From NCBI GenBank assembly GCA_900105225.1, contig LT629764.1, forward strand, positions 4,794,501-4,858,500: a DNA stretch of 64,000 nucleotides. Reading direction: 5' to 3'. This stretch comes from Paenibacillaceae bacterium GAS479. Its GTDB lineage: Bacteria; Bacillota; Bacilli; Paenibacillales; Paenibacillaceae. The position numbers and the translations under genes were made by a program. Position 1 is the stretch's first letter. The number at the start of each line of letters is the position of its first letter. Positions 1 to 64,000 of the stretch are shown one piece after another. The notes beneath the pieces are model-generated. The model did no database searches. It was not told the DNA's origin and worked only from the letters and a program-made list of their open reading frames with translations.

Positions 1-414
1 GAGGTTGCATTGCAGCCTTACATCAAAGGAGAACTGACGCAGACGGAAGCTCTTGAGCAGGCGGCCAAGCCGATGAAAAAGTTCATGTTCCAGCATACGC
101 GGGAGAAGGATCTGCTGCTCTTTCTGAACTACTCCAAGGCAGAAAAGCCTAAAACCTATGAGGATATTTCCCTCACCGTGCTTGTGCCAGCTTATGCGAT
201 CAGCGAGCTCAAGACGGCGTTCCAGATGGGATTCATGATCTTCATTCCGTTCCTCATCATTGATATGGTCGTCTCTAGTACATTGATGGCCATGGGTATG
301 ATGATGCTCCCGCCGGTCATGATTTCACTTCCGTTCAAGATCCTATTATTCGTTCTTGTAGACGGCTGGTATCTGATCGTCAAATCGCTGCTGCTCAGCT
401 TCAGTTCGTCGTGA
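1..414 (+). CDS. fliP: Flagellar type III export protein FliP, C-terminal part (5' end outside window)
   Basis: The frame is open from base 1 to the TGA at 412-414 and encodes the last ~137 residues of FliP. FliP forms, with FliQ and FliR, the membrane core of the flagellar export gate. Visible are the export-gate stretch around [16 protein letters not shown] and two hydrophobic segments that follow ([13 protein letters not shown] and a Pro-rich segment near [16 protein letters not shown]), typical of the FliP C-terminus. The full family protein is about 220-250 aa, so roughly half is missing upstream. fliQ follows after 22 bases, the standard fliPQR order. The truncation is caused by the window edge, not by mutation. 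Confidence 0.95.
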
Positions 415-436
415 TTCAAGCGGGAGGAAATACGGC

Positions 437-706
437 ATGAATTCGGACTTTGTTATCGGCCTGGCTGGCCAGGCAATCCTCGTCACTCTTAAGGCCAGCG
501 CTCCGATGTTGATTATTGGGCTTATCGTCGGTCTGATTATTAGTATCTTTCAGGCTACGACCCAGATCCAGGAGCAGACTCTAGCTTTCGTGCCCAAAAT
601 TGTCGCGGTTTTTGCAGCAGTGCTGCTGTTCGGGCCGTGGATTCTCAGCACATTGGTGGATTTCACCTATAACCTGCTGAACAACCTGCACAATTACATC
701 GGGTAG
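437..706 (+). CDS. fliQ: Flagellar export protein FliQ
   Basis: This 89-residue protein has two long hydrophobic helices (about residues 15-37 and 52-75) joined by a short loop with ISIFQATTQIQEQTL, the hallmark loop of FliQ/SpaQ proteins. FliQ packs around the FliP ring in the cytoplasmic membrane as part of the flagellar type III export gate. GGGAGG at 422-427 lies nine bases before the ATG and supports the start. It sits between fliP and fliR, with fliR starting eight bases after its stop, so the three are almost certainly co-transcribed and translated together. Confidence 0.95.
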   Translation: MNSDFVIGLAGQAILVTLKASAPMLIIGLIVGLIISIFQATTQIQEQTLAFVPKIVAVFAAVLLFGPWILSTLVDFTYNLLNNLHNYIG

Positions 707-714
707 GCGAGGAT

Positions 715-1503
715 ATGGAGTTATTTACGCAAGGATTTCCTGTTTTTCTGTTGATTTTTTGTCGAATTACTTCCTTTTTTGTCGTAGTCCCCGTGTTCTC
801 AGCCCGGACTGTTCCGGCAAGGTTCAAAGTAGGGATCGGTTTTTTTGTGTCTTATCTCGTCTTTTTAACTTATGGAACGACGAAGCAGATTACACCTAAC
901 GCAACCTACCTGCTGACAATTGTGCAAGAAATCATGGTAGGACTGCTGCTTGGTTTTATCGTTTATCTGTTTTTTACGGTCGTGCAGACGGCCGGAGCAC
1001 TCATTGACCTTCAAGTTGGTTTTGCCATGGCGAATGTTGTGGACCCGCTGACAGGTATTTCCGCTCCGATCACGGGCAACTTCAAATACATGGTGCTGTT
1101 GCTGCTGTTCCTGACGATGAATGGCCATCTTTACCTTCTGCAAGCCTTGATGAACAGTTATCAATGGATTCCGCTCGAACTGAACATCTATACCTATATA
1201 GCGGACGGGACGATTTCTGAATTTCTAGTCAAAGGGTTTTCGCAGTCTTTTCTACTGGCGGTTCAGATTGCAGCTCCAATCATGGTGGCCATGTTCCTGA
1301 CGGATGTAGGTTTGGGCTTTCTGGCTCGAACAGCTCCGCAATACAATGTGTTCGTCATCGGAATGCCGCTTAAAATCCTGCTAGGCTTTCTGCTGCTGGT
1401 GCTGCTGATGCCGTCGATGAGCGTCTTGTTCGGACATTTATTTTCCTTAATGTTCGATTTTCTGGGCGAGTTTTTCGGAGCGATCCAGGGCGGGACCGAC
1501 TGA
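715..1503 (+). CDS. fliR: Flagellar export protein FliR
   Basis: A 262-residue, very hydrophobic protein with about six predicted membrane segments, beginning MELFTQGFPVFLLIFCRITS as FliR proteins do. It completes the FliPQR export gate through which flagellar subunits cross the membrane. The GFAMANVVDPLTG stretch (about residues 102-114) is a conserved FliR feature. The ribosome binding site (GAGG at 709-712) is very close to the ATG and weak, so translation probably depends on coupling to fliQ eight bases upstream. Length is normal for the family (about 255-265 aa). Confidence 0.95.
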   Translation: MELFTQGFPVFLLIFCRITSFFVVVPVFSARTVPARFKVGIGFFVSYLVFLTYGTTKQITPNATYLLTIVQEIMVGLLLGFIVYLFFTVVQTAGALIDLQVGFAMANVVDPLTGISAPITGNFKYMVLLLLFLTMNGHLYLLQALMNSYQWIPLELNIYTYIADGTISEFLVKGFSQSFLLAVQIAAPIMVAMFLTDVGLGFLARTAPQYNVFVIGMPLKILLGFLLLVLLMPSMSVLFGHLFSLMFDFLGEFFGAIQGGTD

Positions 1504-1523
1504 TCGGAAGGAGGATGAGAGCG

Positions 1524-2621
1524 ATGTCCAGGCTGCGTTATAGAGTAGACCTCCAGTTATTTAATGGAGAAAAGACGGAAGACGCAACTCCTAAGAAAAA
1601 GCAGGAGGCCAGAGACAAGGGTCAGGTTGCCAAAACTCCTGAGCTTCCCGGAGCTTTTATTATCCTGTTTGTATTCGCTAGCTTTTATATGCTGGGTGGA
1701 TTCTACAAGGAAAGAATCTATCGTTTGTTCGGCAGCCTGTTCAACAGCTGGCTGACGATGGACCTTACGGATGGGAACGTAATGTCGCTGTTCTACGACA
1801 TTATGATTCAGCTGTTGATTCTTCTCTCGCCAATTTTGCTGCTTGCCTTCCTGGCCGCGCTTCTGTTCAATTACGCACAGGTTGGATTCCTGTTGGCTAC
1901 GGAGCCGATAACACCGGATCTGAAAAAGCTTGATCCCATTAAAGGCATGCAAAATATATTTTCTATGCGCTCGGTTGTCGAGTTTTTCAAAAGCATTATA
2001 AAGCTTGTTGTAGTCGGTGTCGTCGTTTTCATGGCAATTTGGGGGGAATGGGACCGGATTCTTCAGCTCGGACTTGTACCAATTGAAGGGATCTTTGCCT
2101 TTACATCGAGCCTGACGTTGAAGATTGGAATGCAATTCGCTGTGCTTCTTGTCGTTATCGCGGTGCTGGACTACATCTATCAACGCTACGAATTCGAAAA
2201 GAGCCTGCGCATGTCCTTTCAGGACATCAAGGACGAGTATGTGAAGACCGAAGGTAATCCTCTCATCAAAGGCAAGATCAAGGAGCGTCAGCGCAAAATG
2301 GCTCTGCAGCGCATGATGCAGGAGATTCCGAAGGCGGATGTGGTCATAACCAATCCTACCCACTACGCTATTGCCATCAAGTATGACGGCAGCAAAATGC
2401 AAGCGCCGGTCATTTTGGCCAAGGGCATGGATTATGTTGCTCTGCGAATCAAGGAAATTGCCAAAGAGAATGGTGTATTGACCATGGAGAACAGGCCGCT
2501 GGCTAGAGCCCTGTACGATCGCACTGAAATTGGCGATACGATACCGGCAGATCTGTTTCAAGCGGTCGCAGAAGTACTGGCCTATGTGTACAAGCTGAAG
2601 GGCCGCAGCAAATCATCCTAA
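1524..2621 (+). CDS. flhB: Flagellar export switch protein FlhB
   Basis: A 365-residue FlhB with an N-terminal cytoplasmic stretch (DLQLFNGEKTEDATPKKK), four transmembrane helices and a C-terminal cytoplasmic domain. The autocleavage motif NPTH is at about residues 277-280 (within VVITNPTHYAIAIKYD); cleavage between N and P switches export specificity from rod/hook to filament substrates. An in-frame ATG lies at 1515, but it directly abuts the GGAGG at 1510-1514, so the ATG at 1524, nine bases downstream, is chosen. It follows fliR and precedes flhA, the normal fla/che operon order. Confidence 0.95.
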   Translation: MSRLRYRVDLQLFNGEKTEDATPKKKQEARDKGQVAKTPELPGAFIILFVFASFYMLGGFYKERIYRLFGSLFNSWLTMDLTDGNVMSLFYDIMIQLLILLSPILLLAFLAALLFNYAQVGFLLATEPITPDLKKLDPIKGMQNIFSMRSVVEFFKSIIKLVVVGVVVFMAIWGEWDRILQLGLVPIEGIFAFTSSLTLKIGMQFAVLLVVIAVLDYIYQRYEFEKSLRMSFQDIKDEYVKTEGNPLIKGKIKERQRKMALQRMMQEIPKADVVITNPTHYAIAIKYDGSKMQAPVILAKGMDYVALRIKEIAKENGVLTMENRPLARALYDRTEIGDTIPADLFQAVAEVLAYVYKLKGRSKSS

Positions 2622-2645
2622 ACGAGTTAAGCGGAGGCTTTCGTC

Positions 2646-4679
2646 ATGAAACTGAGGGACCTGGCAATCTTGGTGGGGGTTATCGGCATCGTAATGATGA
2701 TGGTTATCCCTGTTCCTACTTTCCTGATGGACATCCTGCTCGTAATCAACATATCGGTCGCGCTCATCATTCTCTTAATAGCGATGAACTCGAAAGAGGC
2801 GTTGGATTTTTCCATCTTTCCCGCGCTGCTGCTGATTACGACGTTATTCAGGCTCGCCCTCAACGTATCGACCACACGTAATATTCTTGTGCATGCTCAT
2901 GCGGGAGAGGTGGTCAAGGCATTCGGAAACTGGGTAGCCGGAGGCCAGGTCGCCATCGGCTTCATCGTATTCCTTATCTTGGTTGTTGTTCAATTCATCG
3001 TCATCACGAAGGGCTCGGAGCGCGTGGCTGAGGTTGGAGCGAGGTTCACGCTGGATGCAATGCCAGGTAAGCAAATGAGCATTGACGCTGATCTGAATGC
3101 CGGTCTCATCAACGAGCAGCAGGCGCGTGCACGCCGCTCCAAGATTGAGCGCGAGGCGGACTTTTACGGCTCGATGGACGGCGCCAGCAAATTCGTCAAG
3201 GGCGACGCCATTGCAGCCATCATTATTTTGATCATCAACCTGATCGGCGGCTTCATCATCGGTATGACTGTGAAAGGGATGGGATTCGGCGAAGCGCTTG
3301 AAACCTATTCCATTCTTACAATCGGCGATGGTCTTGTCAGTCAGATTCCTGCACTGCTGATTTCCACGGCAGCAGGTCTTATCGTGACACGCGCTGCTTC
3401 GGAGGGCAATCTGGCCCATGATCTGAGCTCGCAAATGACGCGTTATCCACAACTGCTCTATGTAGTTGCGGGAACGATTGCGCTACTTGGTCTGTTCACT
3501 CCGATCGGTATCATCCGCACCTTCCCGATCTCAGCCCTGCTGGCGTATCTAGGGTGGAAAATGCAAGGAGCACATAGCAAACAGCAGCAGGAACAAGAGC
3601 AACTGGTGGAGGAGCAGCAGATCGAGGAGGTTCGCAGCCCCGAGAGTGTCGTCAGCCTGCTTCAGGTCGATCCAATCGAGTTCGAATTCGGTTACGGACT
3701 TATTCCGCTGGCTGATACGCAACAGGGAGGCGATTTGCTGGATCGGATCATCATGATCCGTCGGCAATGCGCACTTGAGCTTGGATTAGTCGTACCGGTC
3801 ATCCGAATCCGCGACAACATTCAACTCCGGCCAAATGAATATGTCATCAAGCTTAAAGGCAATCAGGTGGCCAGAGGCGATCTGCTGCTGAATCATTACT
3901 TGGCGATGAGTCCTGGTTTTGAGGACGAATCGATCATCGGTATCGAAACGACGGAGCCGGCCTTCGGTCTTCCGGCGCTCTGGATCGACGAAGCAACTAA
4001 AGAGCGCGCCGAAATGTCGGGTTATACCGTCGTTGATCCGCCATCTGTAGTCGCTACTCATCTGACCGAGATCATCAAGCGCCATGCGCATGAACTGCTC
4101 GGCAGGCAGGAAACGAAAGCTCTTGTGGATAACGTCAGGGAAGCTTATCCGGCGATTGTGGATGACTTGATTCCTTCGGTCATGTCGATCGGCGATGTGC
4201 AGAAGGTGCTGGCTAAGTTGCTCAAGGAAAAGATCTCGATTCGGGATCTGGTCACCATATTTGAGACGTTGGCTGATCATGGGTTGTATACAAAGGACCC
4301 GGATATTTTGACCGAATATTCACGTCAAGCGTTGTCGCGGCAAATTACACAGCAATATAGTGGCAGCCAAAGTTCTATGAAGGTTATTACAATCAGTCCG
4401 GCACTCGAGAAAAAAATTGCCGAAGCGGTTCAGCAAACGGATCAGGGCAGTTATCTTGCCATAGATCCGGTCGCCTCACAGCAAATTTGCAGTCGAGTTA
4501 GTGAACAGGTGACGCGGCAAATCCAGTCCGGGCAGCAACCGGTCGTGTTGGCATCTCCGACGATTCGTATGTATCTCAGACAGATTATCGAGCGCGTTAT
4601 GGGGGATGTGCCCGTTCTTTCCTACAGCGAGCTGGAGCCTTCTGTTGAAGTCCAAAGCGTAGGGACGGTGAATCTGTGA
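2646..4679 (+). CDS. flhA: Flagellar export protein FlhA
   Basis: A 677-residue FlhA. The N-terminal ~320 residues contain about eight membrane helices and the conserved cytoplasmic loop with DAMPGKQMSIDADLNAGLI, followed by ARRSKIEREADFYGSMDGASKFVKG split over the loop. The C-terminal ~340 residues form the cytoplasmic domain that docks export chaperone-substrate complexes. Length matches B. subtilis FlhA (677 aa). GCGGAGG lies upstream of the ATG. The stop codon overlaps the GTG start of flhF, implying translational coupling. Confidence 0.96.
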   Translation: MKLRDLAILVGVIGIVMMMVIPVPTFLMDILLVINISVALIILLIAMNSKEALDFSIFPALLLITTLFRLALNVSTTRNILVHAHAGEVVKAFGNWVAGGQVAIGFIVFLILVVVQFIVITKGSERVAEVGARFTLDAMPGKQMSIDADLNAGLINEQQARARRSKIEREADFYGSMDGASKFVKGDAIAAIIILIINLIGGFIIGMTVKGMGFGEALETYSILTIGDGLVSQIPALLISTAAGLIVTRAASEGNLAHDLSSQMTRYPQLLYVVAGTIALLGLFTPIGIIRTFPISALLAYLGWKMQGAHSKQQQEQEQLVEEQQIEEVRSPESVVSLLQVDPIEFEFGYGLIPLADTQQGGDLLDRIIMIRRQCALELGLVVPVIRIRDNIQLRPNEYVIKLKGNQVARGDLLLNHYLAMSPGFEDESIIGIETTEPAFGLPALWIDEATKERAEMSGYTVVDPPSVVATHLTEIIKRHAHELLGRQETKALVDNVREAYPAIVDDLIPSVMSIGDVQKVLAKLLKEKISIRDLVTIFETLADHGLYTKDPDILTEYSRQALSRQITQQYSGSQSSMKVITISPALEKKIAEAVQQTDQGSYLAIDPVASQQICSRVSEQVTRQIQSGQQPVVLASPTIRMYLRQIIERVMGDVPVLSYSELEPSVEVQSVGTVNL

Positions 4680-5998
4680 AGGTGAAACGATATGTAGTCG
4701 GTTCAGTTCCAGAGGCTCTCCCTATGATTAGGAATGAGCTTGGCAGCGATGCAGTTATTCTTAGCACAAAAGAAATCAAGACGGGCGGATTCCTCGGCCT
4801 TTTCGGCAAGCGGCGCATCGAAGTCATCGCTGCTGCAGAAACCGGGGGGGCTACAGCCCCAGTCCGGAAGCCGGCTGCGCCATCAGCCCCAATCGCGAGG
4901 CCTGCTGCAGCATCGACTGCTTTCGCACCGAACGGAGCGACACAGTTGCTCGCGGCTCAAGCGGTCATGAGTGCTGCTGATGAGATGTCAGCTGCAGCTT
5001 TGGAACAGCCACCAGCTCCACGAATCGCTGCTTCGCTGGCAGCTTCCTCTTATGCGGATTCACCAGCTCATGTCATGACTCCGCCAGCACCAGCTCCAGC
5101 TGCACAACCATCGTCTGGGTTACAGGATGAGTTGCTGCAGGAGATGCGCGGAATCAAAACCTGGATGCGCCAAATGTCAGCGCAGCAAGCTCAAGCTGCT
5201 TTAAGCGGACCTGCTAAAAAGCTGCTGGAGCGTCTGGAGCAGCAGGAGGTAACCGCCGATTGTCGAGAGCGTCTGCTCCATGAGCTGCAGGCCGATCCGG
5301 GATATGATGCCCTGTCCGAGGATGGCGAAGCGCTGTGGAAGGCGGCGAAAGAGCGGATCATGGGCTGGCTGCAGCCTTATGAGCCCAATACGGATGTTTT
5401 TGCTCCCAGAGCAATCCACTTCGTCGGACCGACCGGAGTTGGCAAAACAACAACTATCGCCAAGCTGGCAGCGCTTGAAACCTTGAAGAACAAACGCTCG
5501 GTTGGCTTAATTACTGCGGATACGTACCGGATTGCTGCGGTAGACCAGCTGCGAACTTACGCTGATATACTCGGCGTGCCGCTTGAGGTTGTATTCTCTC
5601 CTGCCGAGACGGTTCGGGCGTTCCAGCAGTTGAATGGCAGAGACTTGATCCTGATGGATACAGCCGGCCGGAATTATCGGAGCGAGCTGCAGATCAGCGA
5701 AGTCAGCAGCCTGCTGAGGGCGGGAGAGGATAGTGAAACCTGTCTCGTGCTCAGCCTTACAGCCAGGACTTCGGATATGGAGGCGGTCTCGTTGCCTTTT
5801 ATACGCAATGGGGTAAATAAGGCGATTTTCACCAAGCTCGATGAGACTCGTATCTACGGATCGTTGCTTAACTTGGTGATAGAGCATGGACTCCAGCCTC
5901 TATATCTAGCATTCGGTCAGACGGTGCCGGATGATCTCGAACCATTCAACAGCCGTAAATACAGCTCTTTGCTGCTTGGGGATTACGAGAATGTCTGA
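4676..5998 (+). CDS. flhF: SRP-type GTPase FlhF, flagellar placement
   Basis: A 440-residue SRP-family GTPase that helps set flagellar position and number. It has an FlhF-type N-terminus (MKVKRYVVGSVPEAL), an Ala/Pro-rich linker of about residues 60-145, then the NG domain. Walker A GPTGVGKTTT is at residues 251-260, and the DTAGR motif is near residue 328, as in Ffh and FtsY. The GTG start overlaps the flhA stop by four bases. flhG begins inside its last codons. The Ala/Pro linker is long but this is common in FlhF proteins. Confidence 0.95.
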   Translation: MKVKRYVVGSVPEALPMIRNELGSDAVILSTKEIKTGGFLGLFGKRRIEVIAAAETGGATAPVRKPAAPSAPIARPAAASTAFAPNGATQLLAAQAVMSAADEMSAAALEQPPAPRIAASLAASSYADSPAHVMTPPAPAPAAQPSSGLQDELLQEMRGIKTWMRQMSAQQAQAALSGPAKKLLERLEQQEVTADCRERLLHELQADPGYDALSEDGEALWKAAKERIMGWLQPYEPNTDVFAPRAIHFVGPTGVGKTTTIAKLAALETLKNKRSVGLITADTYRIAAVDQLRTYADILGVPLEVVFSPAETVRAFQQLNGRDLILMDTAGRNYRSELQISEVSSLLRAGEDSETCLVLSLTARTSDMEAVSLPFIRNGVNKAIFTKLDETRIYGSLLNLVIEHGLQPLYLAFGQTVPDDLEPFNSRKYSSLLLGDYENV

Positions 5999-6866
5999 CC
6001 AAGCGCAAGCGCTGCGAAATATGATCCTGCAACAGAACAAGCCGCCCTCCAATAAAGGGACCCGAATTCTGACGGTGGCGAGCGGTAAAGGTGGAGTCGG
6101 CAAGTCCAATTTCAGCCTGAACTTTGCGCTGTCACTGCAGAAGCTCGGCCAGAAGGTGCTTATATTCGATGCCGACATCGGCATGGCGAACCTGGATGTA
6201 CTGATGGGCGTACCTGCTCCTTATTCGCTCTATCATCTCTTTCAGGGCCAGCGATCTATTCATGACATTATCCAACTAGGGCCGGGCGGGTTGCATTTCA
6301 TTGCCGGCGGTTCGGGTTTCCGCGAGCTGCTGCATCTGACAGAGGAGCAACTCCAGCATGCCGATCGCGAAATTGGCAAGGTGCAGGGCGAGTACGATTT
6401 GATTCTGTTCGATACAGGAGCGGGGCTTAGCCGAGAGGCGGAGCGTTTCATCCGAGGCTCCCATGAGAGCATCATCGTAACGACGCCGGAGCCGACGTCC
6501 ATAACGGATGCCTACGCTCTGGTCAAAATGGTTTCGCATTCCCATCCTGATGCAAAGTTCAAGCTCATTGTAAATCGCGTATTGGATCAGCGAGAAGGCC
6601 GCCAAACCGCAGAAAAAATGGATCTGGCAGCGCAGCGTTTTTTGAACGTCCAGTTGCCCTATGCAGGAGCTATTATGGATGATCCGCATGTCGGTAAAGC
6701 GGTAAGGCGGCAAACGCCTTTTTCGCTCGCTTATCCCGACTGCCAAGCGTCACGCGATATACTTGCTGCGGCCAGAAGTTATCTGGAAATTCCTCAAGTT
6801 GGCGATTCCACACGTACAGTCAAAGGATTCTTTCATCAATGGCTCAATCGCAAACGTAACCTTTGA
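5991..6866 (+). CDS. flhG: MinD-like ATPase FlhG (YlxH)
   Basis: A 291-residue ParA/MinD-family ATPase that partners FlhF in numbering and placing flagella. It starts MSDQAQALRNMILQQNK, matching the short N-terminal activator helix (consensus DQAxxLR) that stimulates FlhF GTPase. The deviant Walker A, SGKGGVGKSN, is at residues 31-40, followed by DADIGMANLDVLMG. The reading frame is open further upstream to 5931, but the start at 5991 is chosen because it gives the family N-terminus and overlaps the flhF stop by eight bases (ATGTCTGA). Confidence 0.94.
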   Translation: MSDQAQALRNMILQQNKPPSNKGTRILTVASGKGGVGKSNFSLNFALSLQKLGQKVLIFDADIGMANLDVLMGVPAPYSLYHLFQGQRSIHDIIQLGPGGLHFIAGGSGFRELLHLTEEQLQHADREIGKVQGEYDLILFDTGAGLSREAERFIRGSHESIIVTTPEPTSITDAYALVKMVSHSHPDAKFKLIVNRVLDQREGRQTAEKMDLAAQRFLNVQLPYAGAIMDDPHVGKAVRRQTPFSLAYPDCQASRDILAAARSYLEIPQVGDSTRTVKGFFHQWLNRKRNL

Positions 6867-6891
6867 CTTTAGGACAAGGAGAGATTGGAGC

Positions 6892-8313
6892 ATGCCCCAA
6901 TTTCGAGTGCTGATCGTGGACGATTCGGCTTTTATGCGAGCCGTCATTAAGGATTTGATCGAGGAGGACTCGGCCTTTGAAATCGCGGGCATGGCCCGCA
7001 CAGGCAGGGAGGCTATAGAAGCTGCGGCCCGTCTGAAGCCGGATGTCATGACGCTTGACCTTGAAATGCCAGAAATGAACGGGCTTGAGGCACTGGGGCC
7101 TATCATGGCCGCACGGCCGTTGCCGGTCATCATGTTCTCTGGCATTAGTGAGGAGCATACCGCGCAAACGATTGCGGCTTTGCAGCAAGGAGCGTTCGAC
7201 TTCATCCGCAAGCCGTCCGCCTCCTCGCCGCCTGGCGAGATCGGGATGATTGGGAAGCTGCTACGGGAGAAGCTGCATACCGCTGTGTTGATCCGCGAGA
7301 GGTTGCAGCGTCAACACTCGGTTCGGGCGATACAGCCCTCCGCAACAGAAGATGGGCAAGTCAGAAGTCCTCTACAAAGCGCCTCATTGTTCAAACCTCT
7401 TGAAGCAGATAGAGAAGCCAAAACAAGGCTGCCGCTGCGCAAAGAGGGGGACAAGCAGGCCGCTGAAAAATTATCCGCAGGTGAAGCGGGCCAGCGCAGC
7501 AGCGAAAAACCAGCTGGACGCAAGCAAGATGCACCCGCCAAAGGGATACGGCAAGCGATTGATCCGCTGCAAAGCGGCCTTGGCGCTGCGAAGCTGGAAA
7601 CCGCGGCAACGAGCGTGGATCAAGCTCTGTTGAAGCAGCAGAGAAGCGGCAACGGATCAATGCGGCTTAACCTAGAGGCAGATGCTGCTCCGGCAGTCCG
7701 AGCGGTAAGCAAGCCATCCACAGCGTTTACCCAGCTGATCGCAGTTGGCACATCTACGGGTGGACCGAGAGCGCTGCATGAGCTGCTTGCCGGAATGCCG
7801 GCGGATCTGCCAGCTCCAGTGCTCATCGTGCAGCATATGCCTCCGCGATTTACCGCTTCCTTGGCCAAACGTCTCGATTCCTCGGGTCCATTGCGCGTAT
7901 TTGAAGCGAAGGACGGCCAGCGTGTACAGAGCGGCGAGGCCTACTTGGCTCCTGGCGGCAATCATATGGAGCTCTCCCGAGATGAACGGGGTTACTTCAT
8001 TCGACTGACGCAAAACGATCCGGTAAGCGGCCACCGACCTTCGGTGGACGTGTTGTTCCGCTCTCTGGTTCCATTTACAGAATTGAAACGGCATGCGGTT
8101 ATCCTGACCGGCATGGGAAGCGATGGATCTAGAGGCATGCTGGAGCTGAGGGACAGCGGGGCAGCCAGCACAATTGCCGAAGCGGAGGAAACCTCAATCG
8201 TATACGGCATGCCGCGCAGCGCAGTTGAGAATGGAAGCTGCCGTACCGTACTGCCATTACCATTGATTGCCAGAGAGTTGGCGGGCCGCTGCTTGAACGA
8301 ACTGTCCCGTTGA
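6892..8313 (+). CDS. cheB: Chemotaxis methylesterase/response regulator CheB with long linker
   Basis: A 473-residue CheB, which demethylates and deamidates chemoreceptors when phosphorylated by CheA. Residues 1-120 form a receiver domain with acidic residues D10/D11 and the likely phospho-acceptor D56 (TLDLEMPEMNG). The methylesterase domain covers about 280-473, with catalytic triad candidates S288 (GTSTGGP), H315 (QHMPPRF) and D411 (GMGSDG). Between them is an unusually long, charged Lys/Arg/Glu/Ala/Gln-rich linker of roughly 140 residues; typical CheB is ~350 aa. The frame is open upstream to 6763, but the ATG at 6892 after GGAGAG gives the standard receiver start. Confidence 0.94.
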   Translation: MPQFRVLIVDDSAFMRAVIKDLIEEDSAFEIAGMARTGREAIEAAARLKPDVMTLDLEMPEMNGLEALGPIMAARPLPVIMFSGISEEHTAQTIAALQQGAFDFIRKPSASSPPGEIGMIGKLLREKLHTAVLIRERLQRQHSVRAIQPSATEDGQVRSPLQSASLFKPLEADREAKTRLPLRKEGDKQAAEKLSAGEAGQRSSEKPAGRKQDAPAKGIRQAIDPLQSGLGAAKLETAATSVDQALLKQQRSGNGSMRLNLEADAAPAVRAVSKPSTAFTQLIAVGTSTGGPRALHELLAGMPADLPAPVLIVQHMPPRFTASLAKRLDSSGPLRVFEAKDGQRVQSGEAYLAPGGNHMELSRDERGYFIRLTQNDPVSGHRPSVDVLFRSLVPFTELKRHAVILTGMGSDGSRGMLELRDSGAASTIAEAEETSIVYGMPRSAVENGSCRTVLPLPLIARELAGRCLNELSR

Positions 8314-8341
8314 ATTCATTTTACAGGAGGTGGATCACGTT

Positions 8342-10399
8342 ATGGATATGAACGCATATCTCTCCATGTTTATTGATGAATCGCAGGATCACCTACAGGC
8401 GCTCAATGAGAATCTGCTCAAGCTTGAGGGAGATCCGACCGATCTGAGCTTTGTCCAGGTAATCTTCCGCTCCGCGCATACGCTAAAGGGCATGTCGGCT
8501 ACGATGGGCTTCGAAGATATGGCTTCCTTGACCCACGAGATGGAAAATGTGCTTGATCTGGTTCGCAACAGCAAGCTTTCCATGGATGCTTTCATCTTCG
8601 ATGTTCTTTTCAAAGGGTTGGATGCACTGGAGAACATGGTGGGCGACATCACAAACGGTGGACAAGGCAAAGCGGATGTAAGCAACATTGTGGCATCGCT
8701 AAAATCCATTGTCGACGGCAGCTACCTCAGTCGTGCGGAAACAGCAGCAGCCTCCGCAGTTGCTGTCCCATCTGCAAATGCAGCCATCGATGAGTTCCAA
8801 CTGTCGGTTCTCAAGCAATCGATGGACAGTGGACTCAAGGCACTGCGAATCGACGTTTCGCTTGTTGAGAGCTGCGTCCTCAAAGCGGCGCGTGCTTATA
8901 TGGTATTCAACCTGCTTGAGGAGCGGGGAGAGGTGATCAAGTCGATCCCTTCCGTAACCGATCTGGAGCAGGAAAAGTTTGATCGTTCGTTTACGGTTAT
9001 TTTCGTGACCCAGCAGGATGGCGAGGAATTGGCGGAAGCGATCAGCAATATCTCGGAGGTGGCAGCTGCGCAAGCCGAGTTGCTTGACGCGACTACGCTG
9101 GAACAGCTTGCTCGGCCTGAGCCAGCTGCTCAGCCAGCCCGCTCAGCCTCCGCTGCTTCTCAAGCTTCAGTTGTTTCCGCTACAGAATCCAACACAGCTA
9201 ACCCACCTGCACGGTCTGAAGGCGGACGACAGGCTGCACCACCAGCAGCTTCTCGTACGATCCGGGTTGATATCGAGCGGCTGGATGCGTTGATGAATTT
9301 GTTCAGCGAGTTGCTCATCGATCGGGTACGGCTGGAGCAGCTCTCCGACGAGATCGGCCGAGTTGAGCTGACCGAGACGGTAGAACATCTGTCACGAATC
9401 AGCGCCGACCTGCAAAATATCGTACTGAAGCTGCGCATGGTTCCTGTTGATTCCGTATTCAACCGGTTCCCGCGCATGATCCGCGATATTGCCAAGTCGC
9501 TCGATAAAAAGGTCGAGCTGGTTATTGCCGGAGCCGATACGGAGCTTGACCGCACTGTCATCGACGAGATCGGTGATCCACTCGTTCATTTGCTACGTAA
9601 CTCCCTTGATCATGGCTTGGAAACGACACAGGGCAGGCTCGAGGCTGGCAAGCCGGAGAGCGGCACGATCTGGCTCCGAGCTTACCACAGCGGCAATCAT
9701 GTGTTCATCGAGGTAGAGGAAGACGGCCGCGGCATCAATACCGAGAAGGTCAGAGCCAAGGCGGTTGAGAACGGAGTTCTGTCTCAAGAGGAAGCCTCGA
9801 AGCTGACTCCTGACGAAATCAATAACTTGATTTTTGCTCCTGGATTCAGCACCGCCGACCAGATTTCTGATCTGTCCGGGCGCGGCGTCGGATTGGACGT
9901 CGTTCGCACCAAAATATTCTCGCTCGGAGGCAACGTATCCGTAGAGAGTAAGCTCGGTTCGGGCTCCAAGTTCAGCATCCAGCTTCCACTGACGCTATCG
10001 ATCATTACAGCGATGCTGGTCCGTCTCGGCTCAGAAAAATACGCAGTACCACTCACTTCGGTGGTGGAAACTGGCATTTTAAAGCGGGAAGCGATTCTGA
10101 GTGTTCACGGCAACCGGATGATGTCCTACCGCAACGCGGTCATCCCAATCGTTTCGCTGAGCAAGGTACTCGAAACGATCGACTTCCGCGAGGAAGAAGA
10201 GGAAGAAAGCGAATATATCGTCATCCGCAAGGTAGACAAATGGGCAGCAGTCATCGTGGATGACTTCATTGGTCAAAGCGAGATCGTACTCAAGTCGATG
10301 GGTGCTTACCTCGGTCCAACGCCGGCTATATCCGGTGCTACTATCCTCGGCGACGGCCAGGTTGCTCTCATCATCGATCCGAATGCGCTCTTCAAATAA
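8342..10399 (+). CDS. cheA: Chemotaxis sensor histidine kinase CheA
   Basis: A 685-residue CheA, the kinase that phosphorylates CheY and CheB in response to receptors. Domains in order: HPt domain with phosphorylated His at about residue 46 (FRSAHTLKGMSATMG); P2 CheY-binding region; an Ala/Pro-rich linker (about 255-300); P3 dimerisation helices; ATPase domain with N-box HLLRNSLDHGLE and G-box GRGVGLDVVRT; and a C-terminal CheW-like P5 domain. AGGAGG at 8325-8330 overlaps an in-frame GTG at 8330, so the ATG at 8342, eleven bases downstream, is preferred. Length is close to B. subtilis CheA (672 aa). Confidence 0.96.
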   Translation: MDMNAYLSMFIDESQDHLQALNENLLKLEGDPTDLSFVQVIFRSAHTLKGMSATMGFEDMASLTHEMENVLDLVRNSKLSMDAFIFDVLFKGLDALENMVGDITNGGQGKADVSNIVASLKSIVDGSYLSRAETAAASAVAVPSANAAIDEFQLSVLKQSMDSGLKALRIDVSLVESCVLKAARAYMVFNLLEERGEVIKSIPSVTDLEQEKFDRSFTVIFVTQQDGEELAEAISNISEVAAAQAELLDATTLEQLARPEPAAQPARSASAASQASVVSATESNTANPPARSEGGRQAAPPAASRTIRVDIERLDALMNLFSELLIDRVRLEQLSDEIGRVELTETVEHLSRISADLQNIVLKLRMVPVDSVFNRFPRMIRDIAKSLDKKVELVIAGADTELDRTVIDEIGDPLVHLLRNSLDHGLETTQGRLEAGKPESGTIWLRAYHSGNHVFIEVEEDGRGINTEKVRAKAVENGVLSQEEASKLTPDEINNLIFAPGFSTADQISDLSGRGVGLDVVRTKIFSLGGNVSVESKLGSGSKFSIQLPLTLSIITAMLVRLGSEKYAVPLTSVVETGILKREAILSVHGNRMMSYRNAVIPIVSLSKVLETIDFREEEEEESEYIVIRKVDKWAAVIVDDFIGQSEIVLKSMGAYLGPTPAISGATILGDGQVALIIDPNALFK

Positions 10400-10419
10400 G
10401 GCCTAGGGAGGAATTGGAA

Positions 10420-10881
10420 ATGGGAGAAGAAATCAAGGTTATCGTATTTGCACTTGGGGAAGAGGAGTACGGGATTGAGGTCGAAAAGGTGAAAACGGTT
10501 GAGCGTATGATGCCGATCACTCGTGTTCCCAAGACGATGCCTTTTGTCAAAGGAGTTGTCAATCTGCGCGGCGTTGTTGTCCCGGTCATCGATCTGCGCG
10601 GCCGCTTCGGTCTCGTAGAGGTAGAAGCGACAGACGCGACGAGAATTATCATTGTAAATTCCGGTGAGCTGGAAGTCGGCTTCATCGTAGATCAGGCGAA
10701 CGATGTGACCGATATCAACAGCGATGACATCGAGCTTCCGCCCGAGGTCGTAGGCGGTATCCAGGCGAAGTATTTGCGTGGCGTCGCCAAGACCGATGGA
10801 GGCAGGCTGCTCGTTATGCTGAATCTTTCCGAGGTGCTAAACAAAGCTGAGCTCGTCCAGCTTGAACAGATGGAGGCATGA
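10420..10881 (+). CDS. cheW: Chemotaxis coupling protein CheW
   Basis: A 153-residue single-domain CheW that links CheA to chemoreceptors. It begins MGEEIKVIVFALGEEEYGIE, the usual first strands of the CheW beta-barrel, and has the conserved VVNLRGVVVPVIDLRGRFG core at about residues 47-65. An in-frame TTG at 10414 is too close to AGGGAGG (10405-10411); the ATG at 10420 has good spacing. It follows cheA by 20 bases and runs almost into cheC, as in B. subtilis. Confidence 0.96.
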   Translation: MGEEIKVIVFALGEEEYGIEVEKVKTVERMMPITRVPKTMPFVKGVVNLRGVVVPVIDLRGRFGLVEVEATDATRIIIVNSGELEVGFIVDQANDVTDINSDDIELPPEVVGGIQAKYLRGVAKTDGGRLLVMLNLSEVLNKAELVQLEQMEA

Positions 10882-10885
10882 CACG

Positions 10886-11506
10886 GTGAGCTCACTGGAC
10901 AGACTGGCGGAGTTTGAACTCGATGTACTCAAAGAGGTCGGAAATATCGGTTCCGGCAACGCGGCTACGGCGTTATCCACGCTGCTGAACAAGCCGGTGG
11001 ATATGGCGGTGCCAAAGGTCAGCCTGGTTCCTTTCGAGGAGGTCGCTGAACGGGTAGGTGGAGCCGAGGAACTGGTAATGGCCGTTTTTTTACGAGTCGA
11101 GGGGGAAGCTCCAGGCAATCTCTTCTATATCATGCATCCGGTAGCTGCCAAGCGTCTGCTCAGCAGACTGGCGGCTATGGAGGTGGAGGAGGACTTAGAG
11201 TACTCCGAGATGGAAATGTCCGCACTGGGCGAGATCGGCAACATTTTGGCCGGTTCCTATCTATCTTCCCTCGCGGACTTTACTAAGCTCAGCCTATCTC
11301 CTAGCGTACCCGCTATTGCACTGGACATGGCGGGAGCCATACTCTCCTATGGACTGATGCAATATGGTGAAATGGGAGATGCCGCTTTGCTGATCGAAAC
11401 GAAGTTCATGGATAACGGTGAGCAGCTTGATGGTCAATTCTTTCTGATCCCCGATCCGGAATCTTTCAATACTATATTCCAAGCGCTTGGAGTGCGGCAG
11501 CCATGA
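10886..11506 (+). CDS. cheC: CheY-P phosphatase CheC
   Basis: A 206-residue CheC-family protein that removes phosphate from CheY-P and binds CheD during adaptation. Two copies of the CheC/FliN catalytic signature are visible: EVGNIGSGNAATALS near residue 14-28 and ALGEIGNILAGSYLSS near residue 115-130, with the Glu and Asn that contact CheY. Two active-site motifs are the CheC pattern, as opposed to CheX. The GTG at 10886 lies nine bases after GGAGG (10872-10876), which is inside the cheW end. Its TGA overlaps the cheD ATG. Confidence 0.93.
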   Translation: MSSLDRLAEFELDVLKEVGNIGSGNAATALSTLLNKPVDMAVPKVSLVPFEEVAERVGGAEELVMAVFLRVEGEAPGNLFYIMHPVAAKRLLSRLAAMEVEEDLEYSEMEMSALGEIGNILAGSYLSSLADFTKLSLSPSVPAIALDMAGAILSYGLMQYGEMGDAALLIETKFMDNGEQLDGQFFLIPDPESFNTIFQALGVRQP

Positions 11507-11997
11507 TTCAGCAGAATGTGGTGAAAGTAGGCATGGCGGATCTCAATGTGGCATACCGGGGAGAAAGTATTCGGACAACGGGATTGGGTTCATGCGTGGG
11601 ACTAACTTTATATGATTCGGATAGAAAAATAGGCGGTATGGCTCATGTCATGCTGCCGGACTCCTCGATCAGCCGAGAGGACCCTTTCAATCGGGCCAAA
11701 TATGCCGATACCGCGCTGCCTCTATTAATAGAGGAGCTGGAGAAGGCGGGAGCGAGAGTGAATCGCTTAAGCGCCAAAATGGCTGGCGGAGCTCAGATGT
11801 TCGCTGCGCTGGCGAAGAGCGACTCGCTCCGCATAGGTCCAAGGAATGTAGAGAAATGCGTACAGATGCTGGCCAGCTATGGCATACCGATTATGGGCGA
11901 GGATACTGGCGGCAGTTATGGGCGAACGATTGAACTGGATTCGGAAACGGGAATTCTGTACATCCGATCCGTGCAGCAAGGGACGAAGGAGTTGTAA
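11503..11997 (+). CDS. cheD: Chemoreceptor glutamine deamidase CheD
   Basis: A 164-residue CheD, which deamidates chemoreceptor Gln residues and also stimulates CheC. Catalytic Cys and His are visible at C31 (TTGLGSCVGLTLYD) and H48 (GGMAHVMLP), followed by the MAGGAQMF motif. The ATG overlaps the cheC stop (ATGA), so the two proteins that interact physically are translationally coupled. Length agrees with B. subtilis CheD (166 aa). Confidence 0.94.
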   Translation: MIQQNVVKVGMADLNVAYRGESIRTTGLGSCVGLTLYDSDRKIGGMAHVMLPDSSISREDPFNRAKYADTALPLLIEELEKAGARVNRLSAKMAGGAQMFAALAKSDSLRIGPRNVEKCVQMLASYGIPIMGEDTGGSYGRTIELDSETGILYIRSVQQGTKEL

Positions 11998-12001
11998 GCC
12001 C

Positions 12002-12466
12002 ATGGTAGGGACTTGGCGAATCAACGCTTGGATTGCAGCAGGAGGCGCGCTGTTGACGCTTTTGCTTAATATCAGCCGTAATCCATGGTCGGTTGCCTGT
12101 ATTCGAGCGCTGGCAGCGGCAGCTGCATTTTGGTTGCTTGGCTATCTGCTTCGTTTTCTGCTTTCTTTTACACTGCCTGACAAAGTAATAGAGGCTTCAC
12201 CGCAAGAGGATACTTCCCAAACAGGATCGAGAGTTGATCTGCAAGCAGACAGCGATGAGAACCTGGAGGAGCTGCTTCGAAGCGGGTGGAAGCCACCGGC
12301 AGTTAATGCAGATTTAAATCAGCAGGGTACTCAGGGGACTGAAGCTCAGCATTCTGGCTTTCAACCGCTCTCACCTCCGCAGCTGCGTGCTGCGAGGCCA
12401 GACATACAAGAAGCGGATTTGGTGCAAGTCGTACGTCATTTGAACCGTCAAGACGGGCAGGAGTAA
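12002..12466 (+). CDS. Small membrane protein of unknown function between cheD and sigD
   Basis: A 154-residue protein I do not recognise. Residues ~9-24 (WIAAGGALLTLLLNI) and ~31-60 (ACIRALAAAAAFWLLGYLLRFLL) look like two membrane helices; the remaining ~95 residues are polar, Gln/Glu-rich and probably cytoplasmic, ending in LVQVVRHLNRQDGQE. The start at 12002 follows the cheD stop by four bases, and no other gene lies between cheD and sigD. B. subtilis has no gene at this position, so it is an addition to the fla/che operon here; a role in motility is inferred from location only. The frame is open further upstream inside cheD, but that part is out of context. Confidence 0.75.
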   Translation: MVGTWRINAWIAAGGALLTLLLNISRNPWSVACIRALAAAAAFWLLGYLLRFLLSFTLPDKVIEASPQEDTSQTGSRVDLQADSDENLEELLRSGWKPPAVNADLNQQGTQGTEAQHSGFQPLSPPQLRAARPDIQEADLVQVVRHLNRQDGQE

Positions 12467-12559
12467 GGCGCTTGAATCAGAGCGCAGGCGGCGGGCATGT
12501 AGCTCGCGCGGGGTGGGTTTGGGAATTGGCAGGTGAAAGCTTAAGGAGGCTTGAGGACG

Positions 12560-13348
12560 ATGACAGAGCCTAAGGCGCCTCATTTATCCAACATGGAGAT
12601 GTGGGAAAAATGGAAAGAAGAACAGGATCTGGACGCGAAAAAAGCATTGATTGAGCAGTACTTGCCACTTGTGGATTATGTAACGAACCGGATGGCGATC
12701 GGGCTGCCTAAAAATGTATCCAAGGATGATCTCTCCAGCAATGGAGTGATGGGTCTTATTGACGCAATAGACAAGTTTGACTATAAGCGGGGACTCCAGT
12801 TCGAGACTTATGCCTCGTGGAGAATACGTGGAGCGATTATAGACAGTTTGAGGCAGGGGGACTGGGTGCCGCGTTCTGTCCGTGAAAAAGCCAAACGGAT
12901 TGAAGAGGCTTACCAGTACCTGGAGCAGCAGTATTTGAGAACGGTCAGCGACTCCGAGATCAGCTCCTATTTGCAAGTGTCGGAGAAGGAGTTCACCGTT
13001 ATGTTGCAGGAAATAGCCGTTACGACGGTATGCTCGCTTGAAGATCCGATCCGAGAGGAAGAGAGCGAGACGAGGATGTCGCTGCTCGTAGACGAGAAAG
13101 CCAAAAACCCGGATCACAAAGTACATGAGTTTTTTCTCAAGGAGTCTCTGGTCAAAGGCATCGAGAAGCTGACCGAGAAAGAGCGGATTGTCGTTTCTCT
13201 CTTCTATTATGAAGAGCTCTCCTTGAGCGAGATTGCGGAAGTTATGTCGCTATCTCCATCGCGCATTTCCCAGCTTCACTCCAAAGCAATTCTGAGACTG
13301 CGAGGAGCGCTTTCCAAGCAAAAGGACCAATTGATGCAGAACTCCTAG
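12560..13348 (+). CDS. sigD: Flagellar/motility sigma factor SigD (FliA/WhiG family)
   Basis: A 262-residue sigma factor that directs transcription of late flagellar, chemotaxis and autolysin genes. Region 2 shows LVDYVTNRMAIGLP and GLIDAIDKFDYKRGLQFETY with the following WRIRGAIIDSLRQ; region 3 has VPRSVREKAKRIEEAY; region 4 ends in LSLSEIAEVMSLSPSRISQL. GGAGG at 12545-12549 is one base from an in-frame TTG (12551) but ten bases from the ATG at 12560, which is therefore chosen. It sits late in the fla/che operon, as in B. subtilis (254 aa). Confidence 0.95.
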   Translation: MTEPKAPHLSNMEMWEKWKEEQDLDAKKALIEQYLPLVDYVTNRMAIGLPKNVSKDDLSSNGVMGLIDAIDKFDYKRGLQFETYASWRIRGAIIDSLRQGDWVPRSVREKAKRIEEAYQYLEQQYLRTVSDSEISSYLQVSEKEFTVMLQEIAVTTVCSLEDPIREEESETRMSLLVDEKAKNPDHKVHEFFLKESLVKGIEKLTEKERIVVSLFYYEELSLSEIAEVMSLSPSRISQLHSKAILRLRGALSKQKDQLMQNS

Positions 13349-13363
13349 AAGGAGGTTCGTACG

Positions 13364-14767
13364 ATGAAGGAACAGCTTGATTTACAGCAGCACATGAAGA
13401 TTTCGGTATCGCCCGATAAAATGAGTGGAGTGTTACAGTTCATTCGCTGCGAAGAGAATTTCTCTTGCTCCGCTAGCGAGCTGGAGGCTCTGCTGAATGC
13501 ATCCGGAATTACATACGGAATCAAGCATGATGTACTTCAGTCCATAAGCAAGGATCCGGTTGCCTATTCCCTGCAGCAGACCGTTGTTGCGGAGGGATTG
13601 CCAGGTAAACACGGTAAAGATGGCCGCATTGTCTACTCGCTTGAAATGAAGCAGGAACACAAGCCGGAGGAAAACGAGAGCGGCCAGATCGACTTCAAAG
13701 AAACGAAGCGCCTGCTTAACGTGCAGAAGGGACAACTTATCGCTCGCAAGCTGCCGGCAACGGATGGCGAGAGCGGTAAGACGATTATCGGTACGGAGGT
13801 TCCGGGTAAAAGAGGCCGCGAGGCTCGAATCAAAGCGGGCAAAAATATCGTTTGCAATGCCGAGCGTACGCTCGTATACGCAGCGATTGACGGTCTGTTC
13901 ACGATTACCGGCAGTGATATTATTAATGTATTTCCCGTTTATGAAGTCAATGGAGACGTTGACTATCGCACAGGAAACATCGATTTCGTGGGAACTGTCG
14001 TCATTCGCGGCAATGTGCTGACTGGCTTTAAGGTAAGGGCAGCAGGTGATATTCGGGTTGTCGGCGGCGTTGAAGGTGCTGAGCTGGAAACCGATGGTTC
14101 AATTGAAATAACCGGAGGTATTATGGCTGGCGGAAAAGGTGCCGTTAAAGCCGGCCATTCCGTACGCTGTTCCTTCATCCAGGACGGATTCGTACTCGCT
14201 GGTGAGGATGTGCTCGTAAGTCAGAGCATCATGCATTCACAGGTGCGTGCCGGTCGCAGCGTCGTTTGCAGCGGCGCTAAAGGACTGATCGTCGGCGGAC
14301 TTATCCAAGCCGGAGAGAGCGTTAGTGCCCGTACGGCGGGCAATAGCATGTCTACAGCTACATCGATCGAGGTCGGTGTTCGACCAGAGCTGCGAGAGGA
14401 GCTCAAGGAGCTTCGCAAAACACTCAAAGAACATAGCGAAGCGCTGGAGAAAACCGATAAAGCGCTTGTTATTCTCGATCAGATGGCTGCCATGGGCACG
14501 ATTGCAGCCGACAAACTGGCTCTTCGCATTAAACTCGGCGCGACGAAGAAGAAGTCCGTTCAGGAGAGTGAGGAGTTGCGGGAGAGAGTTTTTGATATCG
14601 AGCGCTCTCTTGAGGATTCCAGCATAGCCAAGGTGGAAATTCGTTCGACCGTTTACGGCGGAACGAAGGTGGTCATCGGCCGTTATACTCGCTTTATAAA
14701 AGAGCCAGCATCCAGAGTGCAATTCCGTTATATCGACGGTGAGATCATGATGAGCGTCATTCAATAA
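13364..14767 (+). CDS. fapA: FapA family (DUF342) flagellar assembly-like protein
   Basis: A 467-residue protein of the DUF342/FapA family. The N-terminal ~150 residues form the FapA domain (GKHGKDGRIVYSLE), the middle is a run of short beta-strands rich in G, V and I (GDVDYRTGNIDFVGTVVIRG, then repeated VRAAGDIRVVGGV-type turns) that fits a right-handed beta-helix, and ~340-400 is a coiled coil (LREELKELRKTLKEHSEALE). FapA-like proteins occur in many motile Firmicutes and vibrios; a link to flagellar assembly or polar targeting is family knowledge, not proven here. GAAGGAGG precedes the ATG. It follows sigD by 15 bases. Confidence 0.85.
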   Translation: MKEQLDLQQHMKISVSPDKMSGVLQFIRCEENFSCSASELEALLNASGITYGIKHDVLQSISKDPVAYSLQQTVVAEGLPGKHGKDGRIVYSLEMKQEHKPEENESGQIDFKETKRLLNVQKGQLIARKLPATDGESGKTIIGTEVPGKRGREARIKAGKNIVCNAERTLVYAAIDGLFTITGSDIINVFPVYEVNGDVDYRTGNIDFVGTVVIRGNVLTGFKVRAAGDIRVVGGVEGAELETDGSIEITGGIMAGGKGAVKAGHSVRCSFIQDGFVLAGEDVLVSQSIMHSQVRAGRSVVCSGAKGLIVGGLIQAGESVSARTAGNSMSTATSIEVGVRPELREELKELRKTLKEHSEALEKTDKALVILDQMAAMGTIAADKLALRIKLGATKKKSVQESEELRERVFDIERSLEDSSIAKVEIRSTVYGGTKVVIGRYTRFIKEPASRVQFRYIDGEIMMSVIQ

Positions 14768-14875
14768 GGCGCGGGATCAAAATGAGCGCCATTCAATAGA
14801 AGGAACGCACAAGGAGTGGACTATACCGGTTGCCAGCATCAGGCAAGATTAGCCTTATGGCGGGGGGAATTGATC

Positions 14876-15196
14876 ATGCCCTATCGACCTATTGATCTTC
14901 AACTATCTGTGCCAAGAACTCAAGAATTAGGTAATCAGCAAAGCTATTTGCAAGGTCGGCTCGCGGCGGAAGCCCGCATACAAGCGGAGCAAGCAGTGGA
15001 AAAAACCGAGTTTGACCGACGCCGCAGCACTGAACTTGAGAGCCGTGGTGATTCCAAAATCGGTTATCGTGAAAAAGAGAGCGGAAGCGGCGAGTCTCCA
15101 GACAAGCAAGAGCAAGCCTCACGGTCAGAGACGGACCCGCAGCCGCAACAGATCGAGCATCCTTTCAAGGGGCATCGTCTTGACATTCGCTTATGA
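14876..15196 (+). CDS. Small charged protein of unknown function in the fla/che operon
   Basis: A 106-residue protein with no membrane segment. It opens with MPYRPIDLQLSVPRTQELG, which resembles the start of short proteins that often follow FapA/sigD genes in motile Firmicutes; the rest is highly charged, Gln/Glu/Arg/Lys-rich and probably helical or disordered, ending HPFKGHRLDIRL. The ATG at 14876 follows a GGGGGG-type ribosome binding site and gives the family-like N-terminus; upstream in-frame codons to 14816 are less likely. Function is unknown; motility is suggested only by operon position between FapA and the SwrB-like gene. Confidence 0.75.
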   Translation: MPYRPIDLQLSVPRTQELGNQQSYLQGRLAAEARIQAEQAVEKTEFDRRRSTELESRGDSKIGYREKESGSGESPDKQEQASRSETDPQPQQIEHPFKGHRLDIRL

Positions 15197-15248
15197 CAGC
15201 CGACGAACCGGCTTCGATGTTCATAGAGGCCATTAAGGAGGACAACCG

Positions 15249-15848
15249 ATGGATTTTCAGCCCTGGCATTATATAGTCCTCATTGGAGCGTTTGTACTCG
15301 TGTGGTCGAATCTGCTTTCGCGCAAGCGCAAAGCCGGGGAACAGGCCGAAGGGAAAGCGCCGGAGGCAGGGCTTCAGGGGATGGAGCTAGCTCTTGAGCA
15401 GTTCATGGAAAACATGGAAGAGAGCCAGCGAAGCCTGGCGGACATAGTGGTGGCCTCCAAAGAGCAGGAGCGGGAAGAAGCAGAGCGCAGAGAAGCTCGG
15501 ATCGCTGAGCTGGAAAAGCAGTGCAGGCTGCTTCAGCAGGAGCTTGAAGGGCAAGCCGCCTTAATTGCATCGGCTAGCACAACAGTTGTAACAGAGGAGC
15601 CAGCATCCGGTGTTCCGGTCGAGGGCAAAAATACAATGGCTGAACCGGCGACTGTAGCGGAAGCAGACGTAGAGGCGCCTCCAGTGTTGAAACCGGGAAT
15701 TCGCGAGCGGTTTGAGCTCCTTTTTGAGCTGCATGAACAGGGGCGTTCAGTGGAGCAGATCGCCAAGAAACTCGGCATGAACAAGGGCGAAGTTATGCTT
15801 ATTCAGCAGCTTGCCAGGCAGGAGGAGAATGGGCATGAAGCGTCTTAG
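15249..15848 (+). CDS. swrB: SwrB/YlxL-like membrane-anchored protein with C-terminal HTH
   Basis: A 199-residue protein with one N-terminal membrane helix (about residues 6-23), a long charged coiled coil (about 45-100, ESQRSLADIVVASKEQEREE onward), a low-complexity spacer and a C-terminal helix-turn-helix (about 155-195, EQGRSVEQIAKKLGMNKGEV). This is the architecture of SwrB (YlxL, 167 aa) of B. subtilis, which promotes FliF ring assembly and sits directly after sigD. AAGGAGG precedes the ATG. Identity rests on architecture and position, so the symbol is provisional. The last 14 bases overlap the next gene. Confidence 0.7.
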   Translation: MDFQPWHYIVLIGAFVLVWSNLLSRKRKAGEQAEGKAPEAGLQGMELALEQFMENMEESQRSLADIVVASKEQEREEAERREARIAELEKQCRLLQQELEGQAALIASASTTVVTEEPASGVPVEGKNTMAEPATVAEADVEAPPVLKPGIRERFELLFELHEQGRSVEQIAKKLGMNKGEVMLIQQLARQEENGHEAS

Positions 15849-16515
15849 CCGTTCCTTTTGGACCGGACTTGGGCTGGGCATTATGATTGGAGCGCTGCTA
15901 TTGCAGTTACTGCTGATCGGCCAGACAGCGCCAGAGCTTGATAATACGGCTGTATCTGCAGATGAGCAGCCGGTTTATACGGTTGAAGAGGCGGAGGCAC
16001 TGGCTCAAACCGCCGTTGCTCGCGCCCTGGCTGATTGGGATAAGACAGGTGAAAGCAAGGGGACTGGGACAGAGCAGACTTCCGCTACCGGTTCTGGATC
16101 CGGAAAAGGATCCAAACCGTCTCCTACGCCAACTACCGCAGCAGGAAAAGGTGTAAAGGATGCTGGGACTCCATCAACCAAGCCTAATACTTCAACTAAA
16201 TCGCAACCTGCCGCTTCAAGTAAACCCGTCTCCAAGGGAAAAGCATCCCCAAAACCCGAAACTGAACTGGTTATCCGTATTATGCCAGGCAGCAATCTGA
16301 CCGATACGGCGGCGCTGCTCAAAAAGCATGGCCTCGTCGACAGCGAGCAGAGCTTTATTCGATATATGGAGGGGCAAAAAACGGCTGCTAACATTCGCGC
16401 CGGATATTTCAAAATCATTGGTAATCCCGATCTCGCTGCGATAAAAGCTACGATCACCGGACAACCCATGGACCCGAAAGAGGGAAGGGCATGGCTTGCC
16501 AATCATTCTGATTAA
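15835..16515 (+). CDS. Membrane-anchored protein with an MltG-like (YceG) N-domain, no catalytic domain
   Basis: A 226-residue protein: N-terminal membrane helix (about residues 8-30), a Ser/Thr/Lys/Pro/Gly-rich extracytoplasmic linker (about 65-135), and a ~70-residue C-terminal domain (about 140-210) with MPGSNLTDTAALLKKHGLVD and IRAGYFKIIGNPDLAAIKA. This resembles the LysM-like subdomain that precedes the catalytic part of the endolytic transglycosylase MltG, but the catalytic part is absent. A similar gene often ends Paenibacillus fla/che operons (recalled, not checked). The ATG at 15835 is nine bases from GGAGGAG; an earlier ATG (15829) is too close. It overlaps the SwrB-like gene. Confidence 0.75.
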   Translation: MKRLSRSFWTGLGLGIMIGALLLQLLLIGQTAPELDNTAVSADEQPVYTVEEAEALAQTAVARALADWDKTGESKGTGTEQTSATGSGSGKGSKPSPTPTTAAGKGVKDAGTPSTKPNTSTKSQPAASSKPVSKGKASPKPETELVIRIMPGSNLTDTAALLKKHGLVDSEQSFIRYMEGQKTAANIRAGYFKIIGNPDLAAIKATITGQPMDPKEGRAWLANHSD

Positions 16516-16642
16516 ACGGAGAGTCGCTATCAACCAGCGTATGGCGCTCCACTTCGTATTTGCTGCTATATGAGGATCAGAAAATAATTTTTCGAGCGGC
16601 GCAACCATTTCTATGTTTGGAATCTCTGAGACAAGCGAAAGG

Positions 16643-16671
16643 TTGCGCCGTGTTGCCCAATATGCTATAGT
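16643..16671 (+). promoter_or_regulatory. Predicted SigA promoter of rpsB-tsf
   Basis: TTGCGC (16643-16648) and TATAGT (16666-16671) are separated by exactly 17 bases, a good SigA-type match. The start would lie near 16678, giving a ~115-nt leader before rpsB. Confidence 0.75.
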
Positions 16672-16679
16672 AATTGACG

Positions 16680-16780
16680 GTGTTAAAAACACACGCCGGT
16701 TAATTCTGTCAAGGGTGCTTCCATACGGAAGTCTTGCCGGAAGATGACATCGGCGGAGGACACAAATAAAACCACTATTA
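16680..16780 (+). promoter_or_regulatory. Structured 5' leader of rpsB (possible S2 autoregulatory leader)
   Basis: The leader can form GTGTT/AACAC at 16680-16692 and a larger element with paired segments CCGG 16696-16699 with 16737-16740, CAAG 16710-16713 with CTTG 16733-16736, and CTTCC 16718-16722 with GGAAG 16727-16731. Feedback by S2 on rpsB leaders is known in E. coli; whether this Firmicute leader binds S2 is inference. Confidence 0.45.
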
Positions 16781-16793
16781 GGAGGTGTTGAAG

Positions 16794-17492
16794 ATGGCAG
16801 TGATTTCCATGAAACAGCTTCTCGAGGCTGGTGTACATTTCGGTCACCAAACTCGCCGCTGGAACCCTAAAATGGATCGCTATATCTTCACCGAACGTAA
16901 CGGCATTTACATCATCGACTTGCAAAAAACAGTTAAAAAAGTGGAAGAAGCTTATAACTTCGTCCGCTCTATCGCTGAAGACGGCGGTTCGATCCTGTTT
17001 GTCGGCACGAAAAAACAAGCCCAAGACTCTGTGAAAGAAGAAGCAGAGCGTTGCGGCAACTACTACATCAACCAACGCTGGCTCGGCGGCACGCTGACCA
17101 ACTTCTCCACAATCCAAAAGCGTATTGATCGTCTGCGGCAACTGGAAAAATGGGAAGAGGACGGCACGTTCGCAGTCCTGCCTAAAAAAGAAGTAATCAT
17201 TCTTCGCAAAGAAAAAGACCGTCTGGAGAAATTCCTCGGCGGCATCAAAGGTATGCGCAAGCTGCCTAGCGCTCTGTTCATCATCGATCCTCGTAAAGAG
17301 CGTATCGCGGTTGCAGAAGCTCGCAAACTGGGCATCCCAATCGTTGGTATCGTAGATACTAACTGTGATCCAGACGAGATCGACTATGTTATCCCAGGCA
17401 ATGACGACGCTATCCGCGCTGTCAAACTGCTGACGGGTAAAATGGCTGATGCAATCGTTGAAGCTAACCAAGGTGAGCAAACAACTGCTTAA
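16794..17492 (+). CDS. rpsB: 30S ribosomal protein S2
   Basis: A 232-residue S2 protein, a late-assembling component of the small ribosomal subunit. It begins [20 protein letters not shown] and contains the family signatures [30 protein letters not shown] and [28 protein letters not shown] at 16780-16787 lies seven bases before the ATG at 16794; upstream in-frame GTG and TTG codons overlap that site and are rejected. It precedes tsf, the nearly universal bacterial order, with a terminator-like hairpin in between. Confidence 0.98.
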
Positions 17493-17534
17493 GATCAGCC
17501 TCGGCTGAACAGCGGCATTATGATTTAGAACAAT

Positions 17535-17577
17535 AAGGGTGGTTAGAAGGTGAAAGCCTCCTCACCGCCCTTTTTTT
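17535..17577 (+). terminator. Terminator or attenuator between rpsB and tsf
   Basis: AAGGGTGGTTAGAAGG (17535-17550) pairs imperfectly with CCTCCTCACCGCCCTT around a TGAAAG loop and is followed by seven T residues. Because tsf normally depends on rpsB transcription, partial read-through is likely. Confidence 0.75.
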
Positions 17578-17648
17578 GAGGAAGTATAGATTTAATCCGC
17601 TCTGTGCGGACAACTTGCCTGCAATCAGGCATCCGGGAGGAATAGAAT

Positions 17649-18299
17649 ATGGCAGTTAATGCGAGTGCAGTAAAAGAATTGCGTGAGAAAACAGGAGCAG
17701 GTATGCTTGATTGCAAAAAAGCGCTGGAGGAAGCTGGCGGCGATCTGACGAAAGCAGCCGAGCTGCTTCGCGAGAAAGGTCTTGCTGCAGCAGCTAACAA
17801 AGCGGGCCGTATTGCTACTGAAGGCGTTGTTGAGTCCTACATTCATGCCGGCGGCCGTATCGGCGTTCTAGTTGAAATCAACTGCGAAACTGACTTTGTA
17901 GCTAAAACGGATCAATTCCGTGACTTCTGCAGAGACATTGCAATGCAAATCGCCGCAGCTGGTCCTAAATACGTACGCCGCGAAGAAGTTGACGCTTCCG
18001 AGCTGGAAAAAGAGCGCGAGATTCTGAAAGCTCAAGCTCTCAATGAAGGCAAACCAGCTCACATCGTTGAGAAAATGGTTGATGGCCGCATTGGTAAATA
18101 CTACGAAGAGTTCTGTCTGATGGAACAACCGTTCATCAAAGATCCAGACAAAACGGTTACTACGCTGCTGAACGAAAAAATCAGCACGATCGGCGAGAAC
18201 ATCTCGATCCGTCGTTTTGCTCGCTTCGAACTGGGCGAAGGCCTGGAGAAAAAAGTCGACAACTTCGTTGAAGAAGTTATGTCCCAAGCTAAACTGTAA
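17649..18299 (+). CDS. tsf: Elongation factor Ts, short form
   Basis: A 216-residue EF-Ts, the nucleotide exchange factor of EF-Tu. It has the N-terminal UBA-type domain ([20 protein letters not shown]), the TDFVAKT core motif (in [14 protein letters not shown]) and a C-terminal FELGEG segment. B. subtilis and E. coli EF-Ts are ~290 and 283 aa; this one has only one of the two core subdomains, like the short EF-Ts of Thermus. I see no frameshift: the sequence is continuous and ends normally with [16 protein letters not shown] precedes the ATG. Confidence 0.96.
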
Positions 18300-18371
18300 G
18301 TAAAGCAACCTTGAGGAGCGCCTGATTTCTTAGAAGTCAGGCCGCGACTCATCCGATACCGAACGCGAGGG

Positions 18372-18406
18372 CAGGCGGGGCGGGGCGTCCGCCCCGCCTG
18401 TTTTTT
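18372..18406 (+). terminator. Strong intrinsic terminator after tsf
   Basis: A perfect 12-bp GC-rich stem, CAGGCGGGGCGG (18372-18383) with CCGCCCCGCCTG (18389-18400), loop GGCGT, followed by six T residues. It ends the rpsB-tsf unit before pyrH. Confidence 0.93.
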
Positions 18407-18429
18407 CATAGATACAGCTGTTGGTTTGA

Positions 18430-19227
<798 letters not shown>

Positions 19228-19228
19228 T

Positions 19229-19783
19229 ATGCCGCAATCCATTAAAACAGACGCAAGCGAGCGGATGGAAAAAGCGATTGGCGCCTTGAAGCGCGATCTG
19301 GCCTCGCTGCGCGCGGGTCGTGCAACACCGGCTCTGCTCGACCGCATTCAAGTGGAGTACTATGGAGCTATGACGCCGCTTAATCAGTTGGCTAACATCA
19401 ATACTCCAGACTCCAGAACGCTGTTCATCCAGCCTTGGGACAAATCGTCGCTTAGTGACATCGAGCGCGCCATTATGAAGTCCGACCTCGGATTGACTCC
19501 TTCGAATGATGGAGCTTCTATCCGCATTCAAGTACCAATGCTGACTGAGGAACGCCGTACAGAGCTGGTCAAAATGACTAAGAAATTCGGCGAGGAAGCT
19601 AAGGTTGCGATCCGTAATGTTCGCAGAGACGCGAATGACTCCATCAAAAAGCTGGAGAAAACGGATATTTCTGAGGATGAGTCCAAGCGTCATCAGGAAG
19701 ATATTCAAAAATCGACGGACAAGTATGTTGCTGAAGTCGATAAAGTATTAGCTTCTAAAGAAAAAGAAATCATGGAAGTATAA
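19229..19783 (+). CDS. frr: Ribosome recycling factor
   Basis: A 184-residue RRF that, with EF-G, splits ribosomes after termination. Signatures: [35 protein letters not shown], the [18 protein letters not shown] hinge region and a C-terminal helical [24 protein letters not shown] at the pyrH end precedes the ATG at 19229. Length equals the family norm (~185 aa). A structured 212-base gap separates it from uppS. Confidence 0.97.
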
Positions 19784-19794
19784 AACGTACCGAG

Positions 19795-19945
19795 CCATAT
19801 GGATGTGATGCCTTCTTGGGCAGCTAGTCCGTATGGGATGGAACTATGCGGATGATCCCGATGAGGGATGCATTCTAGAATGATTTTGCATCCGCTGTGC
19901 ATGAGCGGCCCCTCCCTTACAGGTGGGGGTTTGCCTGCATCAGGC
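19795..19945 (+). other. Structured intergenic region between frr and uppS
   Basis: Several inverted repeats lie in this gene-free stretch: CCATATGG (19795-19802) with CCGTATGG (19829-19836); GGATGCA (19866-19872) with TGCATCC (19887-19893) enclosing part of the 12-bp palindrome CATTCTAGAATG (19871-19882); CCCC (19909-19912) with GGGG near 19925; and GCCTG-CAT-CAGGC (19933-19945). There is no T-run, so simple termination is unlikely; a structured uppS leader is inferred. Confidence 0.5.
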
Positions 19946-19995
19946 CCCTTATCCGGGTCTGTGAAAGATTTAATGCCTGCGGGGAGGAAGTTGGA

Positions 19996-20763
19996 ATGAT
20001 TGACAGATTGTGGTCAAGACGCGGCAAATCATCTCCGCAGGAGGCTGATCTGCCGGCTGGGGAAAATGTACCGCAGCATGTCGCCATTATAATGGACGGC
20101 AACGGCCGATGGGCCCAAAATCGCGGGTTGCCGAGATTCGCGGGCCACCATAGCGGAATGAAGGCGGTTAAGAAGGTAACGATGGCTGCTGATCGGGCCG
20201 GAGTTAAGTATTTGACCTTATATGCTTTTTCTACAGAGAACTGGAAACGGCCTAAGTCGGAAGTCGAATTCTTAATGCGCTTGCCGCAGGAATTTCTGGC
20301 TCTTGAGCTGGAAGAACTGATTGAGAACAATGTGCAAGTGCGCATGATGGGCTATCAGGAAAATCTTCCCTCGTATACGCTAGAAGCACTTGAGGAAGCT
20401 ATCGAGAAAACGAAAGACAATACCGGGCTTGTGCTCAATTTTGCTTTGAACTATGGGAGTCGGGCAGAAATGATTGATGCGGTGCGCGCAATTGCGATGG
20501 ATGCCGCAGCAGGCGGGCTAAACCCGGATGACATCGACGAGAGACTGTTTGCCGGTCGACTGTTTAGCAGTGAGCTACCTGATCCTGATCTTCTGATTCG
20601 TACGAGCGGTGAGCTTCGTCTCAGCAATTTCATGTTATGGCAGCTTGCTTACAGCGAATTATGGTTCACCGATGTGTATTGGCCTGCCTTTACAGAGGAG
20701 CTTTTCCAGGAAGCTATAACAGAATACCAGCGGCGAGCCAGACGGTTCGGCGGTTTGACTTAA
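19996..20763 (+). CDS. uppS: Undecaprenyl diphosphate synthase (isoprenyl transferase)
   Basis: A 255-residue cis-prenyltransferase that makes undecaprenyl diphosphate, the lipid carrier for cell wall polymers. The catalytic Asp is D34 in VAIIMDGNGRWAQNRG; other signatures are GHHSGMKAV, LTLYAFSTENWKRP and DLLIRTSGELRLSNF, the last ending in LWFTDVYWPAF. GGGGAGGAAG at 19981-19990 is correctly placed for the ATG at 19996. It begins the uppS-cdsA-dxr-rseP series, which supplies lipid and isoprenoid precursors. Confidence 0.97.
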   Translation: MIDRLWSRRGKSSPQEADLPAGENVPQHVAIIMDGNGRWAQNRGLPRFAGHHSGMKAVKKVTMAADRAGVKYLTLYAFSTENWKRPKSEVEFLMRLPQEFLALELEELIENNVQVRMMGYQENLPSYTLEALEEAIEKTKDNTGLVLNFALNYGSRAEMIDAVRAIAMDAAAGGLNPDDIDERLFAGRLFSSELPDPDLLIRTSGELRLSNFMLWQLAYSELWFTDVYWPAFTEELFQEAITEYQRRARRFGGLT

Positions 20764-20790
20764 GTCTGCTTTTCAAGCGAGGACAAAGCG

Positions 20791-21585
20791 ATGAAACAAC
20801 GTATTTTGACAGGAGTAGGGGCGGGAGTATTCTTTTTACTGCTTCTGGTCGTTGGCGGCCAGATCTATTATTGTCTGCTGCTGCTGCTTGCTCTGATCGG
20901 TTTCTACGAATATTCAAGATTGAACGGTTTCCATCCCTTTCACCCGGCTGGGCTTATCGGCTATGCCGGGGTTCTTTTTTTTATGCTGCCTTGGGAGGAT
21001 ATGGGGATTGAGGTTCCGCCTGATGGGACGGTCATTTGGCTGTTATTGCTGCTGCTTCTGGCTGTCACAGTTCTATCCAAAAATAAAACAGCACTGGATG
21101 GTGCTGCGTTGTTGCTGCTTGGAGCTATCTATGTCGGTTACGGTTTCGCCTCCATGTTCGAAGTTAGGGAAACAGAACCCTACGGGCTTTATCTGTCTTT
21201 CCTCAGCTTTGCTTGCATTTGGTCTTCGGATATCGGTGCTTACTTTATCGGTAAGGCGATCGGACGGAAAAAACTGTGGCCTGCAATTAGCCCGAACAAA
21301 ACGATTGAAGGATCGCTCGGCGGAATTGCCGCTTCTATTATTGTCGCTGTTGTTTTCCAGCTATGCGCACCGGAGATCATCGGTCTTGGACATGCCATTC
21401 TGATCGGAACGGTGGCGGCCATCGCAGGACAGTTCGGAGATCTTATCCAATCGGCCTACAAACGTTTTCGCGGCGTCAAGGACAGCGGCAAGCTGCTGCC
21501 TGGACATGGCGGAGTGCTGGACCGCTGCGACAGCTGGATTATTGTATTTCCGCTGCTCGTTTTAACGGGCTTACTCCCTGTTTAG
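20791..21585 (+). CDS. cdsA: Phosphatidate cytidylyltransferase
   Basis: A 264-residue polytopic membrane enzyme that makes CDP-diacylglycerol from CTP and phosphatidic acid. About seven hydrophobic segments are visible. The CdsA signature is near the C-terminus: SAYKRFRGVKDSGKLLPGHG followed by GVLDRCDSW (about residues 222-250), with the earlier SDIGAYFIGKAIGRKK and SPNKTIEGSLGG. It starts at ATG 20791, 27 bases after uppS, after GCGAGGAC. Confidence 0.97.
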   Translation: MKQRILTGVGAGVFFLLLLVVGGQIYYCLLLLLALIGFYEYSRLNGFHPFHPAGLIGYAGVLFFMLPWEDMGIEVPPDGTVIWLLLLLLLAVTVLSKNKTALDGAALLLLGAIYVGYGFASMFEVRETEPYGLYLSFLSFACIWSSDIGAYFIGKAIGRKKLWPAISPNKTIEGSLGGIAASIIVAVVFQLCAPEIIGLGHAILIGTVAAIAGQFGDLIQSAYKRFRGVKDSGKLLPGHGGVLDRCDSWIIVFPLLVLTGLLPV

Positions 21586-21633
21586 CTACCTGTTCAAACT
21601 TACATAAACAAGTCGATAAGGGGAGATGCCGCA

Positions 21634-22773
21634 GTGAAAAAAATAACCATTCTGGGCTCAACTGGTTCAGTTGGAACACAGACGCTGGAGGTGCTTTCCC
21701 AGCACCCTGAACGCTTCGAGCTGGATGGACTGGCAGCAGGGGGCAATGTCAGCTTGCTGATACAGCAGGCGCTCCGCTTCCATCCGAAGAGAGTATGTCT
21801 TGCGACAGCTGATGCTGCTCACGAAGCGAGAGCGGCTTTGCCAACCGACATCGAGGTGTTGCATGGCGAAGATGGGCTTGTGGAAATCGCAGGCGGCGGC
21901 GACGCGGATACAGTCGTTACGGCTATTATGGGAAGTCGGGGACTTCCTCCGACGCTGGCTGCAATTGAAGCGGGACGTAATATTGCACTCGCTAACAAGG
22001 AAACGTTGGTGACGGCGGGTCATCTTGTTATGGAGGCGGCCAAGCGCAAAGGAGTTTCCATTTTGCCAGTGGACAGCGAGCATTCTGCTATTTTCCAATG
22101 TCTGAACGGCGAGCGCCGCGAGGATGTCCGGGGAATTACACTGACGGCATCTGGAGGCTCCTTCCGCGACCGTACGCGAGAGCAGCTGCAGGGCGTGACG
22201 GTGGAGGAAGCGTTGAGCCATCCTAACTGGTCGATGGGCGCCAAAATAACGATCGATTCCGCCACGATGGTTAACAAGGGGCTTGAGGTGATCGAGGCCA
22301 GATGGCTGTTCGGACTGGATTATGATGAAATCGGCGTGCTTATCCATCCCGAAAGCATCATCCATTCATACGTGGAATTCAAGGATAATAGTATAGTTGC
22401 ACAGCTCGGATTGCCGGATATGAGCGTACCGATTCAGTATGCATTGTCCTACCCTGAGCGGATTGGCAATGCATCTGGCCGGTTGAGTCTTGCCGAGTAT
22501 GGCAAGCTTACGTTCCGCGAGATGGACTTCGACCGTTTTCGCTGCCTTGCGCTGGCCTATGAGAGCGGCCGCTTAGGCGGTACGGCGACGACGGTGTTCA
22601 ACGCTGCGAATGAGGTTGCTGTGGATCGCTTTTTGCGTGGAGAAATTGAGTTTCTTGCTATTGAGACCGTGCTGGAGAAGGTTATGGAAAAGTACGAACC
22701 CATTGCTAATCCAGGATTGGAAGCGATCGTAGAAGCGGATTTATGGGCTCGAAGGACGGCAACTTCCCTGTAG
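21634..22773 (+). CDS. dxr: 1-deoxy-D-xylulose 5-phosphate reductoisomerase
   Basis: A 379-residue DXR, second enzyme of the MEP isoprenoid pathway, NADPH- and metal-dependent. It starts with the nucleotide-binding motif ILGSTGSVGTQTLEVL, then NKETLVTAG, the metal/substrate region PVDSEHSAIFQCLNG, and LTASGGSFRD. The start codon is GTG (21634) after GGGGAGATG. It sits between cdsA and rseP, as in B. subtilis. Length is normal (~380 aa). Confidence 0.97.
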   Translation: MKKITILGSTGSVGTQTLEVLSQHPERFELDGLAAGGNVSLLIQQALRFHPKRVCLATADAAHEARAALPTDIEVLHGEDGLVEIAGGGDADTVVTAIMGSRGLPPTLAAIEAGRNIALANKETLVTAGHLVMEAAKRKGVSILPVDSEHSAIFQCLNGERREDVRGITLTASGGSFRDRTREQLQGVTVEEALSHPNWSMGAKITIDSATMVNKGLEVIEARWLFGLDYDEIGVLIHPESIIHSYVEFKDNSIVAQLGLPDMSVPIQYALSYPERIGNASGRLSLAEYGKLTFREMDFDRFRCLALAYESGRLGGTATTVFNAANEVAVDRFLRGEIEFLAIETVLEKVMEKYEPIANPGLEAIVEADLWARRTATSL

Positions 22774-22849
22774 GGCGGTTCTCTTGTGCCAGGCTGGAGA
22801 ATAATGATAATCTAGGTACAGGCCGTTACGACAGGAGGCACCACCATCG

Positions 22850-24124
22850 ATGGATACAATACAGGTCATATTCATGACCGTTCTTGTGTTTTTTGTCATT
22901 GTCACCATTCATGAATGGGGACACTACTATTTTGCCAAACGGGCAGGCATTCTCGTGCGGGAATTCGCCATCGGTTTTGGCCCGAAGCTGTTCTCGATCA
23001 AGCGCGGCGAGACACGTTTCACCTTGCGTTTGATCCCTGCTGGCGGCTTCGTTCGCATGGCGGGCGAAGATCCGGAGCTCGTTGAGGTTCAGCCTGGTCA
23101 GACCGTTGCCGTCCGAGTAAAAAATGGCAAGGTTACAAGGGTTTATCTCGATAAGCTGGATGAGCGGAGCGGTGTTATCCGCGGTGAGGTCGAGACGATC
23201 GACCTGGAGCGCAAGCTATTCGTGCAGCTACTCGTTGAGGGTGAATCCGAGAGATATGAGATGCACCCACAGGCACTGCTTATCGCTAAGGGACGCGACA
23301 CACAGATTGCTCCGCTGGATCGCCAATTCGCTAGCAAAACGGTAGGACAGCGCGCGCTTGCGATTGCGGCCGGACCTTTCATGAACTTCATTCTGGCGAT
23401 TGTCCTGTTCGCCGTCTACATCCAGATGACAGGTGTCGTTGTGGACAATCCGAAGCATCTGGAGATCAATACCGTTGTAGATGGCATGCCTGCTAAAGCA
23501 GCCGGGCTGCAAAAAGGCGACATCATCCAATCCGTTGGTGGAACTGAAGTCGGGATAGACTATGATCGCATGATCAAATTCATCGGCAATTCCGCCGGCA
23601 AGGAAATCGAGATTAAGGTAATACGGGCGGGAGAGCCGCTCACCTTCAGGGTGACGCCTAAACTGGATGAAAAGAGCAAAATGGGCAAGGTTGGCGTCAC
23701 TCCCACCTATCCGATGCGTTCCGCTACATTCACCGAGACGGTGACCGGAACCTACACGCTTATGAAGGGTATGACAATAGCCATTTTTCAAGGCTTCGGC
23801 CAACTGATTACGGGCAACTTCAAGCTCGATGATCTTGGCGGACCGGTACGTACGGCGGAAGTGACTGGCGAAATTGCACGTCAGGGCGAAGCACAACTAA
23901 TAAGATGGACAGCGCTGCTCAGTTTGTATCTTGGCATTTTCAACCTGTTGCCGATTCCGGCGTTGGACGGCAGTCGTCTCGTATTCATCGGAATTGAGGC
24001 GCTGCGCGGCAGGCCAATTGATCCAGCCAGGGAAAGCATGGTGCATGTTGTCGGCTTTATGATGCTGATGCTGCTCATGCTTGCTGTAACCTATAATGAT
24101 ATATTGCGACTTGTTAAAGGGTAG
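22850..24124 (+). CDS. rseP: Site-2 intramembrane metalloprotease RseP/RasP
   Basis: A 424-residue S2P protease with zinc motif HEWGH near residue 21-25 in the first membrane helix, a PDZ domain (about residues 195-275, TVVDGMPAKAAGLQKGDIIQ) and the second catalytic motif NLLPIPALDGSRL near residue 365-377 in a C-terminal helix. RasP in B. subtilis cleaves anti-sigma factors (RsiW), FtsL and signal-peptide remnants in the membrane. AGGAGG precedes the ATG at 22850. It is followed by proS, 21 bases after the stop. Confidence 0.96.
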   Translation: MDTIQVIFMTVLVFFVIVTIHEWGHYYFAKRAGILVREFAIGFGPKLFSIKRGETRFTLRLIPAGGFVRMAGEDPELVEVQPGQTVAVRVKNGKVTRVYLDKLDERSGVIRGEVETIDLERKLFVQLLVEGESERYEMHPQALLIAKGRDTQIAPLDRQFASKTVGQRALAIAAGPFMNFILAIVLFAVYIQMTGVVVDNPKHLEINTVVDGMPAKAAGLQKGDIIQSVGGTEVGIDYDRMIKFIGNSAGKEIEIKVIRAGEPLTFRVTPKLDEKSKMGKVGVTPTYPMRSATFTETVTGTYTLMKGMTIAIFQGFGQLITGNFKLDDLGGPVRTAEVTGEIARQGEAQLIRWTALLSLYLGIFNLLPIPALDGSRLVFIGIEALRGRPIDPARESMVHVVGFMMLMLLMLAVTYNDILRLVKG

Positions 24125-24145
24125 AGGGGAGCTGTCGTTTCAGCT

Positions 24146-25594
24146 ATGTCGAAAGAAAAGCAATTCGTAACCGAAATTACGCCGCAGGGAGAGGACTTCT
24201 CCCGCTGGTACATCGATGTAATCAAAAAAGCCGAGCTGATGGACTATTCTCCGGTCAGAGGTTGTATCGTTTTCCGTCCAGACGGCTATGAAATTTGGGA
24301 ACATATCAAGGAAGAGCTTGATCGTCGCTTCAAGGAGACTGGTCATCGCAACGCATACTTCCCGCTGTTCATTCCGGAGAGCTTTTTCCAAAAAGAGAAA
24401 GAGCATGTCGAGGGCTTCAATCCCGAGCTTCCTTGGGTAACGGAAGCCGGTGGCGAGCTGCTTGAGGAAAGACTGGCTATTCGCCCAACGTCCGAGACGA
24501 TGATCGGTCATATGTACAGCAAATGGATTCACTCGTACCGCGACCTTCCGGTGCTGATCAACCAATGGGCGAACGTCGTCCGCTGGGAAAAGCGTACCTT
24601 GCCTTTCCTTCGCACGAGCGAGTTCCTGTGGCAGGAAGGCCATACTGCGCATGAAACAGAATCCGAGGCGCGCGAGGAAACGATGCGCATGCTGGAAACT
24701 TACCGCAGTTTCGTCGAGGACTATCTTGCGATTCCGGTAATCAGCGGCGAAAAAACGCCATCCGAGCGTTTTGCCGGCGCGGTAGACACCTACTCCATCG
24801 AAGCGATGATGAAGGATGGACGCGCAGTACAGGCGGGAACGTCGCATTACCTTGGCAACAAGTTTGCCGTGGCATTCGACATTAAGTTCCTCGACCGCGA
24901 CAATCAGCAGCAGTTCGCTCATACGACTTCTTGGGGTGTCAGCACTCGCTTGATCGGTTCCTTGATCATGGTGCATGGCGATGACCGCGGCCTCGTATTG
25001 CCGCCGAAGGTTGCTCCAACCCAAGTAATCATGATCCCGATTGGACCTCCTAAAACCCGTGATGCTGTCATTGCTCGTGTCGACGAGCTTTACGGCCAGC
25101 TCAAAGGAGCCGGTGTCCGCGTTCGCGTCGACGACCGTTCCGATATGAGCCCGGGCTGGAAATTCAATGAGTATGAAATGCGCGGTGTACCGATCCGTCT
25201 GGAACTCGGACCTCGCGATATGGATAACGGCGTCTGCGTGCTTGTCTCCCGCGTCAGCGGCGAGAAACGCGTTGTCGCTCAAGCCGATCTCGTTTCCGAA
25301 ATTTCCCGTATGTTAGAGGAAGTTCACCATGAAATGTATGAGAAGGCTAAATCTTTCCGCGCGGACAACACCCATGCGGTTGATACGCTGGACGAAATGA
25401 AGGCGCTGCTGGAACAGAAACGCGGCTTTGTTACGGCTGGCTGGTGTGGTTCTGCCGCTTGCGAGAAGCAGGTCAAGGAAGAGACCGGCGCTACGAGCCG
25501 CAACATTCCGTTCGACCCTGCCGAGCGCAAGGCTAACTGTCTGTGCTGCGGTGAAAAGGCCGAGCATACCGTTGTATTTGCTCGCGCTTACTAA
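24146..25594 (+). CDS. proS: Prolyl-tRNA synthetase, archaeal/eukaryal-like type
   Basis: A 482-residue class II ProRS. Motif 2/3 landmarks: RPTSETMIGHMYSKWIHSY, NVVRWEKRTLPFLRTSEFLWQEGHT and, later, GVSTRLIGSLIMVHGDD. The C-terminus has a zinc-type Cys cluster (GWCGSAACEKQ, NCLCCGEKAEH) and ends in Tyr, features of the archaeal/eukaryal-like (type 3) enzyme. The bacterial-type ProRS of B. subtilis (564 aa) carries an editing insertion and occupies the same locus. AGGGGAGCTG precedes the ATG. A terminator follows. Confidence 0.96.
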   Translation: MSKEKQFVTEITPQGEDFSRWYIDVIKKAELMDYSPVRGCIVFRPDGYEIWEHIKEELDRRFKETGHRNAYFPLFIPESFFQKEKEHVEGFNPELPWVTEAGGELLEERLAIRPTSETMIGHMYSKWIHSYRDLPVLINQWANVVRWEKRTLPFLRTSEFLWQEGHTAHETESEAREETMRMLETYRSFVEDYLAIPVISGEKTPSERFAGAVDTYSIEAMMKDGRAVQAGTSHYLGNKFAVAFDIKFLDRDNQQQFAHTTSWGVSTRLIGSLIMVHGDDRGLVLPPKVAPTQVIMIPIGPPKTRDAVIARVDELYGQLKGAGVRVRVDDRSDMSPGWKFNEYEMRGVPIRLELGPRDMDNGVCVLVSRVSGEKRVVAQADLVSEISRMLEEVHHEMYEKAKSFRADNTHAVDTLDEMKALLEQKRGFVTAGWCGSAACEKQVKEETGATSRNIPFDPAERKANCLCCGEKAEHTVVFARAY

Positions 25595-25625
25595 GCTTTA
25601 AATCTGATTGTGTCAGTTTACAAAA

Positions 25626-25653
25626 AAGAAGCCCAACGCGGCTTCTTTTTTTT
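25626..25653 (+). terminator. Intrinsic terminator after proS
   Basis: Stem AAGAAGCC (25626-25633) with GGCTTCTT (25640-25647), loop CAACGC, followed by T residues to 25653. It closes the uppS-to-proS unit. Confidence 0.93.
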
Positions 25654-25742
25654 CATTCGGGGGTAGTAAGCGAAATCCGCATGCGGAAGCGAGCTGCCGT
25701 TTCCATAACAAGCGGCGGTCAAATAAGTTGAACTGTAAACGG

Positions 25743-25806
25743 ACGAGGAAGCGGAGCGAGCCTTGGACAAGCCCAACGACACCCGTCCTTATGAACAGGT
25801 GTCGTT
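25743..25806 (+). repeat. First copy of 20-nt module followed by a hairpin
   Basis: The 20-nt segment at 25743-25762 recurs at 25872-25891 with one difference (acgaggaagcggagcg core). Thirteen bases after it, AACGACACC (25775-25783) pairs with GGTGTCGTT (25798-25806) in a perfect 9-bp stem with a 14-nt loop. No gene is visible here. Confidence 0.65.
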
Positions 25807-25871
25807 TGATATAGAACTACGGAAATGAGGCCGATAAGGCTATCATTCTATACAAGGACTAGAGAAATAAC

Positions 25872-26003
25872 ACGAGGAAGCGGAGCGAACCGGCCTTCTG
25901 GAGAAGCAACGCGTTCGCCTTTGTAGGCGGATTCCCCCCTTAGAGGGGGTAGGGAAATCAGGGAATCCGACTACAACAGCGATCGGAAGAAGGACCGGTT
26001 CGC
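25872..26003 (+). repeat. Second module copy leading into a ~120-nt multi-helix hairpin upstream of polC
   Basis: Bases 25885-25899 (GCGAACCGG plus CCTTCT) pair with 25988-26003 (AGAAGG, bulged A, CCGGTTCGC) over 15 bp. Inside, TTGTAG and CGGATTCCC (25921-25936) pair with GGGAATCCG and CTACAA (25961-25976), one mismatch, and the apex has CCCCC/GGGGG (25935-25949). The element looks like a mobile palindromic repeat or a structured RNA; no coding capacity is apparent. The remaining gene-free DNA (25654-25742 and 26004-26115) shows nothing I can name. Confidence 0.7.
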
Positions 26004-26115
26004 GCAGCGAGTTCCACCGTAATATTTCTATATCCAGCTTATCCGATAGCCATTCGAACACTAGTCGTTTCGCATCTGACGACAACTTCCTATGTTCTTC
26101 CCCTATCTTCAACGC

Positions 26116-26121
26116 TATAAT
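26116..26121 (+). promoter_or_regulatory. Probable -10 element of the polC promoter
   Basis: A perfect TATAAT lies 40 bases before the polC start. No good -35 is seen 17 bases upstream (the bases there read TGTTCT), so the promoter is moderately supported. Confidence 0.5.
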
Positions 26122-26161
26122 AAGAGTCTATGAAGTTTTAGCGTTAATCAGGAGGAATGAC

Positions 26162-29100
26162 ATGAGCGAGGGCAAGAGACAGCGTTTTGAGCTGTTGATG
26201 AAGCAAGCGGAGCTGCCGCCGGAGCTGGTCGGGAACCATTTTACCGATGGACATATTGAGAAGGTATTGGTCAGCCCGAGCAACCGCGAATGGACGTTTT
26301 ACATTACAAAAAGCTCCCTAGTGAAGAGGGATTTTTATACGATTTTTTGCCGTATGATCAAGCAGAAATTTAGTCATCTGGCAGAGGTGACCTTCTGCTT
26401 TACGTACGATGAGGAAGTGTCCGTAGACGAGCTGGCTCTGGAATATTGGCCGTTATTCGTTGAATGGGCGCAGCAGGAGATGGCTTCAGTCAACGGCTGG
26501 CTCGCAAAGGCTGCTCCATCGTCTAGTGGCGGAGCGCTGCAAATTATGCTGATGGACCGCGCAGGACTAGAGCTCGCAAAGCGCAAAAAGATCGATGAAG
26601 CGATTGTGCGTTTTTATGAGGATCGGTTCTGTCGGACGCTGCGCGTCAAGCTGACCGCTGGCGAAAATGCGCGCGAGCTGTACGAAGAATTCGAGAAACG
26701 AGTTGTGCAGGAGAACAGTGAGCAAGTGCAGCAAATCATGGAGAGTGTGACATCCGAAGCGGTGCCGGAGACGGAAGAAGGCGATGTGAGACTTGCTGTC
26801 GGTTACGATATCCGCGAAGAAGCCGTACCAATGATGAATATCGTTGAAGAAGAGAAAAAGATTACGGTGCAAGGCACTGTGTTCGGCCTCGATGTCAAGG
26901 AACTGCGCAACGGCAGTACGCTTTTTACATTTAATGTAACGGACTTTACAGATTCCATGGCGATGAAGATGTTTGCCAAGACAAAGGAAGATGTAAAGGT
27001 CCTCTCCAAGCTGTCCAATGGCAAGTGGATCAAGGCACGCGGTCGCGTAGAGTATGACCGCTTCATGCAGGAGCCGGAACTGGTCATGATGCCGAGTGAT
27101 TTGCATGAGGTGCATGCGCCCAAGGAGCGCACCGATACGGCAGAGGTCAAGCGGGTAGAGTTTCATTTGCACACGACGATGAGTACGATGGACGCAGTCA
27201 CATCTGTGGACACTTACATCAAGACGGCTGCCAAGTGGGGCCATTCTGCAATCGCCGTAACGGATCATGGCAATGTGCAGTGTTATCCGGACGCTTTTAA
27301 ACATGGCAAGAAAAATGGCGTCAAGGTGTTGTTCGGCGTTGAAGCCAATGTCGTAAACGATGCGGTGCCGATGGTGCTTAACTCAAGGGAAGAGTCGCTC
27401 AAGGACGCGGAATATGTCGTATTTGATATTGAGACGACGGGCCTGTCCATCGTGAATTGTAAGATCATCGAGCTGGCTGGAGTCAAGTACAAGAATGGCC
27501 AGGAGATTGATCGGTTCGCGACGTTCATTGACCCGCATGAGAAAATTCCTTACCATATCCAGCAATTGACCAATATTACAGATGACATGGTGCGGGGCGC
27601 GCCGGAACTGGAGCCCAAGCTGAGGGAGTTCATCGAGTTCGTTGGAGACTGCGTATTAGTTGCGCATAACGCCCGATTCGATATCGGCTTCATTCAAGCT
27701 TCTTGCAAAGCTATCGGCATCCCGGAGGTGAAGAATCCGGTACTTGATACGCTGGAGCTAGCGAGATTTTTGCATCCAACGATGAAAAATCACCGACTGA
27801 ACACGCTGGCTACTAAGTACAAAGCTGGCCTTGAGAGCCATCACCGCGCTATCGACGATTCCGTGGCGCTGGCCGGTATTCTATATGGTCTCATCAACGA
27901 TGCAGCGGAGCGTAATGTGACCGGATTGCATCAACTAAATGATTATGTTGGTATGGATATTTCCAACAGCAGACCTTTCCACTGCAATATTTACGCGCTG
28001 AATGCAGTCGGCAAAAAAAATCTATTCAAGCTGATCTCGCTGTCGCATACTCAATATTTTAAACGTGTCGCTTGCATCCCGAAAAGTAAGCTGGAGGAGC
28101 TGCGCGAAGGACTGCTTGTGATATCTGGCTGTGAAAAAAGCGAGTTTTTCGAAACTGTGCTCAACAAAACGGTTGAGGAAGCCGAGGACGTAGCGGAGTT
28201 CTACGATGTGCTGGAAATCCAGCCGGTCGATTTCTATATGCATCTAGTCGACAAAGGACTTGTCGGCAGTCGCGCCGAGATCGAGGAAGCAATGCGCAAA
28301 ATATGCCGAATCGGCGACAAGCTTCGCAAGCCGGTCATTGCGACTGGCAACGTACATTACCTCAATCCGCGTGAAAAGATGTACCGCGAGATTACGATTC
28401 TCGGTATTACAGGTTTCAGTCCGCTCAAAAGCCAGCGCCTTCCCGACGCGCATCTGCGTACAACGGATGAGATGCTGCAAGAGTTCCGCTTCCTTGGCGA
28501 TGAGCTTGCTTACCAGGTTGTTGTGACGAATACGGTGGAGCTGGCGGAACGGTTCGAGTCGTACGAAATGTTCCCAGATAAGCTGTATACGCCTATCATT
28601 GAGGGAGCGGATGACGAAATTCGCAATACTTGCTACGCCACGGCGCGCAAGTTGTATGGCGAGGAATTGCCGCAGGTCGTCATCGACCGATTGGAAAAAG
28701 AACTCATACCGATTATTAAATACGGCTTCTCCGCCAACTATTTGATTTCCGAGCGGCTCGTCAAAAAATCCAACGAAGACGGTTATCTAGTCGGTTCTCG
28801 GGGGTCCGTCGGCAGCTCTGTCGTCGCAACTTTTCTTGGCATTTCCGAGGTTAACCCGCTGCCGCCGCATTTCCTTTGCAAAACAGATGGTTGCTGTCAC
28901 AGCGAATGGATCCTTGATGGCAGCGTGTCATCCGGCTATAACTTGGCGGACAAGGCCTGTCCTAAGTGCGGGTCCATGATGCGGGGCGACGGACAGGATA
29001 TCCCGTTCGAAACCTTCCTTGGTTTCAAGGGCGACAAAGTTCCCGATATCGATCTCAACTTCTCCGGCGAGTATCAGCCGATTGCGCATAACTTCACCAA

Positions 29101-30466
29101 AGAAATTTTCGGGGAGAAATGTGTGTTCCGTGCCGGGACGATTGGTACGGTAGCGGAGAAGACGGCTTACGGCTTTGCCAAGAAATACGAGGAAGAGAAG
29201 GGGCGCAAATGGCGCGGAGCGGAGCTTAGCCGCCTTGCTTCCGGTTGTACGGGAGTGAAGCGGAGCACCGGCCAGCATCCCGGCGGAATTGTCGTTGTAC
29301 CGGATTATATGGAAGTTGAGGATATTACACCGGTCCAGTATCCTGCTGACGACACGGGCGCCGAGTGGAAAACGACACATTTTGACTATCATGCGTTCGA
29401 CGCGAATCTGCTTAAGCTTGATATTCTTGGACACGATGACCCGACGATGATGAGGATGCTGCAGGATCTGACAGGTGTTGACCCAACAACGATCCCGATG
29501 AATGATCCAAAGGTCATGAGCATGTTCAACTCAACGGCAGCACTTGGGGTTACGCCGGAGAAGATTCGTTCTAAAGTTGCTACCTACGGCGTGCCGGAGA
29601 TGGGTACAAAGTTCGTTCGTCAAATGTTAGAGGAGACGCAGCCAACTTCGTTCGCGGATTTATTGCAAATCTCGGGTCTGTCACATGGCACGGGCGTATG
29701 GCTTGGCAACGCGCAAGAGCTGATTAAGAAGGGCACCTGCACGATCAAAACCGTTATCGGCTGCCGCGACGAGATTATGCTCTTCCTGATCTACAAGGCT
29801 GGAATGGACGCCGGACTCGCTTTCAAAATTACCGAGAGCGTGCGTAAAGGCAAGGGATTGACGCCGGAATGGATCGAGGAAATGAAACGCTGCAAGGTTC
29901 CTCAGTGGTACATCGATTCCTGCCTGCGCATTGAGTACATGTTCCCGAAGGCGCATGCTGCCGCTTATGTCATTTCGGCTGTGCGCACCGCATTTTTCAA
30001 GCTATATCATCCAATTGCCTACTATGCAACCTACTTCACGGTGCGGGCGGAAGACTTCGATCTTGAGCTGCTTTGCCAAGGTTACGACAGTATTTTGAAA
30101 AGGCTGATCGAGATCGAGCAGAAAGGTTTCGCAGCCTTGCCAAAAGAGAAAGCATCGATATCCATTCTCGAGATGGCGCTGGAAATGACGGCGCGCGGTT
30201 TCTCCTTCAAGCCGGTTGATCTGTATGTCTCCCATTCTACCCGTTGGACGATCGATGGCGACAGCCTTATTCCTCCATTCGCAGCGATTGCTGGTATTGG
30301 TGACAATGCGGCACGTAATATCGCTGGTGCACGCGATGCGGGCGAATATCTTTCAGTGGAAGACTTCCAACAGCGTTCCAAGGCGACCAAGACAACTATC
30401 GAAGTTTTGGGCAGTATGGGTTGTTTCAGAGGGCTGCCGGAATCGAACCAGCTTTCCCTGTTCTAG
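26162..30466 (+). CDS. polC: DNA polymerase III alpha subunit, PolC type
   Basis: The 1434-residue replicative polymerase of low-GC Gram-positives. Order: N-terminal region and OB domain (to ~320), PHP domain beginning FHLHTTMSTMDA at residue 334, an inserted DnaQ-type 3'-5' exonuclease starting at ~419 with catalytic D422 and E424 (FDIETTG), then the polymerase core with palm residues D962 and D964 (PDIDLNFSGEY) and a C-terminal fingers/duplex-binding part. The exonuclease inside PHP is diagnostic of PolC. AGGAGG precedes the ATG. Length matches B. subtilis PolC (1437 aa). Confidence 0.98.
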   Translation: MSEGKRQRFELLMKQAELPPELVGNHFTDGHIEKVLVSPSNREWTFYITKSSLVKRDFYTIFCRMIKQKFSHLAEVTFCFTYDEEVSVDELALEYWPLFVEWAQQEMASVNGWLAKAAPSSSGGALQIMLMDRAGLELAKRKKIDEAIVRFYEDRFCRTLRVKLTAGENARELYEEFEKRVVQENSEQVQQIMESVTSEAVPETEEGDVRLAVGYDIREEAVPMMNIVEEEKKITVQGTVFGLDVKELRNGSTLFTFNVTDFTDSMAMKMFAKTKEDVKVLSKLSNGKWIKARGRVEYDRFMQEPELVMMPSDLHEVHAPKERTDTAEVKRVEFHLHTTMSTMDAVTSVDTYIKTAAKWGHSAIAVTDHGNVQCYPDAFKHGKKNGVKVLFGVEANVVNDAVPMVLNSREESLKDAEYVVFDIETTGLSIVNCKIIELAGVKYKNGQEIDRFATFIDPHEKIPYHIQQLTNITDDMVRGAPELEPKLREFIEFVGDCVLVAHNARFDIGFIQASCKAIGIPEVKNPVLDTLELARFLHPTMKNHRLNTLATKYKAGLESHHRAIDDSVALAGILYGLINDAAERNVTGLHQLNDYVGMDISNSRPFHCNIYALNAVGKKNLFKLISLSHTQYFKRVACIPKSKLEELREGLLVISGCEKSEFFETVLNKTVEEAEDVAEFYDVLEIQPVDFYMHLVDKGLVGSRAEIEEAMRKICRIGDKLRKPVIATGNVHYLNPREKMYREITILGITGFSPLKSQRLPDAHLRTTDEMLQEFRFLGDELAYQVVVTNTVELAERFESYEMFPDKLYTPIIEGADDEIRNTCYATARKLYGEELPQVVIDRLEKELIPIIKYGFSANYLISERLVKKSNEDGYLVGSRGSVGSSVVATFLGISEVNPLPPHFLCKTDGCCHSEWILDGSVSSGYNLADKACPKCGSMMRGDGQDIPFETFLGFKGDKVPDIDLNFSGEYQPIAHNFTKEIFGEKCVFRAGTIGTVAEKTAYGFAKKYEEEKGRKWRGAELSRLASGCTGVKRSTGQHPGGIVVVPDYMEVEDITPVQYPADDTGAEWKTTHFDYHAFDANLLKLDILGHDDPTMMRMLQDLTGVDPTTIPMNDPKVMSMFNSTAALGVTPEKIRSKVATYGVPEMGTKFVRQMLEETQPTSFADLLQISGLSHGTGVWLGNAQELIKKGTCTIKTVIGCRDEIMLFLIYKAGMDAGLAFKITESVRKGKGLTPEWIEEMKRCKVPQWYIDSCLRIEYMFPKAHAAAYVISAVRTAFFKLYHPIAYYATYFTVRAEDFDLELLCQGYDSILKRLIEIEQKGFAALPKEKASISILEMALEMTARGFSFKPVDLYVSHSTRWTIDGDSLIPPFAAIAGIGDNAARNIAGARDAGEYLSVEDFQQRSKATKTTIEVLGSMGCFRGLPESNQLSLF

Positions 30467-30543
30467 CTCCACCGATCGCGTTATAACGCGAACATACTCG
30501 TTTAATCTGTTTCCTGGTAAAAGGCTTGAGAGGAAAACAATTC

Positions 30544-30572
30544 TTGTCAGTCAATACGGGTTATGATATAAT
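30544..30572 (+). promoter_or_regulatory. Strong predicted SigA promoter of the rimP-nusA-infB operon
   Basis: TTGTCA (30544-30549) and TATAAT (30567-30572) with 17-base spacing; start near 30579. It drives the operon through ribF. Confidence 0.85.
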
Positions 30573-30607
30573 TTTTTTGGTAATCATGAGGATAGAACTA
30601 ACTTTCT

Positions 30608-30631
30608 GAAGAGTGGGGAAACCCACTCTTC
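30608..30631 (+). promoter_or_regulatory. Leader hairpin with GAAA tetraloop upstream of rimP
   Basis: A perfect 10-bp stem GAAGAGTGGG/CCCACTCTTC closed by GAAA, ~30 nt into the predicted transcript. It is followed only by a weak T-run (ACGTTTTG), so it could be an attenuator, a protein or ribosome-related signal, or an mRNA stabiliser. Confidence 0.7.
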
Positions 30632-30679
30632 ACGTTTTGTCCACTACTTTTTTCGTTGGAATCAGGGGGTCTATCGGAT

Positions 30680-31141
30680 TTGAGCACATCCAGAATCAAG
30701 GCAGTCGTCGAGGAGATGGCTACGCCTTTCCTTAACGACAATGGCTTCGAGCTTGTGGATATCGAATATGTTAAGGAAGGCAGCAACTGGTTCCTTCGCG
30801 TATTTGTGGATAAAGACGGCGGAATTGACATCGACGAGTGCGGCCGGATCAGCGAATATCTGAGCGAGCGCCTGGACGAGAATGATCCCGTCTCAGACGC
30901 TTATTTTTTGGAGGTTTCATCTCCAGGTGCGGAACGTCCGCTGAAGAAACCCGAGGACGTGAGCAAGGCAATCGGCAAGCAGGTCAATGTGACTACTTAC
31001 GAGCCGATTGATGGATTAAAAGAATTCGAGGGTCCTCTGCTGTCTTTCGACGGAGAGACTGTTTCCGTCCAGGTTGGACGCAAAACTCACTCGATTCCAT
31101 ATGCCAAGGTGGCCAGCGCCAGGCTGGCTATCGTTTTCTAA
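30680..31141 (+). CDS. rimP: Ribosome maturation factor RimP
   Basis: A 153-residue RimP, needed for 30S subunit maturation. It contains the N-terminal alpha/beta domain ([20 protein letters not shown]), the [13 protein letters not shown] motif, [14 protein letters not shown], and the C-terminal SH3-like domain. The start is a TTG at 30680, ten bases after AGGGGG (30664-30669), giving [13 protein letters not shown]; an in-frame TTG at 30656 lacks a ribosome binding site. It begins the operon, immediately before nusA. Confidence 0.95.
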
Positions 31142-31168
31142 TTAGCGAAAGGGGGATTGACGGTTCCA

Positions 31169-32266
31169 ATGAGTATGGACTTTATTGAAGCTCTTAATGA
31201 AATAGAGCGAGAGAAAGGAATCGCCAAGGATATCCTGCTGGAAGCGATCGAGGCGGCGCTGATCTCCAGTTACAAGCGCAACTTCAACACCGCCCAGAAC
31301 GTCCGGGTGGATATTAACCGGCATACGGGCGTGATCAAAGTTTATGCTCGTAAAAATGTCGTAGAAGAAGTGTTAGATCCGCGTCTGGAAATTACGGTGG
31401 AAGCTTCTCGCGAGATCAACCCGCATTATCAGTTGGATGATGTGGCGGACATCGAAGTGACGCCTCGCGACTTTGGCCGCATCGCTGCGCAGACAGCGAA
31501 GCAAGTCGTGACCCAGCGTATCCGGGAAGCAGAACGCGGACTGATTTATAACGCTTATATCGACAAAGAAGAAGATATCGTAAATGGCATCGTGCAGCGC
31601 CAGGATACGCGTAACCTGTTCATCGATCTCGGCAAGGTAGAGGCTGTATTGCCGCTGACCGAGCTGATGCCGACTGACAAGTTCAAGCATGGCGACCGTG
31701 TGAAGTCCTTTATTACGAAGGTTGAGAACACGACCAAGGGGCCGCAGATTATTCTTTCCCGCACCCATCCAGGACTGCTGAAACGTCTGTTCGAGCTCGA
31801 AGTTCCGGAAATTTACGACGGAGTCGTCGAGATTCGTTCTGTAGCGCGTGAAGCGGGCTTCCGCTCCAAGATCGCGGTTCATTCCCGCAATGACGAGGTG
31901 GATCCAGTCGGTTCCTGCGTCGGCCAAAAGGGAATGCGCGTGCAAACGATCGTTTCGGAGCTGAAAGGCGAAAAAATCGATATTGTCCGCTGGTCGGACA
32001 GCACCGAGGAATACGTAGCGAATGCACTCAGCCCATCCAAGGTGCTTGAAGTCATTGTGTTTGAGCAAGAGAAGATGGCGCGTGTCATCGTGCCTGACTA
32101 TCAGCTCTCACTGGCTATCGGCATTAAGGGTCAGAATGCTCGCCTGGCGGCCAAGCTGACTGGTTGGAAGATCGACATCAAGAGCGAGACGCAGGCGGAG
32201 CAGGAATTCGGCCGGGAGCGGACGCAAGGGATAGCGATGCATCAGGATTCCATCACGATCGACTAG
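31169..32266 (+). CDS. nusA: Transcription termination/antitermination factor NusA
   Basis: A 365-residue NusA, which binds RNA polymerase and controls pausing and termination. N-terminal domain (MSMDFIEALNEIEREKGIAK), S1 domain around residue 135-200 (VNGIVQRQDTRNLFIDLGKV), then KH1 and KH2 (VGSCVGQKGMRVQTIVSEL; AIGIKGQNARLAAKLTGW). It lacks the extra C-terminal acidic repeats of E. coli NusA, as usual for Firmicutes. An in-frame TTG at 31157 is one base from GGGGG; ATG 31169 is preferred, and ATG 31175 is also possible. Confidence 0.95.
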   Translation: MSMDFIEALNEIEREKGIAKDILLEAIEAALISSYKRNFNTAQNVRVDINRHTGVIKVYARKNVVEEVLDPRLEITVEASREINPHYQLDDVADIEVTPRDFGRIAAQTAKQVVTQRIREAERGLIYNAYIDKEEDIVNGIVQRQDTRNLFIDLGKVEAVLPLTELMPTDKFKHGDRVKSFITKVENTTKGPQIILSRTHPGLLKRLFELEVPEIYDGVVEIRSVAREAGFRSKIAVHSRNDEVDPVGSCVGQKGMRVQTIVSELKGEKIDIVRWSDSTEEYVANALSPSKVLEVIVFEQEKMARVIVPDYQLSLAIGIKGQNARLAAKLTGWKIDIKSETQAEQEFGRERTQGIAMHQDSITID

Positions 32267-32284
32267 GCACGGGGGGATTTGCTC

Positions 32285-32602
32285 ATGAAACCTAGAAAAA
32301 TCCCGCTGCGCAAATGTGTAGCCAGTCAGGAAATGCTTCCCAAAAAAGAGCTGATTCGGGTCGTCCGCACGCCGGACGGCACCATTTCGATAGACCTAAC
32401 CGGCAAAAAGTCTGGTAGGGGAGCTTATCTCAAAGGGACAGCTGAAAACTTCCGTCTGGCCAAGAAGACGCGGGCTCTTGATCGGGCGCTTAAACAAACG
32501 GTTCCGCCGGACATATACGATCAACTCCAGCGCGAGTTCATTTCCGTGGAGGAACAGTTCCTCGCCGCTAAGAACCAGGAGGCGGACCAGGATGATGAGT
32601 AA
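32285..32602 (+). CDS. rnpM: RNase P modulator RnpM (YlxR)
   Basis: A 105-residue YlxR-family protein. It begins MKPRKIPLRKCVASQEMLPK and has ELIRVVRTPDG and the family GRGAYL motif (SGRGAYLKG). In B. subtilis YlxR binds RNase P RNA and modulates its activity; earlier work also linked it to regulation of many genes. The ATG at 32285 is eight bases after GGGGGG; an in-frame TTG at 32279 is too close. The gene overlaps ylxQ. Confidence 0.93.
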   Translation: MKPRKIPLRKCVASQEMLPKKELIRVVRTPDGTISIDLTGKKSGRGAYLKGTAENFRLAKKTRALDRALKQTVPPDIYDQLQREFISVEEQFLAAKNQEADQDDE

Positions 32603-32918
32603 GGCGCTCTCCAATCTGGGCATGGCAATGCGCGCTGGCAAGGTCGTTACCGGTGATGAAACGGTGTTAAAGACAGTTCGTCAGGGCAAAGCTTCTCTTG
32701 TCCTGGTGGCGGCTGACGCATCAGCCAACACCAAAAAGAAATACCGTGATAAGTGCGCGTCCTATGGCGTATTTATGGCCGAGGCTTTTTCTCGCGATTC
32801 ACTCGGGCAAGCCCTTGGTAAGGAAGAAAGGGTCGTTGTGGCGATTACGGATCGGGGGTTCGCGAACATGATTCGGGGTCAATTGAGCCAGAATACGGAG
32901 GTGGAGAATATTGACTAA
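32592..32918 (+). CDS. ylxQ: L7Ae-family RNA-binding protein YlxQ
   Basis: A 108-residue L7Ae/L30e-like protein that binds kink-turn RNA. Visible: [35 protein letters not shown], and [14 protein letters not shown]. It starts inside the end of rnpM: AGGAGG (32577-32582) serves ATG 32592 or ATG 32595; the longer form is given. Its stop overlaps the TTG start of infB, so translation of rnpM, ylxQ and infB is linked. Confidence 0.92.
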
Positions 32919-35730
32919 ACCACAAGACGGTAAAGAAGGCAAAGAGAAGCTTCGCGTGTACGAATATGCGAAGTCCCTTAACATGAGTAGCAAGGAAATC
33001 ATAACGATTCTTAAACGGCTAGATACACCTGTCAACAATCACATGAGTGTGATGGAGTCTGGCATGGTGAGCAAGGTGGAAGGTTTCTTCCGCGACATCA
33101 AAGCGAACGCCGCAGCTAAGAGGGCACAAGGGAATACGCAGGCCAACACGACCGCGACCCGCCCAGCCGAGAAGCGGCCGGAGCAACAAGGAGTGCATAC
33201 TATTCCACGTCAAGAGCAATCCCAACCTACAAACCAACAGGATCGACAGGTGACTATGAATACGACAACGAACAACCAAGGAAGCAACAGCACAGAGCAG
33301 CGCCCTTCCCAAGGCAGCGCGCAAGGACGCGGTCCCGCACCAAGCGGCGGCCAACCTAGAAGTGGTGGCCAAGGTGGCGGAGGCCGTCCGCAAGGCCAAG
33401 GCAGTGGATACGGTGGCAATCGTCCAGCAGGTCAAAGCGGCGGAAGCCGTCCAGCAGGTCAAGGCGGCGGAAGTCGTCCAGCAGGTCAAGGCGGCGGAAG
33501 CCGTCCGGCAGGTCAAAGCGGCGGATACGGCGGTAATCGTCCAGCAGGCCAAGGTGGCGCAAGCCGTCCAGCAGGCCAAGGTGGCGGGTACGGCGGAAGT
33601 CGTCCGGCAGGCCAAGGCGGCGGAAGCCGTCCTCCAGGTCAAGGCGGCGGATACGGCGGCGCTCGTCCGCAAGGACAGAGCGGCCCATCCGCAGGAGCAG
33701 CTCCGCGCGGCGAAAGCCGTAGCACAGCCCCAGCTCCACGTACGTTCGGCGAGAACAAGCCGGCCGGCGGCGCAAGAACTGACTTCAACCGCAGCGGCCA
33801 AGGTGGCGGCGCGGGACGCAGTGGCGGTCCTGGCGGTGCAGGTGCGAACCGTCGCGGTGGAGGTAAACCAGGCGGCCAAAACGGTCGTTTCGATGATCGC
33901 GGTGGTAGCTTCAGAAATCGCGGCAAAAACGGACGCGGCAAAAGTCAGCAGCCTCCGCGCGAGAAAATCGACAACACGCCTAAGAAAATTATTGTCCGCG
34001 GCAACATGACCGTGGCTGAGCTCGCTAAGCTGCTCCATAAGGACGCTTCCGAGGTCATCAAAAAGCTTATTTCCATGGGCGTCATGGCAACGATCAACCA
34101 GGAACTTGATATCGAAACGATCCAACTTGTCGCTTCCGAGTTCAAAGTTGAGGAAGTTGAGATCAAAATCCCTGTCGAAGAGGACGATTTCGAGACAGTG
34201 GAAGAGAAAGACAACGAAGAGGATCTTCAGTCCCGTGCTCCAGTTGTAACGATTATGGGTCACGTCGATCACGGTAAAACGACGCTTCTTGATGCCATTC
34301 GCTCCACGAACGTTACAAGTGGCGAAGCAGGCGGCATCACGCAGCATATCGGTGCTTACCAAGTCGAGATCAACAACAAAAAAATTACGTTCCTGGATAC
34401 CCCGGGCCACGAAGCGTTCACGATGATGCGTGCTCGCGGAGCCGAGGTAACGGACATTACGATTATCGTTGTTGCTGCGGATGACGGCGTTATGCCACAA
34501 ACGGTAGAAGCAATCAGCCATGCGAAAGCAGCTAAGGTGCCGATTATCGTAGCGGTCAACAAAATCGACAAGCCGGACGCTAATCCGGATACGATCAAAC
34601 AAGAGCTTACCAAGTATGAGCTTGTACCTGAAGAGTGGGGCGGCGACACGATTTTTGTCAACGTATCCGCGAAACAGCGTACCAATCTTGAAGAGCTCCT
34701 GGAGATGATCCTGCTCGTAGCTGAGGTCAACGATTACAAGGCGAACCCGAACAAGCGCGCTCGCGGCACCGTCCTCGAGGCCGAGCTGGACAAAGGCAAG
34801 GGCCCAATTGCTCGTGTACTCGTACAGCACGGTACGCTCAAGATCGGCGATGCTTTTGTAGCCGGTAATTCCTTCGGACGTATTCGCGCCATGGTCAACG
34901 ACAAGGGACGTCGTCTCAAAGAAGCTGATCCTTCTACACCGGTTGAGATCACGGGCTTGACTGAGGTGCCAAAAGCTGGCGACCCGTTCATGGTATTCGA
35001 AGATGAGCGCAAAGCTCGTGCCATTTCCGAACGTCGCTCCATCAAGCAGCGCCAATCGCAGATGGGCGCGAACTCCCGCGTAACGCTGGATGATCTTTAC
35101 AAGCACATCACAGAAGGCGAGATCAAGGACCTCAACGTCATCATCAAGGCTGACGTTCAAGGCTCGCTGGAAGCTCTCAAAGGCTCCCTTGAGAAAATCG
35201 AGGTTGAAGGTGTGCGCGTTAAGAGTATTCACAGCGGCGTAGGCGCGATTACGGAATCCGATATCGCTCTTGCCTCGGCTTCCAACGCAATCGTGATCGG
35301 CTTCAACGTACGTCCTGAGATTCAGGCGGCTGTAGCGGCTGAGCAAGAAAAAGTCGATGTGCGTCTGCATAACATCATCTACAACGTAATTGAAGAAATC
35401 GAGCAAGCAATGAAAGGCATGCTGGATCCAATCTTCAAGGAAGTTGTTACCGGCCACGCGGAAGTGCGTAACTTGTTCAAAGTGAGCAAAGTGGGCACGA
35501 TTGCCGGCTGTATGATTATCGACGGCAAAATCGCACGTTCTTCCGAAGCTCGCGTCATTCGTGCCGGCATTGTCCTGCATCAGGGCAAGATCGATACGCT
35601 CAAGCGCTTCAAGGATGATGTGAAAGAAGTTTCACAAGGTTATGAATGCGGCATTACCCTGGAGAAATTCAATGATCTTCAAGAAGGCGACATCATTGAA
35701 GCTTTCGCCCAGGAGAAGGTAGAACGTTAA
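32911..35730 (+). CDS. infB: Translation initiation factor IF-2 with Gly-rich repeat region
   Basis: A 939-residue IF-2, the GTPase that brings initiator tRNA to the ribosome. The N-terminus has the IF2-N helical motif ([18 protein letters not shown]), followed at about residues 125-340 by a Gly/Arg/Gln/Ser/Pro-rich low-complexity region with tandem RPAGQGG units. A second IF2-N motif is at ~355-410. The G domain starts around 445, with [12 protein letters not shown] at residue 450, DTPGHE, and NKIDKPD; domains II-IV complete it. The TTG at 32911, eight bases after GGAGG, overlaps the ylxQ stop. The C-terminal two thirds are highly conserved. Confidence 0.97.
33361..33690 (+). repeat. In-frame 27/36-bp repeats within infB
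   Basis: Degenerate DNA repeats encode alternating GGSRPAGQG (27 bp) and [12 protein letters not shown] (36 bp) units, residues about 151-260 of IF-2. The reading frame is kept through all copies, and the copies differ mainly at third codon positions. Confidence 0.85.
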
Positions 35731-35745
35731 AAGAGGTGGTCCAGC

Positions 35746-36102
35746 ATGGCTAAAATCCGTGTCGGCCGTGTCGGGGAGCAGATCAAAAAAGAGCTTAGTC
35801 AGATCATTCAGACTGAGCTTAAAGATCCCCGCATTGGCTTTATAACGGTAACCGGAGTGGACGTCACGAACGATATGTCCCAGGCGCGCGTTTATCTGAG
35901 CGTGCTGGGGAATGATGATCAGAAGGAAGAAACGCTTAAAGCTCTGGCGCGGGGAACTGGCTTCATCCGCTCCGAGCTTGGCAAGCGGATTCGCTTTCGC
36001 CATACTCCAGAGATCCTGTTCAAGTTTGACGGCAGCATCGAGTATGGCAGCAAGATCGAGTCGATTTTGACGAAAATCAATCGGGAGAATAGCGGCGAAT
36101 GA
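35746..36102 (+). CDS. rbfA: Ribosome-binding factor A
   Basis: A 118-residue RbfA, a KH-fold protein needed for 16S rRNA 5' end processing and 30S maturation. Signatures: RVGRVGEQIKKELSQIIQ, DPRIGFITVTGVDVTNDMS, ARVYLSVLG and RFRHTPEILFKFDGS. ATG 35746 follows AGAGGTGG. Its TGA overlaps the nrnA ATG. B. subtilis has ylxP between infB and rbfA; it is missing here. Confidence 0.97.
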   Translation: MAKIRVGRVGEQIKKELSQIIQTELKDPRIGFITVTGVDVTNDMSQARVYLSVLGNDDQKEETLKALARGTGFIRSELGKRIRFRHTPEILFKFDGSIEYGSKIESILTKINRENSGE

Positions 36103-37079
36103 GCGTAGATACGCTCCGCGACTATGAAGCCGTATTAGCATATATGAACGAGGGGGACGACTACTTAGTTGTCTCCCATGTTCAGCCTGACGGGGATGCG
36201 ATCAGCTCAACGCTGGCCGCAGCCTGGCTGCTGAGGAAGCTTGGCAAGCGGGTAACTCTCGTTAATGAAGATTCGGTACCAGATCGGCTCCGCTTTTTGA
36301 GCGGTAGCGAACTTATCCAGCCCCTGAGCGCGTTAGACTCCAAGCGGAGCTTCTCCCGCATCGTTGCGGTAGACTGCGCGGATTTCAAGCGTATCGGCAA
36401 GGTTGCCGAGCAGTTCGCGGATGGATACGAACTTTTAAATATCGATCATCATCCAACGAATAATCTATATGGAGTTTGTAATCTGGTCGTACCGGATGCA
36501 GCAGCTACGGCTCAAATTCTGTACGAGCTAATCGTTGCCAGCGGTCATCCGCTGGAACTTGAAGCGGCAGAGATGCTTTTTACTGGCCTATTGACGGATA
36601 CTGGCGGTTTCCGCTACGCCAATACCGATACTCGTGTCATGCAGACATCGGCTAAGCTACTTGAAGTCGGCGTTAACGGACATCTCATCGCGGATCGACT
36701 GCTAGAGACGATGACATTGCCGCAGCTCAAGCTGCTGCGTCTTGGTCTCAACCGGATGCAGTTCCAGTATGACGATCGTGTCTGTTCCATGCTGATTACA
36801 CCGGAGGACATGGATGAAACTGGCGCAGTTCCCGAAGATTTGGAGGGACTGGTCAACTATGCCCGCAACGTGGAAGGCGTGGAGGCAGGGGTACTGTTCA
36901 AGGGAATGCGTGATGGCAGTGTGAAGGCGAGCCTTCGCTCCGGTGGATCGCTGGATGTGGCGGCAATTGCTTCTGCTTTTGGCGGAGGCGGCCACATTCG
37001 TGCTGCGGGTTGCCGACTTGATGGTACTGAAGCGATGAAGTCTCTTCTTACTGCGATAGGGGAGGCGCTTGAATCTTAA
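36099..37079 (+). CDS. nrnA: Bifunctional oligoribonuclease/PAP phosphatase NrnA (DHH family)
   Basis: A 326-residue DHH-DHHA1 phosphodiesterase that degrades nanoRNAs and 3'-phosphoadenosine 5'-phosphate. Metal-binding motifs: VVSHVQPDGDAISS, VAVDCADFKRIG, NIDHHPTNNLYG (the DHH motif) and GLLTDTGGFRYAN; the DHHA1 substrate motif GGGGHIRAAGC is near the C-terminus. The ATG overlaps the rbfA stop, and truB starts on its stop codon, so the three are coupled. In B. subtilis nrnA is elsewhere; the rbfA-nrnA-truB order is common in other Firmicutes. Confidence 0.95.
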   Translation: MSVDTLRDYEAVLAYMNEGDDYLVVSHVQPDGDAISSTLAAAWLLRKLGKRVTLVNEDSVPDRLRFLSGSELIQPLSALDSKRSFSRIVAVDCADFKRIGKVAEQFADGYELLNIDHHPTNNLYGVCNLVVPDAAATAQILYELIVASGHPLELEAAEMLFTGLLTDTGGFRYANTDTRVMQTSAKLLEVGVNGHLIADRLLETMTLPQLKLLRLGLNRMQFQYDDRVCSMLITPEDMDETGAVPEDLEGLVNYARNVEGVEAGVLFKGMRDGSVKASLRSGGSLDVAAIASAFGGGGHIRAAGCRLDGTEAMKSLLTAIGEALES

Positions 37080-37996
37080 TGAATGGAATATTACCGGTAT
37101 GGAAGCCTGCGGGCTGGACCTCGCATGATGTCGTGGCCAAGTGCCGCAGGCTTCTCCGTACCAAAAGAATCGGCCATGCGGGCACATTGGACCCCATGGT
37201 GACGGGCGTTCTGCCGCTTTGCATCGGGCCGGCTACTCGGGTAGTGGAATACTTGCAGGAGCTTCCAAAGGAATACGAAGCGGTGCTGCAGTTCGGTGTA
37301 TCGACCGATACGCAGGATCTGACCGGAGAGGTGCTGGAGCAGATGGATGAAGTCCATCTGTCCGAAAGTAATATCCGAGAAGCGCTTTTTTCCTTCCTCG
37401 GAACGATCTCTCAACTGCCGCCGATGTACTCTGCGGTCAAAGTAGATGGCAAGCGACTGTACGAGTTGGCCCGTGAAGGCAAAACTGTTGAGCGCAAGCC
37501 GAGACAGGCATTCATCCACGAACTGGAAGTTATTGACCTGGATCTAGATCGTCCTCAGCCGCAAGTAAGGTTCAGGGTGCTCTGCTCAAAGGGCACTTAT
37601 ATCCGCACCTTATGTGTTGACATCGGCGAGAAGCTTGGTGTGCCGGCAGCGATGGCGGAGCTCAAACGAACTTCGTCCGGTGGATTCCGGCAAGAGGATT
37701 GCGTAACACTTGAGGAGCTCGAGCAGTTGCAGCAGCATGGCGAAGCCGTGCTTAGGCTACTGCCGGCTGACCGAGCGCTGGCTCATCTGCCGATGACCAC
37801 AGCGGCAATACCTGCTATGCGGCAGGCGTTGCAAGGTAGACATATACCGTCTGCTTGGTTAGACACTCCTCCTCCGTCTGACGGATTGCTGAGGCTTTAC
37901 AGCCACGAAGGACTGTTCGCCGGTTTATTCGAGGTTGAGGCTGATTCCGGCATGATTAAGCCTGTCAAAGTATTTGCCAGACCGGAAGAGCTCTGA
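37079..37996 (+). CDS. truB: tRNA pseudouridine(55) synthase TruB
   Basis: A 305-residue TruB that makes pseudouridine 55 in the T-loop of tRNAs. It begins MNGILPVWKPAGWTSHDVV and carries the catalytic Asp D38 in HAGTLDPMVTGVLPLCIG, plus PPMYSAVKVDGKRLYELAR and CSKGTYIRTLCVDIG. The C-terminal part (about 230-305) is a PUA-like domain. The ATG overlaps the nrnA TAA by one base. ribF follows. Confidence 0.96.
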   Translation: MNGILPVWKPAGWTSHDVVAKCRRLLRTKRIGHAGTLDPMVTGVLPLCIGPATRVVEYLQELPKEYEAVLQFGVSTDTQDLTGEVLEQMDEVHLSESNIREALFSFLGTISQLPPMYSAVKVDGKRLYELAREGKTVERKPRQAFIHELEVIDLDLDRPQPQVRFRVLCSKGTYIRTLCVDIGEKLGVPAAMAELKRTSSGGFRQEDCVTLEELEQLQQHGEAVLRLLPADRALAHLPMTTAAIPAMRQALQGRHIPSAWLDTPPPSDGLLRLYSHEGLFAGLFEVEADSGMIKPVKVFARPEEL

Positions 37997-38070
37997 GCTC
38001 AGCTTATTGATTTTGTGACGGCGGAGTGATGGTAGCAGGCGAAGTTTAAGAGAAATGCAGGTGGGTGGAA

Positions 38071-39033
38071 GTGGAAATTCAAGTTTTGAGCTACCCGTTG
38101 GAAGAGAATGGCGAGACATCCGATGCCTCTGCCTGCGCTCTTGCCATCGGACATTTTGACGGTGTTCACTTGGGACATCGCTCTGTCATTGACCGGGCGG
38201 TAGCCAAGGCGGCTGAAAACGGCCTGCGTGCGGCAGTCATGACCTTCAATCCTCATCCGCGAGAGGTTCTCGGGCGTGGCAGTAATTATGCAGCAAGCCT
38301 GACTCCGTTGGAAGAGAAGCTCGAGCTGTTTCGCCAGGCGGGTGTGGACACGGTTTATGTGATGCGGTTTGATCCGGCTTTCGCAGAGATCAGCCCGCAG
38401 ACTTTTGTCCAGGAAGTGCTGCTCCGGCTAGGCGTACAGCATGCTGTAGTCGGCTTCGACTTCCGCTTCGGCCACTTCGGCCATGGAAGCGCAGAGAGCC
38501 TGGTGGAGCTTGGTGCTGCCAATTTCAGCGTGGACGTCATCCCGGCCCAGAGCCGAGATGGACTGAAGGTCAGCAGTACCTATGTGCGCGAAGCGCTCGA
38601 AAATGGGCAGGTTGAACTGGCAGCGGAGCTGCTCGGTCGTCCATATGCGGTGAGCGGCATTGTTGTTCATGGTGATGCGAGAGGCCGCACGATTGGCTTT
38701 CCGACGGCGAATGTGCTGCAGGATGATGTTTATGTCGTACCGCGGCTAGGCGTTTATGCCGTACTGGTTCATCTTCCAGCCTCCGACGGGCGTCCCGCCG
38801 AAGTCAGGCCGGCTGTGCTCAACCATGGTATGAAGCCTACCTTCAACAAAGAGAAGATCGTACCTGTTCTGGAGGCGCATCTGCTCGATTTTGAAGGGGA
38901 TTTATACGACCGCCGGGTGCGCATTGAGTTTTTGCACTTCCTGCGGCCAGAACGCAAGTTCTCTGGCGTGACGGAGCTCGTCGAACAACTTGGCAAAGAC
39001 CGTGATCAGGCTGCAGAGCTGCTTCGTGGCTGA
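38071..39033 (+). CDS. ribF: Bifunctional riboflavin kinase/FAD synthetase
   Basis: A 320-residue RibF/RibC that converts riboflavin to FMN and then FAD. The N-terminal FAD synthetase domain shows ALAIGHFDGVHLGHRSVI and TFNPHPREVLG; the C-terminal kinase domain shows GRTIGFPTANV and the acidic LEAHLLDFEGDLYD. Two in-frame GTG codons (38065, 38071) follow AGGTGG; the second has better spacing and is chosen, the first adds two residues. It is the last gene of the operon. No FMN riboswitch is seen upstream. Confidence 0.95.
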   Translation: MEIQVLSYPLEENGETSDASACALAIGHFDGVHLGHRSVIDRAVAKAAENGLRAAVMTFNPHPREVLGRGSNYAASLTPLEEKLELFRQAGVDTVYVMRFDPAFAEISPQTFVQEVLLRLGVQHAVVGFDFRFGHFGHGSAESLVELGAANFSVDVIPAQSRDGLKVSSTYVREALENGQVELAAELLGRPYAVSGIVVHGDARGRTIGFPTANVLQDDVYVVPRLGVYAVLVHLPASDGRPAEVRPAVLNHGMKPTFNKEKIVPVLEAHLLDFEGDLYDRRVRIEFLHFLRPERKFSGVTELVEQLGKDRDQAAELLRG

Positions 39034-39046
39034 GATGGAAGGCTGG

Positions 39047-39075
39047 TTTACTTTGTCTTCCGTTAATGCTATACT
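39047..39075 (+). promoter_or_regulatory. Predicted promoter of rpsO
   Basis: TTTACT (39047-39052) and TATACT (39070-39075), 17-base spacing, directly after ribF. It would give a ~120-nt leader. Confidence 0.6.
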
Positions 39076-39081
39076 ACGTAA

Positions 39082-39190
39082 TGTTGTCCCGAGGAGCTTC
39101 TCCTTGTGACACGCTGGCCCCGGCTTGGCCGGCCGCTCTCACCGGCGGCGGCGAGGCTGATGGCGACTGATTGAATAATAAGTTAATGGA
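39082..39190 (+). promoter_or_regulatory. Structured leader of rpsO (candidate S15 autoregulatory RNA)
   Basis: The GC-rich leader has inverted segments: GAGGAG-CTT-CTCC near 39091-39104, CTGGCC with GGCCGG around 39113-39132, and CCGG with CCGG near 39129-39146. S15 feedback on rpsO leaders through three-way junctions is known in Geobacillus; the fold here is only suggested. Confidence 0.4.
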
Positions 39191-39201
39191 GGTGAACTAG
39201 G

Positions 39202-39471
39202 ATGGCACTTACGCAAGAACGCAAACATGAGCTCATCGAAGAGCACAAGACTCACGCAACTGACACGGGTTCCCCCGAGGTTCAGGTAGCTATCCTTACT
39301 CAGAACATCGTGAACTTGACAGACCACCTGCGTACGCACAAGAAAGATCATCACTCGCGTCGCGGTCTTCTGAAAATGGTAGGTCAGCGCCGCAAGCTGC
39401 TGGCATACCTGAAGAACAATGATGTTAGACGTTACAGCGCTCTGATCGAGAAGCTTGGCCTTCGCCGCTAG
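39202..39471 (+). CDS. rpsO: 30S ribosomal protein S15
   Basis: An 89-residue S15, a primary binder of 16S rRNA. It contains [17 protein letters not shown], the [17 protein letters not shown] rRNA-binding segment and [12 protein letters not shown]. Length is exactly the family norm. TGGAGGTG precedes the ATG. It lies before pnp, as in nearly all bacteria. Confidence 0.98.
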
Positions 39472-39489
39472 GACATGTCGCTGTAAATG

Positions 39490-39548
39490 AAGCAACCTGG
39501 TTGCCATCTGTCCGGATTTACCGGAGGGCCGCAGCCGGGTTGCTTTTT
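39490..39548 (+). terminator. Terminator between rpsO and pnp
   Basis: AAGCAACCTGG (39490-39500) pairs with CCGGGTTGCTT (39535-39545) with one G-U; the loop contains a second hairpin TCCGG/CCGGA. A T-run to 39548 follows. Confidence 0.85.
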
Positions 39549-39660
39549 ATAATGAAAGAGAACAGCCCCTTTTTACATACTCCGTACTTTGCAGGCTGAG
39601 CTGTTATGCAGAGGAATTGGAGATTACTTGTCGAATGGATTCAAGAATAGGAGGGATTTT

Positions 39661-41754
39661 ATGCACCAGGTTAAAATGACACTCGGCGGCCGCGAGCTCA
39701 TCCTTGAGAGCGGTCGTCTTGCTAAACAGGCTAACGCAGCTGTAACGGTGCGCTACGGCGACACCGTCATTTTGTGTACGGTCACAGCATCTTCGGGTCC
39801 GAAAGATCTGGACTTTTTCCCACTGACCGTCAACTACGAGGAAAGACTCTATGCCGTAGGCAAAATTCCTGGCGGTTTCATCAAGCGCGAAGGACGCCCG
39901 AGCGAGAAGGCTATTTTGTCCAGCCGCCTAACGGATCGTCCAATTCGTCCGCTGTTCCCGGAAGGATTCCGCAACGATGTACAGGTTCTCAACCTTGTGA
40001 TGAGCGTGGATCAAAATTGCCCGCCTGAAATCGCGGCAATGATCGGCACCGGCGCATCCCTTAGCATTTCCGACGTTCCATTCAACGGACCGATCGGCGG
40101 CGTTATCGTCGGTCGCATTGATGGCGAATTCATCATCAACCCGACTGTGGAGCAACAGGAGAAAACCGACATCTTTGTCGTTGTATCCGGCACGAAGGAC
40201 GCCATCATGATGGTAGAGGCGGAAGCGAACGAGGTTTCCGAGGATGTTCTGCTGGAAGCGATTATGTTCGGCCATGCCGAGATCCAAAAGATCTGCGAAG
40301 TTATCAATCAATTTGCAGAGTTGTGCGGCAAACCGAAGATGGAAGTTGTGCTGCAAACAGTTGACGCTGATGTTAGCGCTGCCGTACAAGCTTACGCATC
40401 CGCTCGCCTCGTGGAAGCAATTCGCATCGAGGAGAAACATGCTCGCCAGGAAGCAATCGACGTGGTCAACGCCGAGACGGTTGCACACTTCGAGGAAGTG
40501 TATGCCGAAACGCCTGAGCTGATGAAGGACGTTAAGGAATCGCTGTATGACATCGTCAAAGTAGAAGTTCGCCGCCTCATTACGCATGACAAGGTACGTC
40601 CTGACGGCCGTGGACTGGACGAAATCCGTCCAATCGATTGTGATGTTTCGCTATTGCCGCGCACGCATGGCTCCGGCCTGTTTACACGTGGACAAACTCA
40701 AGCGCTCAGCGTCTGCACGCTCGGTCCTATGGGCGATGTGCAAATTCTTGACGGAATCAGCCCTGAAGAAACCAAGCGCTTTATGCATCACTATAACTTC
40801 CCTCCGTTCAGCGTTGGCGAAGCTCGTCCGCTGCGTCCTCCAGGTCGTCGCGAAATCGGCCACGGCGCCCTCGGCGAACGTGCACTGTCCAAAGTTATTC
40901 CGCCGGAGTCGGAGTTCCCGTACACGATCCGTCTCGTTTCTGAAGTACTGGAATCCAACGGTTCATCTTCCCAAGCGAGTATTTGTGCGAGCTCGCTGGC
41001 GATGATGGATGCTGGTGTACCGATCAAAGCACCAGTTGCCGGCGTGGCAATGGGTCTGATCAAAGACGGCGATCATTTCTCCATCCTGACCGATATTCAA
41101 GGTATGGAAGATCATCTCGGCGATATGGACTTCAAGGTTGCGGGTACTGCGGAAGGTGTCACAGCTATCCAAATGGATATCAAAATCGACGGTATCGACC
41201 GCAACATCTTGACTCAAGCGTTGGAGCAAGCTCGTCTGGGCCGTCTCCACATTTTGGACAAGATGAACGCTATTATTAGCCAGCCACGCGAGAGCCTTTC
41301 CGAATATGCGCCTAAGATCATGACGCTTCGCATTAACCCGGATAAGATCCGCGATGTTATCGGAGCTGGTGGCAAGATCATCAACAAGATCATCGAGGAA
41401 ACTGGCGTCAAAATCGATATCGAGCAGGACGGAATGGTGTATATTGCTTCTACGAATGAGGCGATGAACCAACGTGCCAAGCAGATTATCGAGGGCATCG
41501 TGAAGGAAGTTGTTGTTGGCGAAATTTACTCGGGCACAGTCAAACGGATCGAAAAATTCGGCGCATTCGTCGAAATTCTTCCGAACAAAGACGGTCTCGT
41601 ACACATTTCCCAGCTGTCCACAGAGCGCCTGGCCAAGACCGAAGATGCTGTTAGCATCGGCGATGTCATCATGGTCAAAGTAACGGAGATCGACGCACAA
41701 GGACGGATCAACCTGTCCCGCAAAGCACTCCTTACGACGGAAGCCCAATCCTAA
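39661..41754 (+). CDS. pnp: Polynucleotide phosphorylase
   Basis: A 697-residue PNPase, a 3'-5' phosphorolytic exoribonuclease. Two RNase PH domains: the first with [16 protein letters not shown] and [20 protein letters not shown], the second with [28 protein letters not shown] and the catalytic region around [19 protein letters not shown]. Then a KH domain ([20 protein letters not shown]) and an S1 domain ([20 protein letters not shown]). The ATG at 39661 after AGGAGGG is chosen; the frame is open further upstream to 39589 without a good site. Confidence 0.97.
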
Positions 41755-41817
41755 GCCGATGAACGCTCCGGAGTTCTTGATGAGCTAATTCAGGCTCTAA
41801 CGCGTCCTATTTAAAAG

Positions 41818-41846
41818 AAGAGTCAGAGTCTCTCTGATTCTTTTTT
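41818..41846 (+). terminator. Intrinsic terminator after pnp
   Basis: AAGAGTCAGA (41818-41827) with TCTGATTCTT (41833-41842), loop GTCTC, followed by T residues. Confidence 0.9.
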
Positions 41847-41973
41847 CTTTTATTAAGCTTTATGAAGCTATATTGGAATTGCTTCTCTAGGCTTCGCCGT
41901 GGGGAGGCCAAGCCGCATATTTGTCCACCATCTCTCATACATTGGGGGGAGAAAAGGTGGAGGGTGAGGCTCG

Positions 41974-42957
41974 ATGAAACTCCGTGCTTGGAGCGCCGCA
42001 ACTTTATGCGGAGCCGTCCTTGTGCTGGCGGCAGCAGCCTGGAGTCCTGCTGGCAGCTATATTCGCTCGCTTGGTAATGGTGAGTTCCGTGCTGCAATGG
42101 CAGCCCAGGATGCGGACCGTTCGCTGCTGGAGGAGATCCGCAAAGAAGCGGAGCGCAGGTATGAGCCGCCGGTTGATGCAGCTGTCGATCGTTGGTATCG
42201 GGCTATCCCCGGTTATTACGGCCGGCAGGTAGATGTGGAAGAGACCTATAAGAAGTCGTTGAACCTGCCAGGAGAAGAAGTTAGTTACGTATACAAGCCA
42301 GTGAAGCCGGAAAAAACGCTTCTCGATTACCCACTTGAGCCGATCTACAAGGGCAATCCGGCAAAGCGGGCTGCGTCCTTGATGATCAATGTGGCATGGG
42401 GCAATGAGTACTTAGAACCTATGCTCGCTACTTTGAAGCGCAATGAGGTGAAAGCGACCTTTTTCCTCGACGGGTCCTGGTTGAAGAAATATCCGGAGGA
42501 AGCGCGCAAAATTCGCGATGCCGGGCATGAGATCGGCAACCATGCCTACACCCATCCGGACATGAAAAAGCTCGGAGTGGAGCAGCAGCGCAGCCAGATC
42601 GTTCGCACGAACCGTCTGATCGAGGAGACGTTAGGCATCAAAAGCATTTGGTTCGCTCCTCCGTCGGGTAGTTTCAACGCTTTGACCGTCAAAACCGCGC
42701 GGGAAGAAGGAATGTCCACAGTGCTATGGACGCTAGACACGGTGGATTGGATGAAGCCGGATCCCGGATCGGTCATCACAAAGATTGCCAGAGGATTACA
42801 GCCGGGTTCACTCGTGTTAATGCATCCGACAGCCAGTTCACGGGACGCACTGCAAGGTATGATCAACGCTGCGAAGCGCAAAGGATTGCAGCTTGGCACG
42901 GTGGGTCAGACCTTATCCGAGGAGCGGCTGGATGGTGCGGTTGAGAGCGGGCGCTGA
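41974..42957 (+). CDS. ylxY: Polysaccharide deacetylase-like protein YlxY
   Basis: A 327-residue secreted or membrane-anchored protein: N-terminal hydrophobic helix (about residues 8-22) and a NodB-like domain from ~125. NodB motif 2 is intact (GNHAYTHPD, the metal His pair), and the IRPPSG-like motif appears as WFAPPSGSFN. Motif 1, usually TFDDG with the catalytic and metal Asp, reads INVAWGNE, so both Asp residues are absent. In B. subtilis ylxY sits between pnpA and mlpA, the same place as here. Activity is therefore uncertain. The start is the ATG after GGAGGGTGAGG. Confidence 0.88.
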   Translation: MKLRAWSAATLCGAVLVLAAAAWSPAGSYIRSLGNGEFRAAMAAQDADRSLLEEIRKEAERRYEPPVDAAVDRWYRAIPGYYGRQVDVEETYKKSLNLPGEEVSYVYKPVKPEKTLLDYPLEPIYKGNPAKRAASLMINVAWGNEYLEPMLATLKRNEVKATFFLDGSWLKKYPEEARKIRDAGHEIGNHAYTHPDMKKLGVEQQRSQIVRTNRLIEETLGIKSIWFAPPSGSFNALTVKTAREEGMSTVLWTLDTVDWMKPDPGSVITKIARGLQPGSLVLMHPTASSRDALQGMINAAKRKGLQLGTVGQTLSEERLDGAVESGR

Positions 42958-42969
42958 TTTTGTTATGAT
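42941..42969 (+). promoter_or_regulatory. Predicted promoter of mlpA-dut
   Basis: TTGAGA (42941-42946) and TATGAT (42964-42969), 17-base spacing, overlapping the end of ylxY and ~28 bases before mlpA. Confidence 0.65.
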
Positions 42970-42997
42970 GATAATTAAACTTCAAGGAGGAGAACCG

Positions 42998-44263
42998 GTG
43001 AACTTATACAGACTAAGCAATGGCCTCCGTGTTGTCGCGGAACCGATTCCGACCTGCCGATCCGTATCCTTCGGGATATGGGTGAAGACAGGCTCGCGCA
43101 GCGAAACTCCGGCCAACAACGGCATCTCCCACTTTATTGAGCATATGCTCTTCAAAGGCACTGAGACCCGCAGCGCCAAAGACATCGCGGATCTGTTTGA
43201 CGGTATTGGCGGCAATGTGAACGCCTTTACTGCTAAGGAATATACTTGTTATTTTGCTAAAGTGCTGGATCTTCATTTGCCTCTGGCCGTAGACGCTTTG
43301 GCGGATATGTTCTTCAACTCGCGCTTCGATGAGGAGGAGCTTGCTAAGGAGAAAAATGTCATTTTGGAGGAAATCTCGATGTACGAGGATACTCCTGATG
43401 ATAAAGTCCATGACGAGGCTTCGCGTGCGTCTCTTGGCGAGCATCCACTGGCTTATTCCATCTTAGGCATTGAAGAACGCCTTGCTGAGATGGGACCAGA
43501 TGCACTTCGTGCTTATATGAACGATCAGTATACGATTGAAAACACCGTTATCAGTGTGGCTGGCAACATTGAGGTGAAGCCGCTGCTGGAAATGTTGGAG
43601 CAGCAGTTCGGACGTATGAGCGCACGAGGCCCAGGCCGCAGCTTGGAAGCACCGACGTTCAATGGTCAGTATTTGTTCCATCCAAAACAAACCGAGCAGA
43701 ACCATATTTGCTTGACTTTCCCTGGTTTCTCCATTGATGATGAGAAGCTCTACGCAATGGTGCTTCTGAACAATGCGCTCGGCGGCGGCATGAGCTCCCG
43801 ACTGTTCCAAGAAATCCGTGAAAAACGTGGACTTGCCTACTCCGTTTATTCTTATCATACGTCTTATGCGGACTCTGGGTTATTCACGATTTATGCGGGT
43901 ACGGCTCCAAAACAAACATCGGAAGTGCTGGATTTGACGATGGAGCTGCTTGCGGATGTATCCGCGCAAGGTCTCACGGACGCTGAGCTTCGCCGCGGCA
44001 AAGAGCAGCTGAAAGGCAGCCTGATCTTGAGTCTGGAGAGCACGAGCAGCCGCATGAACCGCATCGGTAAAAACGAGCTGATGCTGGGCAGACATTACAC
44101 GATGGACGAAATTATCGAACGCATTGAGGAAGTATCTATGGATGATATCCGCTCCGTCACGGCGCGGATGCTGGCCAAGCCTTTTGCCGTCGCCATGGTA
44201 GGCACGGAAGAAGGTCCGGCCGCAACGCTGAGGAGGGACCGTTTTGCATCAAGTACTGTTTAA
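42998..44263 (+). CDS. mlpA: M16-family zinc protease MlpA (YmxG)
   Basis: A 421-residue M16 peptidase of the mitochondrial processing peptidase type. The inverted zinc motif HxxEH is H45-E48-H49 ([11 protein letters not shown]), with the third ligand region [17 protein letters not shown] near residue 122-138, and the C-terminal arginine/tyrosine motif [14 protein letters not shown] around 275-288. B. subtilis MlpA (409 aa) affects extracellular protease production. The GTG at 42998, seven bases after AAGGAGG, gives [12 protein letters not shown]. It overlaps dut by 20 bases. Confidence 0.95.
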
Positions 44264-44687
44264 GCGTCTGCCGGGTAACGAGGACGTTTCGCTTCCAACC
44301 CGCATGTCCGAGGCTGCTGCTGGCTTCGATCTGCATGCTGCAGTTGGGGAGAACGTTGTATTACAACCGGGAGAGCGTGGACTCATTCCAGCGGGCTTTG
44401 CGATGGCGATGCCACCAGAGCTGGAGGCGCAAATTCGTCCCCGCAGCGGTCTGGCGTACAAACATGGCATTACCTGCCTTAACTCGCCTGGCACGATTGA
44501 TGCCGATTATCGCGGCGAGGTGAAGGTTTTGCTCATTAATTTGGGGCAGGAGCCTTTCGTTATCGCGAGAGGCGAGAGAATTGCCCAAATGGTATTTCAG
44601 ACCGTTCCGTCTATCAGCATTCAGGAAGCAGATGAGCTTCCCGAAACGCTGCGCGGTGCGGGCGGGTTTGGACATACCGGTAAATAA
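44244..44687 (+). CDS. dut: dUTP diphosphatase (trimeric type)
   Basis: A 147-residue trimeric dUTPase that hydrolyses dUTP to dUMP. All five motifs are visible in order: [45 protein letters not shown] and the flexible C-terminal [10 protein letters not shown]. The start is TTG 44244, seven bases after GGAGGG, inside the mlpA end. In B. subtilis, dUTPases are phage-derived and located elsewhere; ymxH occupies this region there. A terminator follows. Confidence 0.95.
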
Positions 44688-44735
44688 CACTATGATTCGC
44701 AAGTTTTGCTGAGCCGATATCGGCAACGCAGAAGC

Positions 44736-44784
44736 AGCCGCTTCGTCAGCTTCCCTTTAGGGAAGCCGCGAAGCGGCTTTTTTT
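44736..44784 (+). terminator. Long terminator after dut
   Basis: AGCCGCTTCG (44736-44745) pairs with CGAAGCGGCT (44769-44778), with inner GCTTCCC/GGGAAGC around TTTA; T residues follow to 44784. Confidence 0.93.
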
Positions 44785-44811
44785 CATTTTCAGCCCCAGA
44801 ACCTAAGCTGT

Positions 44812-44840
44812 AACCCACTTCACGCTTGCGGCATAAAATG
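44812..44840 (+). promoter_or_regulatory. Candidate mother-cell (SigK/SigE-type) promoter of dpaAB
   Basis: CATAAAAT (44832-44839) fits the CATAnnnT -10 of SigE/SigK, and AAC (44812-44814) sits 17 bases upstream. The B. subtilis spoVF operon is SigK-dependent, which favours this reading, but the -35 is poor. Confidence 0.45.
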
Positions 44841-44981
44841 CACTATACGCACGAAAGGCGATTGCGGAGGGGCTTTGAGCGCCTTGCTGCAGGCCAGAGT
44901 GAGTGAGGCGGCGGACCGGCTAGGCGTACCCCCGGATGGCTGCCGCCTTGGGTGAATAAGGTGAGAGGATGTGACGCCAGC

Positions 44982-45881
44982 ATGCTGACCGGCGTTCAGG
45001 TGCTGCTGATCGGCGGCGACGCAAGGCAGCTAGAGGTCATTCGCAGGCTGTCGGAGCTGGATGCCTCGCTGACGGTGTCCGGCTTTGACGGGCTCCGTAC
45101 CCTTCCGGGGGATATCTCGAACAGCGAGCTTAGGGAAGAACTTTTTGACAAGGCCGATGCTATCATCCTGCCAGCAGTTGGCACGGATGATTCCGGCCTG
45201 ATTCCCGCTGCATTCAGTGATAACGAGCTGCTTTTGACTGACGCGATGCTTGCTCGGCTACCAAAGCACTGTACTATCTATTCCGGCATGGCCAGACCAT
45301 TTTTGAAGGACATTTGCCAAAAGCACGGAATAGGACTTGTCGAGCTGTTCGAAAGAGATGACGTGGCCATTCTTAATTCCATCCCGACTGCTGAAGGCGC
45401 GGTCAAGATGGCGATCGAACATACGGATATTACGCTGCATGGATCCACCTCTATGGTACTTGGACTTGGAAGGACGGGGCTCACGCTCGTCAGGACGCTG
45501 CAGGGGATGGGCGCTCGTGTTCTAGCCGGAGTTCATCTGCCTGAGCATTATTCAAGAGCTGTCGAGATGGGCGCGAAGCCTTTCTACACGCGGGATTTGC
45601 AGGATTATGCTGCCAATATTGACTTGCTTTTTAACACAATTCCAACTATGATAGTCACAGCGCAAATGATAGCCAGAATGCCGTCCCGGGCCGTTATTAT
45701 CGACCTGGCCTCCAAACCTGGAGGCACCGATTTCCGCTTTGCGGAGAAGCGAGGACTGAAGGCCATTCTGGCTCCCGGATTGCCCGGTATCGTGGCCCCC
45801 GTGACCGCTGGACGCATCATAGCGGATTGTGTCACTCAGCTGATTTTGGATGACATCAGCACGCGGGGGAATGGACAATGA
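44982..45881 (+). CDS. dpaA: Dipicolinate synthase subunit A
   Basis: A 299-residue SpoVFA. With DpaB it oxidises dihydrodipicolinate to dipicolinic acid, the calcium chelator of the spore core, in the mother cell. It begins MLTGVQVLLIGGDARQLEVI, matching the B. subtilis protein start, and has a second Rossmann motif VLGLGRTGLTLVRTLQGMG at about residues 156-174. Upstream in-frame GTG codons (44952, 44961, 44970 region) exist, but ATG 44982 gives the family N-terminus. The stop overlaps the dpaB ATG. Confidence 0.95.
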   Translation: MLTGVQVLLIGGDARQLEVIRRLSELDASLTVSGFDGLRTLPGDISNSELREELFDKADAIILPAVGTDDSGLIPAAFSDNELLLTDAMLARLPKHCTIYSGMARPFLKDICQKHGIGLVELFERDDVAILNSIPTAEGAVKMAIEHTDITLHGSTSMVLGLGRTGLTLVRTLQGMGARVLAGVHLPEHYSRAVEMGAKPFYTRDLQDYAANIDLLFNTIPTMIVTAQMIARMPSRAVIIDLASKPGGTDFRFAEKRGLKAILAPGLPGIVAPVTAGRIIADCVTQLILDDISTRGNGQ

Positions 45882-46465
45882 ACTGGAACGGACTTACGAT
45901 AGGGTATGCCCTTTCGGGATCTCACTGCACCTTTGCTGAGGTTATGCCTCAGATTCAGAAGTTTGTCGATGCGGGAGCCAATGTCGTGCCGATTGCAACT
46001 CAGAGTCTCATGACTACCGATACGAGATTTGGTAAGGCAGAGGAGTGGAAGCGTCAGCTGCTCGAGATTACCGGCAATGAGATCATCTCAACTGTCGTTC
46101 AAGCCGAGCCGCTCGGGCCTTCCAAGCTACTGGACGTCATGCTGATTGCTCCATGTACGGGCAACACGACGAGCAAGCTAGCCAATGCCCTGACGGATGG
46201 AGCTGTACTGATGGCTGCCAAGGCTCAGATGCGTAACGGCCGGCCGGTCGTACTGGCGATTTCCACCAATGACGGTTTAGGCCTCAATATGGCCAATATC
46301 GCCAAGCTGATGGTAGCCAAAAATATTTATTTCGTTCCGTTCGGTCAGGATGATCCGGTCAACAAGCCCAATTCACTTGTGGCGAAGATGGATCTGGTCA
46401 TGGAAGCGTGCGAATGTGCCCTGCAAGGCCGCCAGATGCAGCCTGTGTTGATTCAGAGAGCTTAA
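45878..46465 (+). CDS. dpaB: Dipicolinate synthase subunit B
   Basis: A 195-residue flavoprotein-family protein (SpoVFB). It starts MNWNGLTIGYALSGSHCTF and contains the flavoprotein-like segments GANVVPIATQS and MLIAPCTGNTTSKLANALTD (PCTGNT motif), followed by the long ILFVPFGQDDP-type turn (YFVPFGQDDPVNKPNS). Four-base overlap with dpaA implies stoichiometric synthesis. In B. subtilis asd follows; here dapG comes next. Confidence 0.95.
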   Translation: MNWNGLTIGYALSGSHCTFAEVMPQIQKFVDAGANVVPIATQSLMTTDTRFGKAEEWKRQLLEITGNEIISTVVQAEPLGPSKLLDVMLIAPCTGNTTSKLANALTDGAVLMAAKAQMRNGRPVVLAISTNDGLGLNMANIAKLMVAKNIYFVPFGQDDPVNKPNSLVAKMDLVMEACECALQGRQMQPVLIQRA

Positions 46466-46503
46466 CAGCTTCTCTCACGCACTCAAGCTGATGGCAGCAA
46501 CAG

Positions 46504-46576
46504 AGCCGTTCGGCGCTGCAGCCGGGCATGAGGATATACAGCAGCCGGCAGCGAACAAGACGCTGACGGCTTTTTT
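46504..46576 (+). terminator. Possible terminator between dpaB and dapG
   Basis: AGCCGT (46504-46509) pairs with ACGGCT (46566-46571), with an inner CGCTG..CCGG / CCGG..CAGCG pairing, then six T residues. The stem is long and interrupted. It would separate the sporulation genes from dapG. Confidence 0.5.
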
Positions 46577-46638
46577 ACTACAAATGCGTGTATTGCAATT
46601 ATTCTGCTTAATCATAAGGTGTAGAAGGGATGTCATCA

Positions 46639-47856
46639 ATGGGGGTACGGGTATTAAAGTTTGGCGGCACTTCCGTGGCGACCAAACAAACAAGGGAGCT
46701 GGTGATTCACCACATCCAGCGCGAGCTGAAGGATGGCCATCAGCTTGTCGTAGTCGTGTCGGCGATGGGGCGTTCTGGTGATCCTTATGCAACGGACACA
46801 TTGTTGTCCATGACACATGAGGAGGGAGGACAGCTTGCTGCTCGGGAGCGCGATCTGCTGATGGGCTGCGGCGAGATCATCTCAGCAGTCGTCCTGTGCA
46901 GCGCACTGTCTGCTCACTCCATTCCAGCTGTTGCGCTGACGGGTGGCGGAGCGGGAATTATAACCGGCAGTCAGTTCGGTGAGGCCCGTATTGAAGAAAT
47001 TCGCACGGAGCGTATGAAGCATCATCTCGATAAGGGCGAAGTTGTCGTTGTCACTGGTTTTCAGGGGCAGGATAGCCGAGGCGACCTGACAACACTAGGC
47101 AGGGGAGGCAGTGATACATCTGCAACGGCACTCGGCGCAGCACTGCAAGCGGAGATCGTGGACATCTACACCGATGTGAATGGGATTCTGACGGCCGATC
47201 CGCGTATCGTAAAGGATGCCAAGCCTTTGACGGTTGTCGGGTATGCGGAAATTTGCAATATGGCGAGACTAGGAGCCAAGGTGATCCATCCGCGAGCGGT
47301 CGAGATCGCTCAGCAGGCACGCATTCCACTGCGGGTGCGCTCGACGTTTTCGGATGAGGAGGGTACGCTTGTCACCGATATGCCGACAGCGCTTAGCTTG
47401 GCATCGCCACTCAAGGATCGCCATGTGACGGGTATCGCGCATGTACCGGGTGTGACCCAAATTTCCGTACGGGCAGTCGAAGGCATCGCCGATACACAGC
47501 TCAAGGTGTTCCAATCGATGGCTCGCCATCACATTAGTGTGGACTTCATTAACGTCACGCCCGCTGGCGCGCTGTATACGGTTATGGACAATGATGCTCC
47601 CAAGGCGGTACGAGTGCTGCAGGAGCTTGGGTTCGAGCCGGAAACAGTGAGCGGTTGTGCTAAGGTTTCCGTAATCGGGGGCGGTATGCACCGCGTGCCG
47701 GGCGTTATGGCTCGGATCGTGGAAGCTCTTTCGGAGCCGGGAATTCCGATTTTGCAGTCGGCAGATTCCAATACGACGATCTGGGTGCTTGTCCGTGAGG
47801 AACATATGGGCAACGCACTGAGAGCGCTGCACGCCAAGTTCGAGCTACATCTGTAA
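46639..47856 (+). CDS. dapG: Aspartokinase I (DapG)
   Basis: A 405-residue aspartate kinase, the first step to lysine, diaminopimelate and dipicolinate. It begins MGVRVLKFGGTSVATKQTR, has VVSAMGRSGDPYATD (a DapG-type signature), GRGGSDTSATALGAAL, VDIYTDVNGILTADPR, and two C-terminal ACT domains (from ~265). DapG is the diaminopimelate-sensitive isozyme in B. subtilis. ATG 46639 is about nine bases from GAAGGG; an in-frame ATG at 46630 abuts it. dapA follows after 69 bases. No lysine riboswitch is seen. Confidence 0.95.
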   Translation: MGVRVLKFGGTSVATKQTRELVIHHIQRELKDGHQLVVVVSAMGRSGDPYATDTLLSMTHEEGGQLAARERDLLMGCGEIISAVVLCSALSAHSIPAVALTGGGAGIITGSQFGEARIEEIRTERMKHHLDKGEVVVVTGFQGQDSRGDLTTLGRGGSDTSATALGAALQAEIVDIYTDVNGILTADPRIVKDAKPLTVVGYAEICNMARLGAKVIHPRAVEIAQQARIPLRVRSTFSDEEGTLVTDMPTALSLASPLKDRHVTGIAHVPGVTQISVRAVEGIADTQLKVFQSMARHHISVDFINVTPAGALYTVMDNDAPKAVRVLQELGFEPETVSGCAKVSVIGGGMHRVPGVMARIVEALSEPGIPILQSADSNTTIWVLVREEHMGNALRALHAKFELHL

Positions 47857-47876
47857 GCTTTCGATCACTAATATCA

Positions 47877-47916
47877 GGCAGCATACGAGAGCAGAAGCTC
47901 GTACCTGCCCAGGAGG
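47877..47916 (+). promoter_or_regulatory. Hairpin directly upstream of the dapA ribosome binding site
   Basis: GGCAG (47877-47881) pairs with CTGCC (47905-47909) and inner TACGAG pairs with CTCGTA. It ends one base before AGGAGG (47911-47916). There is no T-run. Confidence 0.5.
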
Positions 47917-47925
47917 TAACCCGAA

Positions 47926-48798
47926 ATGGATTTTGGCAGACTTATTACAGCAATGGCTACTCCTTTCGCTCCAGATGGCGCGGTAGACTGGGACACAACA
48001 GGACGTTTAATCGACCATTTGATTGACGATCAGCGCACGGATTCGATTGTGGTGAGCGGTACGACGGGCGAATCACCGACGTTGACCGACGAAGAGAAAG
48101 TGGAGCTGTTCCGTTTCGCTGTTAAACACAGTGCGGGACGCGCTCGTATCATTGCCGGCACCGGCAGCAATCATACGGCTCATTCGATTCATTTGACCCA
48201 AGCCGCCGAGAAGGCGGGTGTAGATGGTATCCTGCTTGTGGTGCCTTACTACAACAAGCCGAGCCAAGAAGGAATGTATCAGCATTTTAAGGCGATAGCC
48301 GAATCCACTTCTTTGCCTATTATGCTGTACAATGTGCCGACACGTACGGTGTCAAGCATGGATGCGGCTACTACGGTTCGTCTGGCTCAGGATGTGCCTA
48401 ATATTGCTGCGACCAAGGAATGCCACTCTCTAGATCATGTTGCTGAAATCATTAGCGGAGCGCCGGACAGCTTCCGGGTTTATACCGGAGACGACAGCGT
48501 CGCTCTACCGGCGATTGCCGTTGGTGCCTATGGCGTCGTCAGTGTCGCTTCCCATGTAGCAGGTGCCCAAATGAAAAATATGATCGAAGCTTACTTAGAA
48601 GGACGTAATGTGGAGGCTGCTGCGTTGCATCGCCGCTTGCTGCCGCTGTTCAATGGCTTATTCGCGGCTCCGAATCCGGTATTATTGAAGAAAGCGCTCG
48701 AACTGCAGGGATTGCCGGTTGGAGGCGTGCGTCTGCCACTGGTAGCCGCCGACGAAAAAGAAACTGCTGCCCTAGCCGAGTTGTTAAAAGGGCTTTAA
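47926..48798 (+). CDS. dapA: 4-hydroxy-tetrahydrodipicolinate synthase
   Basis: A 290-residue class I aldolase-type enzyme condensing pyruvate with aspartate semialdehyde. Signatures: GTTGESPTLTDEEK near residue 45-58, GVDGILLVVPYYNKPSQEG, YNVPTRTV, and the Schiff-base lysine K164 in AATKECHS. AGGAGG precedes the ATG by nine bases. Its product feeds DpaA/B during sporulation and cell-wall diaminopimelate in growth. Confidence 0.97.
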   Translation: MDFGRLITAMATPFAPDGAVDWDTTGRLIDHLIDDQRTDSIVVSGTTGESPTLTDEEKVELFRFAVKHSAGRARIIAGTGSNHTAHSIHLTQAAEKAGVDGILLVVPYYNKPSQEGMYQHFKAIAESTSLPIMLYNVPTRTVSSMDAATTVRLAQDVPNIAATKECHSLDHVAEIISGAPDSFRVYTGDDSVALPAIAVGAYGVVSVASHVAGAQMKNMIEAYLEGRNVEAAALHRRLLPLFNGLFAAPNPVLLKKALELQGLPVGGVRLPLVAADEKETAALAELLKGL

Positions 48799-48820
48799 GG
48801 TAGAATAGTCATGTTATGTG

Positions 48821-48856
48821 CCGGCTCCTCGTCTGGGGGCCGGTTTATTTTGTTTT
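48821..48856 (+). terminator. Terminator after dapA
   Basis: CCGGCTCC (48821-48828) with GGGGGCCGG (ending 48843), one G-U, followed by TTTATTTTGTTTT. The repeat array starts immediately after. Confidence 0.85.
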
Positions 48857-48857
48857 G

Positions 48858-49188
48858 ACGTTATCCCATCTCGGATTTCCTGCGCATACGTACGTCCTCA
48901 AGTGAGGACGAAATCGTAATGCTTTTCATCTTAGAAGGAAACTGAACGTTATCCCATCTCAGATTTCCTACGCATACGTACGTCCTCAAGTGAGGACGAA
49001 ATCGTATTGCTTTTCATCTTAGAAGGAAATTGAACGTTATCCTATCTCAGATTTCCTGCGCATACGTACGTCCTCAAGTGAGGACGAAATCGTATTGCTT
49101 TTCATCTTAGAAGGAAACTGAACGTTATCCCATCTCAGATTTCCTGCGCATACGTACGTCCTCAAGTGAGGACGAAATCGTATTGCTT
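48858..49188 (+). repeat. Tandem array of 3.75 copies of an 88-bp unit
   Basis: Units start at 48858, 48946, 49034 and 49122, an exact 88-base period; the last stops at ~49188. Copies differ at only a few positions. Each has CGTCCTC-AAGT-GAGGACG (for example 48981-48998), extended by GCATACG with CGTATTGC (one bulge), and a second hairpin GGAAACTGA with TCAG-A-TTTCC across the unit junction. No reading frame runs through it. The rest of the 592-base gene-free gap holds a terminator on the left and the RNase J promoter and leader on the right. Confidence 0.95.
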
Positions 49189-49194
49189 GCTGGC

Positions 49195-49224
49195 TTGTGT
49201 TCCATCTTTTGCATCATGTATAAT
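49195..49224 (+). promoter_or_regulatory. Predicted promoter of RNase J gene
   Basis: TATAAT (49219-49224) with a weak TTGTGT (49195-49200) 18 bases upstream, just after the repeat array. A ~160-nt leader would follow. Confidence 0.5.
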
Positions 49225-49390
49225 ATTCCTAAGTGACTGGTGCGGCAAAGTTAATATGGCTACGAACCCATACGCGCGGCGGCGGATGGGTGAATCCGTG
49301 CATTTCATGTACTTGGTCGTTTCTCGCATGGAAGCGTTTATCTAATAGCGATCAATAAATTTCCACAACATATAGGAGGTAAGATTTCCC

Positions 49391-51070
49391 TTGTCAAAAA
49401 AGAATATCCAGGACAAGCTGCTTGTCTTCGCCCTTGGCGGCGTAGGCGAGATCGGCAAAAACATGTATGTCATCCAATACGGGAATGACATTGTCGTTGT
49501 AGACTCCGGCTTAAAATTTCCGGAGGAAGACATGCTCGGAATCGACATCGTCATTCCAGACATTACTTATCTGACCGAGAATCGCGACAAAGTTCGCGGC
49601 ATTATTATTACCCACGGTCATGAAGACCATATCGGCGGCTTGCCATATGTGCTTCGTCATCTGAATGTCCCTGTGTACGCGACTAAACTTACACTCGGAC
49701 TGATCGAAGGTAAGCTGAAGGAAGCTGGACTGCTCGGCGAGACGAAGCGCATTCTCATCAATGCGGACTCCGTACTCGAGCTCGGAGCGATTACAGCGAG
49801 CTTCTTCAAGACGAATCACAGTATTCCGGATTCCGTTGGTGTATGCCTTGATACTCCGGAAGGCACTATTGTGCATACAGGTGACTTCAAGTTTGACTTT
49901 ACCCCGGTCAACGACCAATACGCGGATCTGCAGCGCATCGCTGAAATCGGCAAGCGCGGCGTACTAGCTTTGCTGTCGGATAGCACGAATGCCGAGCGCC
50001 CAGGAATGACTCCTTCGGAGAGCAATGTCGGCGTCGAGCTGATAGAAATTTTCCGCAAGTCCCAACAACGCGTAGTCGTAGCAACCTTCGCCTCCAATGT
50101 GCATCGGATTCAACAGGTGTTCAATGCGGCAATGGCAACCAAACGCAAAGTTGCTATCGTTGGACGGAGTATGGTGAACGTAGTAACGATTGCCGGTGAG
50201 CTTGGCTACCTGAACATTCCGGAAGGCATGATCATCGAGCCGGAAGAAGTGAACAAGATGGCTTCTGATCGCGTTGTTGTTCTGTGCACAGGCAGCCAAG
50301 GCGAGCCGATGTCCGCTCTGACTCGCATGGCTCGTTCCACCCACCGCAAGATCGACATCTTGCCGGGAGATACCGTCATCATCGCAGCTACGCCGATTCC
50401 GGGCAATGAACGTGATGTAGGCCGCACAGTGGACGAGTTGTTCCGACTCGGAGCTAATGTTATTTATGGACCAGGCTCTGTGTCTGGCGTCCACGTATCC
50501 GGTCACGGCAGCCAGGAAGAGCTTAAGCTGATGCTCAACCTGATCAAGCCGCAGTACTTCATTCCGATTCATGGTGAATATCGGATGCTCCGTCAGCATG
50601 CCAAGCTTGGTGAAGCGGTTGGCGTCGCTCCAGAAAATATTTTCATTTGCGACATCGGTGATACGGTTGAATTCCAGGGCGGTGTAGGACGCAAAGGCTC
50701 CAAAGTTGCTTCCGGCAACGTTCTGATCGACGGCCTTGGTGTCGGCGATGTAGGTAACATCGTGCTTCGCGACCGCAAGCTGTTGTCCCAAGACGGCATC
50801 CTTGTTGTAGTTGTGACGCTGAGCAAGCAGGACGGTACAATCAAGGCTGGCCCAGACATTATCTCGCGCGGCTTCGTTTATGTTCGCGAGTCCGAGGGGC
50901 TGTTGGATGAAGCTAACCGCATCGTAACGACAACGCTGAACAAGCTGATGAATGACAAAGTTAATGAGTGGGCTTCGCTCAAGACGAATGTCAAGGATGC
51001 GCTCGGTCGCTTCCTGTATGAGCAAACGCGTCGTCGTCCGATGATTCTGCCGATCATCATGGAAGTTTAA
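49391..51070 (+). CDS. rnj: Ribonuclease J
   Basis: A 559-residue metallo-beta-lactamase/beta-CASP nuclease with endo- and 5'-3' exoribonuclease activity. The metal motif is intact: H75-G-H77-E-D79-H80 (THGHEDHIGG), then HTGDFKFDFTP, LLSDSTNAERPG, SGHGSQEELKLML and HGEYRML. By position (after dapA, before tepA) it corresponds to B. subtilis rnjB (RNase J2), but the complete active site and overall sequence look like RNase J1. The start is TTG 49391 after TAGGAGGT. A terminator follows. Confidence 0.95.
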   Translation: MSKKNIQDKLLVFALGGVGEIGKNMYVIQYGNDIVVVDSGLKFPEEDMLGIDIVIPDITYLTENRDKVRGIIITHGHEDHIGGLPYVLRHLNVPVYATKLTLGLIEGKLKEAGLLGETKRILINADSVLELGAITASFFKTNHSIPDSVGVCLDTPEGTIVHTGDFKFDFTPVNDQYADLQRIAEIGKRGVLALLSDSTNAERPGMTPSESNVGVELIEIFRKSQQRVVVATFASNVHRIQQVFNAAMATKRKVAIVGRSMVNVVTIAGELGYLNIPEGMIIEPEEVNKMASDRVVVLCTGSQGEPMSALTRMARSTHRKIDILPGDTVIIAATPIPGNERDVGRTVDELFRLGANVIYGPGSVSGVHVSGHGSQEELKLMLNLIKPQYFIPIHGEYRMLRQHAKLGEAVGVAPENIFICDIGDTVEFQGGVGRKGSKVASGNVLIDGLGVGDVGNIVLRDRKLLSQDGILVVVVTLSKQDGTIKAGPDIISRGFVYVRESEGLLDEANRIVTTTLNKLMNDKVNEWASLKTNVKDALGRFLYEQTRRRPMILPIIMEV

Positions 51071-51099
51071 AATCTACAATTTAAGTTATAGATGTCAAG

Positions 51100-51139
51100 A
51101 CGGGAGGAGACTGAGCCAAGCTCAGTTTCCTCCCGTTTT
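51100..51139 (+). terminator. Terminator after RNase J gene
   Basis: ACGGGAGGA plus ACTGAGC (51100-51117) pairs with GCTCAGT plus TCCTCCCGT, loop CAA, followed by TTTTCGTTT. Confidence 0.92.
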
Positions 51140-51217
51140 CGTTTATGCCGCGACGATCTCTCCTCAAATTCGGCCTAGTGGCTTTGCCTTACCTACAATT
51201 TCCGCGGGCTTGGACAA

Positions 51218-51709
51218 TCATCGATTACTGATTCTTAGTGTCGGATATTGGCCGTTATCTGGCCCAACGTTATATTGTACAAAATCAATCTCTTCGTTGG
51301 TCCACTCAACATTTGTAAAATAATTATATCGGGTGGATCCGACCGGTAGTGACAGTGTCTCAAAACGAATATAACCATCAGGGTTACCATTCCGATAGAT
51401 TTGATATCCGCATCTACTTATCTCACGTCTTATATCCTGTTCAAAGAAGTGTTTTGCATTGGGCGGCAGCAAGCTGTCTAAAGGCGGACCTTCAACATAA
51501 ACGTAATTTTCGCGCAGCTGCAACCAGAAGTTCTCCGATTCATTTATGACTCTAAAAATTTGTGTTGCCTCGATTCCTATAGGGCCGCCTGGTTTGTTGT
51601 GGGGTTTGGAGAAGGGTTGTGTTGCAATGACAAGCAAAATAAACAAAACCAAAATCATATCTAGCCTGGACCCCTTGAAATTATTGATGACCGCTTTCTC
51701 GGCCTTCAC
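51218..51709 (-). CDS. Hypothetical membrane-anchored or secreted protein
   Basis: A 163-residue protein on the minus strand that I do not recognise. It has one strong hydrophobic helix near the N-terminus (about residues 18-33, MILVLFILLVIATQPF), probably a membrane anchor or uncleaved signal, followed by a polar domain with many Asn, Tyr and Glu residues and a C-terminus ending YPTLRISNR. GGGGGAG lies six bases upstream of a GTG at 51709 (minus strand), which is taken as the start; an in-frame TTG at 51724 overlaps that site. It lies in an apparently AT-richer block that interrupts the conserved gene order. Confidence 0.65.
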   Translation of the reverse strand: MKAEKAVINNFKGSRLDMILVLFILLVIATQPFSKPHNKPGGPIGIEATQIFRVINESENFWLQLRENYVYVEGPPLDSLLPPNAKHFFEQDIRREISRCGYQIYRNGNPDGYIRFETLSLPVGSTRYNYFTNVEWTNEEIDFVQYNVGPDNGQYPTLRISNR

Positions 51710-51828
51710 TCTATACTCCCCCAATCTAACTATTGTCGGTAATAATCAAGTTTCTGCTATTACCTACTATTAAGTTCTCCTTCTACTAATATATGAATCT
51801 AACTATGTTCCCGTTCGGGCGAACTTAA

Positions 51829-51865
51829 TGACAAATAAAGCCCGCTTCCGAAGGGAAGCGAGCTT
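51829..51865 (-). terminator. Terminator of the minus-strand VOC gene
   Basis: On the minus strand AAGCTCGCTTCC pairs with GGAAGCGGGCTT (one G-U), loop CTTC, followed by TTTATTTGT. It lies 37 bases past the VOC stop. Confidence 0.85.
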
Positions 51866-51901
51866 AGTTAACGGAGCCGACCGTCGTGGCGGCTTAAAGA
51901 T

Positions 51902-52294
51902 TTAAGGAAGATTAATCTGCCAGGAAACGCCGAACGTATCGTTAATCCAGCCGAATTGTCTACTGAATCCATAGTTGCCTAGAGGCATTAATACGCTGCC
52001 GCCGGCAGACAGTCCATCATAGAGCCGGTTGACTTCATCCTCCGTATCACAATTGACGAATATCGAGAAGGCTGGCGTAAACGTGAATTCATGTTTGATG
52101 TAGCTGTCGATACACATAAAGGTCTGTCCTTTTAAGGTGAAGGAAGCCTGCATCACTTTTCCTTCAATTCCCGGTCCTTCCGGTCCAAAGCGAGTGATGT
52201 TTGTTATGCTTGAATCTTCGATCAAGGATATGTAAGTATGCATCGCTTCCTCGGCGTTGCCTTCAAACATAAGAAAGGGAGTTATGTTGCTCAT
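51902..52294 (-). CDS. VOC-superfamily (PhnB/glyoxalase-like) protein
   Basis: A 130-residue protein starting MSNITPFLMFEGNAEEAMHT, with FTLKGQTFMCIDS, FTPAFSIFVNCDTEDEV and the C-terminal GFSRQFGWINDTFGVSWQI, the pattern of PhnB-like VOC proteins (once mislabelled 3-demethylubiquinone methyltransferase). Substrate is unknown. GAGGAG is placed well on the minus strand before the ATG at 52294. It is divergent from a TetR regulator 154 bases away, so TetR control is possible. Confidence 0.88.
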   Translation of the reverse strand: MSNITPFLMFEGNAEEAMHTYISLIEDSSITNITRFGPEGPGIEGKVMQASFTLKGQTFMCIDSYIKHEFTFTPAFSIFVNCDTEDEVNRLYDGLSAGGSVLMPLGNYGFSRQFGWINDTFGVSWQINLP

Positions 52295-52386
52295 GAATTG
52301 GTCTCCTCACATTTTGAAATTAGTTAAGTGGACGATTATTGATCTTTGATATTTCTACATGGTGGTCAAATTATCCTACGCGTATA

Positions 52387-52415
52387 TTGTCAACCGAACT
52401 TAAAGATTTTATAAT
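52387..52415 (+). promoter_or_regulatory. Predicted promoter of the tetR-GNAT pair
   Basis: TTGTCA (52387-52392) and TATAAT (52410-52415), 17-base spacing, in the divergent intergenic region. AATGA/TCATT flanking an AT-rich spacer just downstream could be a small operator. Confidence 0.75.
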
Positions 52416-52448
52416 GAGTAAAAATTCATTTAAAAAAAGGTGTAGATA

Positions 52449-53051
52449 ATGCCGCGTACAAAAGAACAGTATGACGATATTCGCAAGGCGACTCGCGAAA
52501 AAATTCAGGCGGCTGCAATGCAAGTATTTGTGAAAAAAGGATTTGGAGCCGCCAATGTGCAAGAGATTGCCGATACAGCGGGAATTAGCGTTGGGCTCAT
52601 GTACCGCCATTATCGGACGAAGGAACATTTGTTTCGCGAATTGATGGAGTTTGCAGTCGCCGGAATGAACAAGGTGGCGGAACTGTTTGAATCGGGAGGC
52701 TCACCCCGGCAATTGATCGGCGGTTTTGCCAAGGAAATAGTCCAAGATATGACAGCGGGAGACGAGTTAGCGAATTTACTTATTTTGATGAACCGTTACG
52801 CAGTTGCAACTGACTCGGCAGCGGATAAGGAGACGATCTTTCGCCTTAACGAGCGAATGCTGAACGCCATGACCGCCCTTATTAGGGAAGGGCAGGAGCT
52901 TGGAGATTTCCGTGACGGTGATCCTTATGCGATGACGCTGCTTTTTTTCGCGGCATTGCAAGGTCTGGCGGAGATGAAGTTGAGCATGAAAAATGGATTT
53001 ACTATGCCTACTGCCGATTTACTTACCACTTTTTTACTTAAGGAGGAGTAG
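52449..53051 (+). CDS. TetR/AcrR-family transcriptional regulator
   Basis: A 200-residue TetR-type repressor. The N-terminal HTH is clear (about residues 12-58: KIQAAAMQVFVKKGFGAANV, EIADTAGISVGLMYRHY, RTKEHLFRELM). The C-terminal ligand domain is helical and of unknown specificity. AAAGGTG precedes the ATG. A GNAT gene follows after four bases, apparently in the same transcript, and a VOC gene diverges from it; these are the best candidate targets together with its own promoter. Confidence 0.93.
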   Translation: MPRTKEQYDDIRKATREKIQAAAMQVFVKKGFGAANVQEIADTAGISVGLMYRHYRTKEHLFRELMEFAVAGMNKVAELFESGGSPRQLIGGFAKEIVQDMTAGDELANLLILMNRYAVATDSAADKETIFRLNERMLNAMTALIREGQELGDFRDGDPYAMTLLFFAALQGLAEMKLSMKNGFTMPTADLLTTFLLKEE

Positions 53052-53055
53052 CGGT

Positions 53056-53649
53056 ATGTTCACTATAATAAGAGCGGATCAGGCCGAATCGGATGTGAGA
53101 GCACAGATGTCGGATATTTTTGCAGACGGCTTTACGCAGTGGCTGCATTATTTTTCAAAGGACCGCAATCGGATTGCCAAGGCGTTCACCCATATGTTCG
53201 TGCTGGACCAATTTTATGTCGCTCTGCAGGATGGGCGGGTCGCCGCGATGGCCGCCTGCACGGACGGAACGGCAACTTCGGTAAAGCTCGATTCAGCTCA
53301 ATTGAGAGAACATCTGGGGTTTATTCGGGGAACTTTTGCTGGAATCGTGCTCAAAAAAGAGTTCGAGCAGCGGCTGTACAATCCAGGTGGAGACAAATGC
53401 TCCATTGAATTCGTTGGAACAGCTCTCCCGTTTAGAGGACTGGGCGCCGCTTCAACGCTTATCCGCTACTTACTTGAACATAAATCTTATAACGAATTTC
53501 TGATTGAAGAGGTAGCCGATACGAATGAACCCGCCATGAAGTTGTATGCGAAGCTGGGATTCGTGGAGTATAAAAGTAAACTGTTACCCGAGAAACATGC
53601 CCGAAAAAACGGGATCAACCGTCTTGTCTCTCTCAAATATATGAAGTGA
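53056..53649 (+). CDS. GNAT-family N-acetyltransferase
   Basis: A 197-residue acetyltransferase with the acetyl-CoA loop region IEFVGTALPFRGLGAASTLI at about residues 116-135 and the typical C-terminal EEVADTNEPAMKLYAKLGF. Substrate cannot be inferred. The ATG at 53056 is preceded by AAGGAGGAG that overlaps the end of the tetR gene, indicating coupled expression. The frame remains open upstream to 52993 inside tetR, but without an appropriate start. Confidence 0.9.
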   Translation: MFTIIRADQAESDVRAQMSDIFADGFTQWLHYFSKDRNRIAKAFTHMFVLDQFYVALQDGRVAAMAACTDGTATSVKLDSAQLREHLGFIRGTFAGIVLKKEFEQRLYNPGGDKCSIEFVGTALPFRGLGAASTLIRYLLEHKSYNEFLIEEVADTNEPAMKLYAKLGFVEYKSKLLPEKHARKNGINRLVSLKYMK

Positions 53650-53718
53650 CGTATGGGATTGGTTGTCCATCCTCATACTACCTGGTGCAGCTTAATGGGA
53701 AATGAGGAGGCGTTGAAA

Positions 53719-54534
53719 GTGGATCAGGCAAAAACTGGCGTACGCTCCGAAGTGACTGAACCTGCGGGCGGAATCGAAAAAACGAAGCTGGAAGCTATCC
53801 AACAGCTTGGACAGATGGGAACTCCGCCCGCGGACCCTTCCAATATTTTTTGCATGACGATTATTGGGCAAGTAGAGGGGCATATGGTGCTGCCACCGCA
53901 AAATAAAACGACCAAGTATGAACATTTGATACCGCAGTTGGTGGCGGCGGAGCAGGCGAGCAAGATTGAAGGTATTCTCATCGTGCTCAACACGGTGGGG
54001 GGAGATGTAGAGGCGGGACTCGCCATCGCCGAGATGATTAGTTCACTTAGCAAGCCTACCGTGACGCTCGTTCTGGGCGGCGGCCACTCCATCGGTGTTC
54101 CGATAGCGGTATCGGGCAATCGCTCGTTCATTGCAGAGTCAGCGACGATGACGATTCATCCAATTCGCATGAACGGTCTCGTTATAGGTGTGCCGCAAAC
54201 ATTCGAGTATTTGGAAAAGATGCAGGAGAGAGTCGTCCGCTTCGTCACATCCCACTCCAACGTTAAAGAGGAGAAGTTCAAGGAGCTTATGTTCAAAACC
54301 GGCGAGTTGACTCGAGATATCGGCACAACGGTAATTGGAGAGGACGCCGTTAAGCATGGGCTTATCGATGAGGTAGGCGGGCTCGGCCAAGCGCTGCGTG
54401 CACTGAACGAACTCATTCTGCAACGTAAACCGGTAAGGGATGACAGCGCCATTCAGCCATTTGCAATTACAGCAACGGAAGTCTCTACTCCGCTAACGAC
54501 TCCAGTTACACCGGAGGGAGGCTTGACTCAATGA
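53719..54534 (+). CDS. tepA: ClpP-like protein TepA
   Basis: A 271-residue ClpP/crotonase-fold protease of the TepA family (B. subtilis TepA 245 aa, linked to protein export and spore proteins). The predicted nucleophile is S124 in [12 protein letters not shown] and the His is H147 in [27 protein letters not shown] is the oxyanion segment. GAGGAGG (53704-53710) best fits GTG 53719, giving [13 protein letters not shown] 53713 is possible but close. The stop overlaps ylzJ. It resumes the conserved gene order after the accessory block. Confidence 0.92.
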
Positions 54535-54743
54535 CGCTTTATACGGTGGTACCACTAGAACTTGTGCTTGACGGAGTCAATCTCGAACGCGAGCCATGGG
54601 TGGAACGGCGTATCGAAGGCGTCCTGGTGCAGCTGGAGCCGATCTCACCTGGCCGAGGCAAAGTTGTGCGCATTTTGGATGGGCCGCTGGAAAGCTATTT
54701 AGACCCGCGCTTCGAGCCGGGAGCTGTGATGGCTCTCGGATAG
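54531..54743 (+). CDS. ylzJ: YlzJ-like small protein
   Basis: A 70-residue protein, [20 protein letters not shown] onward, ending [15 protein letters not shown], typical of the YlzJ family found after tepA in Bacillales. The function is not known. It overlaps tepA by four bases (ATGA) and precedes spoIIIE. Confidence 0.88.
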
Positions 54744-54761
54744 GAACATTTCCCCACCTAT

Positions 54762-54769
54762 GGTATAAT
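54762..54769 (+). promoter_or_regulatory. Extended -10 promoter upstream of spoIIIE
   Basis: TGGTATAAT (54761-54769) is a TGnTATAAT extended -10 with no clear -35, 21 bases before the gene. Confidence 0.6.
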
Positions 54770-54790
54770 ACTGAACCAGAGGTGAGAGAA

Positions 54791-57487
54791 TTGCCCAAGA
54801 AAAGGCGGCGTAAAAGACGCACGTTCGGAGAAAACTTAAAATATGAAGTCTATGGAATCTTGCTCATAACGGTGTCCGTGATCGCCTTGTCAGGCGAGGC
54901 TACGGTTGGCAGGTCGCTGACCAAGCTCTTCGCGCTCGTTTTGGGCAAGTTTCATTTTGTGCTGGCTCTGATCGGCATTGCAGTTGGTCTATACGTTATG
55001 ATCCTGCGTTTGTGGCCGACGGGCTGGACCTACCGGAGAACGGGTTTTCTGCTGCTGATCATGGCTATGACGTTGATGAGCTCGATCGGAGAAATTGATC
55101 GTAAGCTGGCGCCCGCGGATATTATGAGCGGTTCTGCCATCTTGGCGCAGCTGGGACAAGATATCAGGGACGGCTTGTTAACGAGCGGTACGCCTGACAA
55201 TCCAGGTAGTCCTGTGCAGCAATCCGTCAGCGGCGGTTATTTGGGCGCGATGCAATATGCGCTGCTGTATACGCTCTTTGGTTATTTTGGCTCCAAGCTA
55301 TTATTAATCGTCATGTTCGCGATATCGGCCATGCTTATTACAGGGAAATCCTATGTCGATATTGGGCGTGTCATTCGAACGCGGACAACGAATCTTGCAA
55401 AACTTCTTCATGCCAAAGCTTCAGCCCGTCCGCGCAAGCCCAGAGCTCCCAAGCTTCCATCGCAAAAAGGAAAGACTGTTGCAGCTACGGCCTCTGCCGG
55501 ATCGGACCACTTGTCTTACGGCTTGAACGGGGATGGGCATGATGATGATTATGGCAGCACGATGGTAACTCCGGCACCTGCCAAGGGCCGCTCCTTGTTC
55601 TTCTCTTGGGGAAGTAAAGCTGCCCAGGAAGAAATGGAAGAGCAAGAAGACAATAACGGGGATGACGGCGACTGGGCCATGGAAGAGTCTGCTCTTCGCC
55701 AGGCGGCAAGCAAGTCCCGTAAGGCTCCTGTGGTTAACCTGCGGGGACATAATACAGCTGATCCCATTGGGCAGTCCCAACCCGCGCCTTGGGAGGATGA
55801 GGAGGGAGAAGACTGGGAGGATGCATCGGGCCCACTTGCCCCCTCAGGCTCCAAGCTGTCTGCCGGGAGTATGTCTACTTTCTCTGAACCCAGCTCTATG
55901 GATGATAGAGATAGGGAGACATTCCATGCTGCAAACGCGGACGATCAAGAGGAGTTTCCGGTAGCTCCAGCGAGAATTCATCCGGCCGAGCAGTCCGAGG
56001 CGTTGGCTGGACCTGACGGGGATAGCGAAGCATCCCATTCGCCTGTCAAGTCGGCCAAGCCCTATCGGCTGCCCTCACTCTCGCTGCTCGCGAAGCCTGT
56101 TGCTTCTTCAAGAAGCGGAGATCTTATCGATATCAACAACGATTCGCGCCGTAAGCTGGAAGCGACTCTCGAGAGCTTTGGCGTACGCGCTAAAGTGCTT
56201 GATGTCGTACCAGGACCGGCTGTAACACGTTATGAAGTTCAGCCTGCTACCGGGGTTAAGGTAAGCCGGATTGTCAGCTTGACCGACGACATTGCACTTG
56301 CCCTGGCTGCCAAGGATATTCGGATGGAGGCGCCGATTCCAGGCAAGTCGGCTATCGGCATCGAGGTGCCGAATGCTGAAGTGGCTGTAGTCACGATGCG
56401 TGAGGTAATGGAGACGCCTACTTTTGCTAGCGCATCCTCCAAGCTGTCAATCGCCTTCGGTAGAGATATAGCGGGACAGTCGATTGTCGGCAATTTGGCC
56501 AAGATGCCCCATCTGCTCGTTGCTGGCGCCACCGGCTCCGGCAAGTCGGTGTGCATCAACGGCATTATTACGAGTATTTTGTACAAGGCTGCGCCGGATG
56601 AGGTTAAGTTTTTGATGATTGACCCCAAAATGGTTGAGCTGAATATGTATAACGGTATCCCGCATCTGCTCGCTCCAGTTGTGACTGATCCCCGCCGAGC
56701 GTCTCTTGCGCTCAAGAAGATTGTCGTGGAGATGGAAAAGCGTTACGAGCAGTTCTCCAAGTCCGGAACCCGTAATATCGAGGGCTATAACAGCTTGATG
56801 AAAGACAATCCTGCTGCGGTACTTCCGTATATCGTCGTCATTGTTGATGAGCTCGCCGACTTGATGATGGTTGCGGCCAAGGATGTAGAGGATTCCATTA
56901 CGAGACTGGCGCAAATGGCCCGTGCTGCGGGCATTCATTTGATCATTGCAACACAGCGTCCTTCCGTTGACGTCATCACGGGTGTTATCAAGGCCAATAT
57001 TCCATCACGAATCGCCTTCGGGGTATCTTCGCAAGTGGATTCCCGTACCATTCTCGATATGGTAGGAGCGGAGAAGCTGCTTGGCCGTGGGGATATGCTG
57101 TTCCTGCCGGTTGGCATGTCCAAGCCGATTCGTGTACAGGGAGCTTTTCTCTCGGACAACGAGGTTGAAGCGATCGTAGAATATGCCCGATCCCAAGGCG
57201 AGGCAGAGTACAAGGAAGACCTGGTGCCTGAGCTTGACGAAAATGGTGGATCCAATCAAGAGGATGAAGTGGACGAGCTGTTCGATCAGGCGATGCAGAT
57301 TGTCGTAGAGGCGCGCCAAGCTTCCGTCTCGCTGCTGCAGCGTCGTATGCGCGTTGGCTATACGAGAGCGGCTCGACTCGTCGACCAGCTTGAAGCACGC
57401 GGAATCGTCGGTCCTTACGAGGGCAGCAAGCCTCGCGAGGTGCTGATGACGATCGACCAGTTCCAGGCGAACCAAAAACATGCATAG
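54791..57487 (+). CDS. spoIIIE: DNA translocase SpoIIIE/FtsK family
   Basis: An 898-residue DNA pump that moves the chromosome into the forespore or clears DNA at the septum. The N-terminus is basic ([18 protein letters not shown]) and followed by four membrane helices (to ~residue 190), a long variable acidic linker (~215-440), the alpha/beta motor with Walker A GATGSGKS (residues 579-586) and [11 protein letters not shown], and a C-terminal winged-helix gamma domain ([19 protein letters not shown]). The TTG at 54791 follows GAGGTG by seven bases. It is longer than B. subtilis SpoIIIE (787 aa), mostly in the linker. Confidence 0.95.
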
Positions 57488-57494
57488 AAGGGAC

Positions 57495-57544
57495 CTGCCT
57501 TTCTCATACTAGGGACGGTTAAACATCCCGTAGCAGAAAGGCAG
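57495..57544 (+). promoter_or_regulatory. Hairpin enclosing the sleB ribosome binding site
   Basis: CTGCCTTTCT (57495-57504) is complementary to AGAAAGGCAG (57535-57544), with inner GGGA/TCCC. The AAAGG that best fits as the sleB ribosome binding site lies in the 3' arm, seven to ten bases before the ATG at 57551. Confidence 0.6.
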
Positions 57545-57550
57545 ATCCCC

Positions 57551-58363
57551 ATGAAAAAAATGCGTTTAATCGTCATGACGGTCGCAGCCATGCTTCTTTT
57601 GCTCAGCCTGTACACGTTGAAGGAAGGCTGGCCGGCTAAATCCGCCGAAACGTTCAGTAAAGCTGTTATTCAGGAAGGTTCGTCCGGTAAGGATGTCGTA
57701 GAGCTGCAAGGGCGGCTGCGGTTTCTAGGATATTACGATGGTAAAATTAACGGGAATTTCGATGCCAAAACGAAAAATGCCGTTACGTGGTTCCAATGGA
57801 AGTTCGGTATGAAATCGGATGGTGTTGTTGGTGGCAAAACGAAGCTTAAGCTTTGGGAAGCCACAAAAAACTGGAAGCCTACCGCAGCTGACGTTCCTGG
57901 CGGCGAGTCTAAGGGCTCAGCTCCAGGTGCTGGCGCGAATGATGGTAAAGGGAGCGGCGGCAACACAGGCGCAGGCTCGAATGTCGACAAGTCCAACAAG
58001 CTAGGGCTTTCGGCCAATGACATTAAAATTATGGCCAATGCCGTTTATGGTGAGGCTAGGGGCGAGCCATACGAGGGTCAGGTTGCGGTTGCCGCCGTTA
58101 TTTTGAATCGGCTCCAATCACCAGAATTCCCGAATTCGATTACCGGCGTTATTTTCCAGAGACTAGCTTTCACCGCAGTTGCGGACGGTCAAATCTGGCT
58201 CACGCCAAATGATAAGGCTAAAAGAGCGGTCGAGGACGCGATTAATGGCTGGGACCCATCAGACGAAGCCTTGTATTATTTCAATCCGGACACGGCCACC
58301 TCGAAGTGGATCTGGTCCCGGACACAAATTAAGCGGATCGGCAAGCATATTTTCTGCATGTGA
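57551..58363 (+). CDS. sleB: Spore cortex-lytic enzyme SleB
   Basis: A 270-residue exported protein: N-terminal signal (about residues 1-30, MKKMRLIVMTVAAMLLLLSL), peptidoglycan-binding domain 1 (about 38-100, GSSGKDVVELQGRLRFLGYY), Gly/Ser/Ala linker (~115-150) and SleB/CwlJ hydrolase domain (~155-270) with MANAVYGEARGEPYEGQVAV, where the Glu of the YGEARGE motif is the likely catalytic residue. SleB is a lytic transglycosylase that degrades spore cortex in germination. ypeB, normally beside sleB, is not in this window. The neighbouring M16 genes are unrelated. Confidence 0.92.
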   Translation: MKKMRLIVMTVAAMLLLLSLYTLKEGWPAKSAETFSKAVIQEGSSGKDVVELQGRLRFLGYYDGKINGNFDAKTKNAVTWFQWKFGMKSDGVVGGKTKLKLWEATKNWKPTAADVPGGESKGSAPGAGANDGKGSGGNTGAGSNVDKSNKLGLSANDIKIMANAVYGEARGEPYEGQVAVAAVILNRLQSPEFPNSITGVIFQRLAFTAVADGQIWLTPNDKAKRAVEDAINGWDPSDEALYYFNPDTATSKWIWSRTQIKRIGKHIFCM

Positions 58364-58415
58364 GGATTACGCCTAACGGCGCGCACAAGCATGTCGGATC
58401 AGCAAGCTGGCAGCG

Positions 58416-58465
58416 GAAGCAGCCGAGAGGAAGCAGCTCCTCCCGGTTGCTTCTTCTGTTTGCGG
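58416..58465 (+). terminator. Probable terminator after sleB
   Basis: GAAGCAGCCG (58416-58425) with CGGTTGCTTC (58444-58453), inner GAGGA/TCCTC, followed by a weak T-rich run TTCTGTTT. Confidence 0.6.
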
Positions 58466-58557
58466 GGCATACCGGCATTGGGATAGAATGGAATGACAGC
58501 AAGCAGCTTGGAATAGATTTGAGTCAACTATCCTGAAGGCGGGAGGAGTTTAACTAT

Positions 58558-59829
58558 ATGGCATTTCAGCAAGCAACCACTGGCCGTATTCGACTGCATG
58601 TACTGCCGACCAAGCGGTTCAAAACCTTTGCGATCTCCCTTTTTGCTGGCATTCCTTTGCAGGAATCTACCGTTACCAGCACTGCATTAAATCCATTCGT
58701 GCTTCGCCGCGGTACAACTTCAGCCCCCGAGACGATCGCTTTTCGCGAGCAACTGGACAATATGTACGGAGCAGGTTTCGGCTTTGATGTATACAAGAGG
58801 AGCAACGCTCAAATTGTGCAGTTTCGAATGGATGTAATTAATGATCGTTTTGTTAGCGGTACAGAGCCGCTGCTCGCACGCTCCATGAAGTTTTTAGGGG
58901 AAGCGGTAACAGCTCCAGCGATGGAGAACGGAGCTTTCCGCGCTAAGTATGTCGAGAGTGAGAAGCGCACGCTGACCAAAAAGCTTGAGAGCATCATCAA
59001 CGACAAAATCCGGTATGCTGCCGAGCGCTGTTTGGAAATTATGTGCGAGGGCGAGCCCTATCGACTTCATGCACTCGGTCGTCTGGAAGATCTGCCTGGC
59101 TTGACGTCAGAATCGCTGTACGCTTCTTATCAGGCATGGCTGGCCGAGTCTGTGTTGGATTTATATGTGGTTGGAGATACCACTTTGGAAGAGGTGCAGG
59201 CGCTGGCAGAAGCGTCTTTCCGGCTGCCTGCCGGAAGCACGACGGATTATAGCTCAGCGGACATTCGCCAGCAGCAGGGAGAAGTCAAAACCGTTGTGGA
59301 AAAGCTGGATGTGGCGCAAGGCAAGCTGAATCTTGGCCTGCGTACCGGCATTGCCTATAGTGATGATCTGTACGCAGCTTCGCTTATGTACAACGGGATT
59401 TTAGGCGGGTTCCCACATTCCAAGCTGTTCATGAATGTACGGGAGAAGGAAAGCCTGGCCTATTATGCTTCCTCCCGCTTGGACGGCCACAAAGGATTAC
59501 TTACGATTCAATCCGGCATCGAGGTTGGCAATTACGAGAAGGCGGTTGTCATCATCAAGGAACAACTCGAAAGTATGCGTCAAGGACAGTTGTCGGAGCT
59601 TGAGTTGAGCCAGACGAAGGCGATGCTGATGAATTCGCTGCGCGAGCTGCAGGATTCGGCTTACGAGATGATCGCCTATGATTTCAACAGTGTTCTTTCG
59701 GGCCGTAGACGTTCCGCGCAGGAGCTGCTTGACGAAGTCAATGCAGTAACGCCGGAGCAGATCGTCCAGGTGGCGGAGAGCGTCAAGCTGGATACGGTGT
59801 ACTTTTTGCGCGACAGGAAGGAGGCATAA
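58558..59829 (+). CDS. ymfF: M16-family protein YmfF (zinc motif absent)
   Basis: A 423-residue M16-fold protein. At the place of the HxxEH motif the sequence reads EQLDNMYGAGFGF, so it cannot bind zinc and is probably the non-catalytic partner. Later M16 features remain, such as YNGILGGFPHSKLFMNVREK and ESLAYYASSRLDGHKG. YmfF and YmfH are adjacent in B. subtilis and may form a heterodimer. GGGAGGAG precedes the ATG. ymfH begins five bases after its stop. Confidence 0.92.
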   Translation: MAFQQATTGRIRLHVLPTKRFKTFAISLFAGIPLQESTVTSTALNPFVLRRGTTSAPETIAFREQLDNMYGAGFGFDVYKRSNAQIVQFRMDVINDRFVSGTEPLLARSMKFLGEAVTAPAMENGAFRAKYVESEKRTLTKKLESIINDKIRYAAERCLEIMCEGEPYRLHALGRLEDLPGLTSESLYASYQAWLAESVLDLYVVGDTTLEEVQALAEASFRLPAGSTTDYSSADIRQQQGEVKTVVEKLDVAQGKLNLGLRTGIAYSDDLYAASLMYNGILGGFPHSKLFMNVREKESLAYYASSRLDGHKGLLTIQSGIEVGNYEKAVVIIKEQLESMRQGQLSELELSQTKAMLMNSLRELQDSAYEMIAYDFNSVLSGRRRSAQELLDEVNAVTPEQIVQVAESVKLDTVYFLRDRKEA

Positions 59830-59834
59830 CCGAT

Positions 59835-61139
59835 ATGCAAAAGCTTCATTATCAAGGTGTAGAGGAGACGCTGTATTACGAGCAGCTTCCAAACGGGCTG
59901 AGCGTGTACCTGCTTCCTAAAGAGGGCTTCCAAAAAACATATGCAACGTTTTCGACCCGTTATGGGTCTGTCGATAACCATTTTCGCATCGGCGACCAGC
60001 CGCTGGCACGCGTACCGGACGGAATTGCCCATTTTCTGGAGCACAAAATGTTCGAGGAGCCAACAGGCGACATTTTCGCCACTTTTGCTTCTCAAGGGGC
60101 ATCCGCGAACGCGTTTACAAGTTTCGACCGGACGGTATATCTGTTCTCGGCTACCGAGCAGATTGAAGCTAATTTGAGCACACTTATCGACTTTGTTCAG
60201 CATCCTTATTTTACCGATCAGAATGTTGACAAAGAGAAGGGCATTATCGCTCAGGAAATTAATATGTACAGCGATAACCCGGACTGGCGTGTTTATTACG
60301 GTCTGATTGAGGCCCTGTACCAAGTCCATCCCGTGCATATCGACATTGCTGGTACGGTGGAATCGATTTATCAGATTGACAAGGAAATGCTGTATCGCTG
60401 CTACGAAGCCTTTTATCATCCGTCAAATATGTTGCTGTTCATCGTTGGCGGCATTGACAAGGATCGTATCATGGAGCTTGTGCGCGAGAACCAGTCAGCA
60501 AAAACCTTCCCGGAAATAGGCCCAATCGAACGCTTTTTCGATAAGGAGCCAACAGGTGTCCGCACGGCCAACAAATCGATCTCGTTGCAAGTGTCCCAAC
60601 CTAAATGTCTTTTTGGCTTTAAGGAAAAAAGCAACGGTCTGGACAGCGCCGCTCTCCTGCGTCGTGATGTAACAACCAAGCTAATGCTTGAGACGCTGCT
60701 CGGTTCGAGCTCACCGCTGTATCAAAGTCTGTATGATGACAATCTAATTTCGGATTCCTTCGGCTATGAGTACAACTGCAGCAGCGATTACGGCTTCTCG
60801 ATTATCGGCGGTGATACGAATGACCCTGATGAGCTGGTAAACCGCATTAAGCAAAATATAAGCAGCTTGCTGGAATCAGGATTGGACGCCGCCTCTTTTG
60901 AGCGCATCAAGAAAAAACGTATTGGCAACTATTTACGCATGCTCAATTCCCCGGAGTCTATTGCCAGTGAGTTCACACGTTACAAGTTCCGTGGCCAAGA
61001 TCTGTTCGAGCTGCTTCCTGCTATCGAAAGCATTACGCTGGAAGAAGTGAACGCACGTCTTAGGGAGCATTTTGACTTTGCTCAACTCGCCGTTTCTGTC
61101 GTGAACCCAACTTCACAGCAGGAAGTTCCAGCGTCCTGA
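59835..61139 (+). CDS. ymfH: M16-family zinc protease YmfH
   Basis: A 434-residue M16 peptidase with the inverted zinc motif HFLEH (in GIAHFLEHKMFEEPTGDIF, about residues 65-83) and the third ligand region IIAQEINMYSDNPDWR near 138-153. A C-terminal half without metal site completes the clamshell. It is the presumed active partner of YmfF. GGAGG lies in the end of ymfF before the ATG at 59835. Physiological substrate unknown. Confidence 0.94.
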   Translation: MQKLHYQGVEETLYYEQLPNGLSVYLLPKEGFQKTYATFSTRYGSVDNHFRIGDQPLARVPDGIAHFLEHKMFEEPTGDIFATFASQGASANAFTSFDRTVYLFSATEQIEANLSTLIDFVQHPYFTDQNVDKEKGIIAQEINMYSDNPDWRVYYGLIEALYQVHPVHIDIAGTVESIYQIDKEMLYRCYEAFYHPSNMLLFIVGGIDKDRIMELVRENQSAKTFPEIGPIERFFDKEPTGVRTANKSISLQVSQPKCLFGFKEKSNGLDSAALLRRDVTTKLMLETLLGSSSPLYQSLYDDNLISDSFGYEYNCSSDYGFSIIGGDTNDPDELVNRIKQNISSLLESGLDAASFERIKKKRIGNYLRMLNSPESIASEFTRYKFRGQDLFELLPAIESITLEEVNARLREHFDFAQLAVSVVNPTSQQEVPAS

Positions 61140-61153
61140 AGCCGCTTCATGAA

Positions 61154-61885
61154 ATGAACGTGCTCATTACCGGGGGAAGCCGCGGCATCGGCGCCGCTAT
61201 TGCAAGGCGTTTTGCCGCGGAAGGTATGAACGTTGTCATTCATTATTTAAACTCGCATGAGCAAGCCAACGAGACTGCTCGCGAATGCTTGACGCTTGGA
61301 AGCGGTCAGATAATGACCGTAAGTGCTGATCTGCGCTCCAGGGACAGCCTGGAGAGGATGAAGGAGAAGCTGGAGTCCGCCGGGCTGTTGCCGGATATTG
61401 TGGTCAATAACGCAGGCATAGCGCATTATGGCCTTCTTTCCGATGTCACCGACATGGATTGGGATGATGTGATAGCCGTCAATTTGAAAGGCGTATTTCT
61501 GTGTACACAACTGTTCATGCCGGAGATGATCCGCGCTCGCTGGGGCCGAATTATTAATATTTCTTCGGTATGGGGCATTTCCGGCGCTGCATGCGAAGTG
61601 GTTTATTCCGCGACCAAAGGCGGAGTTAATGCATTCACTAAGGCGCTAGCCAAGGAGCTTGCTCCGTCCGGCGTGACGGTCAATGCAGTGGCGCCTGGAG
61701 CCGTGAATACGGAAATGCTCGGCGCATTCGAGCCTCAGGAGCTTAAACAACTGGAGGAGGACATTCCGGCCGGGCGACTCGGTCAGCCAGATGAGATTGC
61801 CTCGCTCGTCTATTTTTTGTCGCTGCCGGAATCGTCTTACATTACAGGCCAGGTGATCAGCCCTAATGGCGGCTGGATTACTTGA
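61154..61885 (+). CDS. ymfI: Short-chain dehydrogenase/reductase (FabG-like, YmfI)
   Basis: A 243-residue SDR. NAD(P)-binding TGGSRGIGAAIA at the N-terminus, VVNNAGIAHYG, the catalytic IISSVWGISG segment, Y151 and K155 (YSATKGG), and PGAVNTEMLG. It resembles 3-oxoacyl-ACP reductase but the true substrate is unknown. The ATG begins 14 bases after the ymfH stop, with only a weak ribosome binding site, so expression likely depends on coupling. Conserved position next to ymfH in Bacillales. Confidence 0.93.
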   Translation: MNVLITGGSRGIGAAIARRFAAEGMNVVIHYLNSHEQANETARECLTLGSGQIMTVSADLRSRDSLERMKEKLESAGLLPDIVVNNAGIAHYGLLSDVTDMDWDDVIAVNLKGVFLCTQLFMPEMIRARWGRIINISSVWGISGAACEVVYSATKGGVNAFTKALAKELAPSGVTVNAVAPGAVNTEMLGAFEPQELKQLEEDIPAGRLGQPDEIASLVYFLSLPESSYITGQVISPNGGWIT

Positions 61886-62054
61886 TATGGCTTGACATAC
61901 AACGCATACATCCGCCGCTCCCCGGACGATGAGAGCGTATTGAATGACTCACTACGCGTACGTTTCCTTTGTAAGGTGAGGCCGTATTGCTTGCTGAAAC
62001 CATTTGCCAGCTTCACTCGTCGTATAGCTGATGCCTTCTACGCGCACAATAATT

Positions 62055-62073
62055 TCGTTGAGTTTCTCAACGA
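62055..62073 (+). promoter_or_regulatory. Short perfect hairpin just upstream of the ymfJ ribosome binding site
   Basis: TCGTTGAG-TTT-CTCAACGA, an 8-bp perfect stem, four bases before TTAAGGAGG. The 208-base gap from ymfI holds no credible gene or clear promoter. Confidence 0.55.
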
Positions 62074-62093
62074 CTTTAAGGAGGCGACCAAGC

Positions 62094-62345
62094 ATGTCTA
62101 CTGTACTTTCGAACTTTGATTCGTGGAAGGAATTCCTCGCAGAGCGACTTGAACAGGGCAAAAAGCTCGGTCTGAGCGAAGAAGCAATCGGCAACCTGGC
62201 TTATGAGATCGGTTCGTTCCTCGATGAGAAGGTTGATCCGAAAAACGAAGAGCAGCGTGTGCTCAAGGAAATTTGGGATGTCGGGGACGAGAACGAGCGT
62301 AAGACGATTGCCAGGCTTATGGTTAAGCTTGTTCATCATCGTTAA
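62094..62345 (+). CDS. ymfJ: DUF3243 family protein YmfJ
   Basis: An 83-residue, mostly helical soluble protein: FDSWKEFLAERLEQGKKLG, then LAYEIGSFLDEKVDPKNEEQ, and a C-terminal ENERKTIARLMVKLVHHR. This is the DUF3243 family, present at this locus in Bacillales; function is unknown. TTAAGGAGG is nine bases from ATG 62094. A terminator follows. Confidence 0.88.
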   Translation: MSTVLSNFDSWKEFLAERLEQGKKLGLSEEAIGNLAYEIGSFLDEKVDPKNEEQRVLKEIWDVGDENERKTIARLMVKLVHHR

Positions 62346-62363
62346 TGATCAGCTTCACGTCGG

Positions 62364-62390
62364 AAAGCTCCCGGTCACGGGAGCTTTTCT
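62364..62390 (+). terminator. Terminator after ymfJ
   Basis: AAAGCTCCCG (62364-62373) with CGGGAGCTTT (62378-62387), loop GTCA, followed by TTCT; the T-run is short. Confidence 0.8.
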
Positions 62391-62474
62391 GTACGTGAAC
62401 ATAGGGGGAGTTTTGGAGACAGAGAACGAGCGTGCGCATTGCGGAAATTTAGCGAATCATGTAGAATGTAGGCT

Positions 62475-62480
62475 TATAAT
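62475..62480 (+). promoter_or_regulatory. Possible -10 element upstream of ymfK
   Basis: TATAAT at 62475-62480, 44 bases before ymfK, without a recognisable -35. Confidence 0.35.
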
Positions 62481-62523
62481 GGAGGCTTTTAGCGAAGCCT
62501 TTCTACTCGGGACGGTGTGATTA

Positions 62524-63288
62524 ATGGAGTCTAAACAGTGGTATATGGAATACAAAATACATAAAAACCGCCCGGGTTTACTTGGCGATATCGCCTCGCT
62601 GCTTGGAATGCTCAATGTCAATATTATTACGATTAACGGTGTCGAGGATCGAACCCGAGGCATGCTGCTTCAGACAAATGATGACGAGAAAATCGAAATT
62701 CTGGGTAAAATGTTACAGAAAGTCGAAAATATAACGGTCAATAAGCTTCGTCCACCAAGTCTGGTCGACCGCCTTGCCGTCCGGCATGGTCGTTATATCG
62801 AGCGCGACTCCGATGATCGTAAAACGTTTCGTTTCACTAGGGACGAGTTAGGCTTGTTGGTCGACTTTCTCGGTGAGATTTTCAAGCGCGATGGCAATCA
62901 GGTTATCGGTCTGAGAGGAATGCCCCGCGTTGGCAAGACCGAGTCGATCATTGCCGGAAGCGTCTGCTCCAACAAGCGGTGGGCATTTGTTTCCTCTACG
63001 CTGCTACGCCAGACTGTTCGCTCCCAGCTGTCGAGCGAAGAGATGAATCCGGATAATATTTTCATTATTGATGGGATCGTCAGCACGATCCGCTCCAATG
63101 AGCGACATCACGCGCTGCTTCAGGAAATTATGGAGATGCCATCCACTAAAGTTATCGAGCACCCGGATATTTTTATCCGCGAATCTAACTATGACTACAG
63201 CACTTTTACAACGATTATTGAGCTTCGTAATACGCCGGATGAAGAGATTTCGTATGATTCCTTCACGGTTAATTATAACGATTTTTAA
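62524..63288 (+). CDS. ymfK: DUF3388 family protein YmfK (ACT-like plus P-loop-like)
   Basis: A 254-residue protein of the YmfK/DUF3388 family. Residues ~5-75 resemble an ACT-type ligand domain (YKIHKNRPGLLGDIASLLG; NVNIITINGVEDRTRGMLL). From ~100 onward there is a possible nucleotide-binding domain: GMPRVGKT at residues 132-139 fits Walker A, and NIFIIDGIVS near 179-188 could be Walker B. Function is unknown. The ribosome binding site is weak. It precedes the RodZ-like gene, as in B. subtilis ymfK-ymfM. Confidence 0.88.
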   Translation: MESKQWYMEYKIHKNRPGLLGDIASLLGMLNVNIITINGVEDRTRGMLLQTNDDEKIEILGKMLQKVENITVNKLRPPSLVDRLAVRHGRYIERDSDDRKTFRFTRDELGLLVDFLGEIFKRDGNQVIGLRGMPRVGKTESIIAGSVCSNKRWAFVSSTLLRQTVRSQLSSEEMNPDNIFIIDGIVSTIRSNERHHALLQEIMEMPSTKVIEHPDIFIRESNYDYSTFTTIIELRNTPDEEISYDSFTVNYNDF

Positions 63289-63311
63289 AATGAAAGGAGG
63301 CCGCGCCAAAC

Positions 63312-64000
63312 ATGTCTGAATTGGGCCAAACCCTGAGGACCGCCAGGGAGGAGATGGGTCTATCTCTGGATGAGCTGCAGGAGATGACCAAGATCCGCAA
63401 ACATTATCTTGTAGCAATTGAAGAAGGCAACTACAGCGCATTGCCAGGCAGCTTTTATGCTCGGGCATTCGTTAAGAATTACGCAGAGGCGGTAGGCCTC
63501 AATGCGGAAGAGGTTTTGGGCTACTACCAAAATGAGCTTCCGTCCGCTCCCCAAGCAACTTCTACGGAGCCGACAGCTGCGCCGCAGCCTCCCCGCAAGG
63601 CCTCTACGTCGCGGTCGACGTCAGAGCGCTTCGGTAGATTAGGCTTTTCAGTTCTAATGTGGGCTTTTCTCGGGCTGATCGTATTTTTGTTATGGATGTT
63701 CGTCATTCGTGACGACAATAACAAAACTGCTGACCAGACCGATAACACTCCATTCACGACAGCAACCCCGGGACCTTCCAACTTGCCTGGAGCAGCTTCT
63801 CCGGGCCCAGGAACAGGAACCCCAGGTCCATCGACCAGTCCTTCTCCGTCGCCAAGTCCAACACCGTCTAGTGGAGCGGTTGAATTCGATCGCAAATCCG
63901 GCAGTACGGATCATTATAAAGTGACGGGTCAACCTACGATGCAAATCAAGTTCTCCGGCGGAGCGTGGATCGAAGTCCGTAAGGGTGGGCGAGATGGCGA
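63312..64000 (+). CDS. rodZ: RodZ/YmfM-like membrane protein (3' end outside window)
   Basis: The frame is open from ATG 63312 to the window end (229 complete codons). The N-terminal ~75 residues are a Cro/CI-type HTH of the RodZ kind (MSELGQTLRTAREEMGLSLD, MTKIRKHYLVAIEEGNYSAL, SFYARAFVKNYAEAVG), then a Pro/Ser/Arg spacer, one membrane helix (about 116-133, LMWAFLGLIVFLLWMFVI), a Thr/Pro/Gly-rich extracytoplasmic linker, and the start of a C-terminal DUF4115-like domain (KFSGGAWIEVRKGGRDG). RodZ anchors MreB and shapes the cell. AAAGGAGG precedes the ATG. Corresponds to ymfM in B. subtilis. Confidence 0.9.
   Translation, partial: MSELGQTLRTAREEMGLSLDELQEMTKIRKHYLVAIEEGNYSALPGSFYARAFVKNYAEAVGLNAEEVLGYYQNELPSAPQATSTEPTAAPQPPRKASTSRSTSERFGRLGFSVLMWAFLGLIVFLLWMFVIRDDNNKTADQTDNTPFTTATPGPSNLPGAASPGPGTGTPGPSTSPSPSPSPTPSSGAVEFDRKSGSTDHYKVTGQPTMQIKFSGGAWIEVRKGGRDG

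Follow-up and report, generated by a model that had tools for sequence, protein, structure and literature searches.

Does the tandem array that lies between dapA and the gene for RNase J regulate the nuclease? The window (the whole 64,000-nucleotide stretch of Paenibacillaceae bacterium GAS479 DNA that was analysed) places a striking repeat right beside this gene. Both open reading frames, dapA at 47926–48798 and RNase J at 49391–51070 (TTG start), are on the forward strand and were named from their translated sequences alone. The intrinsic terminator of dapA (48820–48844, forward strand) has a T-rich tail that reaches the array, and a promoter-like TTGTGT-18-TATAAT upstream of RNase J (49195–49224, forward strand; picked out by eye) lies 6 bases past it. 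The initial annotation had already placed the array after the dapA terminator and before the RNase J promoter, and it went on to propose that the array could modulate the nuclease gene. We arrive at a different answer: in the array, one member of a dispersed two-hairpin repeat family, apparently undescribed so far, has been multiplied locally head to tail, and it has no demonstrated effect on RNase J.

The array itself is as first described. TRF reports a tandem repeat at 48858–49188 (forward strand) with a period of 88, 3.8 copies, 96% matches and 0 indels. Its 3.75 periods start at 48858, 48946, 49034 and 49122, and the list of open reading frames has no long frame across the span. The word "exact" fits the spacing, which is 88 bases throughout, but not the copies, which are 95–99% alike and differ at 1–4 positions each. 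Both strands fold with an energy well under that of shuffled sequences (z −8.0 and −7.6). The exact array sequence has no second site in the 5.52-Mb genome, and all four genomic occurrences of the hairpin CGTCCTC-AAGT-GAGGACG fall inside the array.

One 88-bp period corresponds approximately to one element of ~85 nt carrying two different hairpins. Three covariance models define the family: R1 covers the core of hairpin B only, R2 covers the full element and was built in the window's genus, and R3 was built solely from members outside that genus. The flanks of the core hold a second conserved hairpin on the 5′ side, and the unit is therefore hairpin A, a linker and hairpin B, which is the size of one period. 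In these terms the array consists of one 5′-truncated and three complete elements, all on the forward strand. Element 1 (48863–48924; R2 50.2 bits) is without the 5′ arm of hairpin A. Elements 2 (48928–49012; R2 69.2 bits), 3 (49016–49100; R2 69.1 bits, R3 E 0.0039) and 4 (49104–49188; R2 69.3 bits, R3 E 0.011) are complete, and the end of element 4 coincides exactly with the end of the array. Copies within arrays are much more alike than copies at different loci, so that local amplification is a simple explanation for the tandem copies.

Across the family the elements are intergenic repeats of ~85–97 nt with a constant order: hairpin A, a short linker (TTTCC or TTTCTCGC), hairpin B and then a CTTG end, which is present in 55 of 75 elements of the form found in g13, the genus richest in copies. 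Hairpin A is AT-rich, of TACTAGA...TCTCGTA type in the window's genus and ATATAAG...CTTATAT type in g13. Hairpin B has an outer stem, GCATACG/CGTATTGC or GAAACG/CGTTTC, that encloses an inner CCGTCC...GGACGG. In element 2, hairpin A (48928–48964) pairs ATCTTAGA (48928–48935) with TCTCAGAT (48957–48964), as the sequence and the covariation in alignment A4 indicate. Hairpin B (48972–49010, also identified from sequence and covariation) has an outer stem of GCATACG (48972–48978) and CGTATTGC (49003–49010) with one bulged T, and an inner stem of CGTCCTC (48981–48987) and GAGGACG (48992–48998). The stem that the initial annotation drew across the unit junction does exist, although what the family conserves is the arm ATCTTAGA/TCTCAGAT, which has an invariant T.C mismatch and encloses a variable interior. 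Neither hairpin is followed by a T-run, so the pattern of an intrinsic terminator (GC hairpin plus T-run) is absent. No terminal inverted repeats were seen in alignments A4 and A6, where the ends are not inverted copies of each other.

The family extends well beyond this locus. At E ≤ 1e-4, R2 detects 21 units in the GAS479 genome, spread over about 15 loci, and it has matches in 53 of 250 Paenibacillaceae genomes and in 8 of 19 genera. R1 at E ≤ 0.1 gives 22 matches here and 26 in P. herberti; its apparent restriction to one genus was a limit of sensitivity, as the full model R2 showed. In g13, where the element is 95 nt long, R3 counts at least 67 and at least 33 copies in two complete genomes. 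R3 recovers the window's units weakly (E 0.004 and 0.011) and others of the window's genus strongly (3e-9), so that R2 and R3, built from different genera, each detect the other's elements. A class-wide search matched 23 of 400 genomes, all from the same taxonomic family except one marginal match in another family of the order. Searching eight genomes of the genus with a single unit gave relatives in two other genomes, one at the same dapA–RNase J site and the rest at unrelated sites, some of them also tandem with periods of 89–91. An exact-pattern scan of named genomes matched P. herberti R33 alone. The window holds three further relatives, all weak and decayed: 25769–25853 (reverse strand; R2 24.1 bits, E 0.00097), 19792–19881 (reverse strand; R2 23.4 bits, E 0.0014) and 61937–61992 (forward strand; mostly hairpin B; R2 21.8 bits, E 0.0035; R1 18.2 bits).

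The element does not belong to a catalogue entry that we could find. No Rfam family scores it above the gathering cut-off, and we rejected a known RNA family as its identity. The plasmids and phages searched contained no match, and plasmid or phage cargo was rejected likewise. A literature search found no description of the element in Paenibacillus; subscription papers were mostly outside its scope, and a description could exist there.

Other repeats were seen as well. A composite repeat of ~250 bp embeds the two-hairpin element at window positions 25700–25950 and at loci L061, L066, L070, L078, L080, L082 and L083, with an extra hairpin (TTGTAG..GATTCC / GGAATCC..CTACAA) and then CGAACGCGTTGCTT. 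At L082, in P. herberti, CRISPR-array-like repeats ending CGCTCCCGCACGGGGAGCGAC lie directly 3′ of the element. In genome G006, a single intergenic region (L010, about 1655–1840) contains several copies of a different short dispersed repeat, TTAACGCAACTGAGACGCGCTATT, and of its complement. Nested tandem repeats of 27, 63, 90 and 117 bp at window positions 33367–33684 have a Gly/Gln-rich coding look. Upstream of a RemA-like gene, elements or arrays with differing stem sequences occupy the same place in three congeners (L057, L087 and L092).

Pairing is kept while sequence changes. Among 28 elements of the window's genus (alignment A4), two-sided changes occur in 22 of 27 pairs; the covariation score is 0.255, while shuffled controls score 0.118 and slid ones no more than 0.110, the slid control leaning towards the structure because this was derived from the same sequences as were tested. 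In 24 elements of the 95-nt form (alignment A6), 98% of cells are paired and 7 pairs are two-sided, against 0.7 in shuffles. With 80 elements of that form, in an alignment fitted to the model, there are 14 two-sided pairs. In their orthologous arrays, this genome and P. herberti differ by two paired exchanges, each T-A here and C-G there, one in the arms of hairpin A and one in hairpin B. The truncated element 1 retains a G at the hairpin A 3′-arm position, where P. herberti also has G. Paired exchanges between sister species were also found at L063/L074, L059/L073 and L057/L087. Covariation thus supports the multi-hairpin structured element of the initial annotation, and true compensatory changes are seen against other loci and species. 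The example originally offered was of another kind: CGTAATGC in copy 1 merely swaps the bulged base (T to A) and is not compensatory. That orthologous sites go on pairing points either to selection on the structure or to mutation templated by the hairpins.

Could the array nevertheless be a switch for RNase J? Among the eight congeners, only this genome (3.75 units) and P. herberti (about 1.5) carry an array between dapA and rnj, so copy number at the locus does vary, as had been suggested. The other six have a short unrelated spacer between the terminator and the same rnj promoter. The dapA hairpin and T-run are kept in the congeners without the array, and the promoter-like TTGTGT-18-TATAAT is preserved in all eight and unlisted by the consensus scan. 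Because six congeners keep the rnj promoter without the array, and because the family adjoins many unrelated genes, neither a dedicated RNase J regulator nor the proposed modulation of the nuclease gene is supported. As far as can be read from sequence, the array is probably not a dedicated control element of RNase J, and it is presumably largely passive for rnj.

What many elements do share, above all in g13, is their position relative to terminators. In g13, TTTT lies within 14 nt 5′ of the element in 58 of 80 cases, whereas positions drawn at random from the same loci, intergenic or not, would give 2.2. An A-run, the mirror image, occupies that place in 1 of 75 elements. The 5′ flanks read T-run-AAA, or TC/CC within arrays. 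Adjacency to T-runs is weaker in the window's own genus (10 of 36 against 3.0 expected), which is partly explained by first units that frequently come after decayed copies. In one locus of genome G019 (L265), opposed elements at 1362–1455 (reverse) and 1501–1596 (forward) flank a bidirectional terminator-like palindrome. Genus g6 has a single element, apparently at one orthologous site (L266–L269, L272 and L273), which precedes a ribosome-binding-like AGGAGGAGA with no T-run ahead and is possibly a fixed, co-opted copy.

Orientation is biased too in genome G160. GC skew and gene strand set its origin near 3.6 Mb; relative to that, 60 of 66 copies run in the leading-strand direction, compared with 72% of coding sequence (p 3e-4), which places the hairpin strand on the lagging-strand template. 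GC skew is positive throughout the window, and the array is therefore oriented likewise. The genes flanking elements are unrelated, lie in every orientation and show no evident common class. Moreover, at two G160 sites the element is missing in relatives. The best empty site, in G240, has flanks 94% identical and no clear target duplication; 8 bases (ATCCTTAT) are common to the site and the element, and for that reason it could be a deletion scar.

In g13, adjacency to terminator T-runs, orientation to the replication fork and absence at two sites therefore together resemble the behaviour of small non-autonomous mobile elements. Dispersion, presence or absence, fixed ends (the 5′ arm and the 3′ CTTG) and a precise target speak for mobility, and a single-stranded route is suggested by the hairpins together with the orientation to replication; we infer both mobility as the cause of dispersion and a single-strand route. 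In such a mechanism, an enzyme recognising the hairpins would mobilise the elements in single-stranded form, and they would insert just 3′ of terminator T-runs with the hairpin strand on the lagging-strand template, after which units may be multiplied through slippage or unequal recombination. The joint reading, that the two-hairpin elements are non-autonomous mobile DNA, that the array was locally amplified and that it is passive for rnj, is the one we favour with moderate confidence. Against an inert mobile element stands the lasting pairing at orthologous sites, which suggests some function or pairing-directed mutation. The weaker adjacency in the window's own genus, the imperfect G240 site, the missing Y1 transposase and the lack of copies on the plasmids and phages searched also weigh against this reading.

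Function would be expected if the elements were cis- or trans-acting structured RNAs, with hairpins selected in read-through transcripts for processing, stabilisation or protein binding and an array offering multiple sites. Two-sided pair changes at orthologous loci of sister species fit this, as does co-orientation with the leading strand and hence with most genes. The two forms of the element disagree on the strand: G.U cells outnumber A.C cells in the 95-nt form (32 to 14), but A.C outnumber G.U in the window's genus (57 to 25). The elements stand behind terminators, in all orientations to flanking genes that have no evident class in common, their presence varies among relatives and Rfam has no match; we regard a structured RNA as rather unlikely. 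Alternatively, the elements could be inert remnants whose pairing owes nothing to selection and is maintained by mutation templated on the hairpin (quasipalindrome correction) or by gene conversion inside arrays. Copies within an array are indeed near-identical, and stems are homogenised in each species. However, single-copy orthologues carry paired exchanges too, neither hairpin B's outer stem nor the T.C mismatch changes over wide divergence, and the process would explain covariation, not dispersion, which leaves it with a low probability in our view. The initial annotation had held that a unit found nowhere else, untranscribed and lacking paired substitutions would be a recent neutral duplication; unit relatives and paired substitutions were both found. 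Uniqueness of the exact array sequence in the genome favours a neutral tandem duplication without wider meaning, but the covariance models place this element at numerous loci and in several genera. As a full account a private duplication is refuted by these relatives and is scarcely credible; it holds for the extra copies only.

Which enzyme might move such elements? IS200/IS605 and REP enzymes act on lagging-strand single-stranded DNA (PMC6006769), and a REP/REPIN-like or IS200/IS605-derived element moved in trans by a Y1 (HuH) transposase would account for subterminal hairpins, fixed short ends, no evident terminal inverted repeats and the single-strand type of orientation bias. Yet this genome has no PF01797 (Y1_Tnp) protein despite its 21 strong units. 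Of 8 congeners, 3 have PF01797, with no correspondence to how many elements they carry, and G002 has four matches and zero elements. None of the six Y1_Tnp loci of the window's genus has an R2 or R3 match beside it. A REP/RAYT system was rejected on these grounds, and the Y1 reading as a whole seems unlikely. Group IIC introns use a terminator stem-loop upstream of their insertion site (PMC7923331), and target and strand would fit if a reverse transcriptase of this type placed small structured RNAs at terminators. But by eye we recognised no domain V-like helix, and the ends are unlike intron ends; such retro-mobility is very improbable.

The nearest known kinds are REP/REPIN, BOX and SPRITE. 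Like REP/REPIN–RAYT repeats, the elements are short, intergenic, non-coding hairpin repeats, many per chromosome and likely moved as single-stranded DNA. Where REP repeats consist of one REP or an inverted pair, however, they combine two distinct hairpins in a set order, and membership fails on three tested points: the cognate transposase (no Y1_Tnp gene in the host genome), the flanking of its gene by elements (none in the genus) and the GT[AG]G 5′ foot (GTAG/GTGG), which their 5′ flanks lack. BOX of Streptococcus pneumoniae (PMC3049150) is likewise small, interspersed, structured and modular, and a module may be multi-copy. However, BOX terminal inverted repeats pair within the fold and boxA, boxB and boxC are separate modules, whereas here there is no boxA-boxB(n)-boxC order: the whole two-hairpin element repeats, and it follows terminators. 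SPRITE of S. pneumoniae shares the tie to terminator-like structures, but it resembles a terminator (PMC3049150), and our elements stand behind terminators. Group IIC introns also insert directly downstream of intrinsic terminator stem-loops; an element of ~90 nt in which no intron domains are seen by eye is a different object. Non-autonomous IS200/IS605 derivatives have two subterminal hairpins, a specific left flank and lagging-strand orientation. The elements do have subterminal hairpins at both ends without terminal inverted repeats, and lagging-strand orientation (60 of 66 in G160), but a full-length parent was not found here and the ends are putative cut sites. Classical MITEs differ in their inverted ends, and no target-site duplication is clear at the G160/G240 site, itself imperfect.

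The family is more general than first supposed, and it warns against assuming that a conspicuous array regulates the gene next to it. Paenibacillus is much sequenced, yet a family with at least 33–67 copies per genome (in the two counted), covarying and terminator-preferring, is in neither Rfam nor the literature searched. Its loci are usable for strain typing. We offer tentatively, as a real possibility that falls short of our expectation, the broader reading that small two-hairpin elements throughout the Paenibacillaceae target terminators and move by a route with no known enzyme, or are kept as a post-terminator RNA or DNA module. If the elements are mobile, they would provide a clear system for studying how terminators are located by a 90-nt element that has no terminal repeats, and for identifying the enzyme behind its movement; if they are functional, they would constitute a widespread post-terminator module.
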